A DNA stretch of 64,000 nt from Tepidanaerobacter syntrophicus (lineage in GTDB: Bacteria > Bacillota > Thermosediminibacteria > Thermosediminibacterales > Tepidanaerobacteraceae): positions 62,001 through 126,000 of the forward strand of contig NZ_DF977000.1 of NCBI RefSeq assembly GCF_001485475.2, read 5' to 3'. The notes under the pieces are model-generated. The model did not search any database, was not told the DNA's origin, and saw only the letters and a list, made by a program, of their open reading frames with translations. The stretch's first letter is position 1. Every line of letters begins with the position of its first letter. Of the stretch, positions 1 to 64,000 are shown piece by piece. The position numbers and the translations under genes were made by a program.

Positions 1-337
1 TTGGGCCGTCAGCTGCCGATACTACAAGTATTGCTCCGTCCATCTGGGCTGCGCCTGTTATCATGTTCTTTACATAGTCAGCATGGCCCGGGCAGTCCAC
101 GTGGGCATAGTGGCGTTTTTCTGTTTCATATTCCACGTGGGATATTGCAATCGTTATTCCACGCTCTCTTTCTTCAGGAGCTTTGTCTATATTGCTGTAG
201 TCTACGAAGTTTGAAAGTCCCGCATCAGATAAAACCTTTGTTATTGCTGCGGTAAGAGTTGTTTTGCCGTGGTCTACGTGACCTATTGTCCCTATATTAA
301 TATGGGGCTTTTTTCTTTCATATTTTTGCTTTGCCAT
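1..337 (-). CDS. tuf: Elongation factor Tu, N-terminal part (cut by left edge)
   Basis: Reading the minus strand from an ATG at 335-337 gives [20 protein letters not shown] and continues through the G1 loop GHVDHGKTT, the switch region with ERERGITI, and the G3 motif DCPGHADY, which is EF-Tu. EF-Tu is the GTPase that carries aminoacyl-tRNA to the ribosome. About 112 codons of roughly 400 are present; the rest lies outside the window. A strong AGGAGGA site (343-349) sits just upstream. The gene follows fusA by 47 nt, so it is probably co-transcribed as the last gene of the str operon. No internal promoter was recognised in the short gap. Confidence 0.97.
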
Positions 338-384
338 GGTTATCCTCCTTAGATATTAGATAATTTTATTTTATAATCTAATCA

Positions 385-2451
385 TTACTTGTTAATTATA
401 GTATCTGCTATACTCTTGGGAACTTCAGCATAGTGTGAAAATTGCATGGTATATATGCCTCGTCCTTGAGTCTTCGACCTTAAGTCGGTGGCATATCCAA
501 ACATTTCCGAAAGAGGCACATATGCATGAACTATTTGAGCGCCTGCTCTAGGCTCAATGCCCTCAATCTGTCCTCTTCTGGAATTTATATCTCCTATAAC
601 ATCGCCTAAATATTCATCCGGCACTACTACTTCCACCTTCATTATAGGTTCTAGAAGAACCGGATCCGCTTTCTTCATACCTTCTTTAAAAGCTATTGAA
701 GCGGCTATTTTGAATGCCATTTCAGATGAGTCGACTTCATGGTAGGAACCATCAAAAAGCGTAACTCTTACATCAACTACAGGATATCCTGCCAGCACAC
801 CGCTTGTAAGAGCCTCCTGTACACCTTGATCAACTGCAGGAATAAATTCCTTCGGAATCACGCCGCCTACAATCTTGTTGACAAATTCATATCCTTTGCC
901 AGGCTCAAGCGGTTCAAGTTCCAGCCAAACATGGCCATACTGACCGCGGCCGCCTGACTGTCTTACAAATTTGCCCTCGGATTTAACCGATTTACGTATA
1001 GTTTCTTTGTAAGCTACCTGCGGTTTGCCTACACTAGCTTCTACCTTAAATTCCCTCATCATCCTATCGACTATTATTTCCAAGTGAAGTTCTCCCATAC
1101 CGGCTATAATGGTTTGACCTGTCTCTTGATCAGTGTATGTTTTGAATGTAGGATCTTCTTCAGCAAGCTTCTGCAGGGCAATACCCATTTTATCTTGGTC
1201 TGCTTTAGTCTTTGGCTCAATCGCTACGCGGATAACCGGTTCAGGAAACTGCATAGACTCTAGGAGAATTGGGTGTTCTTCGCTGCATAAGGTATCTCCT
1301 GTTGTAGTATCCTTAAAGCCTACAGCCGCCGCAATATCTCCTGTCATTACTTCTTCCACGTCTTGGCGGTGATTTGCATGCATAAACAGAATGCGGCCTA
1401 CCCGCTCTTTCTTATTCTTTGTTGAATTGTAGACGTATGAGCCGGCCTTAAGGGTGCCGGAATACACTCTAAAATACGTGAGCTTTCCTACATATGGATC
1501 GCTTACAATCTTGAAAGCCAATGCCGAAAACGGCTCATCATCGCTTGGATGTCTTTCTATTTCTTCGCCTGTTAAAGGATCTATACCTTTTACTGCCGGT
1601 ATGTCAAGAGGCGAAGGCAAATAATATATTATCGCATCTAATAGCTGCTGAACGCCTTTATTTCTATATGAAGAACCGCAGAGCACAGGAGTAAATTTAA
1701 CTTCTACGCATCCTTTTCTTATAGCTCGGCGTATCTCTTCGTCTTCTATTTCTTCACCTTCGAGATATTTCATCATCAGCTCGTCATCAACATCAGATAA
1801 TGCTTCTAACATCTTATCCCGGTATAGCTTTGCCTTATCTTTAATTTCTTCCGGTATTTCGTCTTCTTCTATTTCAGTGCCCATTTCATTTTTAAATATA
1901 TAGGCTTTTTGATGTACTAAATCTACAATACCTCTAAAATTGTCTTCACTGCCTATAGGTATCTGGATAGGAACCGGCACGGCTCCAAGCCTTTCCTTCA
2001 TCATGGATATAACGTTTTCAAAATCTGCTCCCATTATATCCATTTTGTTTACATAAGCAATTCTCGGAACTCTATATTTATCGGCTTGACGCCATACTGT
2101 TTCCGATTGAGGCTCTACGCCTCCCTTTGCACAAAAAACAGCCACTGAACCGTCTAGAACTCGCAAAGACCTTTCTACTTCTACCGTAAAGTCCACGTGC
2201 CCTGGCGTATCGATAATATTTATACGATGACCTTTCCATAAACACGTCGTTGCAGCTGATGTTATGGTGATTCCTCTTTCCTGTTCTTGAGCCATCCAAT
2301 CCATTACAGCTGATCCTTCGTGAGTTTCTCCCATTTTATGAACTTTGCCGGTGTAAAAAAGGATTCTTTCAGTCGTTGTGGTTTTACCGGCATCTATATG
2401 TGCCATGATACCTATATTTCTAATTTTATCTAATGTAATTTGCCTAGGCAC
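385..2451 (-). CDS. fusA: Elongation factor G
   Basis: Translocation GTPase of the ribosome, 688 aa, full length for the family. The GTP-binding motifs are intact: AHIDAGKTT at residues 17-25, DTPGH at 81-85 and NKMD near 135-138. Domains II to V follow, including the [16 protein letters not shown] segment of domain IV. The start codon is GTG at 2449-2451 with an AAAGGAG site upstream. It lies between rpsG and tuf in the standard str operon order. No second EF-G-like gene or antibiotic-resistance variant is seen in the window. Confidence 0.97.
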
Positions 2452-2499
2452 AATATTACACTCCTTTCATATGCCACGTCCTTGCTGTTCAGCAGCCGG

Positions 2500-2982
<483 letters not shown>

Positions 2983-2989
2983 TCACTGA

Positions 2990-3367
2990 TTATTTTTTCT
3001 TGGGCCTTTTAGCCCCATAAAGAGACCTACCTTGTCTGCGATCCGCAACACCTGCGGCATCAAGGGTTCCGCGGATAATATGATATCTGACACCAGGAAG
3101 GTCTTTGACCCTGCCTCCTCTGAGCAATACAACCGAGTGCTCTTGCAGGTTATGGCCAATGCCCGGGATGTATGCTGTGACCTCAATACCGTTTGTAAGT
3201 CTAACCCTTGCAATCTTTCTCAGTGCTGAGTTAGGTTTCTTTGGTGTAGTAGTTTTAACAACTGTACATACTCCTCGCTTTTGAGGACAACCCTTGAGAG
3301 CAGGAGCTGCTGACTTGTATTCTACCTTTTTTCTTCCTTTTCTTACCAGCTGGTTTATGGTTGGCAA
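2990..3367 (-). CDS. rpsL: 30S ribosomal protein S12
   Basis: 125 aa decoding-centre protein. The two conserved loops [11 protein letters not shown] (residues 41-51) and [11 protein letters not shown] are unaltered, so the usual streptomycin-resistance lysine positions are wild type. The start is TTG at 3365-3367, supported by a GGAGGTG site 5-6 nt upstream and the conserved N-terminus [11 protein letters not shown]. An intrinsic terminator-like hairpin lies only about 35 nt upstream of the start, between ybxF and rpsL, and no convincing promoter was found between them. Confidence 0.97.
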
Positions 3368-3398
3368 TCCGGCACCTCCTTCCGTAGATTAAATTAAT

Positions 3399-3434
3399 GT
3401 AAAAAAGATGCCCCCGCTTTTATAGGGGCATCTT
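3399..3434 (-). terminator. Intrinsic terminator or attenuator between ybxF and rpsL
   Basis: Arms AAGATGCCCC (3405-3414) and GGGGCATCTT (3425-3434) form a 10-bp perfect stem with a 10-nt loop. Read on the minus strand the stem is followed by six T residues (3399-3404). It lies inside the otherwise continuous rpoB-to-tuf unit, so it probably reduces, rather than abolishes, read-through into rpsL. Confidence 0.85.
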
Positions 3435-3446
3435 AAATACAACCGG

Positions 3447-3695
3447 TCATAAATTTAAGATTGCAGCAGAGGCTGCCCCTACCTGAATTCCACAGGCTTC
3501 CCCCAATTCTTTCATAGTAGCGACAGGTATAACCTCAATGCCTTTTTCTTTGCATATTTCTCTAAGTCCTGATACAACATGTTCTTCAGCATCTTCAGCT
3601 ATGAAAACAACTTTTACCTGGTTTTTTTCAATGGCTTTTAATGTCTGCTTTGTCCCTATAGTTTTTTTGGGGGCTTTTTTCAGTTCTTCCAGCAT
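3447..3695 (-). CDS. ybxF: L7Ae-family ribosomal protein (YbxF, k-turn binding)
   Basis: 82 aa single-domain L7Ae/L30e/S12e protein. It contains the family's KKTIGTKQTLKAIEKNQVK and VVFIAEDAEEHV stretches and the GEACGIQVGAASAAI end. Bacillus YbxF and YlxQ of this family bind RNA kink-turns. The position between rpoC and rpsL is the normal Firmicute location. It starts with ATG after a GAGGAGGG site. The terminator-like hairpin begins 13 nt after its stop. Confidence 0.92.
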   Translation of the reverse strand: MLEELKKAPKKTIGTKQTLKAIEKNQVKVVFIAEDAEEHVVSGLREICKEKGIEVIPVATMKELGEACGIQVGAASAAILNL

Positions 3696-3757
3696 TTTGT
3701 GCCCTCCTCTTTTTCATTTATAAAAGAGAGCCAAAGACACACTTTAATATTCTACCA

Positions 3758-6700
3758 TCATAGATTTCGGCTGTCAATAAGCAAATCCTCTTTAGTTGCA
3801 GAAATTTCATCTTCCGACTTTTCGTCAGGTGTATGAATTTTTATATTTTTGTAGCAATTCATTCCTGTTCCTGCAGGTATAAGCTTGCCGAGAATTACAT
3901 TTTCTTTAAGGCCAAGAAGTGAATCCGTCTTTCCCTTGATAGCCGCATCTGTTAAAACTCTTGTAGTTTCTTGGAACGAAGCGGCAGAAAGGAAAGAATC
4001 AGTAGCAAGAGATGCCTTAGTAATACCCAATAACACACGTTTGCCTTCTGCAGGTGCTTTGCCGGCGCTTATCATTTCGTTATTCAGCTCCTCAAACTCA
4101 AAGATGTCTATGAGCTCGCCTGGCAGAAGATCTGTATCGCCGGGCTTTTCTACTTTTATTTTTCTTAGCATCTGCCGGATAATTACTTCGATATGCTTAT
4201 CGTTAATATCTACGCCCTGAAGTCTATAAACCTTAAGCACTTCCTGCAAAAGATAAGTTTGAACTCCTCTTACGCCTTTTATCTTCAATATATCGTGAGG
4301 GTTTACAGAGCCTTCACAAAGTTCATCGCCGGCTTCGATTACATCCCCATTTTCTACAGTAAGGCGTGCTCCATAGGGCACGGTATATGTTTTGGTCTCG
4401 CCGGTGCTTGTAGTAACTTCTACTTCCCTCTTTTTCTTGCTTTCAACTATTTTAACTGTGCCGCTAACTTCACTTATTACAGCTTGACCTTTAGGTTTGC
4501 GTGCTTCAAACAATTCTTCTACACGAGGTAGACCCTGGGTAATGTCCTGCCCTGCGACACCACCAGTATGGAACGTCCTCATAGTAAGCTGGGTGCCGGG
4601 TTCACCGATGGACTGTGCGGCAATTATTCCTACAGACTCTCCAATATCTACAGGCTTACCTGTAGCCATATTCTTGCCATAGCACTTCACGCACACCCCG
4701 TGTCTTGTCCTACAAGTAAGAACTGAACGAATCTTAAGCTCCTTTATCCCTGCATTAATAATGCGATTTGCTATGCTTTCAGTTATAAGTTCATCGGCAG
4801 CTACTAAAATCTCGCCGGTTTGTGGGTCTTTTACATCTTCGGCGGCATACCGACCTTCAATTCGTTCTTTAAGGCCTTCTATAACTCCGCTGCCGTCTTT
4901 GATTGCCTTTACTACTATTCCTTCGGTTGTGCCGCAGTCAGTTTCTCTTACTATAACATCCTGGCTCACATCTACAAGCCTTCTGGTTAGATAACCTGAG
5001 TCTGCCGTTCTTAAAGCTGTATCTGCTAAGCCTTTTCGTGCTCCATGTGTCGATATAAAATACTCAAGAACAGTTAAGCCTTCTCTAAAATTAGCCTTGA
5101 TTGGAAGGTCGATTATTCTGCCTGACGGGTCTGCCATAAGACCTCGCATTCCTGCCAGCTGTCTTATCTGCTGCTTATTGCCTCGAGCGCCTGAATTTGC
5201 CATCATATACAGCGGGTTAAACCGGTCAAGGGAATTCATAAGAGCATCTGTTACTTTTTCAGTAGCCTCGCTCCAGATATTAAGCACGTTTTCATAGCGC
5301 TCTTCTTCAGAAATAAGACCTTTTCTATATAGCTGTTCAACCTGTTCTACTTTCTTATCAGCTTCTGCTAAGATTTCTTCTTTCTCTTTTGGAACCTCTA
5401 TATCTGAAATACCGATGGTTATGCCGGCTTTTGTTGCATAATCAAAGCCTTTCTTTTTTATTTTATCAAGAACTTGAGCTGTAACAGTTGTGCCGTGAAG
5501 GCGATAGCAGCGCTCAATTATATCTCCTAATTTGCTTTTATCTACAAGTGTATTAAGCTCCGGTTCAAACAAATTTTCTTCCTTTGTTCTGTCTACATAA
5601 CCTAAATCTTGGGGTATGCCTTCATTAAATATTAAGCGTCCGGCTGTAGTTTTTATAATCTTATGGCGCTCTATACCATTAATATTTCTTTTGATTCTAA
5701 CATTCACTATTGCATGTAGGCCTATTTCTCCCATTTCATAGGCAAGCACTGTCTCTTCAGGACTTGAGAAAAATCTGCCTTCGCCCTTTTCTCCTGGTCT
5801 TTCTATTGTAAGATAATAGGAGCCTAAAACCATATCCTGAGTAGGTGTTACAACCGGTTTGCCGTCTTGAGGCTTTAGTATATTATTTATAGAAAGCATC
5901 AAAACCCGCGCTTCTGCCTGAGCTTCTGCTGAAAGAGGCAAATGAACAGCCATCTGGTCTCCATCAAAGTCAGCATTGTATGCAGTGCATACCAGTGGAT
6001 GTATCTGTATTGCTCTGCCTTCCACCAGCACCGGTTCGAACGCCTGAATTCCTAAGCGGTGCAGAGTAGGAGCCCTGTTTAAAAGCACCGGATGCTCTTT
6101 TATAATGTCCTCGAGAACATCCCAAACCTCAGGTCTTACACGTTCTACCATGCGTTTTGCGCTTTTTATGTTATGAGCAAAACCGTCTGTAACTAATTTC
6201 TTCATCACAAAAGGTTTAAAAAGTTCAAGTGCCATTTCCTTTGGAAGACCGCATTGATAAAGTTTTAGTTCCGGACCGACTACGATAACAGATCTTCCCG
6301 AATAGTCAACACGCTTGCCCAAAAGATTTTGCCTGAATCTGCCCTGCTTGCCTTTGAGCATATCGCTCAATGACTTTAATGGTCTGTTTCCGGGTCCTGT
6401 AACCGGCCGGCCTCGTCTGCCGTTGTCAATTAGAGCATCTACAGCTTCTTGAAGCATTCTTTTTTCATTTCTTACTATAATATCAGGAGCTCCAAGATCT
6501 AAAAGTCTTTTAAGCCGGTTATTTCTATTAATGACTCTTCTGTATAAGTCATTTAAATCTGATGTGGCAAAGCGTCCGCCGTCAAGCTGCACCATCGGTC
6601 TTAGGTCAGGCGGAATTACAGGTACAACATCTAAAATCATCCATTCAGGCTTATTGCCTGATTTTTTAAATGCCTCAACTACTTCCAACCGTCTTAAAAT

Positions 6701-7312
6701 CTTTACCCTTTTTTGTCCCGTAGCATCCTTTAGCTCTGATCGAAGCTCTTTCGAAAGCTTTTCGCAATCTATTTCTGAAAGAAGCTCTCTTACAGCTTCG
6801 GCCCCCATTGCAGCTCTAAAACTGTCGCCGTATTTATCCCTAAATTCTCGATACTCTTTCTCGTTTAACAATTGTTTTTTCATCAAAGGAGTATCGCCGG
6901 CATTTGTAACTACATATGAAGCAAAATAAATGATCTTTTCCAACGCTCTAGGCGACATATCTAGGATTAATCCTATGCGGCTCGGTATTCCTTTCAAAAA
7001 CCATATATGAGATACCGGTGCCGCCAGTTCAATATGTCCCATTCTTTCACGGCGGACCTTTGATTTTGTAACTTCAACTCCGCAGCGGTCGCAAATGACA
7101 CCTTTATATCTAATTCTCTTATATTTTCCGCAATGACATTCCCAATCTTTTACAGGTCCAAAAATACGTTCGCAAAACAGCCCGTCTTTTTCCGGCTTAA
7201 GAGTTCTATAGTTAATGGTCTCCGGCTTTTTCACTTCACCTTTAGACCATGCTCTGATTTGTTCCGGTGAGGCAAGGCCGATTTTTATGGAATCAAATTC
7301 ATTGAGTTCCAA
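3758..7312 (-). CDS. rpoC: RNA polymerase subunit beta prime
   Basis: 1184 aa, close to the usual Firmicute length. It carries the N-terminal zinc site (CHCGKYK and CDRCG near residues 60-78), the catalytic NADFDGDQM loop around residue 445-455 with the three magnesium-binding aspartates, and the second zinc-site region [13 protein letters not shown] toward the C-terminus. The start is TTG at 7310-7312 with a GGGAGAG site about 10 nt away. It lies 56 nt downstream of rpoB, so co-transcription is expected. No unusual insertion was noticed. Confidence 0.98.
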
Positions 7313-7368
7313 TAATTATTCTCTCCCTTCACTCTTGGTTAGGGTCTTAAAATTCCCAGCCAACCACT

Positions 7369-10300
7369 CTATTCATCATCGTCATCGTCTTCATCTTCGA
7401 TATTAAGGCTTATGAAATCATCCATATCCTCATCTTCTTCATCTTCATCTTCGTCGTCTGTGTAGTCATCGTATTTATCATCGGTTGTACTGCCACTTCT
7501 TATGCTCATTATGCCTGTAGTTGCCCCTACAAGCTTTTCTTCGCTTTCCAAGCCTTCTAAATTTATATCCATAGGAGCTTCTTCTTCCTCTTCGTCGTCA
7601 TCTTCTTTGAGCTGAATTTCTCCGGCATCTTCTGACAAAATCCTTACATCAAGTGCCAAAGACTGAAGCTCTTTTATTAAGACTTTGAACGATTCCGGTA
7701 TGCCCGGCTCAGGCACATTTTCGCCTTTTACAATAGCTTCGTATGTCTTCACACGTCCTGTAACATCGTCTGATTTCACCGTAAGCATTTCCTGCAGCGT
7801 GTAGCTTGAGCCATAGGCTTCTAGTGCCCAAACTTCCATTTCTCCAAATCTCTGACCGCCAAACTGAGCTTTTCCTCCCAGTGGCTGCTGAGTGACCAGT
7901 GAATAGGGGCCTGTAGAACGAGCATGAATTTTGTCGTCTACCAAGTGGGCAAGTTTAAGCATATACATATAACCTACGGTTACCCGCCTGTCAAAAGGAA
8001 GACCTGTTCTTCCATCCCGCAATTCTACTTTTCCGTCTTCTGTAAGATTTGCTTTTCTTAAAGTCTCAAATATCTCTTCTTCTTGTGCACCATCAAAAAC
8101 AGGTGTAGCCACATACCATCCGAGGGCTCTAGCCGCCCATCCCAGATGGGTTTCAAGCACCTGGCCTATGTTCATACGCGAAGGCACTCCTAAAGGATTC
8201 AATACAATATCTATCGGCGTTCCGTCCGGGAGAAAAGGCATGTCCTCTGCAGGTAATATCCTTGAAATAACACCTTTGTTTCCATGACGTCCTGCCATTT
8301 TGTCTCCTTCAGATATTTTTCGCTTTTGGGCAATATAAACTCTTACAAGTTCGTTGACACCAGGAGAAAGTTCATCGTTGTTTTCCCGGGTAAAGATTTT
8401 AACGTCCACAACAATACCATACTCACCATGAGGGACTCTCAGGGATGTATCTCTTACTTCTCTAGCTTTCTCACCAAAGATAGCCCTCAAAAGTCGTTCT
8501 TCCGCCGTAAGTTCAGTTTCGCCTTTCGGTGTAACTTTTCCGACTAATATGTCGCCTGCCTGAACTTCTGCACCTATTCTTATAATTCCCCGCTCATCTA
8601 AATCTTTTAGTGCATCTTCGCCAACATTGGGAATATCTCTTGTGATTTCTTCGGGACCTAGTTTTGTATCGCGAGATTCAGCTTCATACTGTTCAATATG
8701 AATTGAAGTAAATACATCATCTTTTACGAGCCGTTCAGATAATAATATAGCATCTTCGTAATTGTAACCTTCCCAAGGCATAAAAGCCACAAGTACATTG
8801 CGCCCTAATGCTAATTCACCATGGTCAGTTGAGGGGCCGTCAGCTATAGGCTGGCGTTTTTCCACTCTTTCCCCTCGCTTTACGATGGGTCTTTGATTTA
8901 TACAGGTACCTTGATTTGATCTTATAAATTTATGAACTTTGTATACATCTAAGCCTTTATCGCTGTCACGCCGCACTACAATTTCTCTTCCTGTGACTCT
9001 TTCTACAACACCGCTGTTTTTCGCCAGAATCATTACTCCAGAATCCATGGCGACTTTATGCTCTATACCTGTTCCCACAAAAGGTGCTTCCGGTATTAAA
9101 AGCGGCACTGCCTGGCGCTGCATGTTAGAACCCATTAAAGCTCGATTAGCATCATCATGTTCTAGGAACGGAATAAGGGCTGTTGCAACTGAAACAAGCT
9201 GTTTCGGGGAGACGTCCATATAGTCTACTTCTTCGGGGGATACAATGATATTCTCGTCTGCATATCTTGCAATGATCTTTTTCTCTACAAAGTGTCCTTC
9301 TTCATCTAAGGGAGCATTTGCCTGGGCTATAATATAAAGGTCTTCTTCATCAGCTGTAAGGTAGTCAATTTTGTCTGTAACAATGCCCCGTTCCTTGTCA
9401 ACCTTTCGGTAAGGTGTCTCAATAAAGCCATACTGGTTTACTCTGGCAAATGTACTAAGAGAACCAATTAAACCGATATTAGGTCCTTCAGGGGTTTCTA
9501 TAGGACACATACGGCCATAGTGAGAGTGGTGCACGTCTCGCACTTCAAAACCTGCTCTATCGCGGCTTAAGCCTCCGGGTCCAAGGGCACTGAGTCTACG
9601 CTTGTGTGTAAGTTCAGCAAGAGGGTTCGTCTGATCCATGAATTGTGAAAGCTGGCTGCTGCCAAAAAATTCTTTTATAGCTGCTACAACAGGGCGAATA
9701 TTTATAAGGCCTTGAGGTGTAATAGTATCCACATCCTGTATAGTCATACGTTCTTTAACCACTCGTTCCATTCTGGCAAGGCCTATGCGAAATTGATTCT
9801 GCAATAATTCGCCTACAGACCTTAGTCGTCTATTTCCAAGATGGTCTATATCATCTACGTTCCCAACTTTATAGGGTAAATTTATAAAGTAATTGACAGA
9901 GGCTATAATATCTTCAATTGTTATATGCTTTTCAGATCTATGGCCTTCAGGGCAGCTTTCTTCTGAATATCCATTACTTATAACCTTTACAATCTTTGGA
10001 TGATATTCGCCTTGCGCCTTAGCTTCTCCATAGTCAGGAGGCAATTCTATTTTTAGTTCTTTTATGCGCAAAGACTCTAAAAGCTCTGCTTTCTCTCTAG
10101 TTATCTTTTCGCCTTTTTTAAGGACTATTTCACCTGTCTGAGGATTTTCTATATCTTCGCCGCTTATTTTTCCAATGATTCGATCTCTTAATCTTAATTT
10201 TTTATTGAATTTATATCGGCCAACTTTTGCTAAATCATACCTTTTTGGATCAAAAAAAAGCGAATCAAGTAATGCCTTTGCGTTTTCTACGGTTGGCGGC

Positions 10301-11028
10301 TCACCGGGTCTTAAACGTTTATATATTTCAATTAGAGCTTCGTTTTGATTTTCGGTGCTGTCTTTTTCAAATGTCCTTAGGATTTTCTCATCTTCGCCTA
10401 GCAGTTCTAGTATTTGAGCATTTGTTCCGTATCCTAAAGCTCTGATAAGAACTGTAACCGGCATTTTACGGGTTCTATCCACACGAACATAAAGGACTTC
10501 ATTTGCATCTTGCTCAAGTTCCAGCCATGCACCTCTATTGGGCATAACTGTTCCGGAAAATAATTCTTTGCCGTTTTTGTCTCGCTGGCTGTTAAAATAC
10601 ACGCCGGGAGACCGGACAAGCTGGCTTACGATGACTCGTTCTGCACCGTTAATAATAAAGGTGCCGTTTTCTGTCATTATAGGGAAATCCCCCATAAAAA
10701 CTTCTTGCTCTTTAACTTCGCCTGTTTCCTTATTTATTAATCTGACTTTGACTTTAAGGGGAACAGCGTAAGTAACATCTCTTTCACGGCATTCATCTTC
10801 AGAATACTTAGGCGTGCTTTCAAGCTGATAATCAATAAATTCAAGTACTAAGTTGCCCGTAAAATCTTCAATCGGTGATACATCGCGAAACACTTCTGCA
10901 AGTCCTTCATCCAAGAACCATTGGTACGAATCTCGCTGAATTTCGATTAAATCAGGCATCTCCATAACTTCATTAATTTTCGAGTAGCTCCATCGGGTGC
11001 GATTGCCTACGGAAATAGGTTTAACCAA
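7369..11028 (-). CDS. rpoB: RNA polymerase subunit beta with acidic C-terminal tail
   Basis: 1219 aa. The N-terminus ([16 protein letters not shown]), the rifampicin region ([30 protein letters not shown]) and the C-terminal clamp region ([20 protein letters not shown]) are all conserved and look rifampicin sensitive. The start is TTG at 11026-11028 with a GAGAAGGAAA site. Beyond the normal end, residues about 1140-1219 form a strongly acidic low-complexity tail, with runs such as DDEEEEE and [13 protein letters not shown]. Unlike the usual order, no rplL lies upstream; a sigma-A promoter sits about 200 nt upstream of the start. Confidence 0.98.
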
Positions 11029-11061
11029 GTTTCCTTCTCTCCTTTTTATAAGTAAAAATAG

Positions 11062-11089
11062 CCAAAAGCTGTTTGATTGTTGCTTTTGG
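11062..11089 (-). promoter_or_regulatory. Stem-loop in the rpoB leader, possible attenuator
   Basis: CCAAAAGC (11062-11069) and GCTTTTGG (11082-11089) form an 8-bp stem with a 12-nt loop. On the minus strand it is followed by CTATTTTTAC, a weak U-tract, and then the rpoB ribosome binding site. It could be a weak terminator/attenuator in the leader. The plus strand also shows a T-run after the stem, but no plus-strand gene precedes it. Confidence 0.5.
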
Positions 11090-11115
11090 TTTTTATAGTA
11101 AAATAGTGTATATTA

Positions 11116-11145
11116 ATTATGATTTACTTTATTATGATTTACTTT
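11116..11145. repeat. Perfect 15-bp tandem repeat in the rpoB leader
   Basis: ATTATGATTTACTTT occurs twice, head to tail (11116-11130 and 11131-11145), in the A+T-rich region between the rpoB promoter and its start codon. It would be transcribed as part of the leader. Function unknown. Confidence 0.85.
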
Positions 11146-11231
11146 TTTATTTTTAAACTCGCGTCCAAATCATTTTTAAAAGTAAATATTTGGCATAGTT
11201 TTTGCATGTAACGATTATTATGCAGTTTATT

Positions 11232-11260
11232 ATGATATCACATTATTGCAATACTGTCAA
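11232..11260 (-). promoter_or_regulatory. Sigma-A promoter of the rpoB operon
   Basis: On the minus strand TTGACA (11255-11260) is followed after exactly 17 nt by TATCAT (11232-11237). Predicted transcription start is near 11225, giving a leader of about 200 nt before the rpoB TTG. This is the only strong promoter seen in the rpoB/fetA intergenic region. Confidence 0.8.
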
Positions 11261-11355
11261 TCCGGACTTTAGCAAGATGTCAAGTAATTTTTTGGTTTTT
11301 TATAAGTTGAATTTGTCGTTTTCGTAAAAATTTTATTGAAAGGAAAGTGTTTTGC

Positions 11356-12012
11356 TTGTCGCTTATTGAATTTATAGACGTAAGTTTTGAAAGTGGAAAT
11401 GATAAAATCTTAGATCATATTTCATTTATTGCTGAAGAGGGAGATTATATTTCAATTGTCGGGCCTTCAGGAAGCGGAAAAACCACCTTATTAAAGCTAT
11501 GTAATCATCTGATAAGCCCAACTTATGGCACCATTTTATATAATAATAAGGATTTAAACGAATATGAGCCTACTGAACTTCGGAAAAAAATAATTTATTG
11601 TTCTCAAATTCCTTGTCTTTTTCCGGATACTGTCATGGACAATATTAAATTTCCCTTTCAAATAAGGGGACTTAAAACTGATATGGAAAAAATCAGCAAG
11701 ATTTTCTCCATGTTTAAAATGTCTACAGATTATTTAAGTAAAAGGGTTAATGTTCTTTCGGGCGGTGAAAAGCAGAGGATAGCCCTTATTCGTGCTTTAC
11801 TGTTTAAGCCTGAAATACTTCTTTTAGATGAAGTAACATCTGCCCTTGATCCTGAGAACACAAAAATTGTAGAAAATATTATAGTCTCGCTGAACAAGGA
11901 GAATACTGCAATTTTTTGGGTAACTCATAATCCTGAACAAAGCCGCAAATTTGCAAATAAACTTCTTTATATAGAGGCAGGTAAAATAAAATCATTGGAG
12001 GTTTTAAAATGA
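11356..12012 (+). CDS. fetA: ABC transporter ATPase, FetA/YbbL-like
   Basis: ATPase of a two-gene exporter. Walker A is GPSGSGKTT, the signature is LSGGEKQRIALIRA, Walker B is ILLLDEVTSALD and the switch histidine is in WVTHNPEQS. The reading frame is open from a GTG at 11347, but the AAAGGAAA site fits TTG at 11356 (about 8-9 nt spacing), giving 218 aa starting MSLIEFIDVSF. The stop overlaps the start of the next gene as ATGA, so translation is coupled. In E. coli FetAB is linked to iron export; the substrate here is inferred only from this pairing. Confidence 0.8.
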   Translation: MSLIEFIDVSFESGNDKILDHISFIAEEGDYISIVGPSGSGKTTLLKLCNHLISPTYGTILYNNKDLNEYEPTELRKKIIYCSQIPCLFPDTVMDNIKFPFQIRGLKTDMEKISKIFSMFKMSTDYLSKRVNVLSGGEKQRIALIRALLFKPEILLLDEVTSALDPENTKIVENIIVSLNKENTAIFWVTHNPEQSRKFANKLLYIEAGKIKSLEVLK

Positions 12013-12779
12013 ACTCTTCAGCCAACATAAGCATTCCTTCGCTTTTTATAGCATCATCCCTTGTTATGGTAACTGTCTTTTTTTCTTATTGGCAAAAACT
12101 CAAACTCGAAAAAGAAATCATTATTAGTGTAATAAGAGCAATAGTTCAACTTGTCGCAGTGGGATATGTCTTGGAATATATCTTTGGCCTGCAAAGTCCT
12201 TTATTCACAACTCTTTTACTCATTTTTATGGCATTTAACGCAGCATATAATGCATCAAAGAGAGGAAAGGGTATAAAAAACGGCCTTGTAATATCTTTTG
12301 TATCGATTATGGCAGGCACCATGGCTACATTAATTATTCTCGTTTTTTCCGGTGCTATCCGTTATCAGCCATATCAAATTATACCTGTAGGAGGAATGAT
12401 TATAAGCAACGCAATGGTTGCATTAGGTCTATGTTACAATCAGCTTCTTTCAGATTTTAAAAACAAGCAGGATGAGATTGAAACAAAATTATCAATTGGA
12501 GCTGATATTTTACCTGCCTCTGTTAACATTATCCGTGAATCCATAAAAACCAGTATGCTTCCGACAATTGATTCCGCAAAGACACTGGGCATCGTATCGC
12601 TTCCGGGAATGATGACAGGGTTGATTCTTGCAGGAACTTCACCTCTTGAAGCTATAAAATATCAGATAATGGTAACATTTATGCTGCTTTCTACCACGTC
12701 AATATCTTCGTTCATAGCTTGTTACCTTTCATATAGGGGCTTTTTCAATGAAAGAAAACAACTGATTTATATAAAATAG
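12009..12779 (+). CDS. fetB: ABC exporter permease, FetB/UPF0014 family
   Basis: 256 aa integral membrane protein with about seven hydrophobic segments. The family block GIVSLPGMMTGLILAGTSPLEAIKYQI lies near residues 197-223 (short motif: SLPGMMTG). Its ATG overlaps the stop of fetA by four bases. Together the two genes form a complete exporter of the FetAB/YbbLM type. No gene follows on the same strand; the next gene is convergent with a 12-nt gap, and no strong terminator was seen between them. Confidence 0.82.
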   Translation: MNSSANISIPSLFIASSLVMVTVFFSYWQKLKLEKEIIISVIRAIVQLVAVGYVLEYIFGLQSPLFTTLLLIFMAFNAAYNASKRGKGIKNGLVISFVSIMAGTMATLIILVFSGAIRYQPYQIIPVGGMIISNAMVALGLCYNQLLSDFKNKQDEIETKLSIGADILPASVNIIRESIKTSMLPTIDSAKTLGIVSLPGMMTGLILAGTSPLEAIKYQIMVTFMLLSTTSISSFIACYLSYRGFFNERKQLIYIK

Positions 12780-12791
12780 TCCAATTTCAAT

Positions 12792-13592
12792 TTAAATTAC
12801 CTCAAGAAGTGTCATCATGCCTCCAAGACAGATAAAAACTGCACTTACAATCTTTTGAAGAGTTTTTTCATTTACTTTGTTCGCATAGAAACTACCAACT
12901 GTGCCGCCGGCAACTGCACCTATAGCTAAAAAGCATCCTAATATCAGATTGATATTGCCCCGCACCGCGTAACCTATGGTCGAAGAAAGAGCTGTCATTG
13001 ACATTATAAGGGTGGATGTTCCTATGGCTTTATGAAGTGGATAAGACATTATAATTATTAATGCCAGAAGAATCATTACTCCGCCTCCGGCCCCAAATAT
13101 GCCGCTTATAATACCTATACCGATTCCGACTATCACTGCCAAAACTATCTGTTGCCATCTTTTTTTAAAACGAAGTGCTCTCTTTTCAGCCTCTTTTTCA
13201 GTGCCGCCCTCATTTTTGCTGCTTCTGCTTAACATCATAATTCCTGAAATCAAAAGGAAAATCCCAAAGAGAGACGATAAAGAGCCTTCGTTAATTTGGC
13301 TTGCAAACATGGCGCCCAGTTGGGCTCCGGCAATCGATGAAACAGCAATCCATGCTCCTGCTCTAAGGTCTACATTTCCATTTTTAAAATAATTGTATGA
13401 TACGGTAAGAGAAGCGATAACATCTACAAATAGGCTCGTCCCAATTGCGGCATGCGTGTTAACATGAAAAAGCATCGTCAAAGCCGGCACAACCACCATG
13501 ACGCCGCTTGCGCCTATGAGACTTGTAATAATTCCTGTAATTATACCAACAACTATAGCAAAGAAATAAGACACCATACTCGAAAATGACAT
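12792..13592 (-). CDS. TauE/SafE family membrane permease
   Basis: 266 aa, about eight membrane segments arranged as two related halves. Glycine-rich family blocks appear in both: GIITSLIGASGVMVVVPAL near the N-terminus and GIISGIFGAGGGVMILLAL in the second half, each followed by HAAIGTSL or HKAIGTSTL. Members of this family (formerly DUF81) move sulfite, sulfonates or other organic anions across the membrane; the substrate cannot be read from sequence. It starts with ATG after an AAAGGAG site. Two tandem 20-nt repeats lie immediately upstream and may be an operator. The C-terminus faces fetB. Confidence 0.85.
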   Translation of the reverse strand: MSFSSMVSYFFAIVVGIITGIITSLIGASGVMVVVPALTMLFHVNTHAAIGTSLFVDVIASLTVSYNYFKNGNVDLRAGAWIAVSSIAGAQLGAMFASQINEGSLSSLFGIFLLISGIMMLSRSSKNEGGTEKEAEKRALRFKKRWQQIVLAVIVGIGIGIISGIFGAGGGVMILLALIIIMSYPLHKAIGTSTLIMSMTALSSTIGYAVRGNINLILGCFLAIGAVAGGTVGSFYANKVNEKTLQKIVSAVFICLGGMMTLLEVI

Positions 13593-13600
13593 CTCCTTTA

Positions 13601-13640
13601 TTCTGATAAGTTTTATATTATTCTGATAAGTTTTATAAAT
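13601..13640. repeat. Two tandem 20-nt units upstream of the TauE/SafE gene
   Basis: TTCTGATAAGTTTTATATTA is followed directly by a second unit in which the first 17 bases are identical. The pair begins 9 nt upstream of the permease start codon (it overlaps the expected promoter/leader), so it may be a repeated binding site. No regulator is identified. Confidence 0.75.
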
Positions 13641-13729
13641 GAGGTAAAAAAATTCTATAACTTGATTTTCAAGATGTCAAGATTTAAAAACATTTTTAGA
13701 TAATCATTAAAAAATTCAAGTCTTTTATT

Positions 13730-13771
13730 AAATTACCCCCATAAGCGCTATATTGCCTATGGGGGTAATTT
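13730..13771. terminator. Perfect 14-bp inverted repeat after the flavoprotein gene
   Basis: AAATTACCCCCATA (13730-13743) pairs with TATGGGGGTAATTT (13758-13771) across a 14-nt loop. It lies 35 nt past the stop of the minus-strand oxidoreductase and probably ends that transcript, but neither strand shows a proper U-tract, so it may instead protect the mRNA 3' end. Confidence 0.55.
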
Positions 13772-13805
13772 AATTATTTATTGATTTTAAAGCTTGCTAT
13801 GTTTC

Positions 13806-15749
13806 TTAAATAATCTTTGCAATTGCATAAGCTTCTTGCACTGCATCTATAAACTTTCTCGGGCTTATGCAGTCGCCTATAGCATATATTTCTTCCGTTT
13901 CATCTTTTAGGCTCTCATAAAGCTTGTTGTCAGATGTCAAGCCAGTAGCAATTATCACTGTGTCAGCATTTATAGTTTGAGTTTCTCCTTTTTCATTCTC
14001 TACGATGATTCCTTCCGGTATAATTTCTTTTAATTTCAGGCCTGTCCTACTGTTAATTTGTTCTTCTTGCAATTTCTCTAAAAGTGATAGTCTTGCAAGG
14101 TAAATAACGTCTTGGGCCACTTCAGGCAGCATATCCACTAAAGTAATATCTTTCTTGCCTTGTTCTTTAAGAAACAGCGCTGTCTCACATCCTACTAGCC
14201 CCGCGCCTACAATGACAATTTTGTCTCCTACTTCTTCATCCTTATAATTTACTAAAAGATTTGTTGCAAGCTTTACATTGCTCCTATCAATTCCAGGCAC
14301 TGCCGGAACATATGGCGCCGACCCTGTGCATACTACTACCGCATCAGGTCTCACAGATGACACGAATTCGGGCGTAACTTCTGTATTTAATCTTATATCT
14401 ACATTTGGATTTTCTTCTACTTGTTTTTTGAGCCATCTTAAATAAGCTGCTGTTTCTTTTTTGTATGCGGGAACTGCTGCTTCTATCAAATGGCCGCCTA
14501 GCTCACCGCTTTTTTCAGCAAGAATCACGCTGTGGCCTCTTTCAGCCAAGAACTTAGCCACTGTCATTCCTGCAGGACCGGCTCCGGCTACAAGAACTTG
14601 CTTTGGTTCCTTTGTTTTCGGAAGAGGCCCTTCGAATTCGCGCCCAAATTGTGGGTTAACGCTGCAAGCAGAGGATTTAGAGAAAAATACTCGATTTATA
14701 CACTGAACGCAGCGAATGCAGGGAAGAATGTCATCTTCTTTTCCGGCTTTGGCCTTTTTTGGCCAGTATGGATCTGTTACAAATTGGCGAGCTATTCCTA
14801 CAAAATCTGTTTTACCTTCTTCTAAGAGCTTTTCGCAGTATGCAGCATTCGGCAGTTTTCCATCTACAATAATAGGGATATTCACTGCCTTCTTTACCTC
14901 ATATGCATAATCCACGGCAATTCCATCTTTAACATAAGGTGTTGGAATAAGAAGGCTCATTGCATCATAGGAACCTCGTCTAAGATGTAGCGCACCAATG
15001 TTCAGTGGCTCAAGCCTTTTAGCGATTTCAATTGTTTCTTCCAGTTCTCTTCCCCCGGCAAATCCATGATCTAGAGCTATCCCAACAATAAGTGGAAAAT
15101 CATCTCCAACATTTGCACGTACACTTTCAATACATTCTAGTAGAAATCTCATGCGATTTTCAAGGCTTCCACCGTATTCGTCTTGTCTATGGTTCCAGCA
15201 AGATGAGAGGAACTGATCTCCTAAATACGCCAGAAAATGAACATAAATTGCATCAAATCCTGCCGCTTTAGCAAGACCTGCAGCTTTTCCGTAGGATTTA
15301 ACAAGCTGTTTAATTTCATCTTTTGTCAGTTCCCTTGTTTTTACGTCAGGCATTGTTAGAAGTGGTATTTCCGAAGGGCCTACCGGCCTCTTATCAGGAA
15401 GAGGTTCATCTGCTATGCGGCCTGTCCCCGGTGAAAGTTCAATTGCTATTTTTGTTCCATATTTATGAACAGTTTCAGTAAGGTCGGTAAAATATTTTAT
15501 TTCTGCGGCAGAATCAAATATGGGATAACCAAAAGTTTTTGGATAAGGATCGATATCTTTCTCAGCTTTTATATGCGCGGTAATTATTAAACCCGCCCCA
15601 CCTTTGGCTCTTTCTTCATAATACTTAACAAATCTATCAGTGTACTTATCGCATACAGTAAAATTGGCATGTAAAGGTGAAAGAACAATACGGTTCTTCA
15701 AAGTCATAGATCCAATATTTGCCGGTTCAAAAAGTTTTGGATACTTCAT
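13806..15749 (-). CDS. NADH:flavin oxidoreductase, 2-enoate/2,4-dienoyl-CoA reductase type
   Basis: 647 aa three-domain flavoprotein. Residues about 1-350 form an old-yellow-enzyme TIM barrel (KNRIVLSPLHANF, EYGGSLENR). Four cysteines follow in CIRCVQC plus a cysteine 12 residues later, as in 4Fe-4S members. The C-terminal half has two dinucleotide-binding folds (VLVAGAGPAGMTVAK and IVIVGAGLVGCETAL) and ends in an FAD-contact motif (YAIGDC). Such enzymes reduce activated C=C bonds of enoates or dienoyl-CoA. The loop that normally reads HGAHGYL is here HFLAYL, lacking the second histidine, so the substrate may differ. It starts with ATG after AAGGAGG and is probably monocistronic. Confidence 0.88.
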   Translation of the reverse strand: MKYPKLFEPANIGSMTLKNRIVLSPLHANFTVCDKYTDRFVKYYEERAKGGAGLIITAHIKAEKDIDPYPKTFGYPIFDSAAEIKYFTDLTETVHKYGTKIAIELSPGTGRIADEPLPDKRPVGPSEIPLLTMPDVKTRELTKDEIKQLVKSYGKAAGLAKAAGFDAIYVHFLAYLGDQFLSSCWNHRQDEYGGSLENRMRFLLECIESVRANVGDDFPLIVGIALDHGFAGGRELEETIEIAKRLEPLNIGALHLRRGSYDAMSLLIPTPYVKDGIAVDYAYEVKKAVNIPIIVDGKLPNAAYCEKLLEEGKTDFVGIARQFVTDPYWPKKAKAGKEDDILPCIRCVQCINRVFFSKSSACSVNPQFGREFEGPLPKTKEPKQVLVAGAGPAGMTVAKFLAERGHSVILAEKSGELGGHLIEAAVPAYKKETAAYLRWLKKQVEENPNVDIRLNTEVTPEFVSSVRPDAVVVCTGSAPYVPAVPGIDRSNVKLATNLLVNYKDEEVGDKIVIVGAGLVGCETALFLKEQGKKDITLVDMLPEVAQDVIYLARLSLLEKLQEEQINSRTGLKLKEIIPEGIIVENEKGETQTINADTVIIATGLTSDNKLYESLKDETEEIYAIGDCISPRKFIDAVQEAYAIAKII

Positions 15750-15889
15750 GATAAGACCTCCTTATAATCTTTTCATTGGCCTTTAAAACTTGAATCTGTT
15801 TAAACCATGAAGTCCGAACTAAACCTTTAAATCTTTGCGCTATTTTTCGTTAGTTTTACATCACCCCTTTTTGTAAGTTTTATAACACA

Positions 15890-15950
15890 AAAAGCCCTAC
15901 ATTGTCTGATTACATGGGATTTACCGCAAATAATAGACTTTTGGGCTTTT
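15890..15950 (-). terminator. Possible long-loop terminator after ppx
   Basis: AAAAGCCC (15890-15897) and GGGCTTTT (15943-15950) are complementary and, on the minus strand, the second arm runs into TTTTTG. The 45-nt loop is long for a terminator. Otherwise the 270-nt gap between ppx and the flavoprotein holds no gene that I would support. Confidence 0.4.
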
Positions 15951-16020
15951 ATAGTTTGTATGAATCTGAGCATTTTTCGTTTTATTAAGTTGATAATAAA
16001 AAGATAATCCAAATGTTTGA

Positions 16021-16962
16021 CTAAACAGATGAGTCCGTGCGTAATTCAAGATTTTCTACAAGATAAGCTTCCATGATATCTGATTCGCTTACTGTAATTT
16101 GGCTAATATTAAAATCTTCCATGATTGATTTGGCTATTAAAACTCCTGCTGTAATAATATCGGCTCTCTGCGGCATAAGGCCTTTAACCTTTAGTCTTTC
16201 TTCTGATGTTTTAAAAAGCAGTTTTAAAAATATGTCATCAATAGTCTGCTTATTTAACACATATCCATGAACTTTATTAGAATCGTAAACCTCCAGTTCT
16301 TGTGCGACAGCAGCAAGGGTTGTTAAGGTTCCGCCTACTCCAATAACAGTTACTTCTTTGCTTTCTTTAACTTTCTTAAAATAATCGGCAAAATCCTTTA
16401 TCATCAGGTCAATTTGTTTGCGAGCTTGGGCAATTTCGTTAAAAGCAGGCGGATCTGACTTTATATACTTCTGTGTCCATCTGACTGCTCCGATAGGCAA
16501 GCTCTCGGCTTTTTCTATCTTTTCATCGTCGCCTAAAACAAATTCCGTTGAGTTTCCGCCTATATCTATTACCAAAGAAACTTCAACTGTTTTAAGTCCT
16601 AGCCTTGCTCCAAAAAACGACAAGAGAGCTTCTCGCTCTCCTGAAAGAATTTCTACATTAATTCCTATTTCTTTTGTCTTTTCTAAAAGTGCGCTGCTAT
16701 TAGATGCTTCTCTGAGAGCGCTTGTCCCAAAAGCAAAAATCCTTTCACTTCCGAGGGATTTTGCCTTATTTCGAAAATTTACAAGGGCTGAGACAGTATC
16801 GCTTATTGACTTTTCATCAAGTATATTGTTTTGATTTACTCCTCGGCCAAGACGCGTAGTTATGAGATCTCTTGCCACAGGAATAACCTCGCCCTTGGAA
16901 GAGATATCCGCCACCAGCAATCTTATTGAATTAGAGCCCAGGTCTATCACTGCAGCCCTCAT
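16021..16962 (-). CDS. ppx: Ppx/GppA exopolyphosphatase family protein
   Basis: 313 aa, the short single-module form. It has the actin-like phosphate loops: AVIDLGSNSIRLLVAD at the N-terminus, LVIDIGGNSTEFVLG in the middle and VIGVGGTLTTLAAV near residue 215. Enzymes of this family remove terminal phosphate from polyphosphate or the pentaphosphate of (p)ppGpp; the C-terminal HD extension of long Ppx forms is missing. It is the last gene of the spoVB-mazG-hup-divIC-yabR-ppx series, about 90 nt after yabR. In many clostridia ppx follows yabR, which supports the call. Confidence 0.88.
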   Translation of the reverse strand: MRAAVIDLGSNSIRLLVADISSKGEVIPVARDLITTRLGRGVNQNNILDEKSISDTVSALVNFRNKAKSLGSERIFAFGTSALREASNSSALLEKTKEIGINVEILSGEREALLSFFGARLGLKTVEVSLVIDIGGNSTEFVLGDDEKIEKAESLPIGAVRWTQKYIKSDPPAFNEIAQARKQIDLMIKDFADYFKKVKESKEVTVIGVGGTLTTLAAVAQELEVYDSNKVHGYVLNKQTIDDIFLKLLFKTSEERLKVKGLMPQRADIITAGVLIAKSIMEDFNISQITVSESDIMEAYLVENLELRTDSSV

Positions 16963-17054
16963 AAATTAATTCCTTCCCAAATAAAATATAATCTTGATAA
17001 GTCCTGCAAACCATCATCGTTTATAAAAGTGGATGGTTTTCTGTTTCATTCAAA

Positions 17055-17450
17055 TTACAATACTTTTCTTTTTCCATATGACCCTGAGCCGCGCTTGGAT
17101 TCATTATTTTTCTTAATGTCCAGCAATCTTTCTTCGCTATCCTTTAAGAACTTAGATAATTTGTCTTCAAAGCTAAGCTCTTCTTGTTTGGGCTTTCTGT
17201 GGCTATTGTTGGAACTTTCCTTTGTTTTACGGATTGAAAGGCTGATTTTGCCGTCTGGTGAAATCGAGATGACTTTAACTTTTACGACGTCGTTTTGCTT
17301 AAGAAAATCATTGACATCCTTCACAAAGCTATCTGCCACCTCAGAGATATGAACAAGTCCCGTCACTCCATCTGAAAGTTCAACAAAAGCTCCAAACTTG
17401 GTAATTCCTGTTACTTTTCCTTCTACAATTTGGCCTACCTCAACAGGCAT
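17055..17450 (-). CDS. yabR: S1-domain RNA-binding protein YabR
   Basis: 131 aa. Residues 1-72 are an S1 domain (GQIVEGKVTGITKFGAFVEL, GLVHISEVA, GKISLSIRK) and the remaining 60 residues are a charged, probably disordered tail ending in GKRKVL. It resembles Bacillus general stress protein 13/YabR, an RNA- or ribosome-associated protein. It starts with ATG after AAAGGAGG. The position just after divIC is the conserved Firmicute arrangement. Confidence 0.88.
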   Translation of the reverse strand: MPVEVGQIVEGKVTGITKFGAFVELSDGVTGLVHISEVADSFVKDVNDFLKQNDVVKVKVISISPDGKISLSIRKTKESSNNSHRKPKQEELSFEDKLSKFLKDSEERLLDIKKNNESKRGSGSYGKRKVL

Positions 17451-17531
17451 ACTTAAAAAATTCCTCCTTTAGAATCTTCCTTCAATTATTCATTATACTT
17501 AAAGTTTGCAGATTCGTCAATAAAGAACCGG

Positions 17532-17816
17532 TTATTTTAAAGTTTTAATGCCTTTATATATGTATTCTCCGGGTTTTACCAAACCCAATTCGTCTCGTGC
17601 AACCTTTTCAATGTATTCATCGGTTTGAAGAAGGTTTATTTCATTTTGAAGCTGCGTTTTTTGATTCATCGCTTCCTCAATTCTGGCTTTGAGTTGCTTT
17701 TCTTCCTTTGCAAGGCTTATCATTTTAAACTGTTGCATTACAAGAGTAGACAATATGTAAGCTACAAAGAGCAAAAGCAGTAAATGCCGCATTTTAAACT
17801 TATTTTTGCCTCTCAT
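17532..17816 (-). CDS. divIC: Septum formation initiator DivIC/FtsB-like
   Basis: Small bitopic membrane protein: a basic N-terminus (MRGKNKFKMRHLL), one membrane segment (LLLLFVAYILSTLVM) and an outside coiled coil (LKARIEEAMNQKTQLQNEINLL), ending in the family motif EYIEKVARDELGLVKPGEYIYK. It takes part in divisome assembly with FtsL. The frame is open from TTG at 17825, but the GGAAGG site fits the ATG at 17816 better, giving 94 aa. It follows hup and precedes yabR as in Bacillus, except that yabP and yabQ are missing. Confidence 0.88.
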   Translation of the reverse strand: MRGKNKFKMRHLLLLLFVAYILSTLVMQQFKMISLAKEEKQLKARIEEAMNQKTQLQNEINLLQTDEYIEKVARDELGLVKPGEYIYKGIKTLK

Positions 17817-17929
17817 TTCAACCAAACCTTCCGATTATTTTGTTATATAGTAGATTTCGATGTTTTTTTGCAAAGTCCTTCAAGTAAGCAATAATTAATT
17901 TTTAATCGGCTATCGGCTGCTTTCATATA

Positions 17930-17958
17930 CAAAAACAGGCCTTTTCAGACCTGCTTTT
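17930..17958 (-). terminator. Terminator after hup
   Basis: On the minus strand AGCAGGTC pairs with GGCCTGTT around a short loop and is followed by TTTTT (17930-17935). It lies 15 nt past the hup stop and would separate hup from divIC. Confidence 0.75.
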
Positions 17959-17972
17959 GAGAGGATTACTCT

Positions 17973-18248
17973 CTACTTATTAATATTATCTTTTAAGGCT
18001 TTGCCCGGTTTGAAGGCCGGAACGCTGGCCGCGGGGATGTCTATCTCTTCGCCCGTTTGAGGATTGCGGCCTTTTCTCGCGCTCCTCTCTCTAACTTCAA
18101 ATGTTCCGAATCCTACTAATTGGACTTTGTCGCCTTTCGCGAGAGCTTCTTCAACTGCTTCAATGAAAGCATTGAGAGCTTTTTCAGAATCCTTTTTCGT
18201 CAGACCGCTTTTTTCGGCCATCATAGAAATTAATTCAGCTTTGTTCAC
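17973..18248 (-). CDS. hup: DNA-binding protein HU
   Basis: 91 aa histone-like protein with the full HU signature [21 protein letters not shown] and end [15 protein letters not shown] dimers bend DNA and organise the nucleoid. The start is GTG at 18246-18248, set by an AGGAGGG site 7 nt away. It lies between mazG and divIC, where Bacillus has rqcP (yabO), yabP and yabQ; HU next to mazG is common in clostridia. An upstream TTGGCA box in the 80-nt gap may be part of its own promoter, but no clear -10 is spaced from it. Confidence 0.95.
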
Positions 18249-18328
18249 AAGATTCCCTCCTTGATGTTAATTAATTACATATTGGATATTCTTCATAAAA
18301 TGCCAAAATCCTTCTTTTTAAAGGCATT

Positions 18329-19132
18329 TTACAATTTTTTTTCTTGATTTTTGCTTTTTTCCCAAAGCGCATCCATTTCCTGTAAATTCATATCAGATAA
18401 GGTTTTGTCAGATCTTGCCGCTTCTGCCTCTAAAAACTTAAATCTTTTAATAAATTTTTTCACTGCATAATCCAATGCAAGTTCCGGCTCAACCTTTAAA
18501 AATCTCGCCACATTTATGCAAGCAAAAAGCAGGTCCCCAAATTCTTCCTCTATTTTTTCCTGATTTTTTGTAGCATATGCTTCTTTAAGTTCATCCAATT
18601 CTTCATATACTTTATCAAAGGCTCCGCTAATATCGTCCCAGTCAAAGCCAATTCTTGCAGCCTTTTCCTGGACTTTATAAGCCTTCATTAAAGCAGGCAG
18701 CGCTTTAGGCAGCTGCATCATGCTTTCGGATTCGGTTTTCATATCTTTTTCTTCGCGCTTGATTTCTTCCCAATTTTTCAGGACTTCATCTGTTCCTTCC
18801 ACTGTAATGTTTCCAAATATATGAGGATGACGCCTAATCATTTTTTCGCACACTGTTTCGATTACATCACCTATCTCAAAACTGCCTCGTTCTTCTGCAA
18901 GACGGCTGTGAAATACCACTTGCAGTAGTAAATCTCCAAGCTCCTCTTTAAGATCTTCTTCATTTTTCCTATCAATGGCATCGATTACTTCATATGCCTC
19001 TTCAATAAGAAAAGGTTTTAAGGTTTCATGGGTTTGGGATTTATCCCATGGACAGCCCGGTTCTCCTCTAAGCTGTGCCATTATATACACCAAATCATCC
19101 AGACTTCTCAGGCTTTGTTTAGACATCGTCAT
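18329..19132 (-). CDS. mazG: Nucleoside triphosphate pyrophosphohydrolase MazG
   Basis: 267 aa with two MazG modules. The first has CPWDKSQTHETLKPFLIEEA and ELGDLLLQVVFHS; the second has EELDELKEA and EEEFGDLLFACINVARF. The acidic ExxE residues that bind magnesium are present. It hydrolyses NTPs, probably damaged ones, to NMP and pyrophosphate. The N-terminal tetrapyrrole-methylase-like domain of Bacillus YabN is not present. The first ATG touches the spoVB stop (TAA-ATG); the ATG two codons later (19126) is better spaced from the GAGGGGG site. Confidence 0.92.
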   Translation of the reverse strand: MTMSKQSLRSLDDLVYIMAQLRGEPGCPWDKSQTHETLKPFLIEEAYEVIDAIDRKNEEDLKEELGDLLLQVVFHSRLAEERGSFEIGDVIETVCEKMIRRHPHIFGNITVEGTDEVLKNWEEIKREEKDMKTESESMMQLPKALPALMKAYKVQEKAARIGFDWDDISGAFDKVYEELDELKEAYATKNQEKIEEEFGDLLFACINVARFLKVEPELALDYAVKKFIKRFKFLEAEAARSDKTLSDMNLQEMDALWEKSKNQEKKL

Positions 19133-20737
19133 TTACCCCCTCAGTAATCCAAATTTGTTAAAAAACGCTATTATTCGCTGATTGCCCGGTAAAAACTCCA
19201 AATCAGATTTCTTTATGCCCCCCACAGCAATCAAGGCCAATCCATAAATTGCAGCCCCTAACACTATCGCCACAAGTGTCGCCTTATTTTGAGAGAGACC
19301 TAAGGCCATAAACCCTGTATGGGATACATATGCAGTAATTCCCATAATACCGCTTGCCAATGCCGGCTTTAGGAGCATATGTTTTAAGTCAAAGACCGCA
19401 TCAGTCAATTTTATTACCATAAAGCAATTTAAGATTGACGGCACTAAATAACCTATGACTGTTCCAAGAGCAGCGCCTTTTATATTTATAGATGGCATTG
19501 CCGTGAGAAAATAATTGATAAAAATTTTAATTAAAGCGCCAAATACCATATTCCTTACAGGGACTCCCGCGTATCCCACTCCTTGAAGTATACCTGTGGT
19601 AGTTTGTGTAAGGGCTAAAAACACCACTCCCCATGCAAGAATTTGAAGGGACATTCCTGCTTCTGCGTTGTTATAAAGGAGTAGGGTTATAGGAGTTGCA
19701 AGTACATACATCCCTACCGCTGATGGCAATCCAAAGATTATGCTCATTCGCATGCCTGTTTCAGATCTTTCGGCAACCATTTGCCTATTTTTCAAAACTA
19801 CAGCCTCAGAAATTGCAGGCACCAAAGTTGCTGATAATGCAACAGTTATAACAACCGGCAGATTTATAAGAGGAACCGCCATACCACTTAACTGGCCAAA
19901 AAGTTCTGCTGCCCTCTTTACCGAAAAACCTGCATCCTGTAGGCGACTGCTGACTATAGCCGCATCAGCCATGCTCATCATCGGGCTTATAAGGCCGCCT
20001 AGTGTAACAGGAACTGCAAATATAAAAAGTCTGTTTATAATATGTAGGGGATTTTCCAGACTGCCGCTTTCATCTAATAAGATTTGCGCATCAAATGTTC
20101 TTTTTCGTCTGTAATAAATTGCAATAAGTACAATAAGTCCCATAACGGAACCTGCTACAGGACCGAAAGCAGCTCCTGCCGCAGCATATTCCACCCCATA
20201 TGGCAAAAGCATATATGCCAAAATAAATACGGCAATCACTCTTCCTATCTGTTCTACTATTTGTGAAACAGCAGAGGGGGTCATATCCTGCAATCCCTGA
20301 AAAAATCCTCTAAAGCAAGACATTATTGAAACAAAAAAGATGGCCGGCGATATACTTAAAATCGAATAAAATGCCTTGGGGTTTTTATATATTTTTACTG
20401 CCAGCCAATTTGCGCCAAAGCCCAACAAAACAGTTAAACCAAGGCCGATAATTGTAAGGACTATCATAGAAACCTTAAATATCCTATGGGCATTTTTAAA
20501 TCTGCCAATAGCAACATCTTCTGAAACCATCTTAGATATTGCTGTTGGAATGCCGGCTGTAGATATTGACAGCAATATCAAGTATATCGGATATGCCATT
20601 TGATAAAGTCCCATGCCTTCATCTTTTATAAGCCTTGCCAGCGGAATCCGATATACCGCTCCTAATACTTTTACGACAAGGCCTGCCGCAGCTAGTATAA
20701 ATGCTCCTTTTAGAAAAGAATCCTTTTTTTCAGTCAA
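19133..20737 (-). CDS. spoVB: SpoVB/YabM-like MOP-superfamily lipid or polysaccharide flippase
   Basis: About 534 aa with around 14 membrane segments; the N-terminus KKDSFLKGAFILAAAGLVVK and the VYRIPLARL segment are typical of the SpoVB/YtgP group. Relatives are lipid II or polysaccharide flippases or spore-cortex factors. The frame is open from ATG at 20755, but the predicted transcript begins near 20763, which would leave almost no leader; TTG at 20735-20737 has an AAAGGCGG site 7 nt upstream and is preferred. It is directly followed by mazG, as yabM-yabN in Bacillus. Whether the organism sporulates cannot be told from this gene, because MurJ-like functions are also known in the family. 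Confidence 0.85.
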   Translation of the reverse strand: MTEKKDSFLKGAFILAAAGLVVKVLGAVYRIPLARLIKDEGMGLYQMAYPIYLILLSISTAGIPTAISKMVSEDVAIGRFKNAHRIFKVSMIVLTIIGLGLTVLLGFGANWLAVKIYKNPKAFYSILSISPAIFFVSIMSCFRGFFQGLQDMTPSAVSQIVEQIGRVIAVFILAYMLLPYGVEYAAAGAAFGPVAGSVMGLIVLIAIYYRRKRTFDAQILLDESGSLENPLHIINRLFIFAVPVTLGGLISPMMSMADAAIVSSRLQDAGFSVKRAAELFGQLSGMAVPLINLPVVITVALSATLVPAISEAVVLKNRQMVAERSETGMRMSIIFGLPSAVGMYVLATPITLLLYNNAEAGMSLQILAWGVVFLALTQTTTGILQGVGYAGVPVRNMVFGALIKIFINYFLTAMPSINIKGAALGTVIGYLVPSILNCFMVIKLTDAVFDLKHMLLKPALASGIMGITAYVSHTGFMALGLSQNKATLVAIVLGAAIYGLALIAVGGIKKSDLEFLPGNQRIIAFFNKFGLLRG

Positions 20738-20769
20738 GAAAAATCCGCCTTTCATTTAAGTTCCTAATT

Positions 20770-20799
20770 ATTATAGTCTATTTACTCTAGTATGGGCAA
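20770..20799 (-). promoter_or_regulatory. Promoter of the spoVB-mazG unit
   Basis: On the minus strand TTGCCC (20794-20799) and TATAAT (20770-20775) are 18 nt apart. Transcription would start only about 8 nt before the upstream ATG, which favours the downstream TTG start. Confidence 0.65.
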
Positions 20800-20817
20800 C
20801 ATCTTTGATTAAAAAGA

Positions 20818-20845
20818 TTGGTCAATTTTCGTATACAAGTATACT
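20818..20845 (+). promoter_or_regulatory. Distal pckA promoter overlapped by a GTATAC palindrome
   Basis: TTGGTC (20818-20823), 16 nt, TATACT (20840-20845). The inverted repeat GTATACAAGTATAC (20831-20844) covers the spacer end and the -10. It differs at one of 14 positions from half of the palindrome at the citrate synthase-like promoter (50921-50934). Inferred to be an operator for a shared regulator. Confidence 0.5.
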
Positions 20846-20927
20846 TGCTTTTTATATAAAATTCCTTGAAAACATGACCATTGATTAGCTATATCATTTT
20901 CCTTGCTCAAAATAATTCATTATAAGA

Positions 20928-20957
20928 CTGGAACACCAAGAAAAAATGTTATATAAT
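20928..20957 (+). promoter_or_regulatory. Proximal pckA promoter
   Basis: CTGGAA (20928-20933), 18 nt, TATAAT (20952-20957). The -10 is perfect and the -35 is moderate. Transcription would start near 20964, about 37 nt before the start codon. Confidence 0.6.
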
Positions 20958-21000
20958 AGAGCCTAATTACATATTTTTTTGTAAATTGGGGGTCTGAACA

Positions 21001-22575
21001 ATGGAAAAACTAGATTCAATAGGTCTTATTAATGCTAAAAATATCTACAAAAATCTGTCGCCAACGCGTTTGGTTGAAGAGTCGCTGAGCAGGGAGGAGG
21101 GCATCCTTACTTCAACAGGCGCATTAAATGTCTACACCGGAAAATATACAGGACGCTCACCTAATGACAAATTCATCGTAGATGAACCATCTGTACACGA
21201 CAAAATATGGTGGGGAAACAATCAGGCAATAAGTGAAAGTGATTTTGACAGTCTTTTAAAGCAGCTTTTAGCATATCTTCAAAATCGCGATATTTTCGTA
21301 TTTGATGGTTTTGCGGGAGCCGATCCTAAATATCGTCTTCCTATACGTGTGATTAATGAATTTGCTTACCAAAATTTATTTTGCCGTCAGCTCTTTATAG
21401 TTCCTACTGACGAAGAACTCAAAACCCACGAACCTGAGTTTACCGTAATATCCGCTCCCGGATTTGAGGCAAATCCAAAGATTAATAAAGTAAATTCTGA
21501 AGCATTCATTGTAATCAGTTTCGAGAAAAAAATGGTTATAATCGGTGGGACTAAATACGCAGGAGAAATCAAGAAATCTGTTTTTTCGGTAATGAACTAT
21601 CTAATGCCTCAGCAAGGCATTCTTTCAATGCACTGTTCTGCAAACGTTGGAAAGGATGGATCAACGGCGCTTTTCTTTGGGCTTTCCGGTACAGGAAAAA
21701 CCACTTTATCCGCAGATCCTAACCGTTTCTTAATAGGCGATGACGAGCATGGATGGACAGAGAACGGCATATTCAACTTTGAAGGCGGCTGCTATGCAAA
21801 ATGTATCAATCTTACAAGAGAAAAAGAACCTCAGATTTATGATGCCATAAAATTCGGGGCTGTATTAGAAAACGTTGTGGTGGACGAGAACACTCGCATT
21901 CCGGATTACAGCAGTGACAAGATTACAGAAAATACTAGAGCCGCATATCCTGTAGAATTTATTCCCGGCGCCGTAATACCAGGCATAGGCGGTCATCCTA
22001 AAACAGTAGTATTCCTAACGGCAGATGCGTTTGGTGTTCTGCCTCCAATTTCTAAGCTTAGTAAAGAACAAGCTATGTACTACTTTATTTCAGGATATAC
22101 AAGCAAGCTCGCCGGTACAGAACGCGGCATTACAGAACCTCAAGCTACTTTTTCATCATGCTTCGGCGCACCGTTCTTGCCTTTACCTCCAATGGTTTAT
22201 GCTAAATTACTTGGTGAGAAAATAGAAAAGCATGGTTCTGAAGTCTTCTTGGTAAATACCGGCTGGACAGGCGGGGCTTATGGCGTAGGCCAACGCATGA
22301 ATCTCAAGTACACAAGAGCCATGATAAATGCTGCATTAGATGGCAAACTAGAGTCAGTTGAGTATGAAAAAGATCCGATTTTTGGTCTAATGATGCCAAA
22401 AGTTTGCCCTGATGTTCCTTCTGAAATTTTAAATCCAATTAACACATGGAAAGATAAAGATGCGTATGTTGCAACAGCTAAAAGGCTTGCTGAAAGTTTT
22501 GCAAAAAATATTAAGAAGTTTTCCGGTATCGCCCCTGAAATTGCAGCAGCAGGTCCTAAGGTCGATAACAACTAA
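21001..22575 (+). CDS. pckA: Phosphoenolpyruvate carboxykinase (ATP)
   Basis: 524 aa ATP-type enzyme interconverting oxaloacetate + ATP and PEP + CO2 + ADP. The P-loop [10 protein letters not shown] is near residue 227-236, followed by LIGDDEHGW. The substrate-arginine motif [10 protein letters not shown] and the [12 protein letters not shown] stretch with its active-site lysine are present, as is [12 protein letters not shown]. It starts with ATG 8-10 nt after GGGGGT. It stands alone on the plus strand between prsA and spoVB, and so interrupts the mfd/yab cluster. In fermentative anaerobes it can work either way; the shared operator with the citrate/aconitase operon suggests coordinated control of oxaloacetate use (inference). 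Confidence 0.97.
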
Positions 22576-22591
22576 AAATGTGTTATCGTAG

Positions 22592-22661
22592 AAATAGCAG
22601 CCAAAAATTTATTCCTTATAATAGCTAAAGCTATTATAAGGAATCTTTCAAGCTGCTATTT
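22592..22661. terminator. Nested bidirectional terminator between pckA and prsA
   Basis: An inner perfect 16-bp stem (22611-22626 with 22629-22644) lies inside an outer 10-bp stem AAATAGCAGC/GCTGCTATTT (22592-22601 with 22652-22661). T-rich tracts follow on both strands, fitting two convergent genes. Confidence 0.8.
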
Positions 22662-22675
22662 TAATTTAAAGCTTT

Positions 22676-23644
22676 TTACAGGTATTTTTCTATCTTGGCT
22701 TGCTTTTTCCACTCTTCGATATGCTTATTAAATTCCTCTTCTCGTTTGCTATCTTCTAAGTGTGACTTAATATAACTTTTAGCATCTTCAAAACTCAAAG
22801 AATTTCTTTCTCCTGTCACCTTAATTATATGATAGCCAAAACTTGTTTTTACCACATCACTGACCTGGCCTGTTTTTAAAGCGAATGCCGCCTTTTCAAA
22901 TTCAGCATCCATTTTCCCTTTTGAAAAATAACCTAAATCTCCCCCTATGTCCTTAGTTGCGGGATCTTTGGAATATTTTTTTGCAAGTTCCGCAAAATCA
23001 GCTCCTGCCTTGATTTGGGCTAGAATTTTTTCTGCTTCTTCTTGCGTATCAACTAAAATATGGCTTGCCCGTATTTCCGGGGCAGGAAGTTCAAACATCG
23101 CCTTATTTTCATCATAGAATTTCTTTATCTCTTCATCTGTGACTTTGATATCTGCTGTAATCTTCTCTTTAAATTTATTTATTATCAGCTGTTCTTTTAC
23201 CGATTTCTCGAAGGATTCTCTGTCAAGCCCTTGCTGGCTAATGTACTTATCTAGTGCATCTTTGCCTCCATGGTATTCTTCAAGGCTGTTCATGGCGTCC
23301 CGAAGCTCTTCATCGCTTAGTGACACACCTTCTTTTTCGGCTTGCTGAAGAGCTATTTTGTCGTTTATCATTGCATCCAATACTTGCTTTTTAATTTCCT
23401 CTAGTATTTTTTTTCCTTCATCTTTTGAAAAATCCTGTCCGTTTGCCTCAAGAGCACTCTTTACTTGGGCTACTTGATAGTCATAATCAGATTTTAATAT
23501 ATATTCATCATTTACTTTTGCAATTACTTCTTTGCCGTCAATAACCTTGCCCTGCTTTTCTACCTTCTCAACGTTTTGGCATCCTGATATAAAAAATGCA
23601 GCACACATAAATAATATAACTAAAGTCTTAACCGTGTTTTTCAT
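22676..23644 (-). CDS. prsA: Peptidyl-prolyl isomerase lipoprotein, PrsA/SurA-like
   Basis: 322 aa. A lipoprotein signal ends in FISGC with the lipidated cysteine at residue 22. A SurA-like N-terminal chaperone region (residues 40-180) is followed by one PpiC parvulin domain (about 190-285: IRASHILV, FAELAKKYSKD, GGDLGYF, GYHIIKV) and a charged C-terminal helix. It helps exported proteins fold outside the membrane. It follows mfd by 37 nt and is likely co-transcribed with it. It starts with ATG after AAGGAGG. Confidence 0.9.
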   Translation of the reverse strand: MKNTVKTLVILFMCAAFFISGCQNVEKVEKQGKVIDGKEVIAKVNDEYILKSDYDYQVAQVKSALEANGQDFSKDEGKKILEEIKKQVLDAMINDKIALQQAEKEGVSLSDEELRDAMNSLEEYHGGKDALDKYISQQGLDRESFEKSVKEQLIINKFKEKITADIKVTDEEIKKFYDENKAMFELPAPEIRASHILVDTQEEAEKILAQIKAGADFAELAKKYSKDPATKDIGGDLGYFSKGKMDAEFEKAAFALKTGQVSDVVKTSFGYHIIKVTGERNSLSFEDAKSYIKSHLEDSKREEEFNKHIEEWKKQAKIEKYL

Positions 23645-23681
23645 GGGATCCTCCTTGTTTTTTACGCAAATTATAAGTTAA

Positions 23682-26600
23682 TTATACTACATCACAGACT
23701 TGCTGCATAGCATCCATGTCCTGCAAAACCTTTTGCAGCCTAAGCAACATCTTTGTTCCTTGGTTGCCTCTTGTTTTTATTGTAATTGTCGGATTTTCGG
23801 TCCCTATTATATTTACTTGGTTTGCCATCATTGTTTTTAGCCTGAAAAGCATTTCCGGAGTCAATTGGCTGCTTTCATGAAACTTTATATTTATTACTTC
23901 TCCCTGCTGAATTATGCTTGCAATTTTGAGCTTGGTTGCCAAAACTCTGAGCTTGGAAATTATAATCAGGTTTCTTGTAGCCTCAGGAATATCCCCAAAT
24001 CTGTCTTCTATTTCTTCTTCCAGATCATCTATTTCTCCTAGCGTCTCAGCCGTGGCCATTTTCCTGTAAATTTCCATTTTTACCGACGCATTAGTTATAT
24101 ATTCATCTGAAATATAGGCATTCACGTCGAATTCAAGAGTCGGGCGGATTTCTTCTTCCTCTTTTTCACCTTTTAGCTCTTTTATTGCAGCCGCAAGTAA
24201 TTTGGTATAAAGGTCATAACCTATAGCCATCATATGACCATGCTGTTCTGCCCCGAGAATATTGCCGGCACCTCGAATTTCAAGGTCTTTCAAAGCTATC
24301 TTAAAGCCGGAACCAAATTCAGTAAATTCTCGTATTGCTGAAAGTCTCTTTTCCGCAGCTTCGCTCAGGACCTTATCTTTTTTGTAAGTTAAATAAGCAA
24401 AAGCCTGGCGATTTGACCTGCCGACACGGCCGCGCAACTGGTAAAGCTGCGAAAGTCCTAGTCTGTCAGCCGAAGTTACAATCAGTGTATTTGCATTAGG
24501 TATGTCAAGACCGCTTTCGATTATTGTAGTGCATACAAGAACATCATAGTCGTGGTCATAAAATCCCAGCATAATTTCCTCCAACTCATCTTCATTCATC
24601 TGCCCATGGGCTACAGCAATGCGGGCCTCGGGAACTAGCTGTTTTAATTTTTGCGCCTCTTCGTGTATGCTCTGCACTCTATTATAAACGTAGTATACCT
24701 GGCCACCTCTTGAAAGTTCACGCATTATCGCATCCCTTATAAGGGATTCATTGTATTCTACCACATATGTTTGAATAGGAAATCTATCCTCCGGTGGAGT
24801 CTCGATTATGCTCATATCTCTTAACCCGCTCATTGCCATGTGTAAAGTTCTCGGAATAGGCGTTGCCGTTAGAGTAAGCACATCTATATTTTTCTTTAAT
24901 TGTTTTATTCTTTCTTTATGAGATACTCCAAATCTTTGTTCTTCATCTATTATTAAAAGCCCTAAGTCTTTAAATTTGACGTCTTTTTGCAAAAGCCTGT
25001 GGGTGCCTATTATTATATCTATTTCTCCTGTTTTAAGTTTTCTGAGTATCTGCTTTTGTTCAGTTGGGGATTTAAAACGGCTTATTGATTCTATCTTGAC
25101 GGGAAATAGCTTAAACCTTTCTAAAAACGTGTGATAGTGCTGTTCGGCTAGGATTGTTGTAGGCACTAATACAGCTACTTGTTTGCTGTCCATTACTGCT
25201 TTAAATGCCGCTCTCATTGCAACTTCTGTTTTGCCGTAGCCTACATCTCCGCATAAAAGCCTATCCATAGGTTTTGAGCTCTCCATATCTCTTTTTACTT
25301 CTTCAATAGCAGCTAACTGATCAGGTGTCTCCTCATAAGGAAACATATCCTGAAATTCCTTTTGCCATGGCGAATCCGGCGAAAATGCAAAGCCTTCAAC
25401 AGATTCTCTTGCAGCATATAAATTTATTAACTCTTCTGCCATTTGCTTTATGGAATCTTTTGCCTTTTTCTTGATTTTGTTCCACTCACTGCCTCCGAGT
25501 TTATTAAGCTTTGGAGGTGTATCATCATTTCCTACATATTTTTGAATTAACTCTACTTGATTTGTCGGAACATATAGCTTGTCTCCGCCTGCATACATTA
25601 GGGCAAAATAGTCTTTTATATGGCCGGCTACCTCGAGAGATTCAATACCCAAATATTTGCCGATGCCGTGGGTTATATGCACTACATAATCTCCCACATT
25701 TAAATCTCTAAAATCTGTAAGCCTTTGACCTTTGGTTTTTACCTTTGTTCTACCTTGCCTTTTTGTAGATTTACCATAAATTTCAGAGTCAGAAATTATT
25801 GCAAGCCTTACGGCAAGATTGTCAAAACCATGCTCCAATGAGGCAGGAACAACCACTACATTACCGGGTTTTAGGGGTTCCTCTTTAATTTCCTCATATA
25901 ATACAGCTTGAATATCTCTGTCTCTTAGATTTTTGATTAAATGTTCCGCCCGTTCTTTTGTGCCGGAAAGAAGAACAATTCTATAGTTTTTACGTTTAAG
26001 CCTTGTGATTTCTTCTGCCAAAAGGTCTAACTTTCCATAAAAAGATGGAATTGATTGAAATTGAAATGAATAAAGACTGCGGGCTTCAAACTCGGGATGT
26101 AGTTTCGGCAGAATCGAAAAATATACTATTCTTTGTTGCTTCAGTTCGTCTAATATCTCAAAAGGGTCGCAATAAATGTTGGCCTGAGATGCCAATATTT
26201 CTCCTTTTTCAAGAAGCCCTTTATATGTTTCTTGAACTTCAAAGGCGGTATTTTTTTGAGCTTCGGCAATTCTTGCAGGCTCTATTAATATTGGTACAAA
26301 ATGGCTTTCAAAATAATCCAGGATTGTATAAAGTTTTGGATAAAGATGTGATGCATATAGTTCTGAAGATTCAAAAAAGAGACCGTCTGCTAGTCTTCCA
26401 ATATGTTCTTCCACTTTTTCTGAAAGATGCTCGGCAATTTTAGGATGTCCTAAAGAATTAAAAAGATCCACTCTCTCTTTTAATTCTTCAGCTATGGCAA
26501 CCGATGCTTTTTTGGCTGTTTCTTCGTCATAGACTATCTCTCGTGCAGGCGTGATAAAAATTTTGTCAAGTTTATTTATTGAGCGCTGATCCTCAGGAAG

Positions 26601-27221
26601 AAATTCCCGGATAGAATCTACTTCTTCATCAAAAAATTCAATGCGATAAGGGTATTCATGTGTCAGAGGATATATATCGAGAATTCCGCCTCGCACGGCA
26701 AATTGCCCTTGGGCCTCGATTATCTCACGTCGCTCATAGCCCATTACCGAAAGCTTGGATACTATTTCCTCCATGGAAGCCGTATCGCCGACTCTGATTG
26801 TCAAAGTAAATTTCTTCATAATTTCAGGACTTAAGACCTTTGTAAGTAATGCTTGAACCGGCGCCACTACCACCATGGATTTTTTCATAAGTAGATTTTC
26901 CATGACCTTTAGGCGTTTTGCAGTAAATTCTGTGCTCTTTGCTGCAATTTCATAAGGCAGAACAGAGCTTGCCGGAAAAAAGGCTACTTCTTCCGGATCC
27001 ATGAAAAGTAAAAGATCTTCTGTTATTTTTTTTGCCTCCAGCGAATCCGCCGTAATTACTAATATTTGAGAAGTAATTTTCTTTTTCAATGCAGCAATAA
27101 GGTAGGATCGCTGAGAATCTGAAACGCCATACGCGAACAGATTAGACATTTGTCTGTTTAAATCTTTTATTAATTTTTGAAATTCTGGTATTTCTTCAGC
27201 AGTCTTTAAAATTTGTTCCAT
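23682..27221 (-). CDS. mfd: Transcription-repair coupling factor Mfd
   Basis: 1179 aa, full length. The UvrB-like N-terminal module, the RNA polymerase interaction domain (around residue 500-570: LNVGDYVVHITHGIGKYLG), the RecG-like helicase with Walker A CGDVGYGKTEVA (near 659) and DEEQ box (near 757), the LTLTATPIPRTL block and the TRG motif region (GRVGRSNRQAFAYL) are all seen. It removes stalled polymerase and recruits UvrA. It is the conserved first gene of the mfd-yab region, but spoVT does not follow; prsA does. Confidence 0.97.
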   Translation of the reverse strand: MEQILKTAEEIPEFQKLIKDLNRQMSNLFAYGVSDSQRSYLIAALKKKITSQILVITADSLEAKKITEDLLLFMDPEEVAFFPASSVLPYEIAAKSTEFTAKRLKVMENLLMKKSMVVVAPVQALLTKVLSPEIMKKFTLTIRVGDTASMEEIVSKLSVMGYERREIIEAQGQFAVRGGILDIYPLTHEYPYRIEFFDEEVDSIREFLPEDQRSINKLDKIFITPAREIVYDEETAKKASVAIAEELKERVDLFNSLGHPKIAEHLSEKVEEHIGRLADGLFFESSELYASHLYPKLYTILDYFESHFVPILIEPARIAEAQKNTAFEVQETYKGLLEKGEILASQANIYCDPFEILDELKQQRIVYFSILPKLHPEFEARSLYSFQFQSIPSFYGKLDLLAEEITRLKRKNYRIVLLSGTKERAEHLIKNLRDRDIQAVLYEEIKEEPLKPGNVVVVPASLEHGFDNLAVRLAIISDSEIYGKSTKRQGRTKVKTKGQRLTDFRDLNVGDYVVHITHGIGKYLGIESLEVAGHIKDYFALMYAGGDKLYVPTNQVELIQKYVGNDDTPPKLNKLGGSEWNKIKKKAKDSIKQMAEELINLYAARESVEGFAFSPDSPWQKEFQDMFPYEETPDQLAAIEEVKRDMESSKPMDRLLCGDVGYGKTEVAMRAAFKAVMDSKQVAVLVPTTILAEQHYHTFLERFKLFPVKIESISRFKSPTEQKQILRKLKTGEIDIIIGTHRLLQKDVKFKDLGLLIIDEEQRFGVSHKERIKQLKKNIDVLTLTATPIPRTLHMAMSGLRDMSIIETPPEDRFPIQTYVVEYNESLIRDAIMRELSRGGQVYYVYNRVQSIHEEAQKLKQLVPEARIAVAHGQMNEDELEEIMLGFYDHDYDVLVCTTIIESGLDIPNANTLIVTSADRLGLSQLYQLRGRVGRSNRQAFAYLTYKKDKVLSEAAEKRLSAIREFTEFGSGFKIALKDLEIRGAGNILGAEQHGHMMAIGYDLYTKLLAAAIKELKGEKEEEEIRPTLEFDVNAYISDEYITNASVKMEIYRKMATAETLGEIDDLEEEIEDRFGDIPEATRNLIIISKLRVLATKLKIASIIQQGEVINIKFHESSQLTPEMLFRLKTMMANQVNIIGTENPTITIKTRGNQGTKMLLRLQKVLQDMDAMQQVCDVV

Positions 27222-27279
27222 TTACATACCTCTATTTATATATTTATAAAAAATAAAATAATTAAATTTTCGATTAAAT

Positions 27280-27307
27280 GCCGAAAAGCCCTTCTTTGCC
27301 AAGGGCT
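27280..27307 (-). terminator. Terminator after the unknown membrane-protein gene
   Basis: AGCCCTT and AAGGGCT (27287-27293 and 27301-27307) form a 7-bp stem, loop GGCAAAG, followed by TTTT on the minus strand. It lies 66 nt past the stop of the upstream gene and before mfd. Confidence 0.8.
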
Positions 27308-27372
27308 GCTTCAAATGCTATTATATCATTATAAATTAATCGTCAAATTATATCAATAAGCAGAACTAGATT

Positions 27373-27969
27373 TTAATGATAAAGACTTTGAATAAGGCCT
27401 GAAAGCCACGACGCAGGGATAAGGAAAAATTCAGGTACCGTTAAAAGTCCTATAACTATTCCTAAAAAAGAAGCCTCGGCTGTATCAAGGCCAAGACGGC
27501 TTTTTGCCATGCGGCGATGATAGTGATAAATGATAAAACCCGCAAAAATAGCAATTAGAATATGAAAAAATCCGCTGGCAAAACTTGACCATACATAGAA
27601 AGTATCGATATATTCATCTATTATGGGAAATTTTTTTAGCAGTAAGCCAATGGCTGTCCCGCCTAAAAAAATTGCAAAGCAGCCAAAAAACGCCGCTCGT
27701 AAGCAATACTTAAAAACCAGTCGATTGTTGATTTCTATTTGAGTCTGCTGCTGGCTGCCCGGAGCCATAAAACAGTATATTTTAGGCTTATTGAATTTTT
27801 TGTGTAGCTTTAGATAAGTCCAGACAACTATTATATTTATCGCAAAATTCAAACCAAAGGCTGCAGGGAAAAATTTTGGTGTAAAAGGGAGCGTCCATAA
27901 AGGAAATACCATCAAAGAAAATGTAGTCCTTTCCCTTTTTAATAAATTGTCATTTTTATATAAAATCAT
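27373..27969 (-). CDS. Unknown membrane protein
   Basis: 198 aa, not recognised. It has about four hydrophobic segments (near residues 20-50, 90-110, 127-150 and 170-190), a short polar loop containing APGSQQQTQIEINN between the first and second pair, and a basic loop HYHRRMAKSRLG. It could be a Yip1-like or small DUF membrane protein, but I would not assign a family. The start ATG has only a weak AGGTT site. A promoter (TTTGCC, 17 nt, TATAAT) lies 59-87 nt upstream and a terminator follows, so it is monocistronic. Confidence 0.65.
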   Translation of the reverse strand: MILYKNDNLLKRERTTFSLMVFPLWTLPFTPKFFPAAFGLNFAINIIVVWTYLKLHKKFNKPKIYCFMAPGSQQQTQIEINNRLVFKYCLRAAFFGCFAIFLGGTAIGLLLKKFPIIDEYIDTFYVWSSFASGFFHILIAIFAGFIIYHYHRRMAKSRLGLDTAEASFLGIVIGLLTVPEFFLIPASWLSGLIQSLYH

Positions 27970-28027
27970 TACAGGAACCTCATTTACAAAAAATATGGCT
28001 TAAAAACTCTAAATCCTTTATAATCTA

Positions 28028-28056
28028 ATTATATTTATAAATACGGAAAAGGCAAA
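28028..28056 (-). promoter_or_regulatory. Promoter of the unknown membrane-protein gene
   Basis: On the minus strand TTTGCC (28051-28056), 17 nt, TATAAT (28028-28033), in the 130-nt divergent gap with the DUF1294 gene. Confidence 0.6.
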
Positions 28057-28099
28057 TATAATCCTTTTTAAATCTGCTGTTTAGAATTGAGGGAGTATA

Positions 28100-28387
28100 A
28101 TGCATCATTTTTGTGATACTGCGTTTATAGGGTTAATTTTATTAAATGCGGCCTCGTTTATCTTAATGGGAATCGACAAATATAAATCTTCACACAACAA
28201 GTGGAGGATAAGCGAAAGAACTCTCTTTGTAGTGGCGCTTTTAGGCGGTTCGGCAGGAGTGCTCTGCGGGATGTATTTTTTCCATCATAAAACCCGCCAT
28301 AAGAGCTTCATATACGGGATACCTATTATTATTTTAATTCAATTGCTGGCAGCTTATTATTTTTACTTCTATATCATAGTTTTATGA
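28100..28387 (+). CDS. DUF1294 family small membrane protein
   Basis: 95 aa. Three membrane segments and the conserved DUF1294 pattern: GIDKYKS, WRISERTLFVVALLGGSAG and the basic HHKTRHKSFIYGIP block. The family's role is unknown; in some proteins it is fused to a cold-shock domain, which is absent here. It starts with ATG after GAGGGAG. The gene ends just before the promoter of the pfkB gene, which starts within 10 nt of its stop. Confidence 0.82.
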   Translation: MHHFCDTAFIGLILLNAASFILMGIDKYKSSHNKWRISERTLFVVALLGGSAGVLCGMYFFHHKTRHKSFIYGIPIIILIQLLAAYYFYFYIIVL

Positions 28388-28393
28388 TATATA

Positions 28394-28433
28394 TTGATAT
28401 TTTAAGGAATAAGATATATTATAACATTATATC
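28394..28433 (+). promoter_or_regulatory. pfkB promoter with GntR-type operator over the -10
   Basis: TTGATA (28394-28399), 17 nt, TATTAT (28417-28422). The core TATAACATTATA (28420-28431), within a wider imperfect palindrome 28413-28433, overlaps the -10. The same 12-mer occurs at the hyuA and gntR promoters. Confidence 0.7.
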
Positions 28434-28511
28434 ACACAAAGTTTATGAACTAAATACAGCAATTTTCCTTTATGCGTTTCCTAAAAATCTAAAATCGGGA
28501 GGATGTACAAT

Positions 28512-29384
28512 ATGGTAAGGGTGTTGGGAATCGGCGATAACGTTTGCGATAAGTATATCAATTCAGGCTACATGTATCCGGGAGGTCAAGCTTTAAATTT
28601 TGCAGTATATGCCAAACAGTTAGGCGCCGACGCAGCTTATATGGGAGTTTTCGGCACTGACGACGTGGCGGCACATGTTATTGCAACCCTTGACGAGCTT
28701 GGAATCGATCGCTCTCACTGCCGTCAGTATGAAGGCGAAAATGGCTATGCTGTAGTAAATATTGTAGATGGTGAAAGAATATTTATCGCAAGCAATAAAG
28801 GGGGAGTTTTAAAAGAGCATCCCATCATCTTAACTGAAAATGACAAGGAATATATCAAGACCTTTGATCTTGTTCATACCAGCAATAATAGTTACTTTGA
28901 CGACCAGCTCCCCGTAATATCCCAACTTGGCATCTTAGTTTCATATGACTTTTCCGGACAGTGGAAAGAGCCGGCTAAGGTTCGCGCAGTTTGCAAATAT
29001 ATAGATTATGGTTTTATGTCATGTGGTTCTTTACCGGATAAAGAAGTTCGCAAGGCATGCATTCAGCTTTATGAAGAAGGTTGTAAAATAGTAATTGCCA
29101 CATGCGGAAGCAAAGGGTCTGTATTGTATGATGGAAAAGACTTTTTTGTTCAGCCCCCGAAACTGGTGGAGGCAGTTGATACTTTAGGAGCCGGGGATTC
29201 ATTTGCTGCCGCTTTTCTAGTTTCTTTTGTTGAGGTGCAAAAATTAGAACCGCTTCGTATTAAAACCGACGAAGAATATTATAAAAATACGGTTAAGAAA
29301 GCATTAGAAACAGCGGCATCTTTTGCTGCAAAAACCTGCCTCGTCCATGGTGCATTTGGAATGGGCAAGAAATTTAAAGTATAA
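28512..29384 (+). CDS. PfkB-family sugar kinase, fructoselysine 6-kinase (FrlD)-like
   Basis: 290 aa ribokinase-fold kinase. The N-terminus VRVLGIGDNVCDKY and GGQALNFAVYAKQLGA block match sugar binding, and the C-terminal DTLGAGDSFAAAF carries the catalytic aspartate and anion hole. The compact form (no extra insert) fits FrlD, which phosphorylates the sugar carbon 6 of fructoselysine. The frame opens at 28503 inside the ribosome site; the GGGAGGA at 28498-28504 sets the ATG at 28512. The convergent SIS gene fits the deglycase partner. Exact substrate is inferred; another keto-sugar conjugate is possible. Confidence 0.75.
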   Translation: MVRVLGIGDNVCDKYINSGYMYPGGQALNFAVYAKQLGADAAYMGVFGTDDVAAHVIATLDELGIDRSHCRQYEGENGYAVVNIVDGERIFIASNKGGVLKEHPIILTENDKEYIKTFDLVHTSNNSYFDDQLPVISQLGILVSYDFSGQWKEPAKVRAVCKYIDYGFMSCGSLPDKEVRKACIQLYEEGCKIVIATCGSKGSVLYDGKDFFVQPPKLVEAVDTLGAGDSFAAAFLVSFVEVQKLEPLRIKTDEEYYKNTVKKALETAASFAAKTCLVHGAFGMGKKFKV

Positions 29385-29410
29385 CTTATTTGTGTAAGCA
29401 ACCGAGTACA

Positions 29411-29448
29411 TTAATAAATAGCGTGGAATATTCCACGCTATTTATTAA
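29411..29448. terminator. Perfect 38-nt palindrome ending two convergent genes
   Basis: Arms 29411-29429 and 29430-29448 are exact complements, with GC-rich core AGCGTGGAAT flanked by A/T. It overlaps the stop codon of the SIS gene (29445-29447) and lies 26 nt past the kinase stop. It serves both strands. Confidence 0.8.
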
Positions 29449-30416
29449 TACTCTACTTTCCACATGTAGCGGCGTTCATCCATTGACCTGCCTCGAAGAT
29501 CCGCCATCGTCGAGACCATAAAACGTTCCATAGGTGTAAGAATTGGAGATGCAAAATATTCTACTACATGTTCATCGATTTTCCCAATATCAAACTCTTG
29601 CATATCAAGAATCATATGACGTGGAGCATATTTTTTTAGAAAACGTTCTACCCTATCATCTAGTGGACGGGTTTTTCCAACTGATTTAATCAATATTACA
29701 GGAACTGTTTCATTAGTTGTTTCAAAAGGACCATGGAAATATTCTCCCGAATGAAGATAAACAGCATGTTTTTGCTGCATTTCCATCAAATGGCAGCAAG
29801 CCATTGAGTAAGCAGCCGGATAAGCAGGTCCGCTTGCAAGTACATAAAATACGCTGTCGTCTTTAAAATCCTTCGCAAATTTTTGTGCAAGCGGCAAGAT
29901 ATCCTTCTTTCCTTTTTCGATAATATTGTCTATATAATCATATGCTTGCATTGCTTCATCATAATATGGAAAATCTTCAAATTGTTTTAGTACTTCAAAG
30001 CAAAACTTTAAAGCTAGAGCCTGATTTGCTTTTGAGTAAACTTGGTTTTGGCCGTTTGAATATATAATAGAATACTGCCCGTTCTTTGCCATTTCTGAAT
30101 CTGCAAATCCTGTCATCGCAACTGTTATAGCGCCTTTTTCGTTGGCCGCCTTAACTGCTTCCACCGTTTCCGGCGTAGCTTTAAGAGAGCAAATAATGCA
30201 AATACAGCGATCATCTATCATGGCAGGAGTCGCATTTACAAACTCACTGCTGTTAAATATGCCGGTAGCAATGTTTTTAGCTTCACATTGGATTAAGTAT
30301 TTCGCTGGATATATAGCTGCCTGAGAGCCCCCGCACGCCGCAAAGTAAATCGCCTTTAAGCCGCCTCTTGCATCTAATTTTGATTTTATTTCACTTACCA
30401 TATTTTTTATTTCCAT
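29445..30416 (-). CDS. SIS-domain sugar isomerase/deglycase, FrlB-like
   Basis: 323 aa with two SIS (phosphosugar-binding) folds: FAACGGSQAAIYPAKYL and ICSLKATPETVEAVK in the first, YVLASGPAYPAAYSMAC and HSGEYFHGPFE in the second. The tail is DERRYMWKVEY. The size, the glutamate/histidine in SGEYFHGP and the neighbouring PfkB kinase fit fructoselysine-6-phosphate deglycase (FrlB), which yields the amine and glucose 6-phosphate. It could also be another ketosamine-phosphate lyase. It lies 85 nt after hyuB on the same strand with no clear terminator between, so it may be co-transcribed with hyuAB. ATG after GGAGG. Confidence 0.75.
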   Translation of the reverse strand: MEIKNMVSEIKSKLDARGGLKAIYFAACGGSQAAIYPAKYLIQCEAKNIATGIFNSSEFVNATPAMIDDRCICIICSLKATPETVEAVKAANEKGAITVAMTGFADSEMAKNGQYSIIYSNGQNQVYSKANQALALKFCFEVLKQFEDFPYYDEAMQAYDYIDNIIEKGKKDILPLAQKFAKDFKDDSVFYVLASGPAYPAAYSMACCHLMEMQQKHAVYLHSGEYFHGPFETTNETVPVILIKSVGKTRPLDDRVERFLKKYAPRHMILDMQEFDIGKIDEHVVEYFASPILTPMERFMVSTMADLRGRSMDERRYMWKVEY

Positions 30417-30501
30417 CTCAAACCTCCTGTAATTTTTAGCCTGATCTAGGTTGGCTATAAAATTTACACAAAAATTTTTATTTGTTATTCAAGCTATATC
30501 T

Positions 30502-32262
30502 CTAATTAAGTCCTCTCAGCTTTGTCGTCTCTTTTTCATCAATTGCAAGATTTCCATTTTCATCTTGAAGTATTAAAACCTTGTAATCGTTCTTTGCGCT
30601 TTCTAAGGAAACTTTGCCTTCTAATACATCTTGAAGCACCTTTTGCGGCAACCTTTTTACGGGATCGCCGTATCCGCCGGCGCCCGGGGTTAGGACTCTA
30701 ATGATGTCTCCTTTATTAACAGGGTGATCTGTGCATTTATTTGGAAGGCGAATTTCCGTGCCATCAGGTAATATGTGATAAAATGCTCCGCTTGCACCAT
30801 TTTTTCCTCCTTCGAGGCCCCAGGGCGAAAATTTCTGCCGATCGCCTAAGCATGTGCAGGAAACTCCATCACTTATTACTTCAAATTCTCGTATGATCCC
30901 CAGTCCTCCGCGATTTTCCCCGGCACCGCCTGAGTTCATGCGCAGGCCATATTTCTTTATCCTTACAATCGGAAATTCAATCTCTGAAGCTTCTATAGGC
31001 ATATTTGATGTATTAGTCATATGAACCTGGACGCCGCTTAGACCGTCTGCATGTTTGCTGGCTCCTGAACCTCCTGCAATGGCCTCATGGTAAATAAAAA
31101 ATTGGTCCGGGTTGTTGTTTAGCATTCCGGTAAAGACAATAGAAGTGCAAGCGCCATTGCCTGCTGCCAAAATTCTATCAGGCACCGCAGGCGCCAAAGC
31201 TCCAAATATAACGTCTGGCAGCCTCTGACAGGTATCAATCATAACTCCAACAGGAGCAGGATGCACCGGATTTACAAGGCATCCTTTTGGCGCATAAACC
31301 TTAAATGCTCTATATATGCCTGCATTTGAAGGAATATCCGGTCCCAGAAGAGCCTTTAGTGAATAAAATACTGTGGCAAGCAGTGAGTTATAAGGAACAT
31401 TGACAGGTGCTTCCACTTGGTCGCAGGTTCCTGTAAAATCAAAATCAATAAAATTATTTTTTATTGTGATAGTAACTGTTATCGGCAGCGGATCCGGATA
31501 TCTTTCTCCGCCATTGTCCATATAATCGGTAAACTTGTAAATGCCTTCTTTAAGATCGGATATAACTGTGCGAAGCCTGCGCTCTGCATAATTTTGTAAT
31601 TCTTCCATGCAATCAAGTAATATCATATTATAGCGAGCGTAAGCTTCTTTTAATCTTCTTACGCCAACCCGGTTAGCTGAAATCTGGGCTATCAAATCAC
31701 CATAACGTTCCCGGGGAACTCGGGTATTTGCAAGTATAAGATCCATTACGTTATCAAGAACCTTATCGTTTTCGCATATACGGATTATTGGCAGCTTCAA
31801 ACCTTCTTGATATATGCTTGTTGCATCGCCTGATGTACTGCCGGGCACTTTACCACCTATGTCAGAATGGTGCGCCATATTAACTACCCAGCCAATCATA
31901 GTCTCGCCTTCAAAAGCCGGCGCAGCTACAACTATGTCAGGCAGGTGGTTTCCACCACCGTTATAAGGGTCATTTCCTATAAACATATCACCGGGTTTGA
32001 TGGTTTCTTTCGGATGTCTTTTATAAAGCTCTTTTATAAAAGTAAGCAGTGAGCCAAGATGTATGGCAAGATTTTCAGCTTGGGCCACCATATTGCCTTC
32101 CGGATCCATTATCCCGCTAGATACATCGCGCCGCTCCTTTATGTTGGTGGAATATGCGCTCTTTATAATTATCGTGGTCACTTCTTCTGCAATAGAAAGA
32201 AGAAGGTTTCCGACAACTTCCATTGTTACTGCATCAACATTCTTTTTGGCTTCCGGGGTCAT
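30502..32262 (-). CDS. hyuB: Hydantoinase B/acetone carboxylase alpha-like subunit
   Basis: 586 aa HyuB-family protein: FIGNDPYNGGGNHLPDIV, NMAHHSDIGGKVPGS, RVPRERYGDLIAQISANR and the glycine-rich GLRMNSGGAGENRGGLG are the conserved blocks. With HyuA it forms ATP-dependent N-methylhydantoinase or 5-oxoprolinase-type enzymes that open cyclic amides, or acetone/acetophenone carboxylases. Its ATG shares one base with the hyuA stop (TAATG), so the subunits are translationally coupled. Neighbouring sugar-amine and peptide genes favour a cyclic amide substrate over acetone (inference). Confidence 0.88.
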   Translation of the reverse strand: MTPEAKKNVDAVTMEVVGNLLLSIAEEVTTIIIKSAYSTNIKERRDVSSGIMDPEGNMVAQAENLAIHLGSLLTFIKELYKRHPKETIKPGDMFIGNDPYNGGGNHLPDIVVAAPAFEGETMIGWVVNMAHHSDIGGKVPGSTSGDATSIYQEGLKLPIIRICENDKVLDNVMDLILANTRVPRERYGDLIAQISANRVGVRRLKEAYARYNMILLDCMEELQNYAERRLRTVISDLKEGIYKFTDYMDNGGERYPDPLPITVTITIKNNFIDFDFTGTCDQVEAPVNVPYNSLLATVFYSLKALLGPDIPSNAGIYRAFKVYAPKGCLVNPVHPAPVGVMIDTCQRLPDVIFGALAPAVPDRILAAGNGACTSIVFTGMLNNNPDQFFIYHEAIAGGSGASKHADGLSGVQVHMTNTSNMPIEASEIEFPIVRIKKYGLRMNSGGAGENRGGLGIIREFEVISDGVSCTCLGDRQKFSPWGLEGGKNGASGAFYHILPDGTEIRLPNKCTDHPVNKGDIIRVLTPGAGGYGDPVKRLPQKVLQDVLEGKVSLESAKNDYKVLILQDENGNLAIDEKETTKLRGLN

Positions 32263-34328
32263 TATTTTTCACCTCCGTTATAAGTCAAGATGAGATTATA
32301 AAATCCGTCTGTCCTGGCGCTCCACTTGGGCGGAATGACGATCGTTGAATCCATTTCTTCCAATATAGCAGGTCCGTTAAAGGCACAGCCAGGTGCTACT
32401 TTTTCTCGCTGATAGATATTTGTTTTTATAAAATCGGGTCGGCCTTGGAAAAGCACATCTCTTGTCTCTAAAGGTTCTGGAAGTGCTGCATTTGGATTAC
32501 ATGGACTTTCTTTCAAAGTAGGTTTGTCTATATCGCCGATTGCCGATATGCGATAGTTTACAATTTGCACTCGGTTTTTCTCGTTGTAATAGCCGTAGTT
32601 GCGCTCATGTTCTTTATGGAAGCTTTGAATGGCTTCCTCTAGCACGTCTTCTGTTACCGGGCGGTCCGGCAATTCAATAGAAATTTCATAGTTTTGGAAT
32701 TCATATCGTGCATCAATAAAACGTTTATAACTTCTTCTGTCAGGCGCAACGCCTTCTCTGATAAGCATGTTTTTGCCTTCTTCCAGCATTGCATCAAAGA
32801 TTTCATTGATTTCTTTAATATTTTGTTTTTCTGCAATCATAATCTTAGAACGACTTAAATCAAATTTCACATCTGCCATTAAAAGACCTAAGGAGCACAG
32901 TGTGCCGGGCGATGGGGGAACAATAACAGTCTTTATGCCCAGTTCGCTTGCTATCTCGCATGCATGAAGGGGGCCTGCTCCACCAAATGCCATAAGTGAA
33001 AACTCCCTTATATCATAGCCTCTTTCTACTGAAACCAGTCTCACAGCACGCATCATGCTTGAATTTATAACTGATATAATTCCATTTGCAGCCTGAATTA
33101 AGTCAAAATTTGTCTTACTGCAGATATGCTCTTTTATCGCCTTTTCTGCCAGGTCTCTGTGAACTGCAAAGCGTCCGCCCAAGATACTTTTTTGATTAAG
33201 TTTGCCTAAAACTATATTAGCATCTGTTACGGTGGGTTTTGTGCCTCCCACACCATAACAGGCAGGTCCCGGTTTTGCTCCTGCGCTTTCCGGTCCCACC
33301 TTCATTGCGCCGCCATCATCAATATAGGCGATGCTGCCGCCTCCGGCTCCTATCGTTACTATATCAATCATAGGAATCCGTGCAGGAAAACCCTCTACTA
33401 AACGTTCAGAGGATAGCTGCGGTTTTCCGTTTTCTATGAGGCTGACATCGGCACTGGTTCCTCCCATATCAAATGTAATGATTTTATTATTTTTACATTG
33501 TTCGCCTATATAAACGGCCCCGACTACACCGGCGCTAGGTCCTGAAACAGCAGTCCTTATAGGTGAATCGATGGTCTCAGAAATTGAGATTATGCTTCCA
33601 TTGGATTGTGTAACATAGGGATCTATTCTAATTCCTGTATCTCGGATGCTCTTTTCAAAATTATAAACATATTTTTTCATAACCGGCCCAAGATACGCAT
33701 TAAGCACTGTTGTGCTCATTCTCGAAAACTCTCGAAACTCTGGTATTAATTCGCTCGAAATTGAGATATAAACTTCCGGATATACCTCTTGCACAATTTC
33801 TTTGATGCGCTGTTCATGAGCAGGATTTATAAAGGAAAAGAGGGTGCAAACCGCGATAGAGCTGACTTTTTGGGATTTCAAATAATTTACGGCCTTATAG
33901 ACATCTTCTTCGTCTAGTGGTATGAGAACGCTCCCATCATGTAATATCCTCTCGCTTACTTCACATATCAAATTTGTCGGAACAAATGGCACAGGCTTTG
34001 GTTTGTGGAGATCGTAAAGGGAAGGCCTTTTCTGCCAACCTATTTCAAGCAAATCTCTAAATCCCTTTGTAGTAATCAGCCCGGTTTTTGCGCCTTTTCT
34101 TTCAATTAGAGCATTTGTAGCAACTGTAGTTCCATGTGCCAGATAATTTACTTCTTCCGGTTTGATATTGTAGGCTTTAAGTATTTCGCCGATGCCCTCG
34201 ACAATTGCAATAGATGGGTCTTCAGGAGTAGATGGATATTTGTAATGAAAAAGGGCTCCTGTTTTGGTATCAGATACCGAAAAGTCGGTAAAAGTACCGC
34301 CTACGTCAACACCTATCATATAAGCCAT
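32262..34328 (-). CDS. hyuA: Hydantoinase A/oxoprolinase subunit
   Basis: 688 aa ATPase subunit. N-terminus MIGVDVGGTFTDFSV and the internal DMGGTSADVSLI are the phosphate-binding loops of the actin-like fold; AHGTTVATNALIERKGAKTG, GAGGGSIAYID and GPESAGAKPGPACYG are family landmarks. The frame extends to GTG 34340, but the GGAAGGTG site fits the ATG at 34326-34328. It is first in hyuA-hyuB and is driven by a promoter whose -10 is covered by the GntR-type palindrome. Confidence 0.9.
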   Translation of the reverse strand: MAYMIGVDVGGTFTDFSVSDTKTGALFHYKYPSTPEDPSIAIVEGIGEILKAYNIKPEEVNYLAHGTTVATNALIERKGAKTGLITTKGFRDLLEIGWQKRPSLYDLHKPKPVPFVPTNLICEVSERILHDGSVLIPLDEEDVYKAVNYLKSQKVSSIAVCTLFSFINPAHEQRIKEIVQEVYPEVYISISSELIPEFREFSRMSTTVLNAYLGPVMKKYVYNFEKSIRDTGIRIDPYVTQSNGSIISISETIDSPIRTAVSGPSAGVVGAVYIGEQCKNNKIITFDMGGTSADVSLIENGKPQLSSERLVEGFPARIPMIDIVTIGAGGGSIAYIDDGGAMKVGPESAGAKPGPACYGVGGTKPTVTDANIVLGKLNQKSILGGRFAVHRDLAEKAIKEHICSKTNFDLIQAANGIISVINSSMMRAVRLVSVERGYDIREFSLMAFGGAGPLHACEIASELGIKTVIVPPSPGTLCSLGLLMADVKFDLSRSKIMIAEKQNIKEINEIFDAMLEEGKNMLIREGVAPDRRSYKRFIDARYEFQNYEISIELPDRPVTEDVLEEAIQSFHKEHERNYGYYNEKNRVQIVNYRISAIGDIDKPTLKESPCNPNAALPEPLETRDVLFQGRPDFIKTNIYQREKVAPGCAFNGPAILEEMDSTIVIPPKWSARTDGFYNLILTYNGGEK

Positions 34329-34397
34329 AAGTTTTTTCACCTTCCATGTAATAAATTTGGCTTGAATTTGCTATTTTGTAAAATGATATTATGTATT

Positions 34398-34439
34398 GTA
34401 TTATAATGTTATAATACTATTAATAAGCATTAATGTAAA
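34398..34439 (-). promoter_or_regulatory. hyuA promoter with GntR-type operator
   Basis: On the minus strand TTTACA (34434-34439), 17 nt, TATTAT (34411-34416). A 20-bp palindrome at 34398-34417 (arms GTATTATAA and TTATAATAC around a two-base centre) covers the -10; it contains TATAACATTATA as at pfkB and gntR. Confidence 0.75.
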
Positions 34440-34584
34440 TAGATTATGCTAAATATTTTCTTATCGATTATCAAATCTTTTGAAATAAGAATTTATCCGC
34501 CGCAAATTAAATTAACTCTATGAAACCTCTAGAAATTATAATTTATCAAAGTTTCAAATGTAATATCTAGTAATATTATTTCAT

Positions 34585-34618
34585 TTGTATTATAATGTAA
34601 TATAATATTATAATACAA
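34585..34618 (+). promoter_or_regulatory. MFS-gene promoter enclosed by a 12-bp inverted repeat
   Basis: TTGTATTATAAT (34585-34596) and ATTATAATACAA (34607-34618) are exact inverted copies around 10 bp. TTGTAT can serve as -35 and TATAAT (34609-34614) as -10 with 18 nt between, so the repeat frames the core promoter. The half-sites match the GTATTATAA arm at the hyuA operator. Confidence 0.6.
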
Positions 34619-34634
34619 GAAATGGGGTTTTACT

Positions 34635-35834
34635 GTGAGGGTTCCATCAGGCAACTTATATCTTCCAAAAGCAGCTGTGTTCAATTTAATAATTGAATGT
34701 GCTTTTGGCTTCGGGATTGGAATCTGGAATATTGCTTTAAATTTTTATTTTAGAGCATATGGACTTTCTCCGGCAGAAATAGGTTTGCTGATATCAGTAG
34801 GATTTTTCGCAACAGCGGTTTCATCTTCTTTCTGCGGCAGGCTAAGCGACAAAATTGGTTTTTCAAAGGTATCTGCTTTAGGCGGAATAATGGTAAGTAT
34901 TTCACTTTTTACTATATCTCATTCATCTTCACATCAACTTTTTTATATAGCCCAGATTATCTACGGTTTTGGACTTGCTTGTATTATGTCAACAGATTCT
35001 CCTTTAATTACAAGCCTTGTCCTTCCCCATCAAAAACAATTGGGATATAACCTTACGATTTTTACATATTTTTTAAGTAGTGTTGCAGGAAGTCTTTTTG
35101 CCGGATTTTTCCCCAAAATGTTTCCGTTATATGAAAATCCCTATAAGGTGCTTTTAATTATTAGCGCTACCTCATATCTAATACTTGGCTGCACTCGTGT
35201 ATGGCTGCCGAAGCAGCCGCTTGCAGGCAGAAGCAGTGTGAAATTTTTGGATGTCTTAAAAAGCAAAAATGTCCTTTCTTTTCTGCTCTTTGGATTTGTG
35301 ATGATGACTATTTTTAATTGCATTATGTCAATGTTAAATCTCATTTTACGCGAGCGCTATGGTCTTGGCGATGATATTGTCGGATCTCTTTACTCATTAG
35401 TCTCCATATCAGGTTGTATGGCAATTCCAATTATTGCTTTGTTATATCGCAAATATTCCAATTATCAAATTGCCTCTGCAACTTTAGCAGTTCAGATATT
35501 CATTATATCTTTTATGGCTTTTGCCCCCGTTTGGCTTTTTATAATCCTTGTTTGCATGCGAACTGTGGCAAACAACTTCATATATGCAACAGTAGACAAT
35601 CCTATGCTTCAATCCATAGAACAAGATAGACGCGGTTCTTATTCCGGCTTAAGGGTCAGTTCTAACTATATAGGCATGAGCTTAGGTTCTGCGATATCCG
35701 GATATTTTATATCAAAAGGAAACTATGCCGGATTGTTTATGCTTACAGCACTCCTTTGTTTATTACAAAATTTAATTTTTCATCAGATATGTGTCCCTCA
35801 CATTGTAGAATACAACAACTCTAAAATAGTATAA
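34635..35834 (+). CDS. MFS transporter
   Basis: 399 aa, about 12 membrane segments. The cytoplasmic loop motif GRLSDKIGFSKVSALGG after helix 2 is the major facilitator signature, and a second related loop follows helix 8. The start is GTG at 34635 with an ATGGGG site; other starts within a few codons are possible. It is transcribed away from hyuA and shares the operator half-sites of the region, so it is probably an importer or exporter for the same compound class. Substrate unknown. Confidence 0.82.
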   Translation: MRVPSGNLYLPKAAVFNLIIECAFGFGIGIWNIALNFYFRAYGLSPAEIGLLISVGFFATAVSSSFCGRLSDKIGFSKVSALGGIMVSISLFTISHSSSHQLFYIAQIIYGFGLACIMSTDSPLITSLVLPHQKQLGYNLTIFTYFLSSVAGSLFAGFFPKMFPLYENPYKVLLIISATSYLILGCTRVWLPKQPLAGRSSVKFLDVLKSKNVLSFLLFGFVMMTIFNCIMSMLNLILRERYGLGDDIVGSLYSLVSISGCMAIPIIALLYRKYSNYQIASATLAVQIFIISFMAFAPVWLFIILVCMRTVANNFIYATVDNPMLQSIEQDRRGSYSGLRVSSNYIGMSLGSAISGYFISKGNYAGLFMLTALLCLLQNLIFHQICVPHIVEYNNSKIV

Positions 35835-35841
35835 ATAAAAC

Positions 35842-35873
35842 AGCGGGTAATGAGTTTCCTCAAAATGCCCGCT
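35842..35873. terminator. Terminator between the MFS and M20 genes
   Basis: AGCGGG (35842-35847) and CCCGCT (35868-35873), with an inner TGAG/CTCA pairing, form an interrupted stem between two convergent genes. TTTCT follows on plus and GTTTTATTT on minus. Confidence 0.6.
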
Positions 35874-35882
35874 TTCTATATG

Positions 35883-37319
35883 TTAATATTTAGGAGGCTT
35901 TTGATAAGGAGCAATGGGGCATAAATAATTCCTGCCTTCCATTGCTTTTTCAAACTCTGCACGCATTTTCGCTACTGCTTCAGGGTTTGTAAAAAGTTCG
36001 GCACCTGTTAAAGCCATGATTTTGGCTGCAGTTAGCATTCCGTTGTGGCACAAAGACCGCTTGCCTTGAGCAACTTCTTGCCATGAATGCCCAGGTGTAT
36101 CTTTTGCATAACATGCAGTTGTAAACTGCACAGTTGGGGTAAACCAGCTGACATCGCAGACATCTGTCGAACCGTATTTGGGATGCGGAATTTCTGTATA
36201 TGGATATATTATATCATTTATATATTTACCCTTGATTTTAGGGATTATTTCCTCTGCTATTGGGCCATAAAGATACCGTAAGGTATCAAAAGTACTTTCT
36301 TCTGCGTTTTCAGGAAAAGCTGCATGTATCTTTTTACAAAATTCTACATCATCTTGAGTATAAGAAACCGGCCCAATTTTAAGAAATTTATCATAAGCTA
36401 TGCGTTCAAGTGTTCGATTGGGAACAAGCTCCGAAAGACCACCGGTAAATTCAACTTCCACTTTAGTTCCGGTCATCATTGCCGCGCCTTGGGCAATCTC
36501 TTTAATGCGCTCAGCTGTTTCTTTTGCCCTTTTATAAGTAGCAGCTCTTACACAATAAACAACTTCTGCATTTGCTTGAATTACATTCGGTGCAGTTCCG
36601 CCGGCATCAGTAACTGCATAATTAATGCATACATCGCGTTGTACATGGCCTCTAAGATAATTCGATGCTATATTTGTCAATTCTACCGCAGAAAGCGCAT
36701 TTCGACCTAGATGGCCTTGAGATGCTGAATGGGATGCGATGCCGGTAAAATGAATTCGCATATCCTGTATCGCCATAAAATTCATAGACCAGATATTATT
36801 ATCATCAGCAGGATGCCAAGTTATAGCACATTCCGTATCATTAAACAATCCATCTCGCGCCATATAGATTTTGCCGGCGCCTCCTTCTTCCGCAGGACAT
36901 CCATAATATCTGATTGTGCCTGAAAGATTATTGTTTTCTATATAATTTTTAAGCGCGATCGCCGCTGCCATGGCACTGGTTCCCAAAATATGATGTCCAC
37001 AGCCATGGCCGGGACCTCCTTTAACAATCGGAGAGTAAGTAGTCACATTTGCCTCCTGGCTCAATCCGGGTAATGCGTCATATTCGCCGAGAAATGCTAT
37101 AACAGGCTTGCCTCTTCCTGTCTCTGCGACAAATGCTGTGTCCATGTCTGATACGCCGCGTGTGACTTTAAATCCAACTTCTTCAAGGGTTTTGCTCAAA
37201 GCTTTAGATGATTGGTGCTCTCTAAATGCAAGTTCTGCGTATTCCCAGATTCTATCGGCTATTTGAATGTATTGCGCCTTATTTTCATCAATAAAGTTTG
37301 TTATATCTTGTATTTCCAT
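35883..37319 (-). CDS. M20 family amidohydrolase, AbgB-like
   Basis: 478 aa metallo-amidohydrolase. GPGHGCGHHILGTSAMAAAI carries metal-ligand histidines, EEGGAGKIYMARDG the catalytic glutamate pair, and ITWHPADDN and SHSASQGHLGRNALSAVEL the dimerisation-domain landmarks. It resembles AbgB, the p-aminobenzoyl-glutamate hydrolase subunit, but such proteins are broadly N-acyl amino acid or dipeptide hydrolases. The frame extends to 37382 inside oppF; the AGGAGG site fixes the ATG at 37317-37319. It is the last gene of the dppBC-oppADF unit, so its substrate is probably an imported peptide or acyl amino acid. Confidence 0.85.
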   Translation of the reverse strand: MEIQDITNFIDENKAQYIQIADRIWEYAELAFREHQSSKALSKTLEEVGFKVTRGVSDMDTAFVAETGRGKPVIAFLGEYDALPGLSQEANVTTYSPIVKGGPGHGCGHHILGTSAMAAAIALKNYIENNNLSGTIRYYGCPAEEGGAGKIYMARDGLFNDTECAITWHPADDNNIWSMNFMAIQDMRIHFTGIASHSASQGHLGRNALSAVELTNIASNYLRGHVQRDVCINYAVTDAGGTAPNVIQANAEVVYCVRAATYKRAKETAERIKEIAQGAAMMTGTKVEVEFTGGLSELVPNRTLERIAYDKFLKIGPVSYTQDDVEFCKKIHAAFPENAEESTFDTLRYLYGPIAEEIIPKIKGKYINDIIYPYTEIPHPKYGSTDVCDVSWFTPTVQFTTACYAKDTPGHSWQEVAQGKRSLCHNGMLTAAKIMALTGAELFTNPEAVAKMRAEFEKAMEGRNYLCPIAPYQKPPKY

Positions 37320-37359
37320 TAAAATAGGCCTCCTAATTAATTTAGAAACAACTAAATAT

Positions 37360-38352
37360 TTAGTGTATAATAGCACTCTCATTATAAAGATGGCATGCTA
37401 CAAAATGCTCATTAGTAACTTCTGCTAATTCAGGCTTTATTTCAGAACATACCTTTTGTGCTTGAGGGCATCGAGGATGAAAATGACAGCCATTTGGAGG
37501 ACTCGTCGGTGAAGGAATATCTCCCTTAACAATAGGAGTTTTGGTTCTTAAGGCAGGATCTGGAATTTTAATTGCTGAAAGCAAGGCCTTTGTGTAAGGA
37601 TGCATCGCGTTTTTATAAAGTTCATCTTTCCCTGTAATCTCTACTATCCGGCCAAGGTACATCACCGCTACTCGATCACTTATATGTTTTACTACGCTTA
37701 AATCGTGGGAAATGAACAAATAAGTCAGGTTAAATTCCTTTTGTAAATCCTGCATTAAGTTAAGCACCTGAGATCTTACAGAAACGTCCAATGCCGAAAC
37801 AGGCTCATCACATACGATAAATCTGGGGTTTAGCGAAAGAGCCCTTGCAATAACGATTCTCTGGCGCTGTCCCCCTGAAAATTCATGAGGATAACGATTA
37901 TAACAAGATTCATCAAGCCCTACTTTTTCTAGTAATAAGATTACTCTTTTGAATTTTTCTTCTCCGCTTGCAATGTGAAAAATATCAAGAGGCTCTCCAA
38001 CAAAATCTCCTACTGTCATACGGGGATTTAGGGAGGCATACGGGTCTTGAAAAATAATCTGCATATCTTGTCTCATAGTGCGCATTTGGCTTTTGCTAAG
38101 AGTTGAAATGTCTTTTCCGTCAAATATTACTTTTCCGCTCGTTGGTTCTATAAGTCGTAAAATAGAGCGGCCCAAGGTAGATTTCCCACACCCTGATTCG
38201 CCCACAAGACCAAGTGTTTCACCTTCCATAACTTTGAAGCTTATATCATCTACCGCTTTTACATAGGTTGTATTCCTATTTAATAATCCTCTATTAATAG
38301 GGAAATATTTTTTCATATTATAGACTTCAAGTAAAGTCTTTTGTTCGTTCAC
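37360..38352 (-). CDS. oppF: Oligopeptide ABC transporter ATPase OppF/DppF
   Basis: 330 aa. Walker A GESGCGKST, Q-loop IIFQDPYASLNPRMT, signature FSGGQRQRIVIARAL, Walker B FIVCDEPVSALDVS and the C-terminal oligopeptide-transporter extension with its conserved CHFHPRCPQAQKVC cysteine cluster (typical of Opp/Dpp ATPases). The start is GTG at 38350-38352 after AAGGAGG, 6 nt after oppD. It partners OppD to energise peptide import. Confidence 0.92.
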   Translation of the reverse strand: MNEQKTLLEVYNMKKYFPINRGLLNRNTTYVKAVDDISFKVMEGETLGLVGESGCGKSTLGRSILRLIEPTSGKVIFDGKDISTLSKSQMRTMRQDMQIIFQDPYASLNPRMTVGDFVGEPLDIFHIASGEEKFKRVILLLEKVGLDESCYNRYPHEFSGGQRQRIVIARALSLNPRFIVCDEPVSALDVSVRSQVLNLMQDLQKEFNLTYLFISHDLSVVKHISDRVAVMYLGRIVEITGKDELYKNAMHPYTKALLSAIKIPDPALRTKTPIVKGDIPSPTSPPNGCHFHPRCPQAQKVCSEIKPELAEVTNEHFVACHLYNESAIIH

Positions 38353-38358
38353 TTTTAG

Positions 38359-39339
38359 TTAAGCCTCCTTGCCCTTACCTGAGTACAGCCAACAGCGAAC
38401 TTGATGACCGTCTATATCAGTTAGCAATGGCTCTTTTTCATGACACACCGGCAGCGCCTTATCGCATCTAGGCGCAAATCTGCAACCTGCAGGCAAATTT
38501 AACAAATTAGGAACCATGCCATTTATGACATGTAATCTATCAGTTGGTTTATCTAAGCGAGGAATAGAATTCATAAGTCCAATTGTATAAGGGTGTAAAG
38601 GATTATAAAAAACAGAATAAACATCTGCATATTCCATGACTTTTCCTGCATACATTACCAAAACATCTTCCGCCATATCAGCAACAACACCTAAGTCGTG
38701 CGTTATAAGAAGAATAGAAGTGTTTAATTTTTCCTTAAGATCTTTCATTAATTCCAGTATTTGAGCTTGAATAGTCACATCCAGAGCAGTAGTTGGCTCG
38801 TCTGCAATCAAGAGAAGAGGATTGCAGGCAAGCGCCATGGCAATCATCACTCGCTGCCTCATTCCGCCGGAAAGCTGGTGGGGATACTGGTTCATCCTTT
38901 GCTCAGAGGCCGATATACCTACCATATTCAACATTTCCACAGATTTATTATAAGCATCCTGTTTATTTAAATGCTGATGCTGAGAATACACTTCCATTAG
39001 CTGAAAGCCAATAGTATACACCGGATTTAAACTGGTCATAGGTTCTTGAAATACCATTGAAATTTTATTGCCTCTGATTTCGCACATTTCCGCTTCTGTC
39101 TTGGTCAGAAGCTCTTCTCCGTTAAATTTTATGCTCCCTTCTACAATTTTGCCCGAAGGGCTCGGGACAAGACGCAGTATAGAAAGAGAGGTAATGCTTT
39201 TACCGCAACCCGATTCGCCTACTATACATAACGTTTTTCCGCTGTCAATACTAAAATCTATACCGTCAACTGCATATTTTACCCCATCTTCAGTAAAAAA
39301 ACATGTCCTAAGGTTTTTGACTTCGAGCAGTGTTGGCAT
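38359..39339 (-). CDS. oppD: Oligopeptide ABC transporter ATPase OppD/DppD
   Basis: 326 aa. Walker A GESGCGKS, Q-loop MVFQEPMTSLNPVYT, signature LSGGMRQRVMIAMAL, Walker B LLIADEPTTALDVT, and the C-terminal RFAPRCDKALPVC extension. An ATG six bases earlier (39345) is only 2 nt from the GAGAGGAG site; the second ATG at 39337-39339 is better spaced. It follows a stable stem-loop after oppA. Confidence 0.92.
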   Translation of the reverse strand: MPTLLEVKNLRTCFFTEDGVKYAVDGIDFSIDSGKTLCIVGESGCGKSITSLSILRLVPSPSGKIVEGSIKFNGEELLTKTEAEMCEIRGNKISMVFQEPMTSLNPVYTIGFQLMEVYSQHQHLNKQDAYNKSVEMLNMVGISASEQRMNQYPHQLSGGMRQRVMIAMALACNPLLLIADEPTTALDVTIQAQILELMKDLKEKLNTSILLITHDLGVVADMAEDVLVMYAGKVMEYADVYSVFYNPLHPYTIGLMNSIPRLDKPTDRLHVINGMVPNLLNLPAGCRFAPRCDKALPVCHEKEPLLTDIDGHQVRCWLYSGKGKEA

Positions 39340-39374
39340 AAGCATTTCTCCTCTCTATGCAAGCTTCAGAGTTG

Positions 39375-39410
39375 AGACTATGACCTTTTGCATCTCTAAG
39401 GTCATAGTCT
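39375..39410. other. Intercistronic stem-loop between oppA and oppD
   Basis: AGACTATGACCTT (39375-39387) and AAGGTCATAGTCT (39398-39410) form a 13-bp perfect stem with a 10-nt loop. On the coding (minus) strand no U-tract follows. It probably protects the 3' end of the oppA message and raises binding-protein expression relative to the ATPases. Confidence 0.7.
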
Positions 39411-39425
39411 TTTTGTTTAAATCTT

Positions 39426-41081
39426 TTACTCTTTAAATGTCCAAGAATATGCAGCATAATTTAAATTTGGAAAATCCTCTACAGGAATATTTTCGAATAT
39501 ATCTCTATGTGCCATCAATACATTTGCATGATATAGCCATACATACGGCATCTCTTCCACAAGCTTCTTTTGCAGTTCATCATAAAGCGGTTTGCGTTCT
39601 TCAAATGTGGGTTTATTGCGCGCTTCTGTAGCAAGTTCAAAAAGCGATGGATCATCATAATGTGAGAAATTCATATTTGTTCCCGGTGCAAGAAGTATGC
39701 GTACATCATCTGGATCTATGGAACCTGCACCGCCTAGTAAACCTAAATCGCCCTTTGACTGGCGCAGATAATTTATTTCAGTTGTAAAGTCCATTACTTG
39801 AAGCTTTGTTTTAACGCCAACAGCAGCTAAATCTTGCTGAATCAGCGTTGCAGAGTTCTCACGAACTTTGTTGCCTGTTGGAACAAAAAATTCAAGTTCT
39901 CTGTTAAAGTCCCATCCGGCTTCTTGAAGAAGGGCTTTTGCTCCTTCAGGATCATATGGATCTCCTGCAATTGCCTGATTAAAATAGGGGTGATGAGGAG
40001 GCATTGGGCCAACAGCAATGACACCTTCGCCAAAAAGCAGTTGATCTATAATATTTTTCCTGTTTATTGCCATGCTAAACGCTCTTCTAACGCGAGCATC
40101 TTTGAAATACTCCTTTGAGCAATTTATAGTCATATATTGATAACCATAACTCTTTACGCTTGCCGGAACAATTCCCTTTGCATCTTTTAAAAGTGGCCAA
40201 TCACTTATAGGAACTTCTCCTTGGGCGCTCGTAAGATCGACTTCGCCACTCATTAATCCAGGTACGATGCTTGCTGCGTCCATCACACGAATAACCATCT
40301 TGTTAAAATTTGGTGTTCCTAAAAAGTAATCTTTATTTGCAGTTAATTCATAACGCTCGCCAGGAACCTGTTTGTCAAATATACAGCAGCCTGTGCCAAC
40401 CGGCTTTTGAAAATAAGGATCTGCGTCTAAGTGAGCAGGATCAGCATCTTTAAGTAAATGTTTAGGAAGTATATATATTCTTGTGGAATCTAGCTGCAAA
40501 AATGCATTAATATCAGTAGGAGTCTTGAAGTGTATTTCCAGGGTATAAGGATCTACTGCTACAACTCCAATTTTTGACGGTTCTGCTGCAACACCATTTT
40601 CGTCAGTACCTTCAATGCTAGAAAAATAACTTCTGCGGTTGCTTACTACATCTTTGTTTGTTATTAATTGAGCCGTAAATACCACATCGTCAGCTGTAAA
40701 AGGCTCTCCATCATGCCATTTTACATTCTTATTAAGATGAAATGTTGCAACTTTATAATCGCTGGACATTTCCCAGCTATCGGCTAATCTCGGAAGAACT
40801 TTGCCCGATGCAGTAACATACACTAACCGGTCAAAAATCTGGTCGAATATTACGTCTCCGTAGTTGCCGCTAATATTATAAGGATTTAAGGTATCTGCAG
40901 CCGAAGTCATAACCATTGTCACAACATCATGCTTTACAGGTGCAGTTGAAGATTCTGTCTTTGAACCTTGCTCAGGTGTGGCTTTTTCATTCGATCCTCC
41001 GCCACAGCCTACAACGCAGCCAGCTAATAAGCCTACAACAACAAACAAACAGAGCAATTTAATGATCTTGCTTTTATGCAT
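39426..41081 (-). CDS. oppA: Peptide ABC transporter substrate-binding lipoprotein
   Basis: 551 aa extracytoplasmic binding protein of the SBP_bac_5 family. The signal peptide ends in LLAGC with lipidated cysteine 22, followed by a Ser/Thr/Glu linker. LADSWEMSSDYKVATFHL and KWHDGEPFTADDVVFT are the family's signature. It binds an oligopeptide or, less often, nickel or sugar ligands; specificity cannot be read. It is third in dppB-dppC-oppA-oppD-oppF. ATG after GGAGGGAG. A small hairpin with a GAAA loop (41117-41130) precedes it. Confidence 0.9.
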   Translation of the reverse strand: MHKSKIIKLLCLFVVVGLLAGCVVGCGGGSNEKATPEQGSKTESSTAPVKHDVVTMVMTSAADTLNPYNISGNYGDVIFDQIFDRLVYVTASGKVLPRLADSWEMSSDYKVATFHLNKNVKWHDGEPFTADDVVFTAQLITNKDVVSNRRSYFSSIEGTDENGVAAEPSKIGVVAVDPYTLEIHFKTPTDINAFLQLDSTRIYILPKHLLKDADPAHLDADPYFQKPVGTGCCIFDKQVPGERYELTANKDYFLGTPNFNKMVIRVMDAASIVPGLMSGEVDLTSAQGEVPISDWPLLKDAKGIVPASVKSYGYQYMTINCSKEYFKDARVRRAFSMAINRKNIIDQLLFGEGVIAVGPMPPHHPYFNQAIAGDPYDPEGAKALLQEAGWDFNRELEFFVPTGNKVRENSATLIQQDLAAVGVKTKLQVMDFTTEINYLRQSKGDLGLLGGAGSIDPDDVRILLAPGTNMNFSHYDDPSLFELATEARNKPTFEERKPLYDELQKKLVEEMPYVWLYHANVLMAHRDIFENIPVEDFPNLNYAAYSWTFKE

Positions 41082-41116
41082 ATATCTCCCTCCAAAAATT
41101 ATGTGTGTATGTTAAC

Positions 41117-41130
41117 GCAGCTTTCGCTGC
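41117..41130 (-). other. Small GAAA-loop hairpin between dppC and oppA
   Basis: GCAGC-TTTC-GCTGC on the plus strand, i.e. a 5-bp stem with a GAAA tetraloop in the minus-strand RNA, 36 nt before the oppA start. It could be part of an RNA-processing or stability element. Weak evidence. Confidence 0.4.
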
Positions 41131-41137
41131 AGTAAAG

Positions 41138-42007
41138 CTATACTTTCATCTTGGGGTCAAGGGCATCTCTAAGGCCATCGCCTACAAAATTTACCGAAAG
41201 TACGGTTAGTATCAGGAGAATTCCCGCTGGTACCCACATCCACGGCCTTGTAGAAAGTATCGCAATAGACTGAGCGTTATATAAGATATTGCCCCAGGAA
41301 GCTTGGGGAGGCTGAACACCCATTCCGAGAAAGCTCAGTGTTGACTCTTGCAGCATAGCAGCTGCTGTTCTAAAAGTAGCAGCAATAAGGATAGGAGCTA
41401 TAGAATTTGGAAGAATATAGCGTGTAATAATACGAAAATCGCTGGCTCCCACTGCTCTCGCAGCTTCTATATATTCTTTTTCTCTTATACTTAAAGCAGT
41501 TCCATAAATCTGTCTTGCAAATTGAGTCCATTCAAGAACACCGATTACGACTGTAACTGACCAAATAGAAGGTCCCATAATTGATACGAGAACCATTATT
41601 AGCACCATTGAAGGAAAAGACATAAATATGTCGACAATTCTCATAATTACTATTTCAGCAATTCCTCGATAATAAGCAGCAATAAGTCCCAAAGGAACTC
41701 CAATAATTATAGAAATAAAGGTCGAGGCAAGCCCAACCAACAAAGAAACGCGGCCACCGTAAAGCAAACGCGCAAAATTGTCCCGTCCTGTTGCGTCAGT
41801 TCCTAATATAAATTTTACAGATGGTCTCGACAGTGCCGGAGCAACCATTGTAGTATATGGATCCAGTTTAAATATCATAGGCAATAGCAACACAGCTAAT
41901 ATAATGATAGTTAGCATTGCAATTCCAAACATTGCTAGCTTGTGACGTTTAAATCGCTTGAAAACATCTGTATAATATGAATTTCTCTTTTTCTGTAATT
42001 CGGACAT
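41138..42007 (-). CDS. dppC: Peptide ABC transporter permease DppC/OppC
   Basis: 289 aa with an N-terminal cytoplasmic stretch, first membrane helix after FKRHKLAMFG, and the permease EAA loop REKEYIEAARAVGASDFRII. GTDATGRDNFARLLYGGRVSL is the OppC hallmark. The open frame begins at 42049 within dppB; the AGGAGG site fixes the ATG at 42005-42007 (MSELQKK). It pairs with dppB. Confidence 0.9.
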   Translation of the reverse strand: MSELQKKRNSYYTDVFKRFKRHKLAMFGIAMLTIIILAVLLLPMIFKLDPYTTMVAPALSRPSVKFILGTDATGRDNFARLLYGGRVSLLVGLASTFISIIIGVPLGLIAAYYRGIAEIVIMRIVDIFMSFPSMVLIMVLVSIMGPSIWSVTVVIGVLEWTQFARQIYGTALSIREKEYIEAARAVGASDFRIITRYILPNSIAPILIAATFRTAAAMLQESTLSFLGMGVQPPQASWGNILYNAQSIAILSTRPWMWVPAGILLILTVLSVNFVGDGLRDALDPKMKV

Positions 42008-42023
42008 TATTTTTCCTCCTGCT

Positions 42024-42977
42024 TCAGTTGTAGCGAATCCTTGGGTCAAGAACTCCGTAAAGCAAGTCGACTATAAGATTTCCAATTAAAACAAATATAG
42101 CAACAACAACAGTAATTCCCATAATTACAGGATAATCCCTTGCTCCTATTGAGGAAACCATAAGCATCCCTAAACCTGACCAACTAAATACTTGTTCCGT
42201 TACTACTGCCCCGCCTATTAAAAAAGGCAGTGACGACCCAAAATTTGTGACAACCGGTATTAAGGCATTCCGAAAAGCATGAACCCAAATAACTCTTTTG
42301 GGTCTTAAGCCTTTTGCCTTCGCAGTACGGATATAGTCTTCGTTGAGTACTTCTAGCATACTGCTGCGTACGTATCTCATCGTACTTCCTATTTGGGGAA
42401 GGGCAAGGGCTACTGCAGGTAGCACTAGATGCCTTAAAAGCGACAAAAAGTTTCCTGCAACTCCCGATTCGTACATTCCGCCCATTGGAAACCATCCCAA
42501 TTTCACCGCAAAAATATAAATAAAGATCATACCCAAAAAGAAGCTAGGTGAAGCGGCAGTTAGAAACGCAAGAGCAGTTGACATATAATCTTGTAGTGAA
42601 TAAGGGCGAAGTGATGAAATTATTCCAAGAGGAATCGCAAATATATATGAAATTAATATTGCACTGCCCGTCAGAAGCAATGTAGGCCCAATGCGCTGGG
42701 CTACCATCAAGGTTACTTTTTGAAATGTCCGATACGAAAAACCGAGATCGCCGTGAAGTAATGCTTTTACCCAGTTGAAATACTGAATGTATATAGGCTT
42801 ATCTATGCCAAGGGCAGCAGCACGCCGAGCAGCATCCGCTTCAGTCATTCCAGGTTCAGCTAGTAGAGCATCTAGCGGTGAGCCGGGCGCCATATTTGCA
42901 ATAAAAAAAACAAAAATTGTGATACCAAAAAATGTTATGATGCTAACTGCTACTCTCCTTGCTATGTATTTGCTCAA
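42024..42977 (-). CDS. dppB: Peptide ABC transporter permease DppB/OppB
   Basis: 317 aa, about six membrane helices, OppB/DppB landmarks: GITIFVFFIANMAPGSPLD near the N-terminus, a periplasmic loop, and the EAA loop LNEDYIRTAKAKGLRPKRVIW. Two in-frame TTG codons are possible; the AGGAGGG site (42984-42990) is 6 nt from the second (42975-42977), which is preferred. First gene of the transporter operon, with a promoter at 43057-43085. Confidence 0.88.
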   Translation of the reverse strand: MSKYIARRVAVSIITFFGITIFVFFIANMAPGSPLDALLAEPGMTEADAARRAAALGIDKPIYIQYFNWVKALLHGDLGFSYRTFQKVTLMVAQRIGPTLLLTGSAILISYIFAIPLGIISSLRPYSLQDYMSTALAFLTAASPSFFLGMIFIYIFAVKLGWFPMGGMYESGVAGNFLSLLRHLVLPAVALALPQIGSTMRYVRSSMLEVLNEDYIRTAKAKGLRPKRVIWVHAFRNALIPVVTNFGSSLPFLIGGAVVTEQVFSWSGLGMLMVSSIGARDYPVIMGITVVVAIFVLIGNLIVDLLYGVLDPRIRYN

Positions 42978-43026
42978 TCTCAACCCTCCTCAGAGAATTA
43001 CAACTTAATTGATCTAATTGTTATCG

Positions 43027-43085
43027 TATTATATCATCTTATTCTGTATGGATATAATATTACCAGAAAAGTACATGATTGTAAA
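43027..43085 (-). promoter_or_regulatory. dppB promoter with downstream inverted repeat
   Basis: On the minus strand TTTACA (43080-43085), 17 nt, TAATAT (43057-43062). TATTATATC (43027-43035) and GATATAATA (43051-43059) are inverted 9-bp copies, one overlapping the -10 and one past the start point. The half-sites resemble the GTATTATAA operator arm of the region. Confidence 0.6.
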
Positions 43086-43131
43086 TACCTCAAATTATTC
43101 CGTAAATTTTCTATTTTATAATCTACTAAGC

Positions 43132-43154
43132 AAAAAAAGACGGCTGGTGCCGTC
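43132..43154 (-). terminator. Terminator of gntR
   Basis: GACGGC (43139-43144) and GCCGTC (43149-43154), tetraloop, then seven T residues on the minus strand (43132-43138). It separates gntR from the transporter operon. Confidence 0.9.
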
Positions 43155-43209
43155 ATCTGTATAAATCAGATTCGCAACTTGTTGTTTTAAACACTAGTTA
43201 GCGCCTGCA

Positions 43210-43923
43210 TTAAATTTCGAATTTAAATCTATCGCCTCTAATAAGAGTTTTAACATATTCTATCGGTTTATCATCCTGGGATTTAACAATTGCGCGAAGC
43301 AGGAATAAAGGCTGGCCGACTCTTATATGGAGCAGATCTGCCTCATACTTATTGCTTAAAACAATTTCAAGACTGCGTTTTGATTTTGCCGGCACAACAC
43401 CATACTCTTCTTCCAGGAATTTATAAAGAGAGCCAATGCTTATATCTGCTTCCATTACCTTTGGAAACTCTTTATATGGAAGATAAGTTTTTTCAATCAT
43501 AACAGGTTCGTTATCTGCAAGTCTTAGCCTTTCAATTTCTATTACCTGATCCTCGGGGCCCAGTTCAAGATATTTTTGAATTGTAGGAGTTGAATTTGTT
43601 ATTCTCATGCTCAAAACTCTTGAGCCCGGAACCAGGCCAGCCTCACGCATTCTATGGCTAAAACTGTTAACCGCAATTATCTCCCGCTTTATTTTAGGCA
43701 TAGCCACGAATGTTCCTTTGCCTTGCTTTTTTACCAATAACCCTTCCTCTACCAAATCATTTATAGCTCTTCTTATTGTAATTCGGCTTGCATTGTATTT
43801 TTCTACCAGTTCTTGTTCGGTGGGTATTTGTTCGTTCGGCTTATAGGTGCCTCTTTCAATCTCTGCTCTTATTATTTCTCGTATTTGATGATATAGAGGC
43901 ATCGCAATGTTGGTATCTAACAA
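43210..43923 (-). CDS. GntR-family repressor with UTRA domain (HutC subfamily)
   Basis: 237 aa. Residues about 8-75 are the winged helix (PLYHQIREIIRAEI, IPTEQELVEKYNASRITIRR, GKGTFVA). Residues about 90-235 are a UTRA ligand-binding domain, which in relatives senses small effectors such as sugar phosphates or amino acid derivatives. The start is TTG at 43921-43923 with AAGGTG 7 nt upstream. A leader of about 150 nt follows a consensus promoter that is overlapped by a palindrome containing TATAACATTATA; the same core at hyuA and pfkB makes it the likely regulator of the region and of itself. FrlR of fructoselysine operons belongs to the same subfamily. Confidence 0.88.
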   Translation of the reverse strand: MLDTNIAMPLYHQIREIIRAEIERGTYKPNEQIPTEQELVEKYNASRITIRRAINDLVEEGLLVKKQGKGTFVAMPKIKREIIAVNSFSHRMREAGLVPGSRVLSMRITNSTPTIQKYLELGPEDQVIEIERLRLADNEPVMIEKTYLPYKEFPKVMEADISIGSLYKFLEEEYGVVPAKSKRSLEIVLSNKYEADLLHIRVGQPLFLLRAIVKSQDDKPIEYVKTLIRGDRFKFEI

Positions 43924-44071
43924 TTTATTTCACCTTCTTGTGTAATCTGTAAAGTTATACTTATATGTATTATAATATTTAATGCTTTCTAGATACAGGC
44001 AATAATTCAGGAAATATTCTGTATTTATTATGTGAAAATATTAACCTTTTTTCTCAATTATTATCATATAT

Positions 44072-44111
44072 AGTTATATAACATTATATAACTTATGAGA
44101 ATTACTGTCAA
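44072..44111 (-). promoter_or_regulatory. gntR promoter with autoregulatory operator
   Basis: On the minus strand TTGACA (44106-44111), 17 nt, TATAAT (44083-44088), a perfect consensus. A palindrome at 44072-44093 (arms AGTTATATAA and TTATATAACT around CA) covers the -10. Predicted transcription start near 44076. Confidence 0.8.
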
Positions 44112-44170
44112 TAATTTCTCCGGACATTTGTCATCCTCCATGCCGGTGTAGAAGTCTTTCGCCTAAAGAA

Positions 44171-44222
44171 GGCGTTGCATTTATGAAGCGTTGATGCCCT
44201 TTGCTTTCATAAATACAACACC
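44171..44222 (-). terminator. Long hairpin after the HAD gene
   Basis: Arms 44171-44189 and 44203-44222 pair over about 19 bp with a few G-U pairs and one bulge; UUCUUU follows in the minus-strand RNA. It lies 9 nt past the HAD stop. The rest of the 307-nt gap up to gntR holds the gntR promoter and leader only. Confidence 0.6.
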
Positions 44223-44230
44223 TTTAAAAT

Positions 44231-45061
44231 CTACTCAAATAAATCAATATACTTTTCAATAGCCCAAGCCGCGCCTGTGTGGCGATACTCTTTAGGTGTA
44301 ACCTCTACATGAGGGGGAAGTTTTGGCAGCCAATCAAAATGTCTTACAAAAACTGCGTTTTTTGCAAAGCTTAACATAGGCACATCGCTTTCACCGTCTC
44401 CAACAGCCAGGACTTCTTCTGGTAAAACACCGATTTTCTCGCATAAGATTTTAATGCCGCGTCCCTTATCACATGTGCCGCTGTTTATTTCGCAAAGATA
44501 AGGATATGAACGGGTACGTTTAAGGGAAGACAGCTCCTTGGGCCAAATACTATATATTTCCAGGGCTCTTTCTCCGCTTTCTACTACCAGCATTATTTTT
44601 GCTACATTTTCTCTTGTAAGTTCGTCAGGGCTTTTTGCAACTTTTTTAGGATTTACTTCAAAGGCGCTTAGTCTATCTAATAACCATTCTTTATTTACCA
44701 GAGGGCCACAGTACATCTCGATATCCTCAGCCCGGAAGATAACTATTGCCACATCAGGCATCTTCCCGCTAAATTTTATAACGCCATCTGCTTCTTTAGG
44801 TGTTATCAAGTCTTCCCATATCAGCTCTCCTTGCCAATATATCAGGGCCCCATTATTTAGAACCAAAGGAGTTTTAAAATCAAGGCCTAATACATCCATT
44901 ACTTTTTTAAGTCCGTCCCGATGTCTTCCTGTAACCAGCGCAATCTGAACGCCGCGCTCCATAGCCTTTTTTATGGCCCTTTCATTTTCTAAAGAAACAT
45001 TATTCTCGCCATCTGCAACTGTCCCATCTATATCAAGGGCAATTAATTTTATTGCCACCAA
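44231..45061 (-). CDS. Cof-type HAD phosphatase
   Basis: 276 aa HAD hydrolase, class IIB. Motif I LIALDIDGTVADGENN holds the nucleophile aspartates, motif II is ALVTGRHRDG, motif III carries the lysine in CDKGRGIKIL, and motif IV is AVGDGESDVPML. Such proteins dephosphorylate sugar phosphates or cofactors (FMN, PLP, erythronate 4-phosphate); substrate unknown. The start is TTG at 45059-45061 (or GTG one codon later) after AGGAG. It is last in plsC-ylmH-HAD with a 29-nt gap after ylmH. Confidence 0.85.
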   Translation of the reverse strand: MVAIKLIALDIDGTVADGENNVSLENERAIKKAMERGVQIALVTGRHRDGLKKVMDVLGLDFKTPLVLNNGALIYWQGELIWEDLITPKEADGVIKFSGKMPDVAIVIFRAEDIEMYCGPLVNKEWLLDRLSAFEVNPKKVAKSPDELTRENVAKIMLVVESGERALEIYSIWPKELSSLKRTRSYPYLCEINSGTCDKGRGIKILCEKIGVLPEEVLAVGDGESDVPMLSFAKNAVFVRHFDWLPKLPPHVEVTPKEYRHTGAAWAIEKYIDLFE

Positions 45062-45090
45062 AGATCATCTCCTTTGTTTCTTTTGCTTCA

Positions 45091-45855
45091 TCATCTTGAG
45101 ATATATCTATGCACTATTACATATGTGCGGCCCTTTTTGCTTTGTCCTCCGACTTCCATAATTTTTGCTCGTCCAAGCCGGTTAGCTGAAATTACATCTC
45201 CTTCTTTTACAGGAGCAGACGGATCTTTTACCGTTTTAAAATTTATGCGGACATTTTCTCCTTTTATAAATGGCGCCATCTTTGAACGGGAGATGCCAAA
45301 AGCGATACATGCAACCGCATCTAATCTTAAAGACGCAACTGTGCCCTTAATTTCTTTATAGGCTCTTTCAGGTTTTAAAAGTTCTTTTAATGAAATTTCC
45401 TCAACTTCTACCGGGGCATTCCCTACTTTTAAAAGATTCGTTCCTATATATTCCATTATTTCTTCTTTGACAACTATATCGGTATAATCTTTTCCTACCA
45501 ATATATCTCCAATCTTTTCTCTATTTATGCCCAAGCCCAAAATTGCTCCAAGGTAATCTCTATGCCCAGGATGGGCGCTTAGGTCTCTAGAGGTTATTCT
45601 CAAAGCACCGATAGGTTGCTTGAATGGTTCATCTTCCATTCCCTTAGGGTAAGCCACTAATATCCTGCGTTCGGCATTTTCGTAACCGCCATCAAGATAA
45701 AAATCCATATCCGGAAAACCGCTAGCTACATTTCTTGCAATTTCCTGTTCTGCAGGATCTAAGAAGTTTGACGCTCTTTTTTCTCTGTTTTTTTTAGCTA
45801 TGGTAAATATATCGCGCAAGCGTGCTTCCATTTGCTTTTCGTTGGTACTGTCCAA
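45091..45855 (-). CDS. ylmH: S4-domain RNA-binding protein YlmH
   Basis: 254 aa. The N-terminal RNA-binding fold (FLDPAEQEIARNVASG, RILVAYPKG, GALRIT, GHRDYLGAILGLGINREKIGDI) is followed by a C-terminal S4 domain (LRLDAVACIAFGISRSKMAPFI, VKEGDVISANRLGRAKIMEVGG). YlmH was linked to cell division in streptococci and to ribosome-associated quality control in Bacillus. It is usually in the divIVA-ylm cluster; here it lies between plsC and a HAD gene. The open frame begins at 45870, but a GGTGGTG site suits TTG at 45853-45855. Confidence 0.85.
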   Translation of the reverse strand: MDSTNEKQMEARLRDIFTIAKKNREKRASNFLDPAEQEIARNVASGFPDMDFYLDGGYENAERRILVAYPKGMEDEPFKQPIGALRITSRDLSAHPGHRDYLGAILGLGINREKIGDILVGKDYTDIVVKEEIMEYIGTNLLKVGNAPVEVEEISLKELLKPERAYKEIKGTVASLRLDAVACIAFGISRSKMAPFIKGENVRINFKTVKDPSAPVKEGDVISANRLGRAKIMEVGGQSKKGRTYVIVHRYISR

Positions 45856-45926
45856 ACATTTCACCACCAAAATATTTTTTTATTTTATATTATCATATAT
45901 TTTTTTAAATAACAGTTTAAATAATT

Positions 45927-46547
45927 TTATCCTTGCTTTCTTTCAACTTGGTAAAGTAAGCGAAAAACTATTTTCTCCATGCTCTCACTTAGTTTTTTAA
46001 GGTCACTGCTTCGGATTCTTGTCTTTTTATCCATCAAAATCGGTTCCCCTATATTCACTACGATTTTACCAGGGCGCAAAAGGTAATGGCCTACCGGCAA
46101 AACCTTGCGGCTGCCGGATATGGCAACAGGTATTATGGGGGCACCGGATTTTAAAGCAAAATATGCCCACCCCGGCATAAATTCCTTTAACTTGCCATCT
46201 AGGCTAACGCCGCCTTCCGGAAAAATTCCAATAGCTTCTCCATCTTCAAGTTTTGCTAAGGCCCGCTGTATGTGCTTAAAATCTCCTTTAGGATCGTTTA
46301 TTGGAATTGCGCCGCCTGCCCAAATTATAAGGCCCACAATTGGAATTTTGAAAAGGTAAGATGCTGCAAGAAAGGTAATTTTTCTAGGCAGACATGCCAT
46401 CAATACCAAAGGATCTATTATGCTTTGATGATTCGCTATAAGGACAAAGGGGCCTTTTTTTAAAATATTCTCTTTTCCATATACCTTTATGCCGCCTGTT
46501 AATAGAAAAATTATCTGGCACAAAACCTTAAAAAACGGATATAGCAC
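45927..46547 (-). CDS. plsC: 1-acyl-glycerol-3-phosphate acyltransferase PlsC
   Basis: 206 aa. One N-terminal hydrophobic anchor, the catalytic motif NHQSIIDPLVL (HxxxxD), the substrate motif FPEGGVSLDG, and IPVAISGSRKVLP. It makes phosphatidic acid from lysophosphatidic acid on the inner membrane face. The start is GTG at 46545-46547 after GAGGTG. It opens the plsC-ylmH-HAD unit. A possible promoter (TTCGCA, 17 nt, TATAAT) lies about 130 nt upstream on the minus strand, but is not strong. Confidence 0.9.
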   Translation of the reverse strand: MLYPFFKVLCQIIFLLTGGIKVYGKENILKKGPFVLIANHQSIIDPLVLMACLPRKITFLAASYLFKIPIVGLIIWAGGAIPINDPKGDFKHIQRALAKLEDGEAIGIFPEGGVSLDGKLKEFMPGWAYFALKSGAPIIPVAISGSRKVLPVGHYLLRPGKIVVNIGEPILMDKKTRIRSSDLKKLSESMEKIVFRLLYQVERKQG

Positions 46548-46744
46548 GATAACACCTCAAAAAGTTTTGTAGATGAGAACTGAAAACCGATTAATTGTTT
46601 TGTTATTTATAAATATCAAAGCGCTTTATAATACTATAATAAATGTCAAGGTCGAACTTCATTATATTATACCATAAACAATTAATCATGCGAATGCAGC
46701 AATAAATGCAGATCAAAGCCCTTAAGCGGTTTTTTGTACAATTT

Positions 46745-46769
46745 AAAACCCGGCACCTATTATGCCGGG
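46745..46769 (-). terminator. Terminator of the TCA-branch operon
   Basis: CCCGGCA (46749-46755) and TGCCGGG (46763-46769) with a 7-nt loop; on the minus strand TTTT follows. It lies 27 nt past the isocitrate dehydrogenase stop. Confidence 0.85.
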
Positions 46770-46795
46770 AAAATATAAAAGGGATGAGTATTTAC

Positions 46796-47797
46796 TTAAT
46801 TTGCAACAAGCCTGCAAAGCTCTTGTGTCATTTCTGAAGTAGTGGCAGAACCTCCTAAATCCGGAGTAAGGTGTTTGCCGTCTTCTAAAAGCTTATAAAT
46901 CGCAGTTTGTATAGAATTTGCCGCCCGGGTCTCGCCGATGACTTTTAGCATTTCAACTGATGACATTAGTAGAGCCAAAGGATTTGCTATATTTTTGCCT
47001 GCTATGTCAGGAGCGCTGCCGTGGACTGCTTCAAAGATCATATAATCTTCGCCTACATTCATACCGGGCACAACTCCCAGACCCCCTACCAGTCCTGCGC
47101 ATAAATCAGAAATGATATCTCCGTACAAATTTTCCGTAACTATAACATCAAATTTTTCCGGCTGCTGCACTAGTTTCATGCAGGTATTGTCCACTATCAG
47201 TTCATCATAGGCTATATCACTGTATTTATCGGCAGTTCTTCGAGTTTCCTCTAAGAAAAGACCATCGGATTTTTTCATAATATTGGCCTTATGTACCGCC
47301 GTTACTTTCTTACGGTTATTTTGACGCGCATACTCAAAAGCCTTTTCAGCAATCCTACGGCTGGCTTTTCGAGTTATTACCTTTATGGCTTCGACTCTGT
47401 CTTCATTTATTACATTTTCTATTCCTGCATACAGGTCTTCTGTGTTTTCCCTAAATATTACCATATCTACATCGCTAAAAGGCGTCTTTACACCGGGCAG
47501 TGACTTTACCGGCCTTATATTGGCATAAAGGTCAAAGGTCTGGCGAAGGGTAACGTTAATGCTCTTAAAACCTTTGCCTATTTGTGTTGTTACAGGACCT
47601 TTTAATGCGATTTTATTGGCTTTTATGCTCTCTATTGCAACATCCGGCAGAGGATTTCCATAAATCTGAAGGGCTTTTTGCCCAACCTCCTGCACATCCC
47701 ACAAAACATCTACGCCGCTTGCGGCGATTATAGACTTTACAGCATCAGTAATCTCGGGACCTATGCCGTCTCCCGGAATCAACGTTATTTTATGCAT
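46796..47797 (-). CDS. icd: NAD-dependent isocitrate dehydrogenase
   Basis: 333 aa beta-decarboxylating dehydrogenase. LIPGDGIGPEIT and the serine/arginine motif NVTLRQTFDLYANIRP are the substrate site; the metal aspartates are in ENLYGDIISDL. The coenzyme loop HGSAPDIAGKNIANP has aspartate-isoleucine rather than lysine-tyrosine, pointing to NAD. The mitochondrial-type length and SINVTLRQ favour isocitrate over isopropylmalate, as does the neighbouring aconitase; homoisocitrate remains possible. ATG after AGGAGGGG; it overlaps the aconitase end by 8 nt. Confidence 0.85.
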   Translation of the reverse strand: MHKITLIPGDGIGPEITDAVKSIIAASGVDVLWDVQEVGQKALQIYGNPLPDVAIESIKANKIALKGPVTTQIGKGFKSINVTLRQTFDLYANIRPVKSLPGVKTPFSDVDMVIFRENTEDLYAGIENVINEDRVEAIKVITRKASRRIAEKAFEYARQNNRKKVTAVHKANIMKKSDGLFLEETRRTADKYSDIAYDELIVDNTCMKLVQQPEKFDVIVTENLYGDIISDLCAGLVGGLGVVPGMNVGEDYMIFEAVHGSAPDIAGKNIANPLALLMSSVEMLKVIGETRAANSIQTAIYKLLEDGKHLTPDLGGSATTSEMTQELCRLVAN

Positions 47798-49727
47798 CGC
47801 TTTTTCCCCTCCTGCTCTTCATATAGTTTATATATCCGCCGCAAAGCAGGATTTCTTTTTCTCTCTCGGTAACATCTAAAACCAACTCTATATCTTTGCC
47901 TAAGGTTTTATCTGCTGCGATAATTGTATTTCCATTCTTAAGTTGGCCGGCTATATCCTTAATTTCTATTTCGTCAAATACATTTATTTCATCATAATCT
48001 GACGGGTTTTTAAAGATAAGCGGGAAAATTCCGCTGTTTATAAGGTTGGCTTTGTGTATGCGGGCAAAGGACTTTGCAAATACAGCCTTTATTCCAAGAT
48101 ATAGCGGCGCAAGCGCTGCATGTTCTCTGCTTGAACCCTGCCCATAGTTTTCACCTGCCACAATAAACCCGCCGTCATTTTCTTTGCACTTTTTAGCAAA
48201 ATCCGGGTCTATCGGCGAAAAGCAAAAATTAGAAAGATATGGCACGTTTGACCTATACGGCAGCAGGCTTGCTCCCGACGGCATGATATGGTCGGTTGTT
48301 ATATTGTCTTGCACTTTTAGAACGACCTTTTTTGAAATTATATCACCCGGTGGAGTATTTAAAGGAAACGGCTTTATGTTAGGTCCTTTAATTACTTCTT
48401 TTGATGGGTTTTCCTCAGGAGTCAGTATCATGTTGTCATTTACATAGGAAAATTCCTCAATATCTTTAAATACATCTTCTCCCAAAATAGTCGGATTTGT
48501 AATCTTCCCATATATAGCAGATACGGCTGCAGTTTCAGGGCTTACGAGATAAACCTTGGCAGATTTTGTGCCGCATCTTCCTTCAAAGTTCCTGTTAAAT
48601 GTGCGAAGGGAAACGCCATTTGTCTCCGGTGCTTGCCCCATGCCTATACACGGCCCACAGCCACACTCCAAAATTCGGGCTCCGCAGTCTATAAGGTCTT
48701 TTAGTGCTCCCGACATGGAAAGTTTTGTAAGAACTTGCTTTGAACCGGGAGAAATAACTAAGCTCACGTCAGGATGAACTTTTTTGCCTTTTAATATTCG
48801 AGCAGCTATAGTCAAGTCCCTATAAGATGAATTGGTGCAGCTTCCTATAGCCACCTGGGTTATCTTTGTGCCCTCCAGCTCGCTTATGGGTTTTACATTG
48901 TCAGGACTGTGGGGGCATGCAGCCATTGGGACAATTTTTGAAAGATCTATAGTTATACTTTCATCATATACTGCATCATCATCTGCCTTAAGCTCTACAA
49001 AATCCTTCTCTCTTCCCTGCAGCTTTAAAAATTCAAGGGTTCTTTCGTCTGATGGAAAAATAGAGGTAGTTGCTCCTAGTTCCGCTCCCATATTTGTTAT
49101 GGTTGCCCTTTCAGGAATTGATAGGGTTTTTACTCCTTCTCCAGAGTATTCGAATACCTTACCCACACCGCCTTTTACGCTAAGTTTTCCTAGGATATAA
49201 AGGATTATGTCTTTTGCGGTAGCAGGTGGATTTAGTTTTCCTTTTAAGACAATATTATATACTTTAGGCATAACCATTGAGTAAGTTGCATTGCTCATAG
49301 CAACTGCCACATCCAGCCCCCCTGCGCCTATGGCAAGGCTGCCGATGCCTCCTGCGGTAGGGGTATGGCTGTCAGAACCTAAAAGGGTCCACCCGGGTTT
49401 TGCAAATCGCTCCAGGTGCACCTGATGGCAGATACCGTTGCCGGGGCGGGAAAAATGTATTCCATATTTACCCGCCACGGTCTTTATATACAAATGATCA
49501 TCGGCATTTTCAAATCCGGTTTGCAGCATGTTGTGATCTACATACGCAACTGAGCATTTTGTTTTTATCTTATCGATGTCAAGGGCTTCAAGCTGAAGAT
49601 AGACCATAGTCCCGGTTGAATCTTGTGTTAATGTGGAATCTATGGCAATTTCAATGTCGCTTTGGCTTTCCATTGATCCTGAAATTAGATGTTCTTTGAT
49701 GATTTTTTGTGTAAGATTAAGTCCCAA
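47790..49727 (-). CDS. acnA: Aconitase (monomeric, short anaerobe/archaeal type)
   Basis: About 645 aa. Three cluster cysteines are present in GSCTNSSYRD and ECGCGPCIGMG, binding a 4Fe-4S cluster; the C-terminal swivel domain has NYGQGSSREHAALAPLYLG with the catalytic arginine. This shorter form isomerises citrate to isocitrate; relatives include homoaconitase and isopropylmalate isomerase. Two TTG starts are in frame; the AGGAGG site is 7 nt from the one at 49725-49727. It lies 11 nt after the synthase gene and overlaps icd. Confidence 0.88.
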   Translation of the reverse strand: MGLNLTQKIIKEHLISGSMESQSDIEIAIDSTLTQDSTGTMVYLQLEALDIDKIKTKCSVAYVDHNMLQTGFENADDHLYIKTVAGKYGIHFSRPGNGICHQVHLERFAKPGWTLLGSDSHTPTAGGIGSLAIGAGGLDVAVAMSNATYSMVMPKVYNIVLKGKLNPPATAKDIILYILGKLSVKGGVGKVFEYSGEGVKTLSIPERATITNMGAELGATTSIFPSDERTLEFLKLQGREKDFVELKADDDAVYDESITIDLSKIVPMAACPHSPDNVKPISELEGTKITQVAIGSCTNSSYRDLTIAARILKGKKVHPDVSLVISPGSKQVLTKLSMSGALKDLIDCGARILECGCGPCIGMGQAPETNGVSLRTFNRNFEGRCGTKSAKVYLVSPETAAVSAIYGKITNPTILGEDVFKDIEEFSYVNDNMILTPEENPSKEVIKGPNIKPFPLNTPPGDIISKKVVLKVQDNITTDHIMPSGASLLPYRSNVPYLSNFCFSPIDPDFAKKCKENDGGFIVAGENYGQGSSREHAALAPLYLGIKAVFAKSFARIHKANLINSGIFPLIFKNPSDYDEINVFDEIEIKDIAGQLKNGNTIIAADKTLGKDIELVLDVTEREKEILLCGGYINYMKSRRGKSDA

Positions 49728-49738
49728 TTGCAAGCCTC

Positions 49739-50890
49739 CTAAATTGCATGTTCAATATCTTTGTTTACATGCTCGTAGTATAGATTCAAAAGTTCTGCGT
49801 CAGTCAAGGGCCGCTTAAGTTCTACTGATGTTTTACGAACGCTTTCGAGAATGATATTTGCCAAGCCATCATCAATATTAATATTGTATTCGCTAAGTTT
49901 CTTTTTGATGCTTGCAGTTCCGGAATGTTTACCTATTACAAAACGCCTTGTAAGTCCTACATCATCAGGATCGAATACTTCATAGGTTTTCGGGTTTTTA
50001 ATTGCGCCGTCTGCATGAATTCCCGACTCATGGGTAAAGATGCTTGTTCCTACTATAGCTTTCCATGAAGGCAAATCACGGCCGGAAGCTTTTGCTACAT
50101 ACTCACAAATCTCCCGGAATTTCCTTGTATTCTGTTTCATATCAAATCCTAATAGATGTTTCAGCGCCATTACAACTTCCTCTAATGCCGCATTGCCCGC
50201 GCGCTCGCCAAGGCCATTTACTGTAACGCCAACATGAGTAGCCCCTGCGCTAACACCTGTAATCGCGTTTGCTGTAGCCATACCGAAATCATCATGTGTG
50301 TGCATTTCTATGTCGATATCTACTGCCTGCCTTATTCTTTTTATCCTCTCATATATCTCCAAAGGAGTCATTATTCCTACTGTATCACAGTACCTGATGC
50401 GATCAGCGCCGGCCTGTTTTGCGGCTTTTATGAATTGAATCAGGTATTCCTCGTCGCTGCGGCTTGCATCTTCTGCATTAGCTGAAACATATACGCCTTC
50501 TTTTTTAGCATATTCTACTGCTTTTACCATTTTTTCTAAAACTTCTTCCCTCGTAGAATGCAGCTTATCTTTTATATGCATATCAGAAGTTGCTATGGAG
50601 ATTGCAACAGCTCCTACTCCGCATCGAAGTGATTCTTGTATGTCCTTTATTACGGCTCTGTTCCAAGCCATTATGCGTGCATTGAGCCCTAGTTTTGCAA
50701 TAGCCGTAATTGCCTCTTTTTCGTCTCCACCCATTACCGGAGTACCTGCTTCTATCTCGTCTACACCTATCTCATCTAGCATCTTGGCTATTTGGATTTT
50801 TTCCCTATTTGCAAAAACTACTCCCGCTGTCTGCTCCCCATCCCTCAAAGTCGTATCAACAATATATATCTTCCGATCCTTTTCTGTCAT
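49739..50890 (-). CDS. NifV/Re-citrate synthase-like acyl-CoA condensing enzyme
   Basis: 383 aa DRE-TIM metallolyase: VDTTLRDGEQTAGVVF (metal aspartate), MHTHDDFGMATANAI (metal histidines), TVNGLGERAGNAALEE and FTHESGIHADGAIKNP. Length and sequence pattern are NifV (homocitrate synthase). With aconitase and isocitrate dehydrogenase in one operon, and no ordinary citrate synthase or nif genes in the window, it most likely supplies citrate from acetyl-CoA and oxaloacetate (Re-type) for 2-oxoglutarate synthesis; a homocitrate role is the alternative. No regulatory domain of isopropylmalate synthase is present. ATG after GGGAGGAA. Promoter and palindrome immediately upstream. Confidence 0.8.
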   Translation of the reverse strand: MTEKDRKIYIVDTTLRDGEQTAGVVFANREKIQIAKMLDEIGVDEIEAGTPVMGGDEKEAITAIAKLGLNARIMAWNRAVIKDIQESLRCGVGAVAISIATSDMHIKDKLHSTREEVLEKMVKAVEYAKKEGVYVSANAEDASRSDEEYLIQFIKAAKQAGADRIRYCDTVGIMTPLEIYERIKRIRQAVDIDIEMHTHDDFGMATANAITGVSAGATHVGVTVNGLGERAGNAALEEVVMALKHLLGFDMKQNTRKFREICEYVAKASGRDLPSWKAIVGTSIFTHESGIHADGAIKNPKTYEVFDPDDVGLTRRFVIGKHSGTASIKKKLSEYNINIDDGLANIILESVRKTSVELKRPLTDAELLNLYYEHVNKDIEHAI

Positions 50891-50912
50891 TTTTATTCCT
50901 CCCTGGCTTTTT

Positions 50913-50956
50913 GTATAATTGTATACAATTATACCTGTTCACCTGGATTTCGTCAA
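50913..50956 (-). promoter_or_regulatory. Promoter of the TCA-branch operon with 22-bp palindrome
   Basis: On the minus strand TTGACG (50951-50956), 17 nt, TATAAT (50928-50933). A perfect 22-bp palindrome (50913-50934; arms GTATAATT and AATTATAC around GTATAC) covers the -10 and the start point, a classic repressor position. It contains ATTGTATACAAT, like TTGTnnACAA-type operators of FadR-group GntR proteins. A near copy lies at 20831-20844 upstream of pckA. Confidence 0.85.
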
Positions 50957-51051
50957 TACTTTTTTGCAATTTTATTTTTGCATTTTTGACACCAATTAAT
51001 AAGGTCATGACTAATGAGATCTTGTTTCTTAACTTTTGCACAAAACTACTT

Positions 51052-51099
51052 AAAAAAACAGCCTGAACCTCATACATATCTAAGGTTTCAGGCTTTTTA
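51052..51099. terminator. Bidirectional terminator after serC
   Basis: AGCCTGAACCT (51060-51070) pairs with AGGTTTCAGGCT (51083-51094) with one bulge; T-runs follow on both strands (TTTTT on plus, GTTTTTTT on minus). It lies about 150 nt past the serC stop. Confidence 0.8.
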
Positions 51100-51246
51100 T
51101 CTTTATCCTAAACTTGTTGTGCAACAACTCATCTTTTAGTAAAAGCGATGATCTTATTTATCCGTCCTAAAGTCATAAATCTCTTGGAAAAATCAGCACC
51201 TGCGATGTTTGCTAAATCCGCCTCATGGATTTCATGAAAATTTATG

Positions 51247-52338
51247 TTATGCCTTATACTCATTCTCGAATTTTTCAAGGAATGCAACGAGAGCCTCAAC
51301 GCCCTCCTTAGGCATGGCATTATAGATAGATGCACGTAAGCCGCCGACGCTCCTATGTCCTTTCAAGTTATCAAAGCCGGCCGCTTTGGCTGCCGCAACA
51401 ACTTTTTCATCAAGTTCTTTATTTCCTGTCACAAAGGTCACATTCATTAATGAACGGTATTCCTTTTCCACTGTGCCGTGGAACATTTTACTCTTGTCAA
51501 GAAAATTATATAAAATAGCAGCCTTTTCTTCATTTATTTTCTGCATAGCAGAAAGTCCGCCGATATTTTTAAGGTATTTGAAAACTTTGCCGCAAGCGTA
51601 TATGCTCCAGCAGTTCGGCGTATTATACAGAGAACCGCTTTTTGCGTGTATATCGTAGCGCAGGTATGTAGGCACTTTTTCGTCCAAATCTTCGCGAATA
51701 AGATCCTCGCGGATTATCACTATTGCCATGCCAGCCGGGCCAACGTTCTTTTGTACGCCGGCAAAGATTAACCCATAATCTGAAACATTGCAGGGTTTAG
51801 ATAGAAACATTGACGACTGGTCAGTAACCAATATCTTTCCCTTGGTATTCGGGAGCTTTTTGAAGGTTGTGCCGTGTATTGTTTCATTTTCGCAGATGTA
51901 CACATAATCGGCATTAGGATCAACCGGCAGATTCGAGCAATCTGGAATATATGTGTAGTTTTTATCTTTACTTGTTGCAATCACGTTAACTTTTCCGTAT
52001 TTCTTAGCTTCCAAATAGGCTTTTTCCGACCATGCACCGGTTATTATATAGTCGGCAACACCGTTTTTCATAAGGTTCATAGGCACCATTGCAAACTGCA
52101 GTGTGCCGCCGCCTTGAATGAACAATACCTTATAATTATCAGGAATGTCCATTAGTTCACGCAAATCCGCTTCAGCCTCGTCCATGATAGTTTGGAAAAC
52201 CTCAGAGCGGTGTGACATTTCCATAACACTCATACCGCATCCTCTGTAGTTTAACACTTCACTAGCAATCTCTTCCAGCACCGGTGTAGGCATCATGGCG
52301 GGACCGGCTGAAAAATTATAAATTCTGTTGTAATCCAT
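51247..52338 (-). CDS. serC: Phosphoserine aminotransferase
   Basis: 363 aa. N-terminus YNFSAGPAMMPTPVLEEI, MSVMEMSHRSEVF and FIQGGGTLQFAMVPMNL are SerC landmarks; the PLP lysine is in AGVQKNVGPAG near residue 197 and GGLRASIYNAMP ends the protein. It converts 3-phosphohydroxypyruvate and glutamate to phosphoserine and 2-oxoglutarate. ATG after GGAGTG. No serA lies beside it. A HAD-IB phosphatase lies divergently, 395 nt away. Confidence 0.95.
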   Translation of the reverse strand: MDYNRIYNFSAGPAMMPTPVLEEIASEVLNYRGCGMSVMEMSHRSEVFQTIMDEAEADLRELMDIPDNYKVLFIQGGGTLQFAMVPMNLMKNGVADYIITGAWSEKAYLEAKKYGKVNVIATSKDKNYTYIPDCSNLPVDPNADYVYICENETIHGTTFKKLPNTKGKILVTDQSSMFLSKPCNVSDYGLIFAGVQKNVGPAGMAIVIIREDLIREDLDEKVPTYLRYDIHAKSGSLYNTPNCWSIYACGKVFKYLKNIGGLSAMQKINEEKAAILYNFLDKSKMFHGTVEKEYRSLMNVTFVTGNKELDEKVVAAAKAAGFDNLKGHRSVGGLRASIYNAMPKEGVEALVAFLEKFENEYKA

Positions 52339-52733
52339 TTATAACACTCCAATCCTTTCTACTTTGTTTTACTTTCATATCAAGTGTTGAAGTAGGCAAC
52401 CTTGAATGCAAAAGTTTAACTTAATATATTCTATAACAATTTTACTTTTCCTCTTTTTGTATTAAGAAAACTTCATCAATAATACCACTTGCTCCAACAT
52501 ACCCTTCATATATAACTTTATTATACTGCAAAAAGGATTTTTTAACTATTAAAATTCCTTAACTGTTTTTTGCTAATTTTTTCACCTTACTTTTTATTAT
52601 ACTTATTATCAAAAATCATCCTTCTGTCGATAGACTAATTCTTACTGGTGTCTTATTTTATTAAAATGATATAATATTGGTAGACAAGGATATTTTTAAG
52701 GTTTCCGACGACAATTTCAAAGGAGGGAAGAAT
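52339..52733. other. A/T-rich divergent gap between serC and the HAD-IB gene
   Basis: Nearly 400 nt of A/T-rich sequence with no supported gene. It must hold the serC promoter and a long leader; TATAAT-like boxes on the minus strand near 52520-52530 lack a clear -35. No terminator hairpin, T-box or recognised riboswitch was found. An extended -10 for the plus-strand gene sits at 52667-52675. Confidence 0.5.
52667..52675 (+). promoter_or_regulatory. Extended -10 promoter for HAD-IB and tex
   Basis: TGATATAAT (TGn plus TATAAT) 60 nt upstream of the start codon. There is no good -35, which extended -10 promoters tolerate. Confidence 0.5.
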
Positions 52734-53465
52734 ATGGCCAACACAGCGGCATTTTTTGACATTGACGGCACACTTTTTCGAAATTCTCTCATGATTGAGC
52801 ATTTTAAAAAATTAATAAAGTATGAAGTAATAGACCCTCGTGTTTGGCACGGCCGTCTTAAGGACTACTATTCTGAATGGGAAAAGCGCTACGGGGATTT
52901 TAATGATTATATGGATGAATTGGTAAAAATTTATGTAAAAGAACTTAGAGGTATAAATAAATCCTATATTGAATTTGTGGCAAGTCAGGTAATAAATATG
53001 AACTGGGATAAGGTCTATCGATATACCAGATCAAGGATTAACTGGCATAGGCAGGAGGGGCATATGATATTTTTTATATCCGGCGCTCCTGATTTTCTTG
53101 TGGAGAAGATGGCTGAAAAATATAAGGTTACAGCATATAAAGCAACTCAATATATTGTAGACGAAAACAATAATTTCACAGGCGAAGTTCTCAGTATGTG
53201 GGATTCGGAAAATAAGCAAAGGTCTATAAATCAGCTTGTATGCTCATATCAGGTGGATTTGGACAAGAGTTTTGCATACGGAGACACCACAGGAGACCTT
53301 TCAATGCTCAAAATAGTAGGCAATCCCGTTGCCGTCAATCCTGTCAAAAAACTGCTTCAAGCTATAAAAAAAGATGAAGATCTTTCAAAAAAAGCTAAAA
53401 TTATCATAGAGCGAAAAGATGTAATATACAGGACAACGCCTGAAGTTGAGATATTAGATATTTAG
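52734..53465 (+). CDS. HAD-IB family phosphatase (SerB-like)
   Basis: 243 aa. Motif I AAFFDIDGTLFRNSLM, motif II FFISGAPDFLVEKM, a motif III lysine near NKQRSINQL and motif IV AYGDTTGDLSMLK, with the alpha-helical cap between I and II (about residues 20-95) that defines class IB. Class IB includes phosphoserine phosphatases and lipid phosphate phosphatases. Lying opposite serC it could complete serine synthesis, but this is inference. The frame runs open from TTG 52677; the AAAGGAGG site fixes ATG at 52734. tex follows after 25 nt. Confidence 0.85.
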   Translation: MANTAAFFDIDGTLFRNSLMIEHFKKLIKYEVIDPRVWHGRLKDYYSEWEKRYGDFNDYMDELVKIYVKELRGINKSYIEFVASQVINMNWDKVYRYTRSRINWHRQEGHMIFFISGAPDFLVEKMAEKYKVTAYKATQYIVDENNNFTGEVLSMWDSENKQRSINQLVCSYQVDLDKSFAYGDTTGDLSMLKIVGNPVAVNPVKKLLQAIKKDEDLSKKAKIIIERKDVIYRTTPEVEILDI

Positions 53466-53490
53466 GCTCGCATATAAGCAGGAGGTTAGT

Positions 53491-55608
53491 ATGGAAAAAA
53501 TCATAAAAGCTTTAGCTCAAGAATTAAATATAGAAGAAAGACAAGTTGCGGCAGCCGTTGAACTTCTAGATAGCGGAAATACGGTGCCTTTTATAGCTCG
53601 GTATCGAAAAGAGGCAACCGGAGGTCTGTCAGACGAACAGCTTCGCCTGCTTTCAGATCGGCTTTCCTATCTTAGAAATCTTGAAACAAGAAAGACTGAA
53701 GTTGCAAGGCTTCTAGAGGAAATGGAAAAGCTTACACCGGAAATTAGGCAAAGCCTTGATAGGGCTCTAACTCTTCAGGAAATAGAAGATATTTACAGGC
53801 CCTTTAGACCTAAACGAAGAACCAGGGCTACTATCGCCAGGGAAAAAGGGCTTGAGCCTCTGGCAATAAAAATCTTATCCCAAGAAAATGTAGTTGATGA
53901 ACAATTTGTCGCATCCTTTGTAGACCCGCAAAAAGGTGTTTCAACTTGTGATGAGGCTTTAACAGGGGCCCTTGATATTATTGCTGAAACTATTTCAGAT
54001 GATGCGAAAATTCGCAAGCTCATAAGGGATAAAGCCTGTAAAAAAGGAATTATAGAGACAACAGGCCTTACCGATGAGACGTCAACTTACTCGATGTATT
54101 ACGACTTTAAGGAGCCTGTGCAAAAAATCGTCTCACATAGAATCCTTGCAATAAACCGTGGCGAAAAGGAAAAATATCTTCAGGTAAAAATCTCGGTTCC
54201 CGATGATGAAATTATAGAAATAATAAAGGCCGAATATATAAAGAAGTCTTCGCCTACCTCTAATCTTATGGAAAACGCCGTTGAAGATGCCTATAAGCGG
54301 CTTATTTGGCCTTCAATAGAACGGGAAATCAGAAATATGCTGACAGAAGAAGCCGAGGAACAGGCGCTTTCTACATTTTCTAAAAATCTCAAACACTTAA
54401 TTCTTCAGCCTCCTGTAAAAGGCCGTATAATAATGGGGTTTGATCCTGCGTATCGAACCGGCTGTAAGATTGCAATAATAGACGCATCCGGAAAACTTTT
54501 AGCGTGCACGGTCTGCTATCCCACTCCGCCGCAGAATAAGTTTGATGAATCGAAAAAGGTTATTTTAGATTTAATAGAAAAGTACCAGGTTGATGTTATT
54601 TCATTGGGAAATGGCACTGCTTCCAGGGAAAGTGAAAAATTCCTGTCGGAAATCTTAAAGGAAAGCTCAAGACCTGTTTCTTATGTCATTGTAAGTGAGG
54701 CAGGCGCTTCGGTATACTCTGCGTCAAAACTTGGAACCGAAGAATTTCCGAACCTGGATGTTTCATTTAGGGGAGCTGTCTCCATTGCGCGGCGCCTTCA
54801 AGACCCTTTGGCAGAGCTGGTAAAGATAGACCCAAAATCACTTGGTGTCGGCCAATATCAGCATGATGTAAATCAAAAACGGCTTTCAGAAAAATTATCA
54901 GCTGTTGTAGAAGACTGTGTGAATACTGTAGGAGTAGATGTAAATACTGCGTCTCCTTCTCTTCTTAGCTATGTAAGCGGCGTCAGCTCATCTATTGCTT
55001 TAAATATTGTAAAATATCGGGAAGAAAACGGCATGTTCAAATCAAGAAAGGAATTTTTAAAGGTGCCAAAACTGGGACCAAAGACCTTTGAGCAGTGCGC
55101 AGGATTTCTTCGCGTACCGGAAAGCAGCAATATTTTGGATAATACTGCTGTTCATCCCGAAAGTTATGATATAGCTGAAAAGATTATGAAGCTTTATACT
55201 TTAGAGGAACTTAAAACAAAAAGTTTTTCTGAAAATGAAATTGCTCAAATGGCTTCGAATCTTGATATCGGCATCCCTACCCTAAGGGATATCCTGTCAG
55301 AGCTTAAAAAGCCGGGCCGTGATCCTCGTGAAGAACTTCCCGCCCCCATCTTTCGCACTGATGTGCTGGAAATTTCAGACTTAAAACCGGGCATGGTTTT
55401 AACAGGCAGTGTGCGTAATATAACAGACTTTGGAGCATTTATCGATATCGGCGTTCATCAGGACGGTCTTTGCCACATATCGGAGCTTTCTGATGGCTTT
55501 GTGCGTTCACCTTTTGATGTGGTAAGTGTCGGAGATGTGGTAAGAGTTAAGGTGTTATCCGCGGACAAAGAAAGGGGAAGGATAAGCCTTACGATGAAAG
55601 GATTATAA
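53491..55608 (+). CDS. tex: Tex-family RNA-binding transcription accessory protein
   Basis: 705 aa. Tex N-domain (LLDSGNTVPFIARYRKEATGGLSDEQL), a YqgF/RNase H-like domain with GFDPAYRTGCKIAIID near residue 315, the HhH region (NTASPSLLSYVSG, VPKLGPKTFEQCAGFLRVP), and a C-terminal S1 domain (LTGSVRNITDFGAFIDIG, GRISLTMKGL). It binds nucleic acid and influences transcription; catalytic residues of true RuvC/YqgF nucleases were not checked. ATG after AGGAGGTT. Probably co-transcribed with the HAD gene. Confidence 0.93.
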   Translation: MEKIIKALAQELNIEERQVAAAVELLDSGNTVPFIARYRKEATGGLSDEQLRLLSDRLSYLRNLETRKTEVARLLEEMEKLTPEIRQSLDRALTLQEIEDIYRPFRPKRRTRATIAREKGLEPLAIKILSQENVVDEQFVASFVDPQKGVSTCDEALTGALDIIAETISDDAKIRKLIRDKACKKGIIETTGLTDETSTYSMYYDFKEPVQKIVSHRILAINRGEKEKYLQVKISVPDDEIIEIIKAEYIKKSSPTSNLMENAVEDAYKRLIWPSIEREIRNMLTEEAEEQALSTFSKNLKHLILQPPVKGRIIMGFDPAYRTGCKIAIIDASGKLLACTVCYPTPPQNKFDESKKVILDLIEKYQVDVISLGNGTASRESEKFLSEILKESSRPVSYVIVSEAGASVYSASKLGTEEFPNLDVSFRGAVSIARRLQDPLAELVKIDPKSLGVGQYQHDVNQKRLSEKLSAVVEDCVNTVGVDVNTASPSLLSYVSGVSSSIALNIVKYREENGMFKSRKEFLKVPKLGPKTFEQCAGFLRVPESSNILDNTAVHPESYDIAEKIMKLYTLEELKTKSFSENEIAQMASNLDIGIPTLRDILSELKKPGRDPREELPAPIFRTDVLEISDLKPGMVLTGSVRNITDFGAFIDIGVHQDGLCHISELSDGFVRSPFDVVSVGDVVRVKVLSADKERGRISLTMKGL

Positions 55609-55631
55609 CTGCAAAAATAAAACACCATAAT

Positions 55632-55672
55632 AAAAAAAGACTTAGGGCAGCCGGGATATCCCGGCTGCCCTA
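55632..55672. terminator. Strong terminator between tex and trpP
   Basis: A perfect 30-nt palindrome (55643-55672, GC-rich core GGGCAGCCGGGAT) lies between convergent genes. On the minus strand TTTTTTT follows a few bases after the stem, so it chiefly ends the trpB2-trpP transcript. Confidence 0.9.
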
Positions 55673-55682
55673 TAAGATTTAC

Positions 55683-56195
55683 CTATGCTTTATGCAGCGC
55701 CGATTTTTGCATTGATGCTACCACTTTATAGCATATAAAAGTAGCAATGGTGTTTACTGCCGCTGCCGGCAGAACCACTGTTGTAAAAAGCACCGGAAAA
55801 GCAAGCGGCAGGCTTCCCACCACAAAAAGAGCTGTTCCTAAAAAGACCGTGCCGCTTATTATAGTTCCAATAATTGCTGTAATTATTACTGCTGCATTTT
55901 GGTTAAGATGTGAAAATGCCTTTATCATTGCTATAACAGCAAATGCCGTAACAATTTTGTCGCACATATTTGCTATTTGGCCTCCGGGAAAACCGGTGGT
56001 CAAAGCGGAAAATATACCCGCGAGTATGCCTGCAAGCACAGCATTTTTCGGGCTGCTGTCTATATAAAGGGCTACAAATAGCATTGACAGCAGAAAATCA
56101 GGTTTCATTCCTCCCATAATAGGTGGAACTATATAGTGAAGCACCAATCCAATTGCTATCAAAAGCGATGTCAAAATCATATCTCTTAATTTCAT
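55683..56195 (-). CDS. trpP: TrpP-like tryptophan transporter
   Basis: 170 aa, about five or six membrane segments. MKPDFLLSMLFVALYID and AGIFSALTTGFPGGQIANMCDKIVTAF are typical of TrpP, the tryptophan-specific uptake protein of Firmicutes. It follows trpB2 by 38 nt, behind the same tryptophan T-box, which supports tryptophan as the substrate. ATG after GGAGG. No energising ATPase genes lie nearby; if it is ECF-like they would be elsewhere. Confidence 0.85.
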   Translation of the reverse strand: MKLRDMILTSLLIAIGLVLHYIVPPIMGGMKPDFLLSMLFVALYIDSSPKNAVLAGILAGIFSALTTGFPGGQIANMCDKIVTAFAVIAMIKAFSHLNQNAAVIITAIIGTIISGTVFLGTALFVVGSLPLAFPVLFTTVVLPAAAVNTIATFICYKVVASMQKSALHKA

Positions 56196-56233
56196 AATAT
56201 TTCCTCCAAATCGTGATTTATTTTAAAAACCTG

Positions 56234-57589
56234 TTAGTCTAACTTGCTTAAAGCTTCCTGTAAGACCTTATCAGGCAAACTGGAGTTTTGCAGTTTACCC
56301 GAAAGATAATTGTCATAAGATGCCATATCGAAATATCCATGACCGCTTAAGTTAAATAAAATCGTCTTTTTTTCTCCGGCTTCTTTGGCTTTTAAGGCTT
56401 CATCGATTGCTGCCTTTATAGCATGAGCCGACTCAGGCGCCGGTACAATCCCTTCGTTTTGCGCAAAAAGCACTGCTGCTTCAAAAATATCCTGCTGGTC
56501 ATAGGCAACAGCCTCAATAAATCCATCATGCAAAAGCTGGCTTTCAAGAGGCGATGCTCCGTGGTAGCGCAGACCGCCTGCATGGATTCCAGGTGGAACA
56601 AAATCGCTTCCCAAGGTGTACATCATCATCTTTGGAGTCAAATGAGCCACATCGCCATAATCATAAGTGAACTTACCTTTGGTAAGACTTGGACATGCAG
56701 TAGGTTCTGCCGCAATTATGCGGACCTTTTTGCCTTCCTTTATTTTGTCATGTACAAAAGGCATGGCAATTCCGCCAAAATTGCTGCCGCCGCCGGAACA
56801 TGCTATTATTACATCCGGATAGTAGCCTGCTTTTTCCATTTGTTTTTTAGCTTCAAGACCAATTACTGTTTGGTGAAGAACTACGTGGTTTAGCACGCTG
56901 CCTAAAGCATAGTTCGTATCGGAATTTTTCACTGCGTCTTCCACTGCTTCGCTTATTGCAATACCTAAGCTTCCTAGTGAATCCGGATGTTCTTTCAGCA
57001 CAGCGCGGCCGGCATCTGTTTTATCTGTGGGGCTTGCAAATACTTCTGCTCCAAAAAGCTGCATTATCGAGCGCCGATAGGGCTTTTGTTCATAACTTAC
57101 TTTAACCATGTAAACCGAGCATTTCATATCAAAGAACTTGCAAGCCATGGCAAGCGCTGTTCCCCACTGCCCTGCTCCGGTTTCGGTTGCAAGCCGTTTT
57201 ATCCCTTGTTTTTTATTGTAGTAGGCTTGGGGGATAGCGGTGTTTAGCTTATGGCTTCCGGCAGGACTTACTCCTTCATATTTAAAGTAAATTCTAGCCG
57301 GGGTATCCAAAGCTTTTTCCAGTCTGTGTGCCCTATATACAGGAGACGGCCTCCATAATCTGTATAATTCTCTAACCTCTTCAGGTATTTCTATAAATCG
57401 CTCTGTGCTCATTTCTTGCTTTATGATTTCCTCAGGAAATATTGCTCCCAGCTCTTCAGGAGTCGCAGGTTTTCCTGTGGCAGGGCTAAGCGGAGGTTTT
57501 AATGGGGTCGGCATATCTGCCTGAATATTATACCAGCTTGTTGGAATTTCGCTTTCTTCAAGTAATATTTTTGTATCTTCGTTTTTCAT
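56234..57589 (-). CDS. trpB2: Tryptophan synthase beta-like protein TrpB2
   Basis: About 451 aa, longer than TrpB1 (near 400 aa). Family features are [15 protein letters not shown], the PLP lysine in AGSHKLNTA (near residue 114), [12 protein letters not shown], the phosphate-binding [10 protein letters not shown] and the extended N-terminus with [16 protein letters not shown]. It joins indole and serine to make tryptophan. No trpA or other trp gene adjoins, so it probably salvages indole. The frame opens at GTG 57601, but spacing from GAGGTG best suits ATG 57587-57589. Control by the upstream T-box. Confidence 0.9.
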
Positions 57590-57807
57590 TGCCTTCATCA
57601 CCTCAAATAGATAATTTTATTTATTTTATCTAACTTATAAAATAATAGTGATTTAAAGATAAGGAGTCACAATTCATATTTTTACAGATTTTTGTTATAT
57701 GCGGCAAGCAGGGGTTAGAAAGATTTATGACATCTTGATAAATTTCTGCTGATTTTGTATTAATCTTGCGCTTTCATGTCATATCCATCACCTCAAACCG
57801 AAGAATA

Positions 57808-58135
57808 TAAAAAAACCGTCCCTACTACAGGGACGGTTGCTTCCGTGGTGCCACCCAAATTAGCTTTACATCGGGTGTATATAACAAAAGCATCTCATCT
57901 TCAGGATGAAATGCTTGCCACCTCAATGTAAAACTCACTCTTATCAGATACAGCGATATTATCGCGATATCCTGTCCTTTGCTAACGGGGGACGTGCCGT
58001 GCAAAGCTACTTAAACTATTTCGCCTTGCCTTCTCCGGGACCCATTCACTATGACTTTCGGTGCCGCACTCCCACCACCGGCGGCTCTCTTCGACCTTCT
58101 GCCAAAGCTACTCTTTCCCATCACTGAATTTCCGA
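57808..58135 (-). promoter_or_regulatory. Tryptophan T-box leader with terminator
   Basis: The minus strand carries the T-box sequence GGGTGGCACCACGG (57843-57856), followed by the terminator stem AACCGTCCCT/AGGGACGGTT (57814-57838) and a T-run (57808-57813). Upstream is a long Stem I region; GTGAATGGG at 58041-58049 places a TGG (Trp) specifier codon at 58042-58044. Uncharged tRNA-Trp would favour the antiterminator and expression of trpB2-trpP. About 200 nt of further leader (57602-57807) separate it from the first gene; I see no second switch there. Confidence 0.93.
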
Positions 58136-58149
58136 CTTGATTAAGGATA

Positions 58150-58179
58150 ATTATATCATGACTTATAAATGTATGTCAA
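58150..58179 (-). promoter_or_regulatory. Promoter of the T-box/trpB2 unit
   Basis: On the minus strand TTGACA (58174-58179), 18 nt, TATAAT (58150-58155), both boxes consensus, just upstream of the T-box. Confidence 0.85.
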
Positions 58180-58208
58180 CTTCATTTCGTTTTTTTAAAA
58201 TTAAAATT

Positions 58209-59090
58209 TTATTCTTTTTCGATGCCGATTCGGGTAACAACCCAGGCGTTATCTACCCACTTCCAATGAGTAATAATTTCGGCAATAGAATCTGCCCCGG
58301 CGATACCTCTTACACTCTGGTAGGCTTCCAGCTCATATACCCCATCATTGTCTAAATCCTTAACATTTATAAGGCCATAGGGATAAGGCATTATTTCAGT
58401 GCCGGGTTTTTGAAGCTTCCCGTCGCTGTAAAGACCCAGTTCGTCATATATTTCCTTGCGGTCTTTTAGGTCTAGCAATGTCTGGATATCATAGGTTCCG
58501 TTAGGATCTTTTATACAAATCTTTGCTTTATAATTTTCATCGAAGTTTCCTGAAACATTTACAATATCTCTTTGGGAGTTGAAAATCAGTCGGGGCCTAT
58601 CATCTTTTGCTGTGTAAATATAATAGTTTATTATACCGCCACTGCCGCCGGTAGGAAGTGAAATAACTATTTCAGGCACGCTATCGCCTGTAATATCCGC
58701 CAGCACAGCATCGGGAGTATAGCCACCATCGCCGTCCTCGGGAAGTTTTATCAAATACCCGCGGCCTTTTAGGTTTTCTATTAAGATGTATACATGCTCC
58801 ATATAGATATCTGAGTCCTCGAATTTTTGACCTAGAAAATATACCGTTTCTTCTTTGCCATCACCGTTTACATCTGCTTTTTCTTGTTTGAGAATAAATA
58901 TATTTTCCTGGGGCAGCTTATATTTTTTAATCCTTCTTGAGTCAAGTTTTTCTAAGACTTGTTCACTTTGCGATTGCAAAATTTGTTCAGAAGGTGCTGT
59001 AGAGCTCTCTTCCCCCATAGCAAGATTTGTAAAACCAAAAGCTGTCAACAAGACGCAAAAGGCTGTTAAAATTCCTAAAAACCGTTTCAT
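58209..59090 (-). CDS. Secreted protein with FG-GAP/VCBS-like calcium loops
   Basis: 293 aa. A signal peptide (residues about 1-26, MKRFLGILTAFCVLLTAFGF, cleavage near AMG) leads into a Ser/Gln/Glu linker. Three acidic loops look like EF/FG-GAP repeats: DVNGDGKEE, DITGDSVPEI and DLDNDGVYELE, spaced about 60-110 residues apart, which suggests a partial beta-propeller exported to the cell surface. Function unknown. ATG after GGAGGAG. It follows ribU by 83 nt without an evident terminator and so may fall under the FMN riboswitch by read-through. Confidence 0.75.
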   Translation of the reverse strand: MKRFLGILTAFCVLLTAFGFTNLAMGEESSTAPSEQILQSQSEQVLEKLDSRRIKKYKLPQENIFILKQEKADVNGDGKEETVYFLGQKFEDSDIYMEHVYILIENLKGRGYLIKLPEDGDGGYTPDAVLADITGDSVPEIVISLPTGGSGGIINYYIYTAKDDRPRLIFNSQRDIVNVSGNFDENYKAKICIKDPNGTYDIQTLLDLKDRKEIYDELGLYSDGKLQKPGTEIMPYPYGLINVKDLDNDGVYELEAYQSVRGIAGADSIAEIITHWKWVDNAWVVTRIGIEKE

Positions 59091-59173
59091 GTATTATCTC
59101 CTCCCCGCATTCTATATGCTGATTATATCACATAATCCGAGAGAAGATATACGGACTTATGAATTTCCTTAAA

Positions 59174-59761
59174 CTATCTTGTCTCTTCCATTGCGGATTT
59201 TACCGGTTTTACCGGTTCAAGTTCAACTCTTAAAACTCTGCCTATAGGCTTGTAAACTAGAAAAGTAAGGGTCGAATTTATGGATGCTTTCAGTAAATTA
59301 AAAGGTATTATAATCGGCACAATCATGGCTTTTACGGCTTCCATTGGCACATTCATAAACTTTGTAGTAAAGATTAGGTTAAGGGGTATCATTACAAGTG
59401 TCATGCTGATTGATGCTGCAATAAGCGCAATCACCGCACCCTTTTGTGTATGGATTTTTTTGTAAATATATCCTGCAACCGCAACCATCGTTCCAGTGGC
59501 TATAAAATGCATTATGGCCCCTATCCAACCGCTTCCGGCGCTGACCGTAAAGGCTTGTATAATTGATACTGCAAGGGTTACCAGAACGCCTGCGGCAGGT
59601 CCGAATAAAAACGCTGCTATAAGGGCGGGTATATCGCCCGGTTCATACTCTAGAAAAGGGGCTGCCGGAATAAGGGGAAATCTTACCAAAAACATTAAAA
59701 GTATTGATAGAGCTGCAAGCATAGCAAGTCTCGACATTTTGTTTACTTCGCTTTTTCTCAT
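59174..59761 (-). CDS. ribU: Riboflavin ECF transporter S component
   Basis: 195 aa, about six membrane segments. N-terminus MSRLAMLAALSILLMFLVRFP, the EYEPGDIPALIAAFLFGPAAG block and FIATGTM are typical of RibU, which binds riboflavin and works with the shared EcfAA'T module (not in this window). The FMN riboswitch upstream supports the substrate. ATG after GGAGGG. Confidence 0.92.
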   Translation of the reverse strand: MRKSEVNKMSRLAMLAALSILLMFLVRFPLIPAAPFLEYEPGDIPALIAAFLFGPAAGVLVTLAVSIIQAFTVSAGSGWIGAIMHFIATGTMVAVAGYIYKKIHTQKGAVIALIAASISMTLVMIPLNLIFTTKFMNVPMEAVKAMIVPIIIPFNLLKASINSTLTFLVYKPIGRVLRVELEPVKPVKSAMEETR

Positions 59762-59779
59762 AGAACACCCTCCGTAAAT

Positions 59780-59812
59780 TTAAAAATTCCCCAAGATATA
59801 ATCTTGGGGAAT
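59780..59812 (-). terminator. Terminator of the FMN riboswitch
   Basis: ATTCCCCAAGAT (59786-59797) and ATCTTGGGGAAT (59801-59812) form a 12-bp stem with a 3-nt loop, followed by TTTTTAAATTT on the minus strand, between aptamer and the ribU ribosome site. Likely the expression platform. Confidence 0.9.
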
Positions 59813-59830
59813 CCGCTTCACACAAAAAAT

Positions 59831-59954
59831 CAATCTTCTTCCATCCAGACTTTACTGTCGGCCTCGGAATCTCACCGATGTCTGCTTTCGCTCGCGGGCT
59901 AACGGCACCTGCCGCATTACCGCCGGTCGGGAATTGCACCCTGCCCCGAAGATT
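59831..59954 (-). ncRNA. FMN riboswitch (RFN element)
   Basis: The minus strand contains the RFN landmarks: ATCTTCGGGGCAGGGTG, ATTCCCGACCGGCGGTA, TTAGCCCGCGAGCG, and CCGACAGTAAAGTCTGGATG, ending in GAAGAAGATT that closes with the 5' end. FMN binding should favour the terminator and switch off ribU. Confidence 0.96.
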
Positions 59955-59979
59955 ATATCCGGTTTTTTTAACTAACTCC

Positions 59980-60008
59980 ATGATAACACTGCTCTTTGCT
60001 GTTGTCAA
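59980..60008 (-). promoter_or_regulatory. Promoter of the ribU unit
   Basis: On the minus strand TTGACA (60003-60008), 17 nt, TATCAT (59980-59985), about 25 nt before the riboswitch aptamer. Confidence 0.85.
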
Positions 60009-60081
60009 TAAGGAATTGTGAAAAGGCTCACAGTTTGATAAAATAATACTTACGATTTACTATAAAAATTTTGGAGGGAAT

Positions 60082-61497
60082 ATGATGGCTGAAGCAAAAA
60101 AGTCACCTCTTGAAAAAGAATATGAAAATGCATGGGACAGGTATAGCAAGGCAGAACTAGATAAGGTTTTTGACCTGGGCGAAAAGTATATCAACTTTAT
60201 ATCTCGCTGCAAAACAGAAAGAGAGTGCGTAGATGAGTTCCGCACTGTCGCAGAAAAAGCCGGTTACAAAAATATAAAAGAATTTATCGAGCAGAAAAAA
60301 CTGCTAAAACCCGGAGATAAAATATATGCAGAAGTTATGGGCAAAACTATCGCTTTATTTGTAATAGGCAAAAGACCGTTAGAAGAAGGAATGAATATCA
60401 TCGGGGCGCATATCGATTCGCCAAGGCTAGATTTAAAACAAAATCCGCTTTATGAAGACACAGACCTTGCGATGTTTGAGACTCATTATTATGGCGGAAT
60501 TAAGAAATACCAGTGGGTTACTCTTCCTCTTGCTCTGCACGGGGTTATAGTAAAAAAAGACGGGACCCGTATAAATGTGGTAATCGGAGAAGAAGATGAC
60601 GATCCTGTTGTTGGCGTATCGGATTTGCTGATTCACCTTGCAAAGGATCAGATGAAAAAGACTTTAGCCGATGGTATTGACGGCGAGAACCTAAATATCC
60701 TTGTGGGCAGTATCCCAATTAAAGATAAAAAAGCCAAGAATAGAGTAAAACAAAATATTTTGCAGATATTAAACGAAAAATATGGGATTAAAGAAGAAGA
60801 CTTCGTATCTGCGGAAATAGAAGTAGTGCCCGCAGGTAAGGCAAGGCATTACGGGATAGACAAGAGCATGATTATGGCTTACGGCCAAGATGACAGGGTA
60901 TGTGCTTATACATCTTTCGAAGCTATAATGCAGGTTGAAAAACCTGAAAAAACCTGTGTTGCTCTTTTAGTAGATAAAGAGGAAATCGGAAGTGTGGGGG
61001 CCACCGGTATGCACTCCAGATTCTTTGAAAACGCCGTAGCAGAGATTGCAAATTTATTGGGAGAATACAGCGAACTTACTGTAAGAAGGGCCCTGAGCAA
61101 CTCAAAGATGATATCATCTGATGTAAATGCCGCTTTCGATCCTAATTTCCCCGAGGTGATGGAAAAGAACAATTCCTCAAGGTTCGGGAGGGGTATCGTT
61201 TTTAACAAATACACAGGGTCAAGGGGAAAAAGCGGCAGTAATGATGCCAATGCTGAGTTTATTGCACAACTTCGGGCTATAATGGAAAAACACAACGTTA
61301 GCTGGCAGACAGCAGAGCTTGGCAAAGTGGATCAGGGTGGAGGAGGTACTATCGCCTACATTTTAGCAAATTACGGCATGGAGGTAATTGATGCAGGCAT
61401 TGCTTTACATAACATGCACGCACCCTGGGAAATTTCCTGCAAAGCCGACTTATATGAGGCTGTAAAAGCCTACAAAGCATTTTTAATCGAGGCATAG
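60082..61497 (+). CDS. M18 family aminopeptidase
   Basis: 471 aa zinc aminopeptidase, the bacterial aspartyl/putative aminopeptidase I type. Metal-site landmarks are IIGAHIDSPRLDLK, YGQDDRVCAYTSFEA, VDKEEIGSVGATGMHS, SSDVNAAFDP and HNMHAPWEISCKADLYEA near the end. It trims N-terminal residues from peptides in the cytoplasm. Two successive ATG codons begin the frame; the second (60085) has better spacing from GGAGGG. It lies opposite ribU and is probably monocistronic. Confidence 0.92.
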   Translation: MMAEAKKSPLEKEYENAWDRYSKAELDKVFDLGEKYINFISRCKTERECVDEFRTVAEKAGYKNIKEFIEQKKLLKPGDKIYAEVMGKTIALFVIGKRPLEEGMNIIGAHIDSPRLDLKQNPLYEDTDLAMFETHYYGGIKKYQWVTLPLALHGVIVKKDGTRINVVIGEEDDDPVVGVSDLLIHLAKDQMKKTLADGIDGENLNILVGSIPIKDKKAKNRVKQNILQILNEKYGIKEEDFVSAEIEVVPAGKARHYGIDKSMIMAYGQDDRVCAYTSFEAIMQVEKPEKTCVALLVDKEEIGSVGATGMHSRFFENAVAEIANLLGEYSELTVRRALSNSKMISSDVNAAFDPNFPEVMEKNNSSRFGRGIVFNKYTGSRGKSGSNDANAEFIAQLRAIMEKHNVSWQTAELGKVDQGGGGTIAYILANYGMEVIDAGIALHNMHAPWEISCKADLYEAVKAYKAFLIEA

Positions 61498-61501
61498 ATT
61501 T

Positions 61502-61530
61502 AAAGCCCCTGCTTTTTACGCAGGGGCTTT
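61502..61530. terminator. Terminator between the aminopeptidase and aldehyde dehydrogenase genes
   Basis: AAAGCCCCTGC (61502-61512) and GCAGGGGCTTT (61520-61530) form an 11-bp stem with a 7-nt loop between convergent genes. U-tracts are short. Confidence 0.85.
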
Positions 61531-61554
61531 GCTAGTTTGGCCAACTGATAAGCC

Positions 61555-63030
61555 TTAATATAACCCGGCCTTTGTTTCTTTCATGCTTATCATTATATTC
61601 TTCTTTTGTGTATAATGATCAAGCATCATTAAGTGGGTTTCGCGGCCGATGCCCGATTTCTTGTAGCCGCCAAAAGGCGTATGCGCAGGCAGGTTGTTGT
61701 AATCATTCACCCAAACACGACCTGCTTCTATTCCTCGTGCAACTTTAAGGGCTTTGTTTATGTCTTTTGTCCAAACCGCTCCTGCAAGACCGTATTCGGT
61801 ATCGTTTGCCATCTTTATTACTTCGTCTTCATCTTTGAACTTTATAAAGCAGGCAACAGGGCCGAATATCTCTTCCTGTGCAATTCTCATTTTGTTGTCC
61901 ACATCTGTAAATATTGTAGGCTCCATAAAATAGCCTTTTTTAAGGTTGTTTTTGTTAATTCTGGAACCTCCGCAGGCAAGTTTGGCTCCTTCTTTTTTAC
62001 CGATTTTAATGTAATTTAATATCTTTTTTAGCTGAGCTTCGTTTATCTGAGAGCCCATAACAGTATCTTCTTCCCAAGGAAGGCCCACTTTTATTTTTTT
62101 GAAAGCATCTACACATTCGGCAAGGAATTTATCATATATGTCTTCATGAACAAATACTCTTGAGCCGGCGCAGCAAACCTGGCCTTGGTTGAACAATATT
62201 CCAAGCTGCACACCTTCGATAGCTTTTTCCCACGGGCAATCAGGAAAATAAATATTTGCGGACTTTCCGCCGAGCTCTAATGTCGAAGGTATAAGCTTTT
62301 TAGCTGCGGCCTCAGCTATACTGTATCCTACTTCGGTCGAACCCGTAAAAGCAAGTTTTCTAAATCCCGGATGTTCCAATATGTAGTTTCCTGTAGTAGA
62401 GCCGCTGCCGGTTACGATATTTACAACTCCCGGAGGAAGCACATCATTGATTAATTTGCCAAGTTCCAAGATGCTAAGCGGTGTAGAAGAAGATGGTTTA
62501 ATGACAACTGTGCATCCTGCAGCAAGTGCAGGCGCAAGTTTCCATGCAGCCATAAGCAGAGGGAAATTCCATGGTATTATTTGCCCAACAACTCCGATAG
62601 GTTCTTTTAAAATGATACTCATGGTATCCTTGTCAATCATCGCGGCTTTTCCTTCTTCGGCTCTTATCGCTCCTGCAAAATACCGAAAATGATCGGAGCT
62701 CAAAGGAACATCAATATTTCTTGTTTCGCGAATAGGTTTGCCATTATCTAGAGTCTCGACCATGGCAAGTTTTTCGGCATTTTCATCAATTAAATCAGCT
62801 ATTTTAAGTAGTATATTTGCTTTATTCTGTGCGCTGGTATCTTTCCATGTTTCAAAAGCCTTCCATGCAGCATTTACAGCTTCGTCCACATCCTCTTTGC
62901 CGGCATTGGCGCAAGTTGCCAAAAGTTCGCCATTTGCCGGACAATAAGTCTCAAATGTTTTCCCGTCTTTTGCCTCCACCCATCTACCGCCAATTAGTAA
63001 TTGATACTTTTTGTCAATGGGTTTATCCAA
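61555..63030 (-). CDS. Aldehyde dehydrogenase (NAD(P)-dependent)
   Basis: 491 aa. Coenzyme and catalytic residues are in place: PWNFPLLMAAWKLAPALAAG, FTGSTEVG, the general-base glutamate in TLELGGKSANIYF (near residue 250) and the nucleophile in GQVCCAGSR (near 285), with EEIFGPV and GGYKKSGIGRE. It matches the broad ALDH class that oxidises acetaldehyde, betaine aldehyde and similar; substrate unknown. The start is TTG at 63028-63030, about 9 nt after AAAGGAG. Likely monocistronic. Confidence 0.92.
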   Translation of the reverse strand: MDKPIDKKYQLLIGGRWVEAKDGKTFETYCPANGELLATCANAGKEDVDEAVNAAWKAFETWKDTSAQNKANILLKIADLIDENAEKLAMVETLDNGKPIRETRNIDVPLSSDHFRYFAGAIRAEEGKAAMIDKDTMSIILKEPIGVVGQIIPWNFPLLMAAWKLAPALAAGCTVVIKPSSSTPLSILELGKLINDVLPPGVVNIVTGSGSTTGNYILEHPGFRKLAFTGSTEVGYSIAEAAAKKLIPSTLELGGKSANIYFPDCPWEKAIEGVQLGILFNQGQVCCAGSRVFVHEDIYDKFLAECVDAFKKIKVGLPWEEDTVMGSQINEAQLKKILNYIKIGKKEGAKLACGGSRINKNNLKKGYFMEPTIFTDVDNKMRIAQEEIFGPVACFIKFKDEDEVIKMANDTEYGLAGAVWTKDINKALKVARGIEAGRVWVNDYNNLPAHTPFGGYKKSGIGRETHLMMLDHYTQKKNIMISMKETKAGLY

Positions 63031-63270
63031 GGAAATCGTCTCCTTTAATTTTTATTTAGGCATACGCCTAGGAAAAAATGATTTTGTGACAACATAAAAT
63101 TTTGAAAAAATTAGGGAGGTGTTTGCGAGATATTTTAGGAATTCGCTGATGGGATAATTTTATCTGACTTTATTATCTTCTTTGAATATATTATCATATT
63201 ATTATCTTTTTATCAATCATGAGTGTTTACTCAATTTGATATTTTCATTTATTATGCTGCCGCATACTTT

Positions 63271-63333
63271 TGTCATTTTGAGTGCGGAGAGGATTCTATT
63301 CTTTGAAGATCCTTCACTACGTTTAAGATGGCA
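63271..63333. repeat. Degenerate palindromic intergenic repeat
   Basis: TGTCATTTTGAGTGCGGAGA (63271-63290, extending to 63296) is an imperfect inverted copy of 63308-63333 (GATCCTTCACTACGTTTAAG and on). The pattern GTCATTnTGAnnGnnGnGAnGnATC is known as a dispersed intergenic palindrome in many bacteria. Only this one copy was found in the window. The rest of the 357-nt gap (63031-63387) shows no gene. Confidence 0.55.
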
Positions 63334-63345
63334 AAGCTGTATTAT

Positions 63346-63378
63346 AAAAACCTTCCGCAGAAAACACGGAAGGTTTTT
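63346..63378. terminator. Bidirectional terminator of the fsa gene
   Basis: AAAAACCTTCC (63346-63356) and GGAAGGTTTTT (63368-63378), 11-bp stem and 11-nt loop; T-runs on both sides. It lies 9 nt past the stop of the minus-strand gene. Confidence 0.9.
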
Positions 63379-63387
63379 TAAACTTGC

Positions 63388-64000
63388 CTATATTAAATCA
63401 GAAACAATCTTGCCTTTTCCATATACTTCTTCCCAGTCTTTTTCAAACTTTCTTATAGCAGAGTCAGTCAGCGGATGCTCTAAAAGTTTTTCAAACAGTT
63501 CAGGCGGAACAGTTACAGCATGTGTTCCTACTTGGCTTGCTTTATGGATTTGTTCTAAATTTTTAAAGCTTGCAGCAACTACTTTGGTTTTCAAATTGTA
63601 AATCTTGAATTCTTTAATGATTTCGGAAACTACTTCTACCCCATCGCCTATTATATTATCAAGACGATTTACATAGGGCGCTACAAAGTCTGCCCCTGCT
63701 CTTGCCGCAATTAATGCCTGCTGAGGCGTAAATACTGCCGTAGCAGTAGTCTTTATGCCTTTTTGACTTAGTATCTGAATTGCTTTTATCCCATAAGGGC
63801 TTACAGGGATTTTTACATATAGGTTTTCGCCCAGGAATTTGTTTAAAATCTCTCCTTCTTTCACTATATCTTCTGCGCTTTTGCCTAGTGTCTGGACATG
63901 AATCATTTTATCCGGTCCTAAGATTTCCTTTAACTGTGTAAAAAGCTGCCTAAAATCCATTTTTTCTTTTGACACAAGCGTCGGATTCGTAGTTACTCCG
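63388..64000 (-). CDS. Fructose-6-phosphate aldolase/transaldolase-like protein, C-terminal part (cut by right edge)
   Basis: Reading the minus strand from the right edge gives GVTTNPTLVSKEKMDF and onward, so the gene continues beyond the window and an apparent GTG start at 63975 is internal. The Schiff-base lysine is in NLYVKIPVSPYGIKAI, followed by GIKTTATAVFTPQQA and GADFVAPYVNRLDNI. This is the short class of transaldolase (TalC/MipB/FSA, about 215-220 aa), of which about 204 residues are present. It acts in pentose phosphate metabolism or cleaves fructose 6-phosphate; the two activities cannot be told apart here. A terminator follows. Confidence 0.9.
   Translation of the reverse strand, partial: GVTTNPTLVSKEKMDFRQLFTQLKEILGPDKMIHVQTLGKSAEDIVKEGEILNKFLGENLYVKIPVSPYGIKAIQILSQKGIKTTATAVFTPQQALIAARAGADFVAPYVNRLDNIIGDGVEVVSEIIKEFKIYNLKTKVVAASFKNLEQIHKASQVGTHAVTVPPELFEKLLEHPLTDSAIRKFEKDWEEVYGKGKIVSDLI

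Follow-up and report, generated by a model that had tools for sequence, protein, structure and literature searches.

How is the production of RNA polymerase set in a bacterium whose rpoB gene does not stand beside the genes for ribosomal proteins? To our knowledge, little is understood about how the level of this enzyme is set in bacteria besides E. coli. The question is raised by a 64,000-nucleotide stretch of the Tepidanaerobacter syntrophicus genome (contig NZ_DF977000.1, positions 62,001 to 126,000; the whole stretch is called the window below). Here rpoB occupies positions 7369..11028 of the minus strand, with a TTG start at 11028, as identified from a family match and its translation; rpoC follows at 3758..7312 on the same strand and takes its name from the translation alone. 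A first-pass annotation had proposed that rplL, normally just upstream of rpoB, has been replaced by a divergent exporter gene, that rpoB starts from its own promoter with an unusual leader, and that polymerase synthesis is therefore uncoupled from the rplKAJL operon.

Gene neighbourhood upstream of rpoB

As had been claimed, rplL is absent beside rpoB in this genome. Divergent from rpoB on the plus strand are an ABC ATPase (PF00005, 11347..12012) and a UPF0014 permease (PF03649, 12009..12779), both assigned by family matches, which we take to be FetA-like and FetB-like, respectively. A genome search found one L7/L12 gene in the assembly, on contig C7. It is preceded by open reading frames that we read from their translations as nusG-rplK-rplA-rplJ, and is followed by an Hsp20-like frame on the opposite strand rather than by rpoB. 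Because rpoB lies about 73 kb into contig C6, it is apart from rplKAJL.

The exporter, however, did not take the place of rplL. We compared 21 loci at the order level (families f1 and f2, the window included), in which ppx/gppA, in the same orientation, was the direct upstream neighbour of rpoB in 14 and rplL was found upstream in none, the stretch searched being 1.5 kb at most. The other seven loci comprised the window itself (fetA), one locus ending at a contig end (299 nt) and five that matched none of the seven query genes. Among more distant loci of the class, rplL lay 373 and 367 nt before rpoB in L198 and L200, respectively; the upstream sequence of L199 ends at 467 nt, and L201 matched none of the query genes. 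In the window, ppx/gppA (PF02541, family match) is displaced to 16021..16962 on the minus strand, and the interval between it and rpoB holds an Oxidored_FMN/Pyr_redox_2 enzyme, a TauE-type permease and the divergent ABC ATPase/UPF0014 pair. In both genomes of the same genus ppx is still adjacent to rpoB, from which we infer that an inserted block split the two genes recently in the lineage of the window.

The rpoB promoter in the window and across the phylum

The promoter reported by the first-pass annotation, TTGACA-17-TATCAT, is present on the minus strand at 11260-11232. The -35 hexamer TTGACA (11255..11260), of which TTGAC is invariant in 12 family rows, is separated by 17 nt from the -10 hexamer TATCAT (11232..11237), and the spacer ends in TGTGA, which supplies an extended -10 TG (11239..11240). 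In sequence, therefore, the site has the TTGACA, the 17-nt spacer and the TGnTAnnaT of an extended -10 vegetative promoter. It scored 11/12. Sites scoring at least 9/12 were not enriched in the region (three found versus 3.4 expected from shuffles), so that the call rests on the score of 11/12, the extended -10 TG and conservation. Transcription is predicted to start at 11226-11223, within a start region with a conserved TGC (11222..11226, minus strand), which places the previously suggested start at 11225 inside the predicted range. The leader would thus run for about 195 nt to the TTG at 11028, in line with the earlier estimate of about 200 nt. The predicted fold of this leader RNA was better than those of 199 of 200 shuffles (z -2.43), and includes an 8-bp hairpin that is described below.

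To see the promoter in a wider context, we assembled 130 rpoB upstream sequences, namely 25 loci of the class, a second rpoB copy of one class genome (G006, locus L203) and 104 loci from other families of the phylum. The 25 class loci were drawn from 26 genomes, as G003 has no contig spanning the rpoB start and its upstream region. The rpoB search matched 177 of 179 phylum genomes, and the 104 loci were picked among the matches listed: 24 were loci returned by the search, and the remaining 80 we chose manually, mainly to cover many families and without having yet read their leaders. Of the 130 upstream sequences, 110 had a promoter with a score of 10/12 or higher (shuffle mean, 15.25), and 111, including 24 of the 25 class leaders, had the strict pattern TTGAC[AT]-17-TAnnnT. 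The strict pattern sits at a median of 212 nt before the start codon, counted from TTGACA. In 90 non-redundant rpoB promoters, the extended -10 was T in 98% and G in 98%, and the positions 8, 9 and 10 nt after the -10 were T (98%), G (94%) and C (61%); the extended -10 TG and the TG after the -10 are columns outside the pattern selection, and the control set for these letters comprises only nine sites. We also note that the near-invariant TG 8-9 nt past the -10 falls at the expected transcription start.

The loci that retain rplL are informative here. In 87 of them rplL stands no more than 1.2 kb upstream (the widest gap is 1136 nt, and 73 gaps are within 500 nt), and in 80 of these the strict promoter lies between rplL and rpoB, which argues that the own promoter did not arise through loss of rplL. 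In 38 of the 80, a strong terminator precedes the promoter (shuffle mean, 0.2). An own promoter for rpoBC therefore seems to be the rule among the sampled upstream sequences; neither the promoter nor the length of the leader is unusual, and the notion that rpoBC was specially uncoupled in this genome is corrected by how common such a promoter is in the phylum. We consider that the best explanation of these sequences is that rpoBC has a dedicated promoter, deeply conserved and of the extended -10 vegetative type, from which it is transcribed.

The leader hairpin and its conservation

The 8-bp hairpin followed by a weak U-tract, which had been noticed at first pass, lies on the minus strand at 11062..11089, at a distance of about 135 nt from the predicted transcription start and of 33 nt from the rpoB start codon. 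Its arms, CCAAAAGC (11089-11082) and GCTTTTGG (11069-11062), enclose a 12-nt loop. The tail CTATTTTTACTTATA (11047..11061), which is conserved in the class, forms the weak U-tract, with a T-score of 2.74 after the 8-bp stem, and the ribosome-binding region AAAAGGAGAGAAGGAAAC (11029..11046) occupies the space between the tail and the rpoB start.

The 20-mer GCTTTTGGCTATTTTTACTT occurs with at most two mismatches in 20 of the 26 class genomes; the sole match in G011 is not at rpoB, and the contig of G003 ends before the gene. Counted by leaders, 16 of 25 have it exactly and 18 have it with two mismatches at most. Paired arms at most 220 nt from rpoB were found in 21 of the 25 class leaders. The pattern is absent from the remaining four (L190, L191, L074 and L192, from genera g4 and g6 of the same family), all of which retain the promoter and in none of which ppx was found upstream of rpoB. 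A search of named genomes for the exact 20-mer gave 16 stretches, of which 11 have rpoB just downstream and a twelfth (L045) ends before rpoB. The occurrences in Ruminiclostridium, Aerococcus, Chryseobacterium and Prochlorococcus had no rpoB match and were rejected, as they resemble chance matches or, in Aerococcus, a terminator.

At the equivalent place in other families we found GCRAGG...CCTTGC, usually as AAGCGAGG...CCTTGCTT. Together, the two hairpin patterns matched 62 of the 130 upstream sequences (21 class loci, L203 and 40 loci outside the class), with none in the reversed control and 0.12 per set in shuffles; the other 68 matched neither. By manual mapping to taxonomy tables, the 40 outside loci span 25 families, so that, with five families within the class, the hairpin occurs in at least 30. 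It was found in 25 of 43 loci without rplL within 1.2 kb and in 37 of 87 with it. In 58 of the 59 loci that have both elements the hairpin lies downstream of the promoter, and therefore it would be part of the rpoB transcript. The distance between the arms ranges from 12 to 32 nt for the 8-nt arms of the class and from 6 to 27 nt for the core arms of the other form, as a stem-loop would show. The second rpoB start of G006 (L203, G006:C1:11088-12281), which carries its own promoter and a related hairpin, is about 70% identical to that of the window and comes from a draft genome; it could be contamination.

Next, we built a model, R1, from an alignment (A1) of 49 of the 62 hairpin loci; 13 near-duplicate or long-loop rows were omitted (L184, L195, L199, L106, L107, L111, L128, L141, L142, L146, L147, L160 and L167). 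In whole-genome searches, R1 matched 24 of the 26 class genomes at E<=0.1 and at least 92 of the 179 phylum genomes at E<=0.05. Among the phylum matches listed, 27 reached at least 40 bits and 24 of these were at rpoB, mostly in genomes that had supplied rows of the model; the other three of the 27, in G182:C2, G143:C3 and G133:C1:3217185, were not at rpoB. Weaker matches were often away from rpoB, with 16 in G143 alone. We inspected 19 matching stretches, namely 15 strong or unclear ones, two secondary ones from the genome of the window and two with a known rpoB (L224 and L225). Eight had rpoB and 11 did not, and nine of these 11 showed a look-alike stem, in seven cases on both strands, mostly with U-runs of at least five, and terminator-like. 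Seven of the eight rpoB leaders came from genomes that had supplied no row to the model (G040, G067, G084, G120, G148, G173 and G196). Since R1 alone lacks specificity, the element is defined by its place before rpoB.

The covariation score of the alignment was 0.213 versus 0.174, above all shuffles (0/500). Pairs changed on both sides were unexceptional in number (six versus 4.7 in shuffles; 108/500) and mostly outer ones, and the pattern used for selection had fixed the core; therefore, we regard the covariation as weak support.

In its conservation, the hairpin differs from the other feature noticed in the leader, a perfect 15-bp tandem repeat. The two copies of AAAGTAAATCATAAT are indeed present at 11145-11116 (11116..11145, minus strand). 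Perfect tandem duplications with a unit of 12-30 nt appeared in only 10 of 20,000 leaders simulated with a first-order Markov model, and the duplication is thus not expected by chance. An alignment with 11 further leaders of the family showed the repeat in none of them, and no other locus compared has the exact 15-mer. Of the conservation expected for repeat and hairpin, only that of the hairpin was therefore borne out. In the predicted fold of the window, an AAGUAAA in the repeat region is paired to the UUUACUU in the conserved tail; because relatives lack the repeat, we consider this pairing private to the window and discarded the idea that the repeat has a function. Another inverted repeat, TATAATGTTTCCTGTTTTAGGAGATAGTATAATAGA or a similar sequence, is conserved in 11 of 12 rows of family f1 (columns 191-223 of alignment A2), and the tandem repeat occupies its place in the window, at about 11112-11150. 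The only other perfect tandem duplication in the window with a unit of 12-30 nt is at 13598-13637 (20-nt unit), just upstream of the TauE gene start.

Possible roles of the hairpin and known systems

As expected of an attenuator, the stem-loop lies in the 5' leader upstream of the gene that it would regulate. We calculated T-scores for the sequences following the stems. After the GCRAGG/CCTTGC core, the median was 3.9 (n=41), whereas random positions of the same leaders gave 2.01, with a 95th percentile of 3.55. The class form, CCAAAAGC, had a median of 2.76 (n=22; window 2.74), which is below that percentile, and the window reaches 3.94 if the inner stem alone is counted. The median was 4.75 for 17 look-alike sites that are not at rpoB (nine loci, both strands), three of them scoring below 3.6. 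Because the U-tract is weaker than in these look-alike terminators, our best guess, held tentatively, is that the hairpin is a pause site or a conditional attenuator in the rpoB transcript. If rpoBC transcription starts where predicted and the hairpin acts as RNA, the leader would fold into a terminator-like hairpin with a weak U-tract, at which RNA polymerase would pause and, in a fraction of passes, terminate. The hairpin would thus set the amount of rpoBC mRNA, and a factor sensing free polymerase or the state of elongation, such as Nus factors or the polymerase itself, may shift the terminated fraction. A pattern scan restricted to loops of 3-8 found no terminator-like site in the rpoB leader region, and no conserved, mutually exclusive antiterminator was predicted on 12 family leaders. 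The consensus fold of these leaders (-5.21 kcal/mol) does not contain the hairpin, as four of the 12 rows lack it.

A strong rival, which we rank after the attenuator and consider possible but somewhat less probable, is sequence-specific binding or processing at the hairpin, by a regulatory protein, RNA polymerase or an RNase; the site would then control the stability or translation of rpoB mRNA rather than termination. In the 31 rows picked by the core, letters that the pattern does not require are conserved (A8 in 31, A7 in 27, T41 in 31, T42 in 28 and T43 in 31); three rows of family f75 carry T-A in place of A7-T42. In most rows the 5' arm reads GCGAGG, so that one pair is G-U (GU in 27, AU in 13 and other in nine of 49 rows) and the two strands are unequal. 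The conserved class tail within the 20-mer and the position of the 3' arm, with a median of 46 nt between its end and the start codon in the pattern-positive loci, would also suit such a site. However, the core letters are conserved partly by construction, because the rows were selected by a pattern that requires them, and T41-T43 fit a U-tract equally well. In addition, the hairpin has no known binding partner, and the ribosome site lies outside the stem.

We also considered an ordinary constitutive leader, in which the hairpin is left over from the rplL-rpoB junction or is a stem that stabilizes the mRNA without a regulatory role. The four class leaders that keep the promoter and lack the pattern, and the 68 sequences without it overall, agree with this idea and speak against the attenuator. 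However, it is hard to explain without selection that the 20-mer is conserved in the class and that the core recurs in 25 outside families, and the hairpin lies after the promoter in 58 of 59 loci, whereas the terminators that follow rplL precede it. We therefore regard this explanation as improbable. A DNA operator palindrome for a repressor would account for an inverted repeat in a promoter-proximal region, but it is very hard to credit given that the arms are anywhere from 6 to 32 nt apart, that they contain G-U pairs and that in the window they lie about 135 nt downstream of the predicted start.

Returning to the pause or conditional attenuator, the own promoter together with the conserved hairpin makes a separate control of RNA polymerase synthesis plausible, judging from the sequences; what stands of the original proposal is the own promoter and the conserved hairpin, and not the uncoupling through replacement of rplL. 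It is conceivable, though rather doubtful, that the hairpin of at least 30 families and the stereotyped promoter and start region form a feedback device that gauges free RNA polymerase, tunes rpoBC and moves with rpoB out of the ribosomal-protein operon. The hairpin looks like an uncharacterized control point for RNA polymerase production. With a short, defined hairpin before rpoB in so many families and near-invariant promoter letters, the question of how the level of RNA polymerase is set becomes directly testable with reporters.

Searches with Rfam 15, at gathering as well as permissive thresholds, found nothing at the rpoB leader of the window, and on 40 relative loci the only matches over threshold were L10 leaders, with none at an rpoB leader. 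Elsewhere in the window, a T-box leader (57826-58133) and an FMN riboswitch (59829-59957), both on the minus strand, scored above the Rfam gathering score. A 'Firmicutes-rpoB' RNA motif, which is reported in a 2017 list of 224 candidate structured RNAs as being conserved before rpoB in Firmicutes, may be the hairpin described here, and in that case the element has already been described. This name was not found in the full-text literature that we searched, nor did we recognize there a paper describing this rpoB leader, most subscription papers being outside its scope.

Three other known kinds of element can be set beside the hairpin. Intrinsic terminators of the form AAAGCAAGG...CCTTGCTTTTTT share the stem type and made up the bulk of the off-target R1 matches that we checked; they mostly have longer U-runs and often show the pattern on both strands, whereas the rpoB leaders have about four U followed by mixed sequence. 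The Rfam L10 leader (RF00557), found in several relatives, is likewise a leader element, that of the neighbouring ribosomal genes, but it precedes rplJ, whereas our hairpin precedes rpoB. The nearest functional parallel is in E. coli, where, according to PMC4670729, an attenuator in the rplL-rpoB gap decouples the RNA polymerase subunits from the ribosomal proteins; the reference list of PMC5371410 also includes work on attenuation and processing of the E. coli rplJL-rpoBC RNA. Both elements stand before rpoB and can be likened by position and putative function. However, the E. coli attenuator sits in a gap within an operon that also comprises rplKAJL, whereas in the window the hairpin belongs to the leader that follows a promoter dedicated to rpoB.
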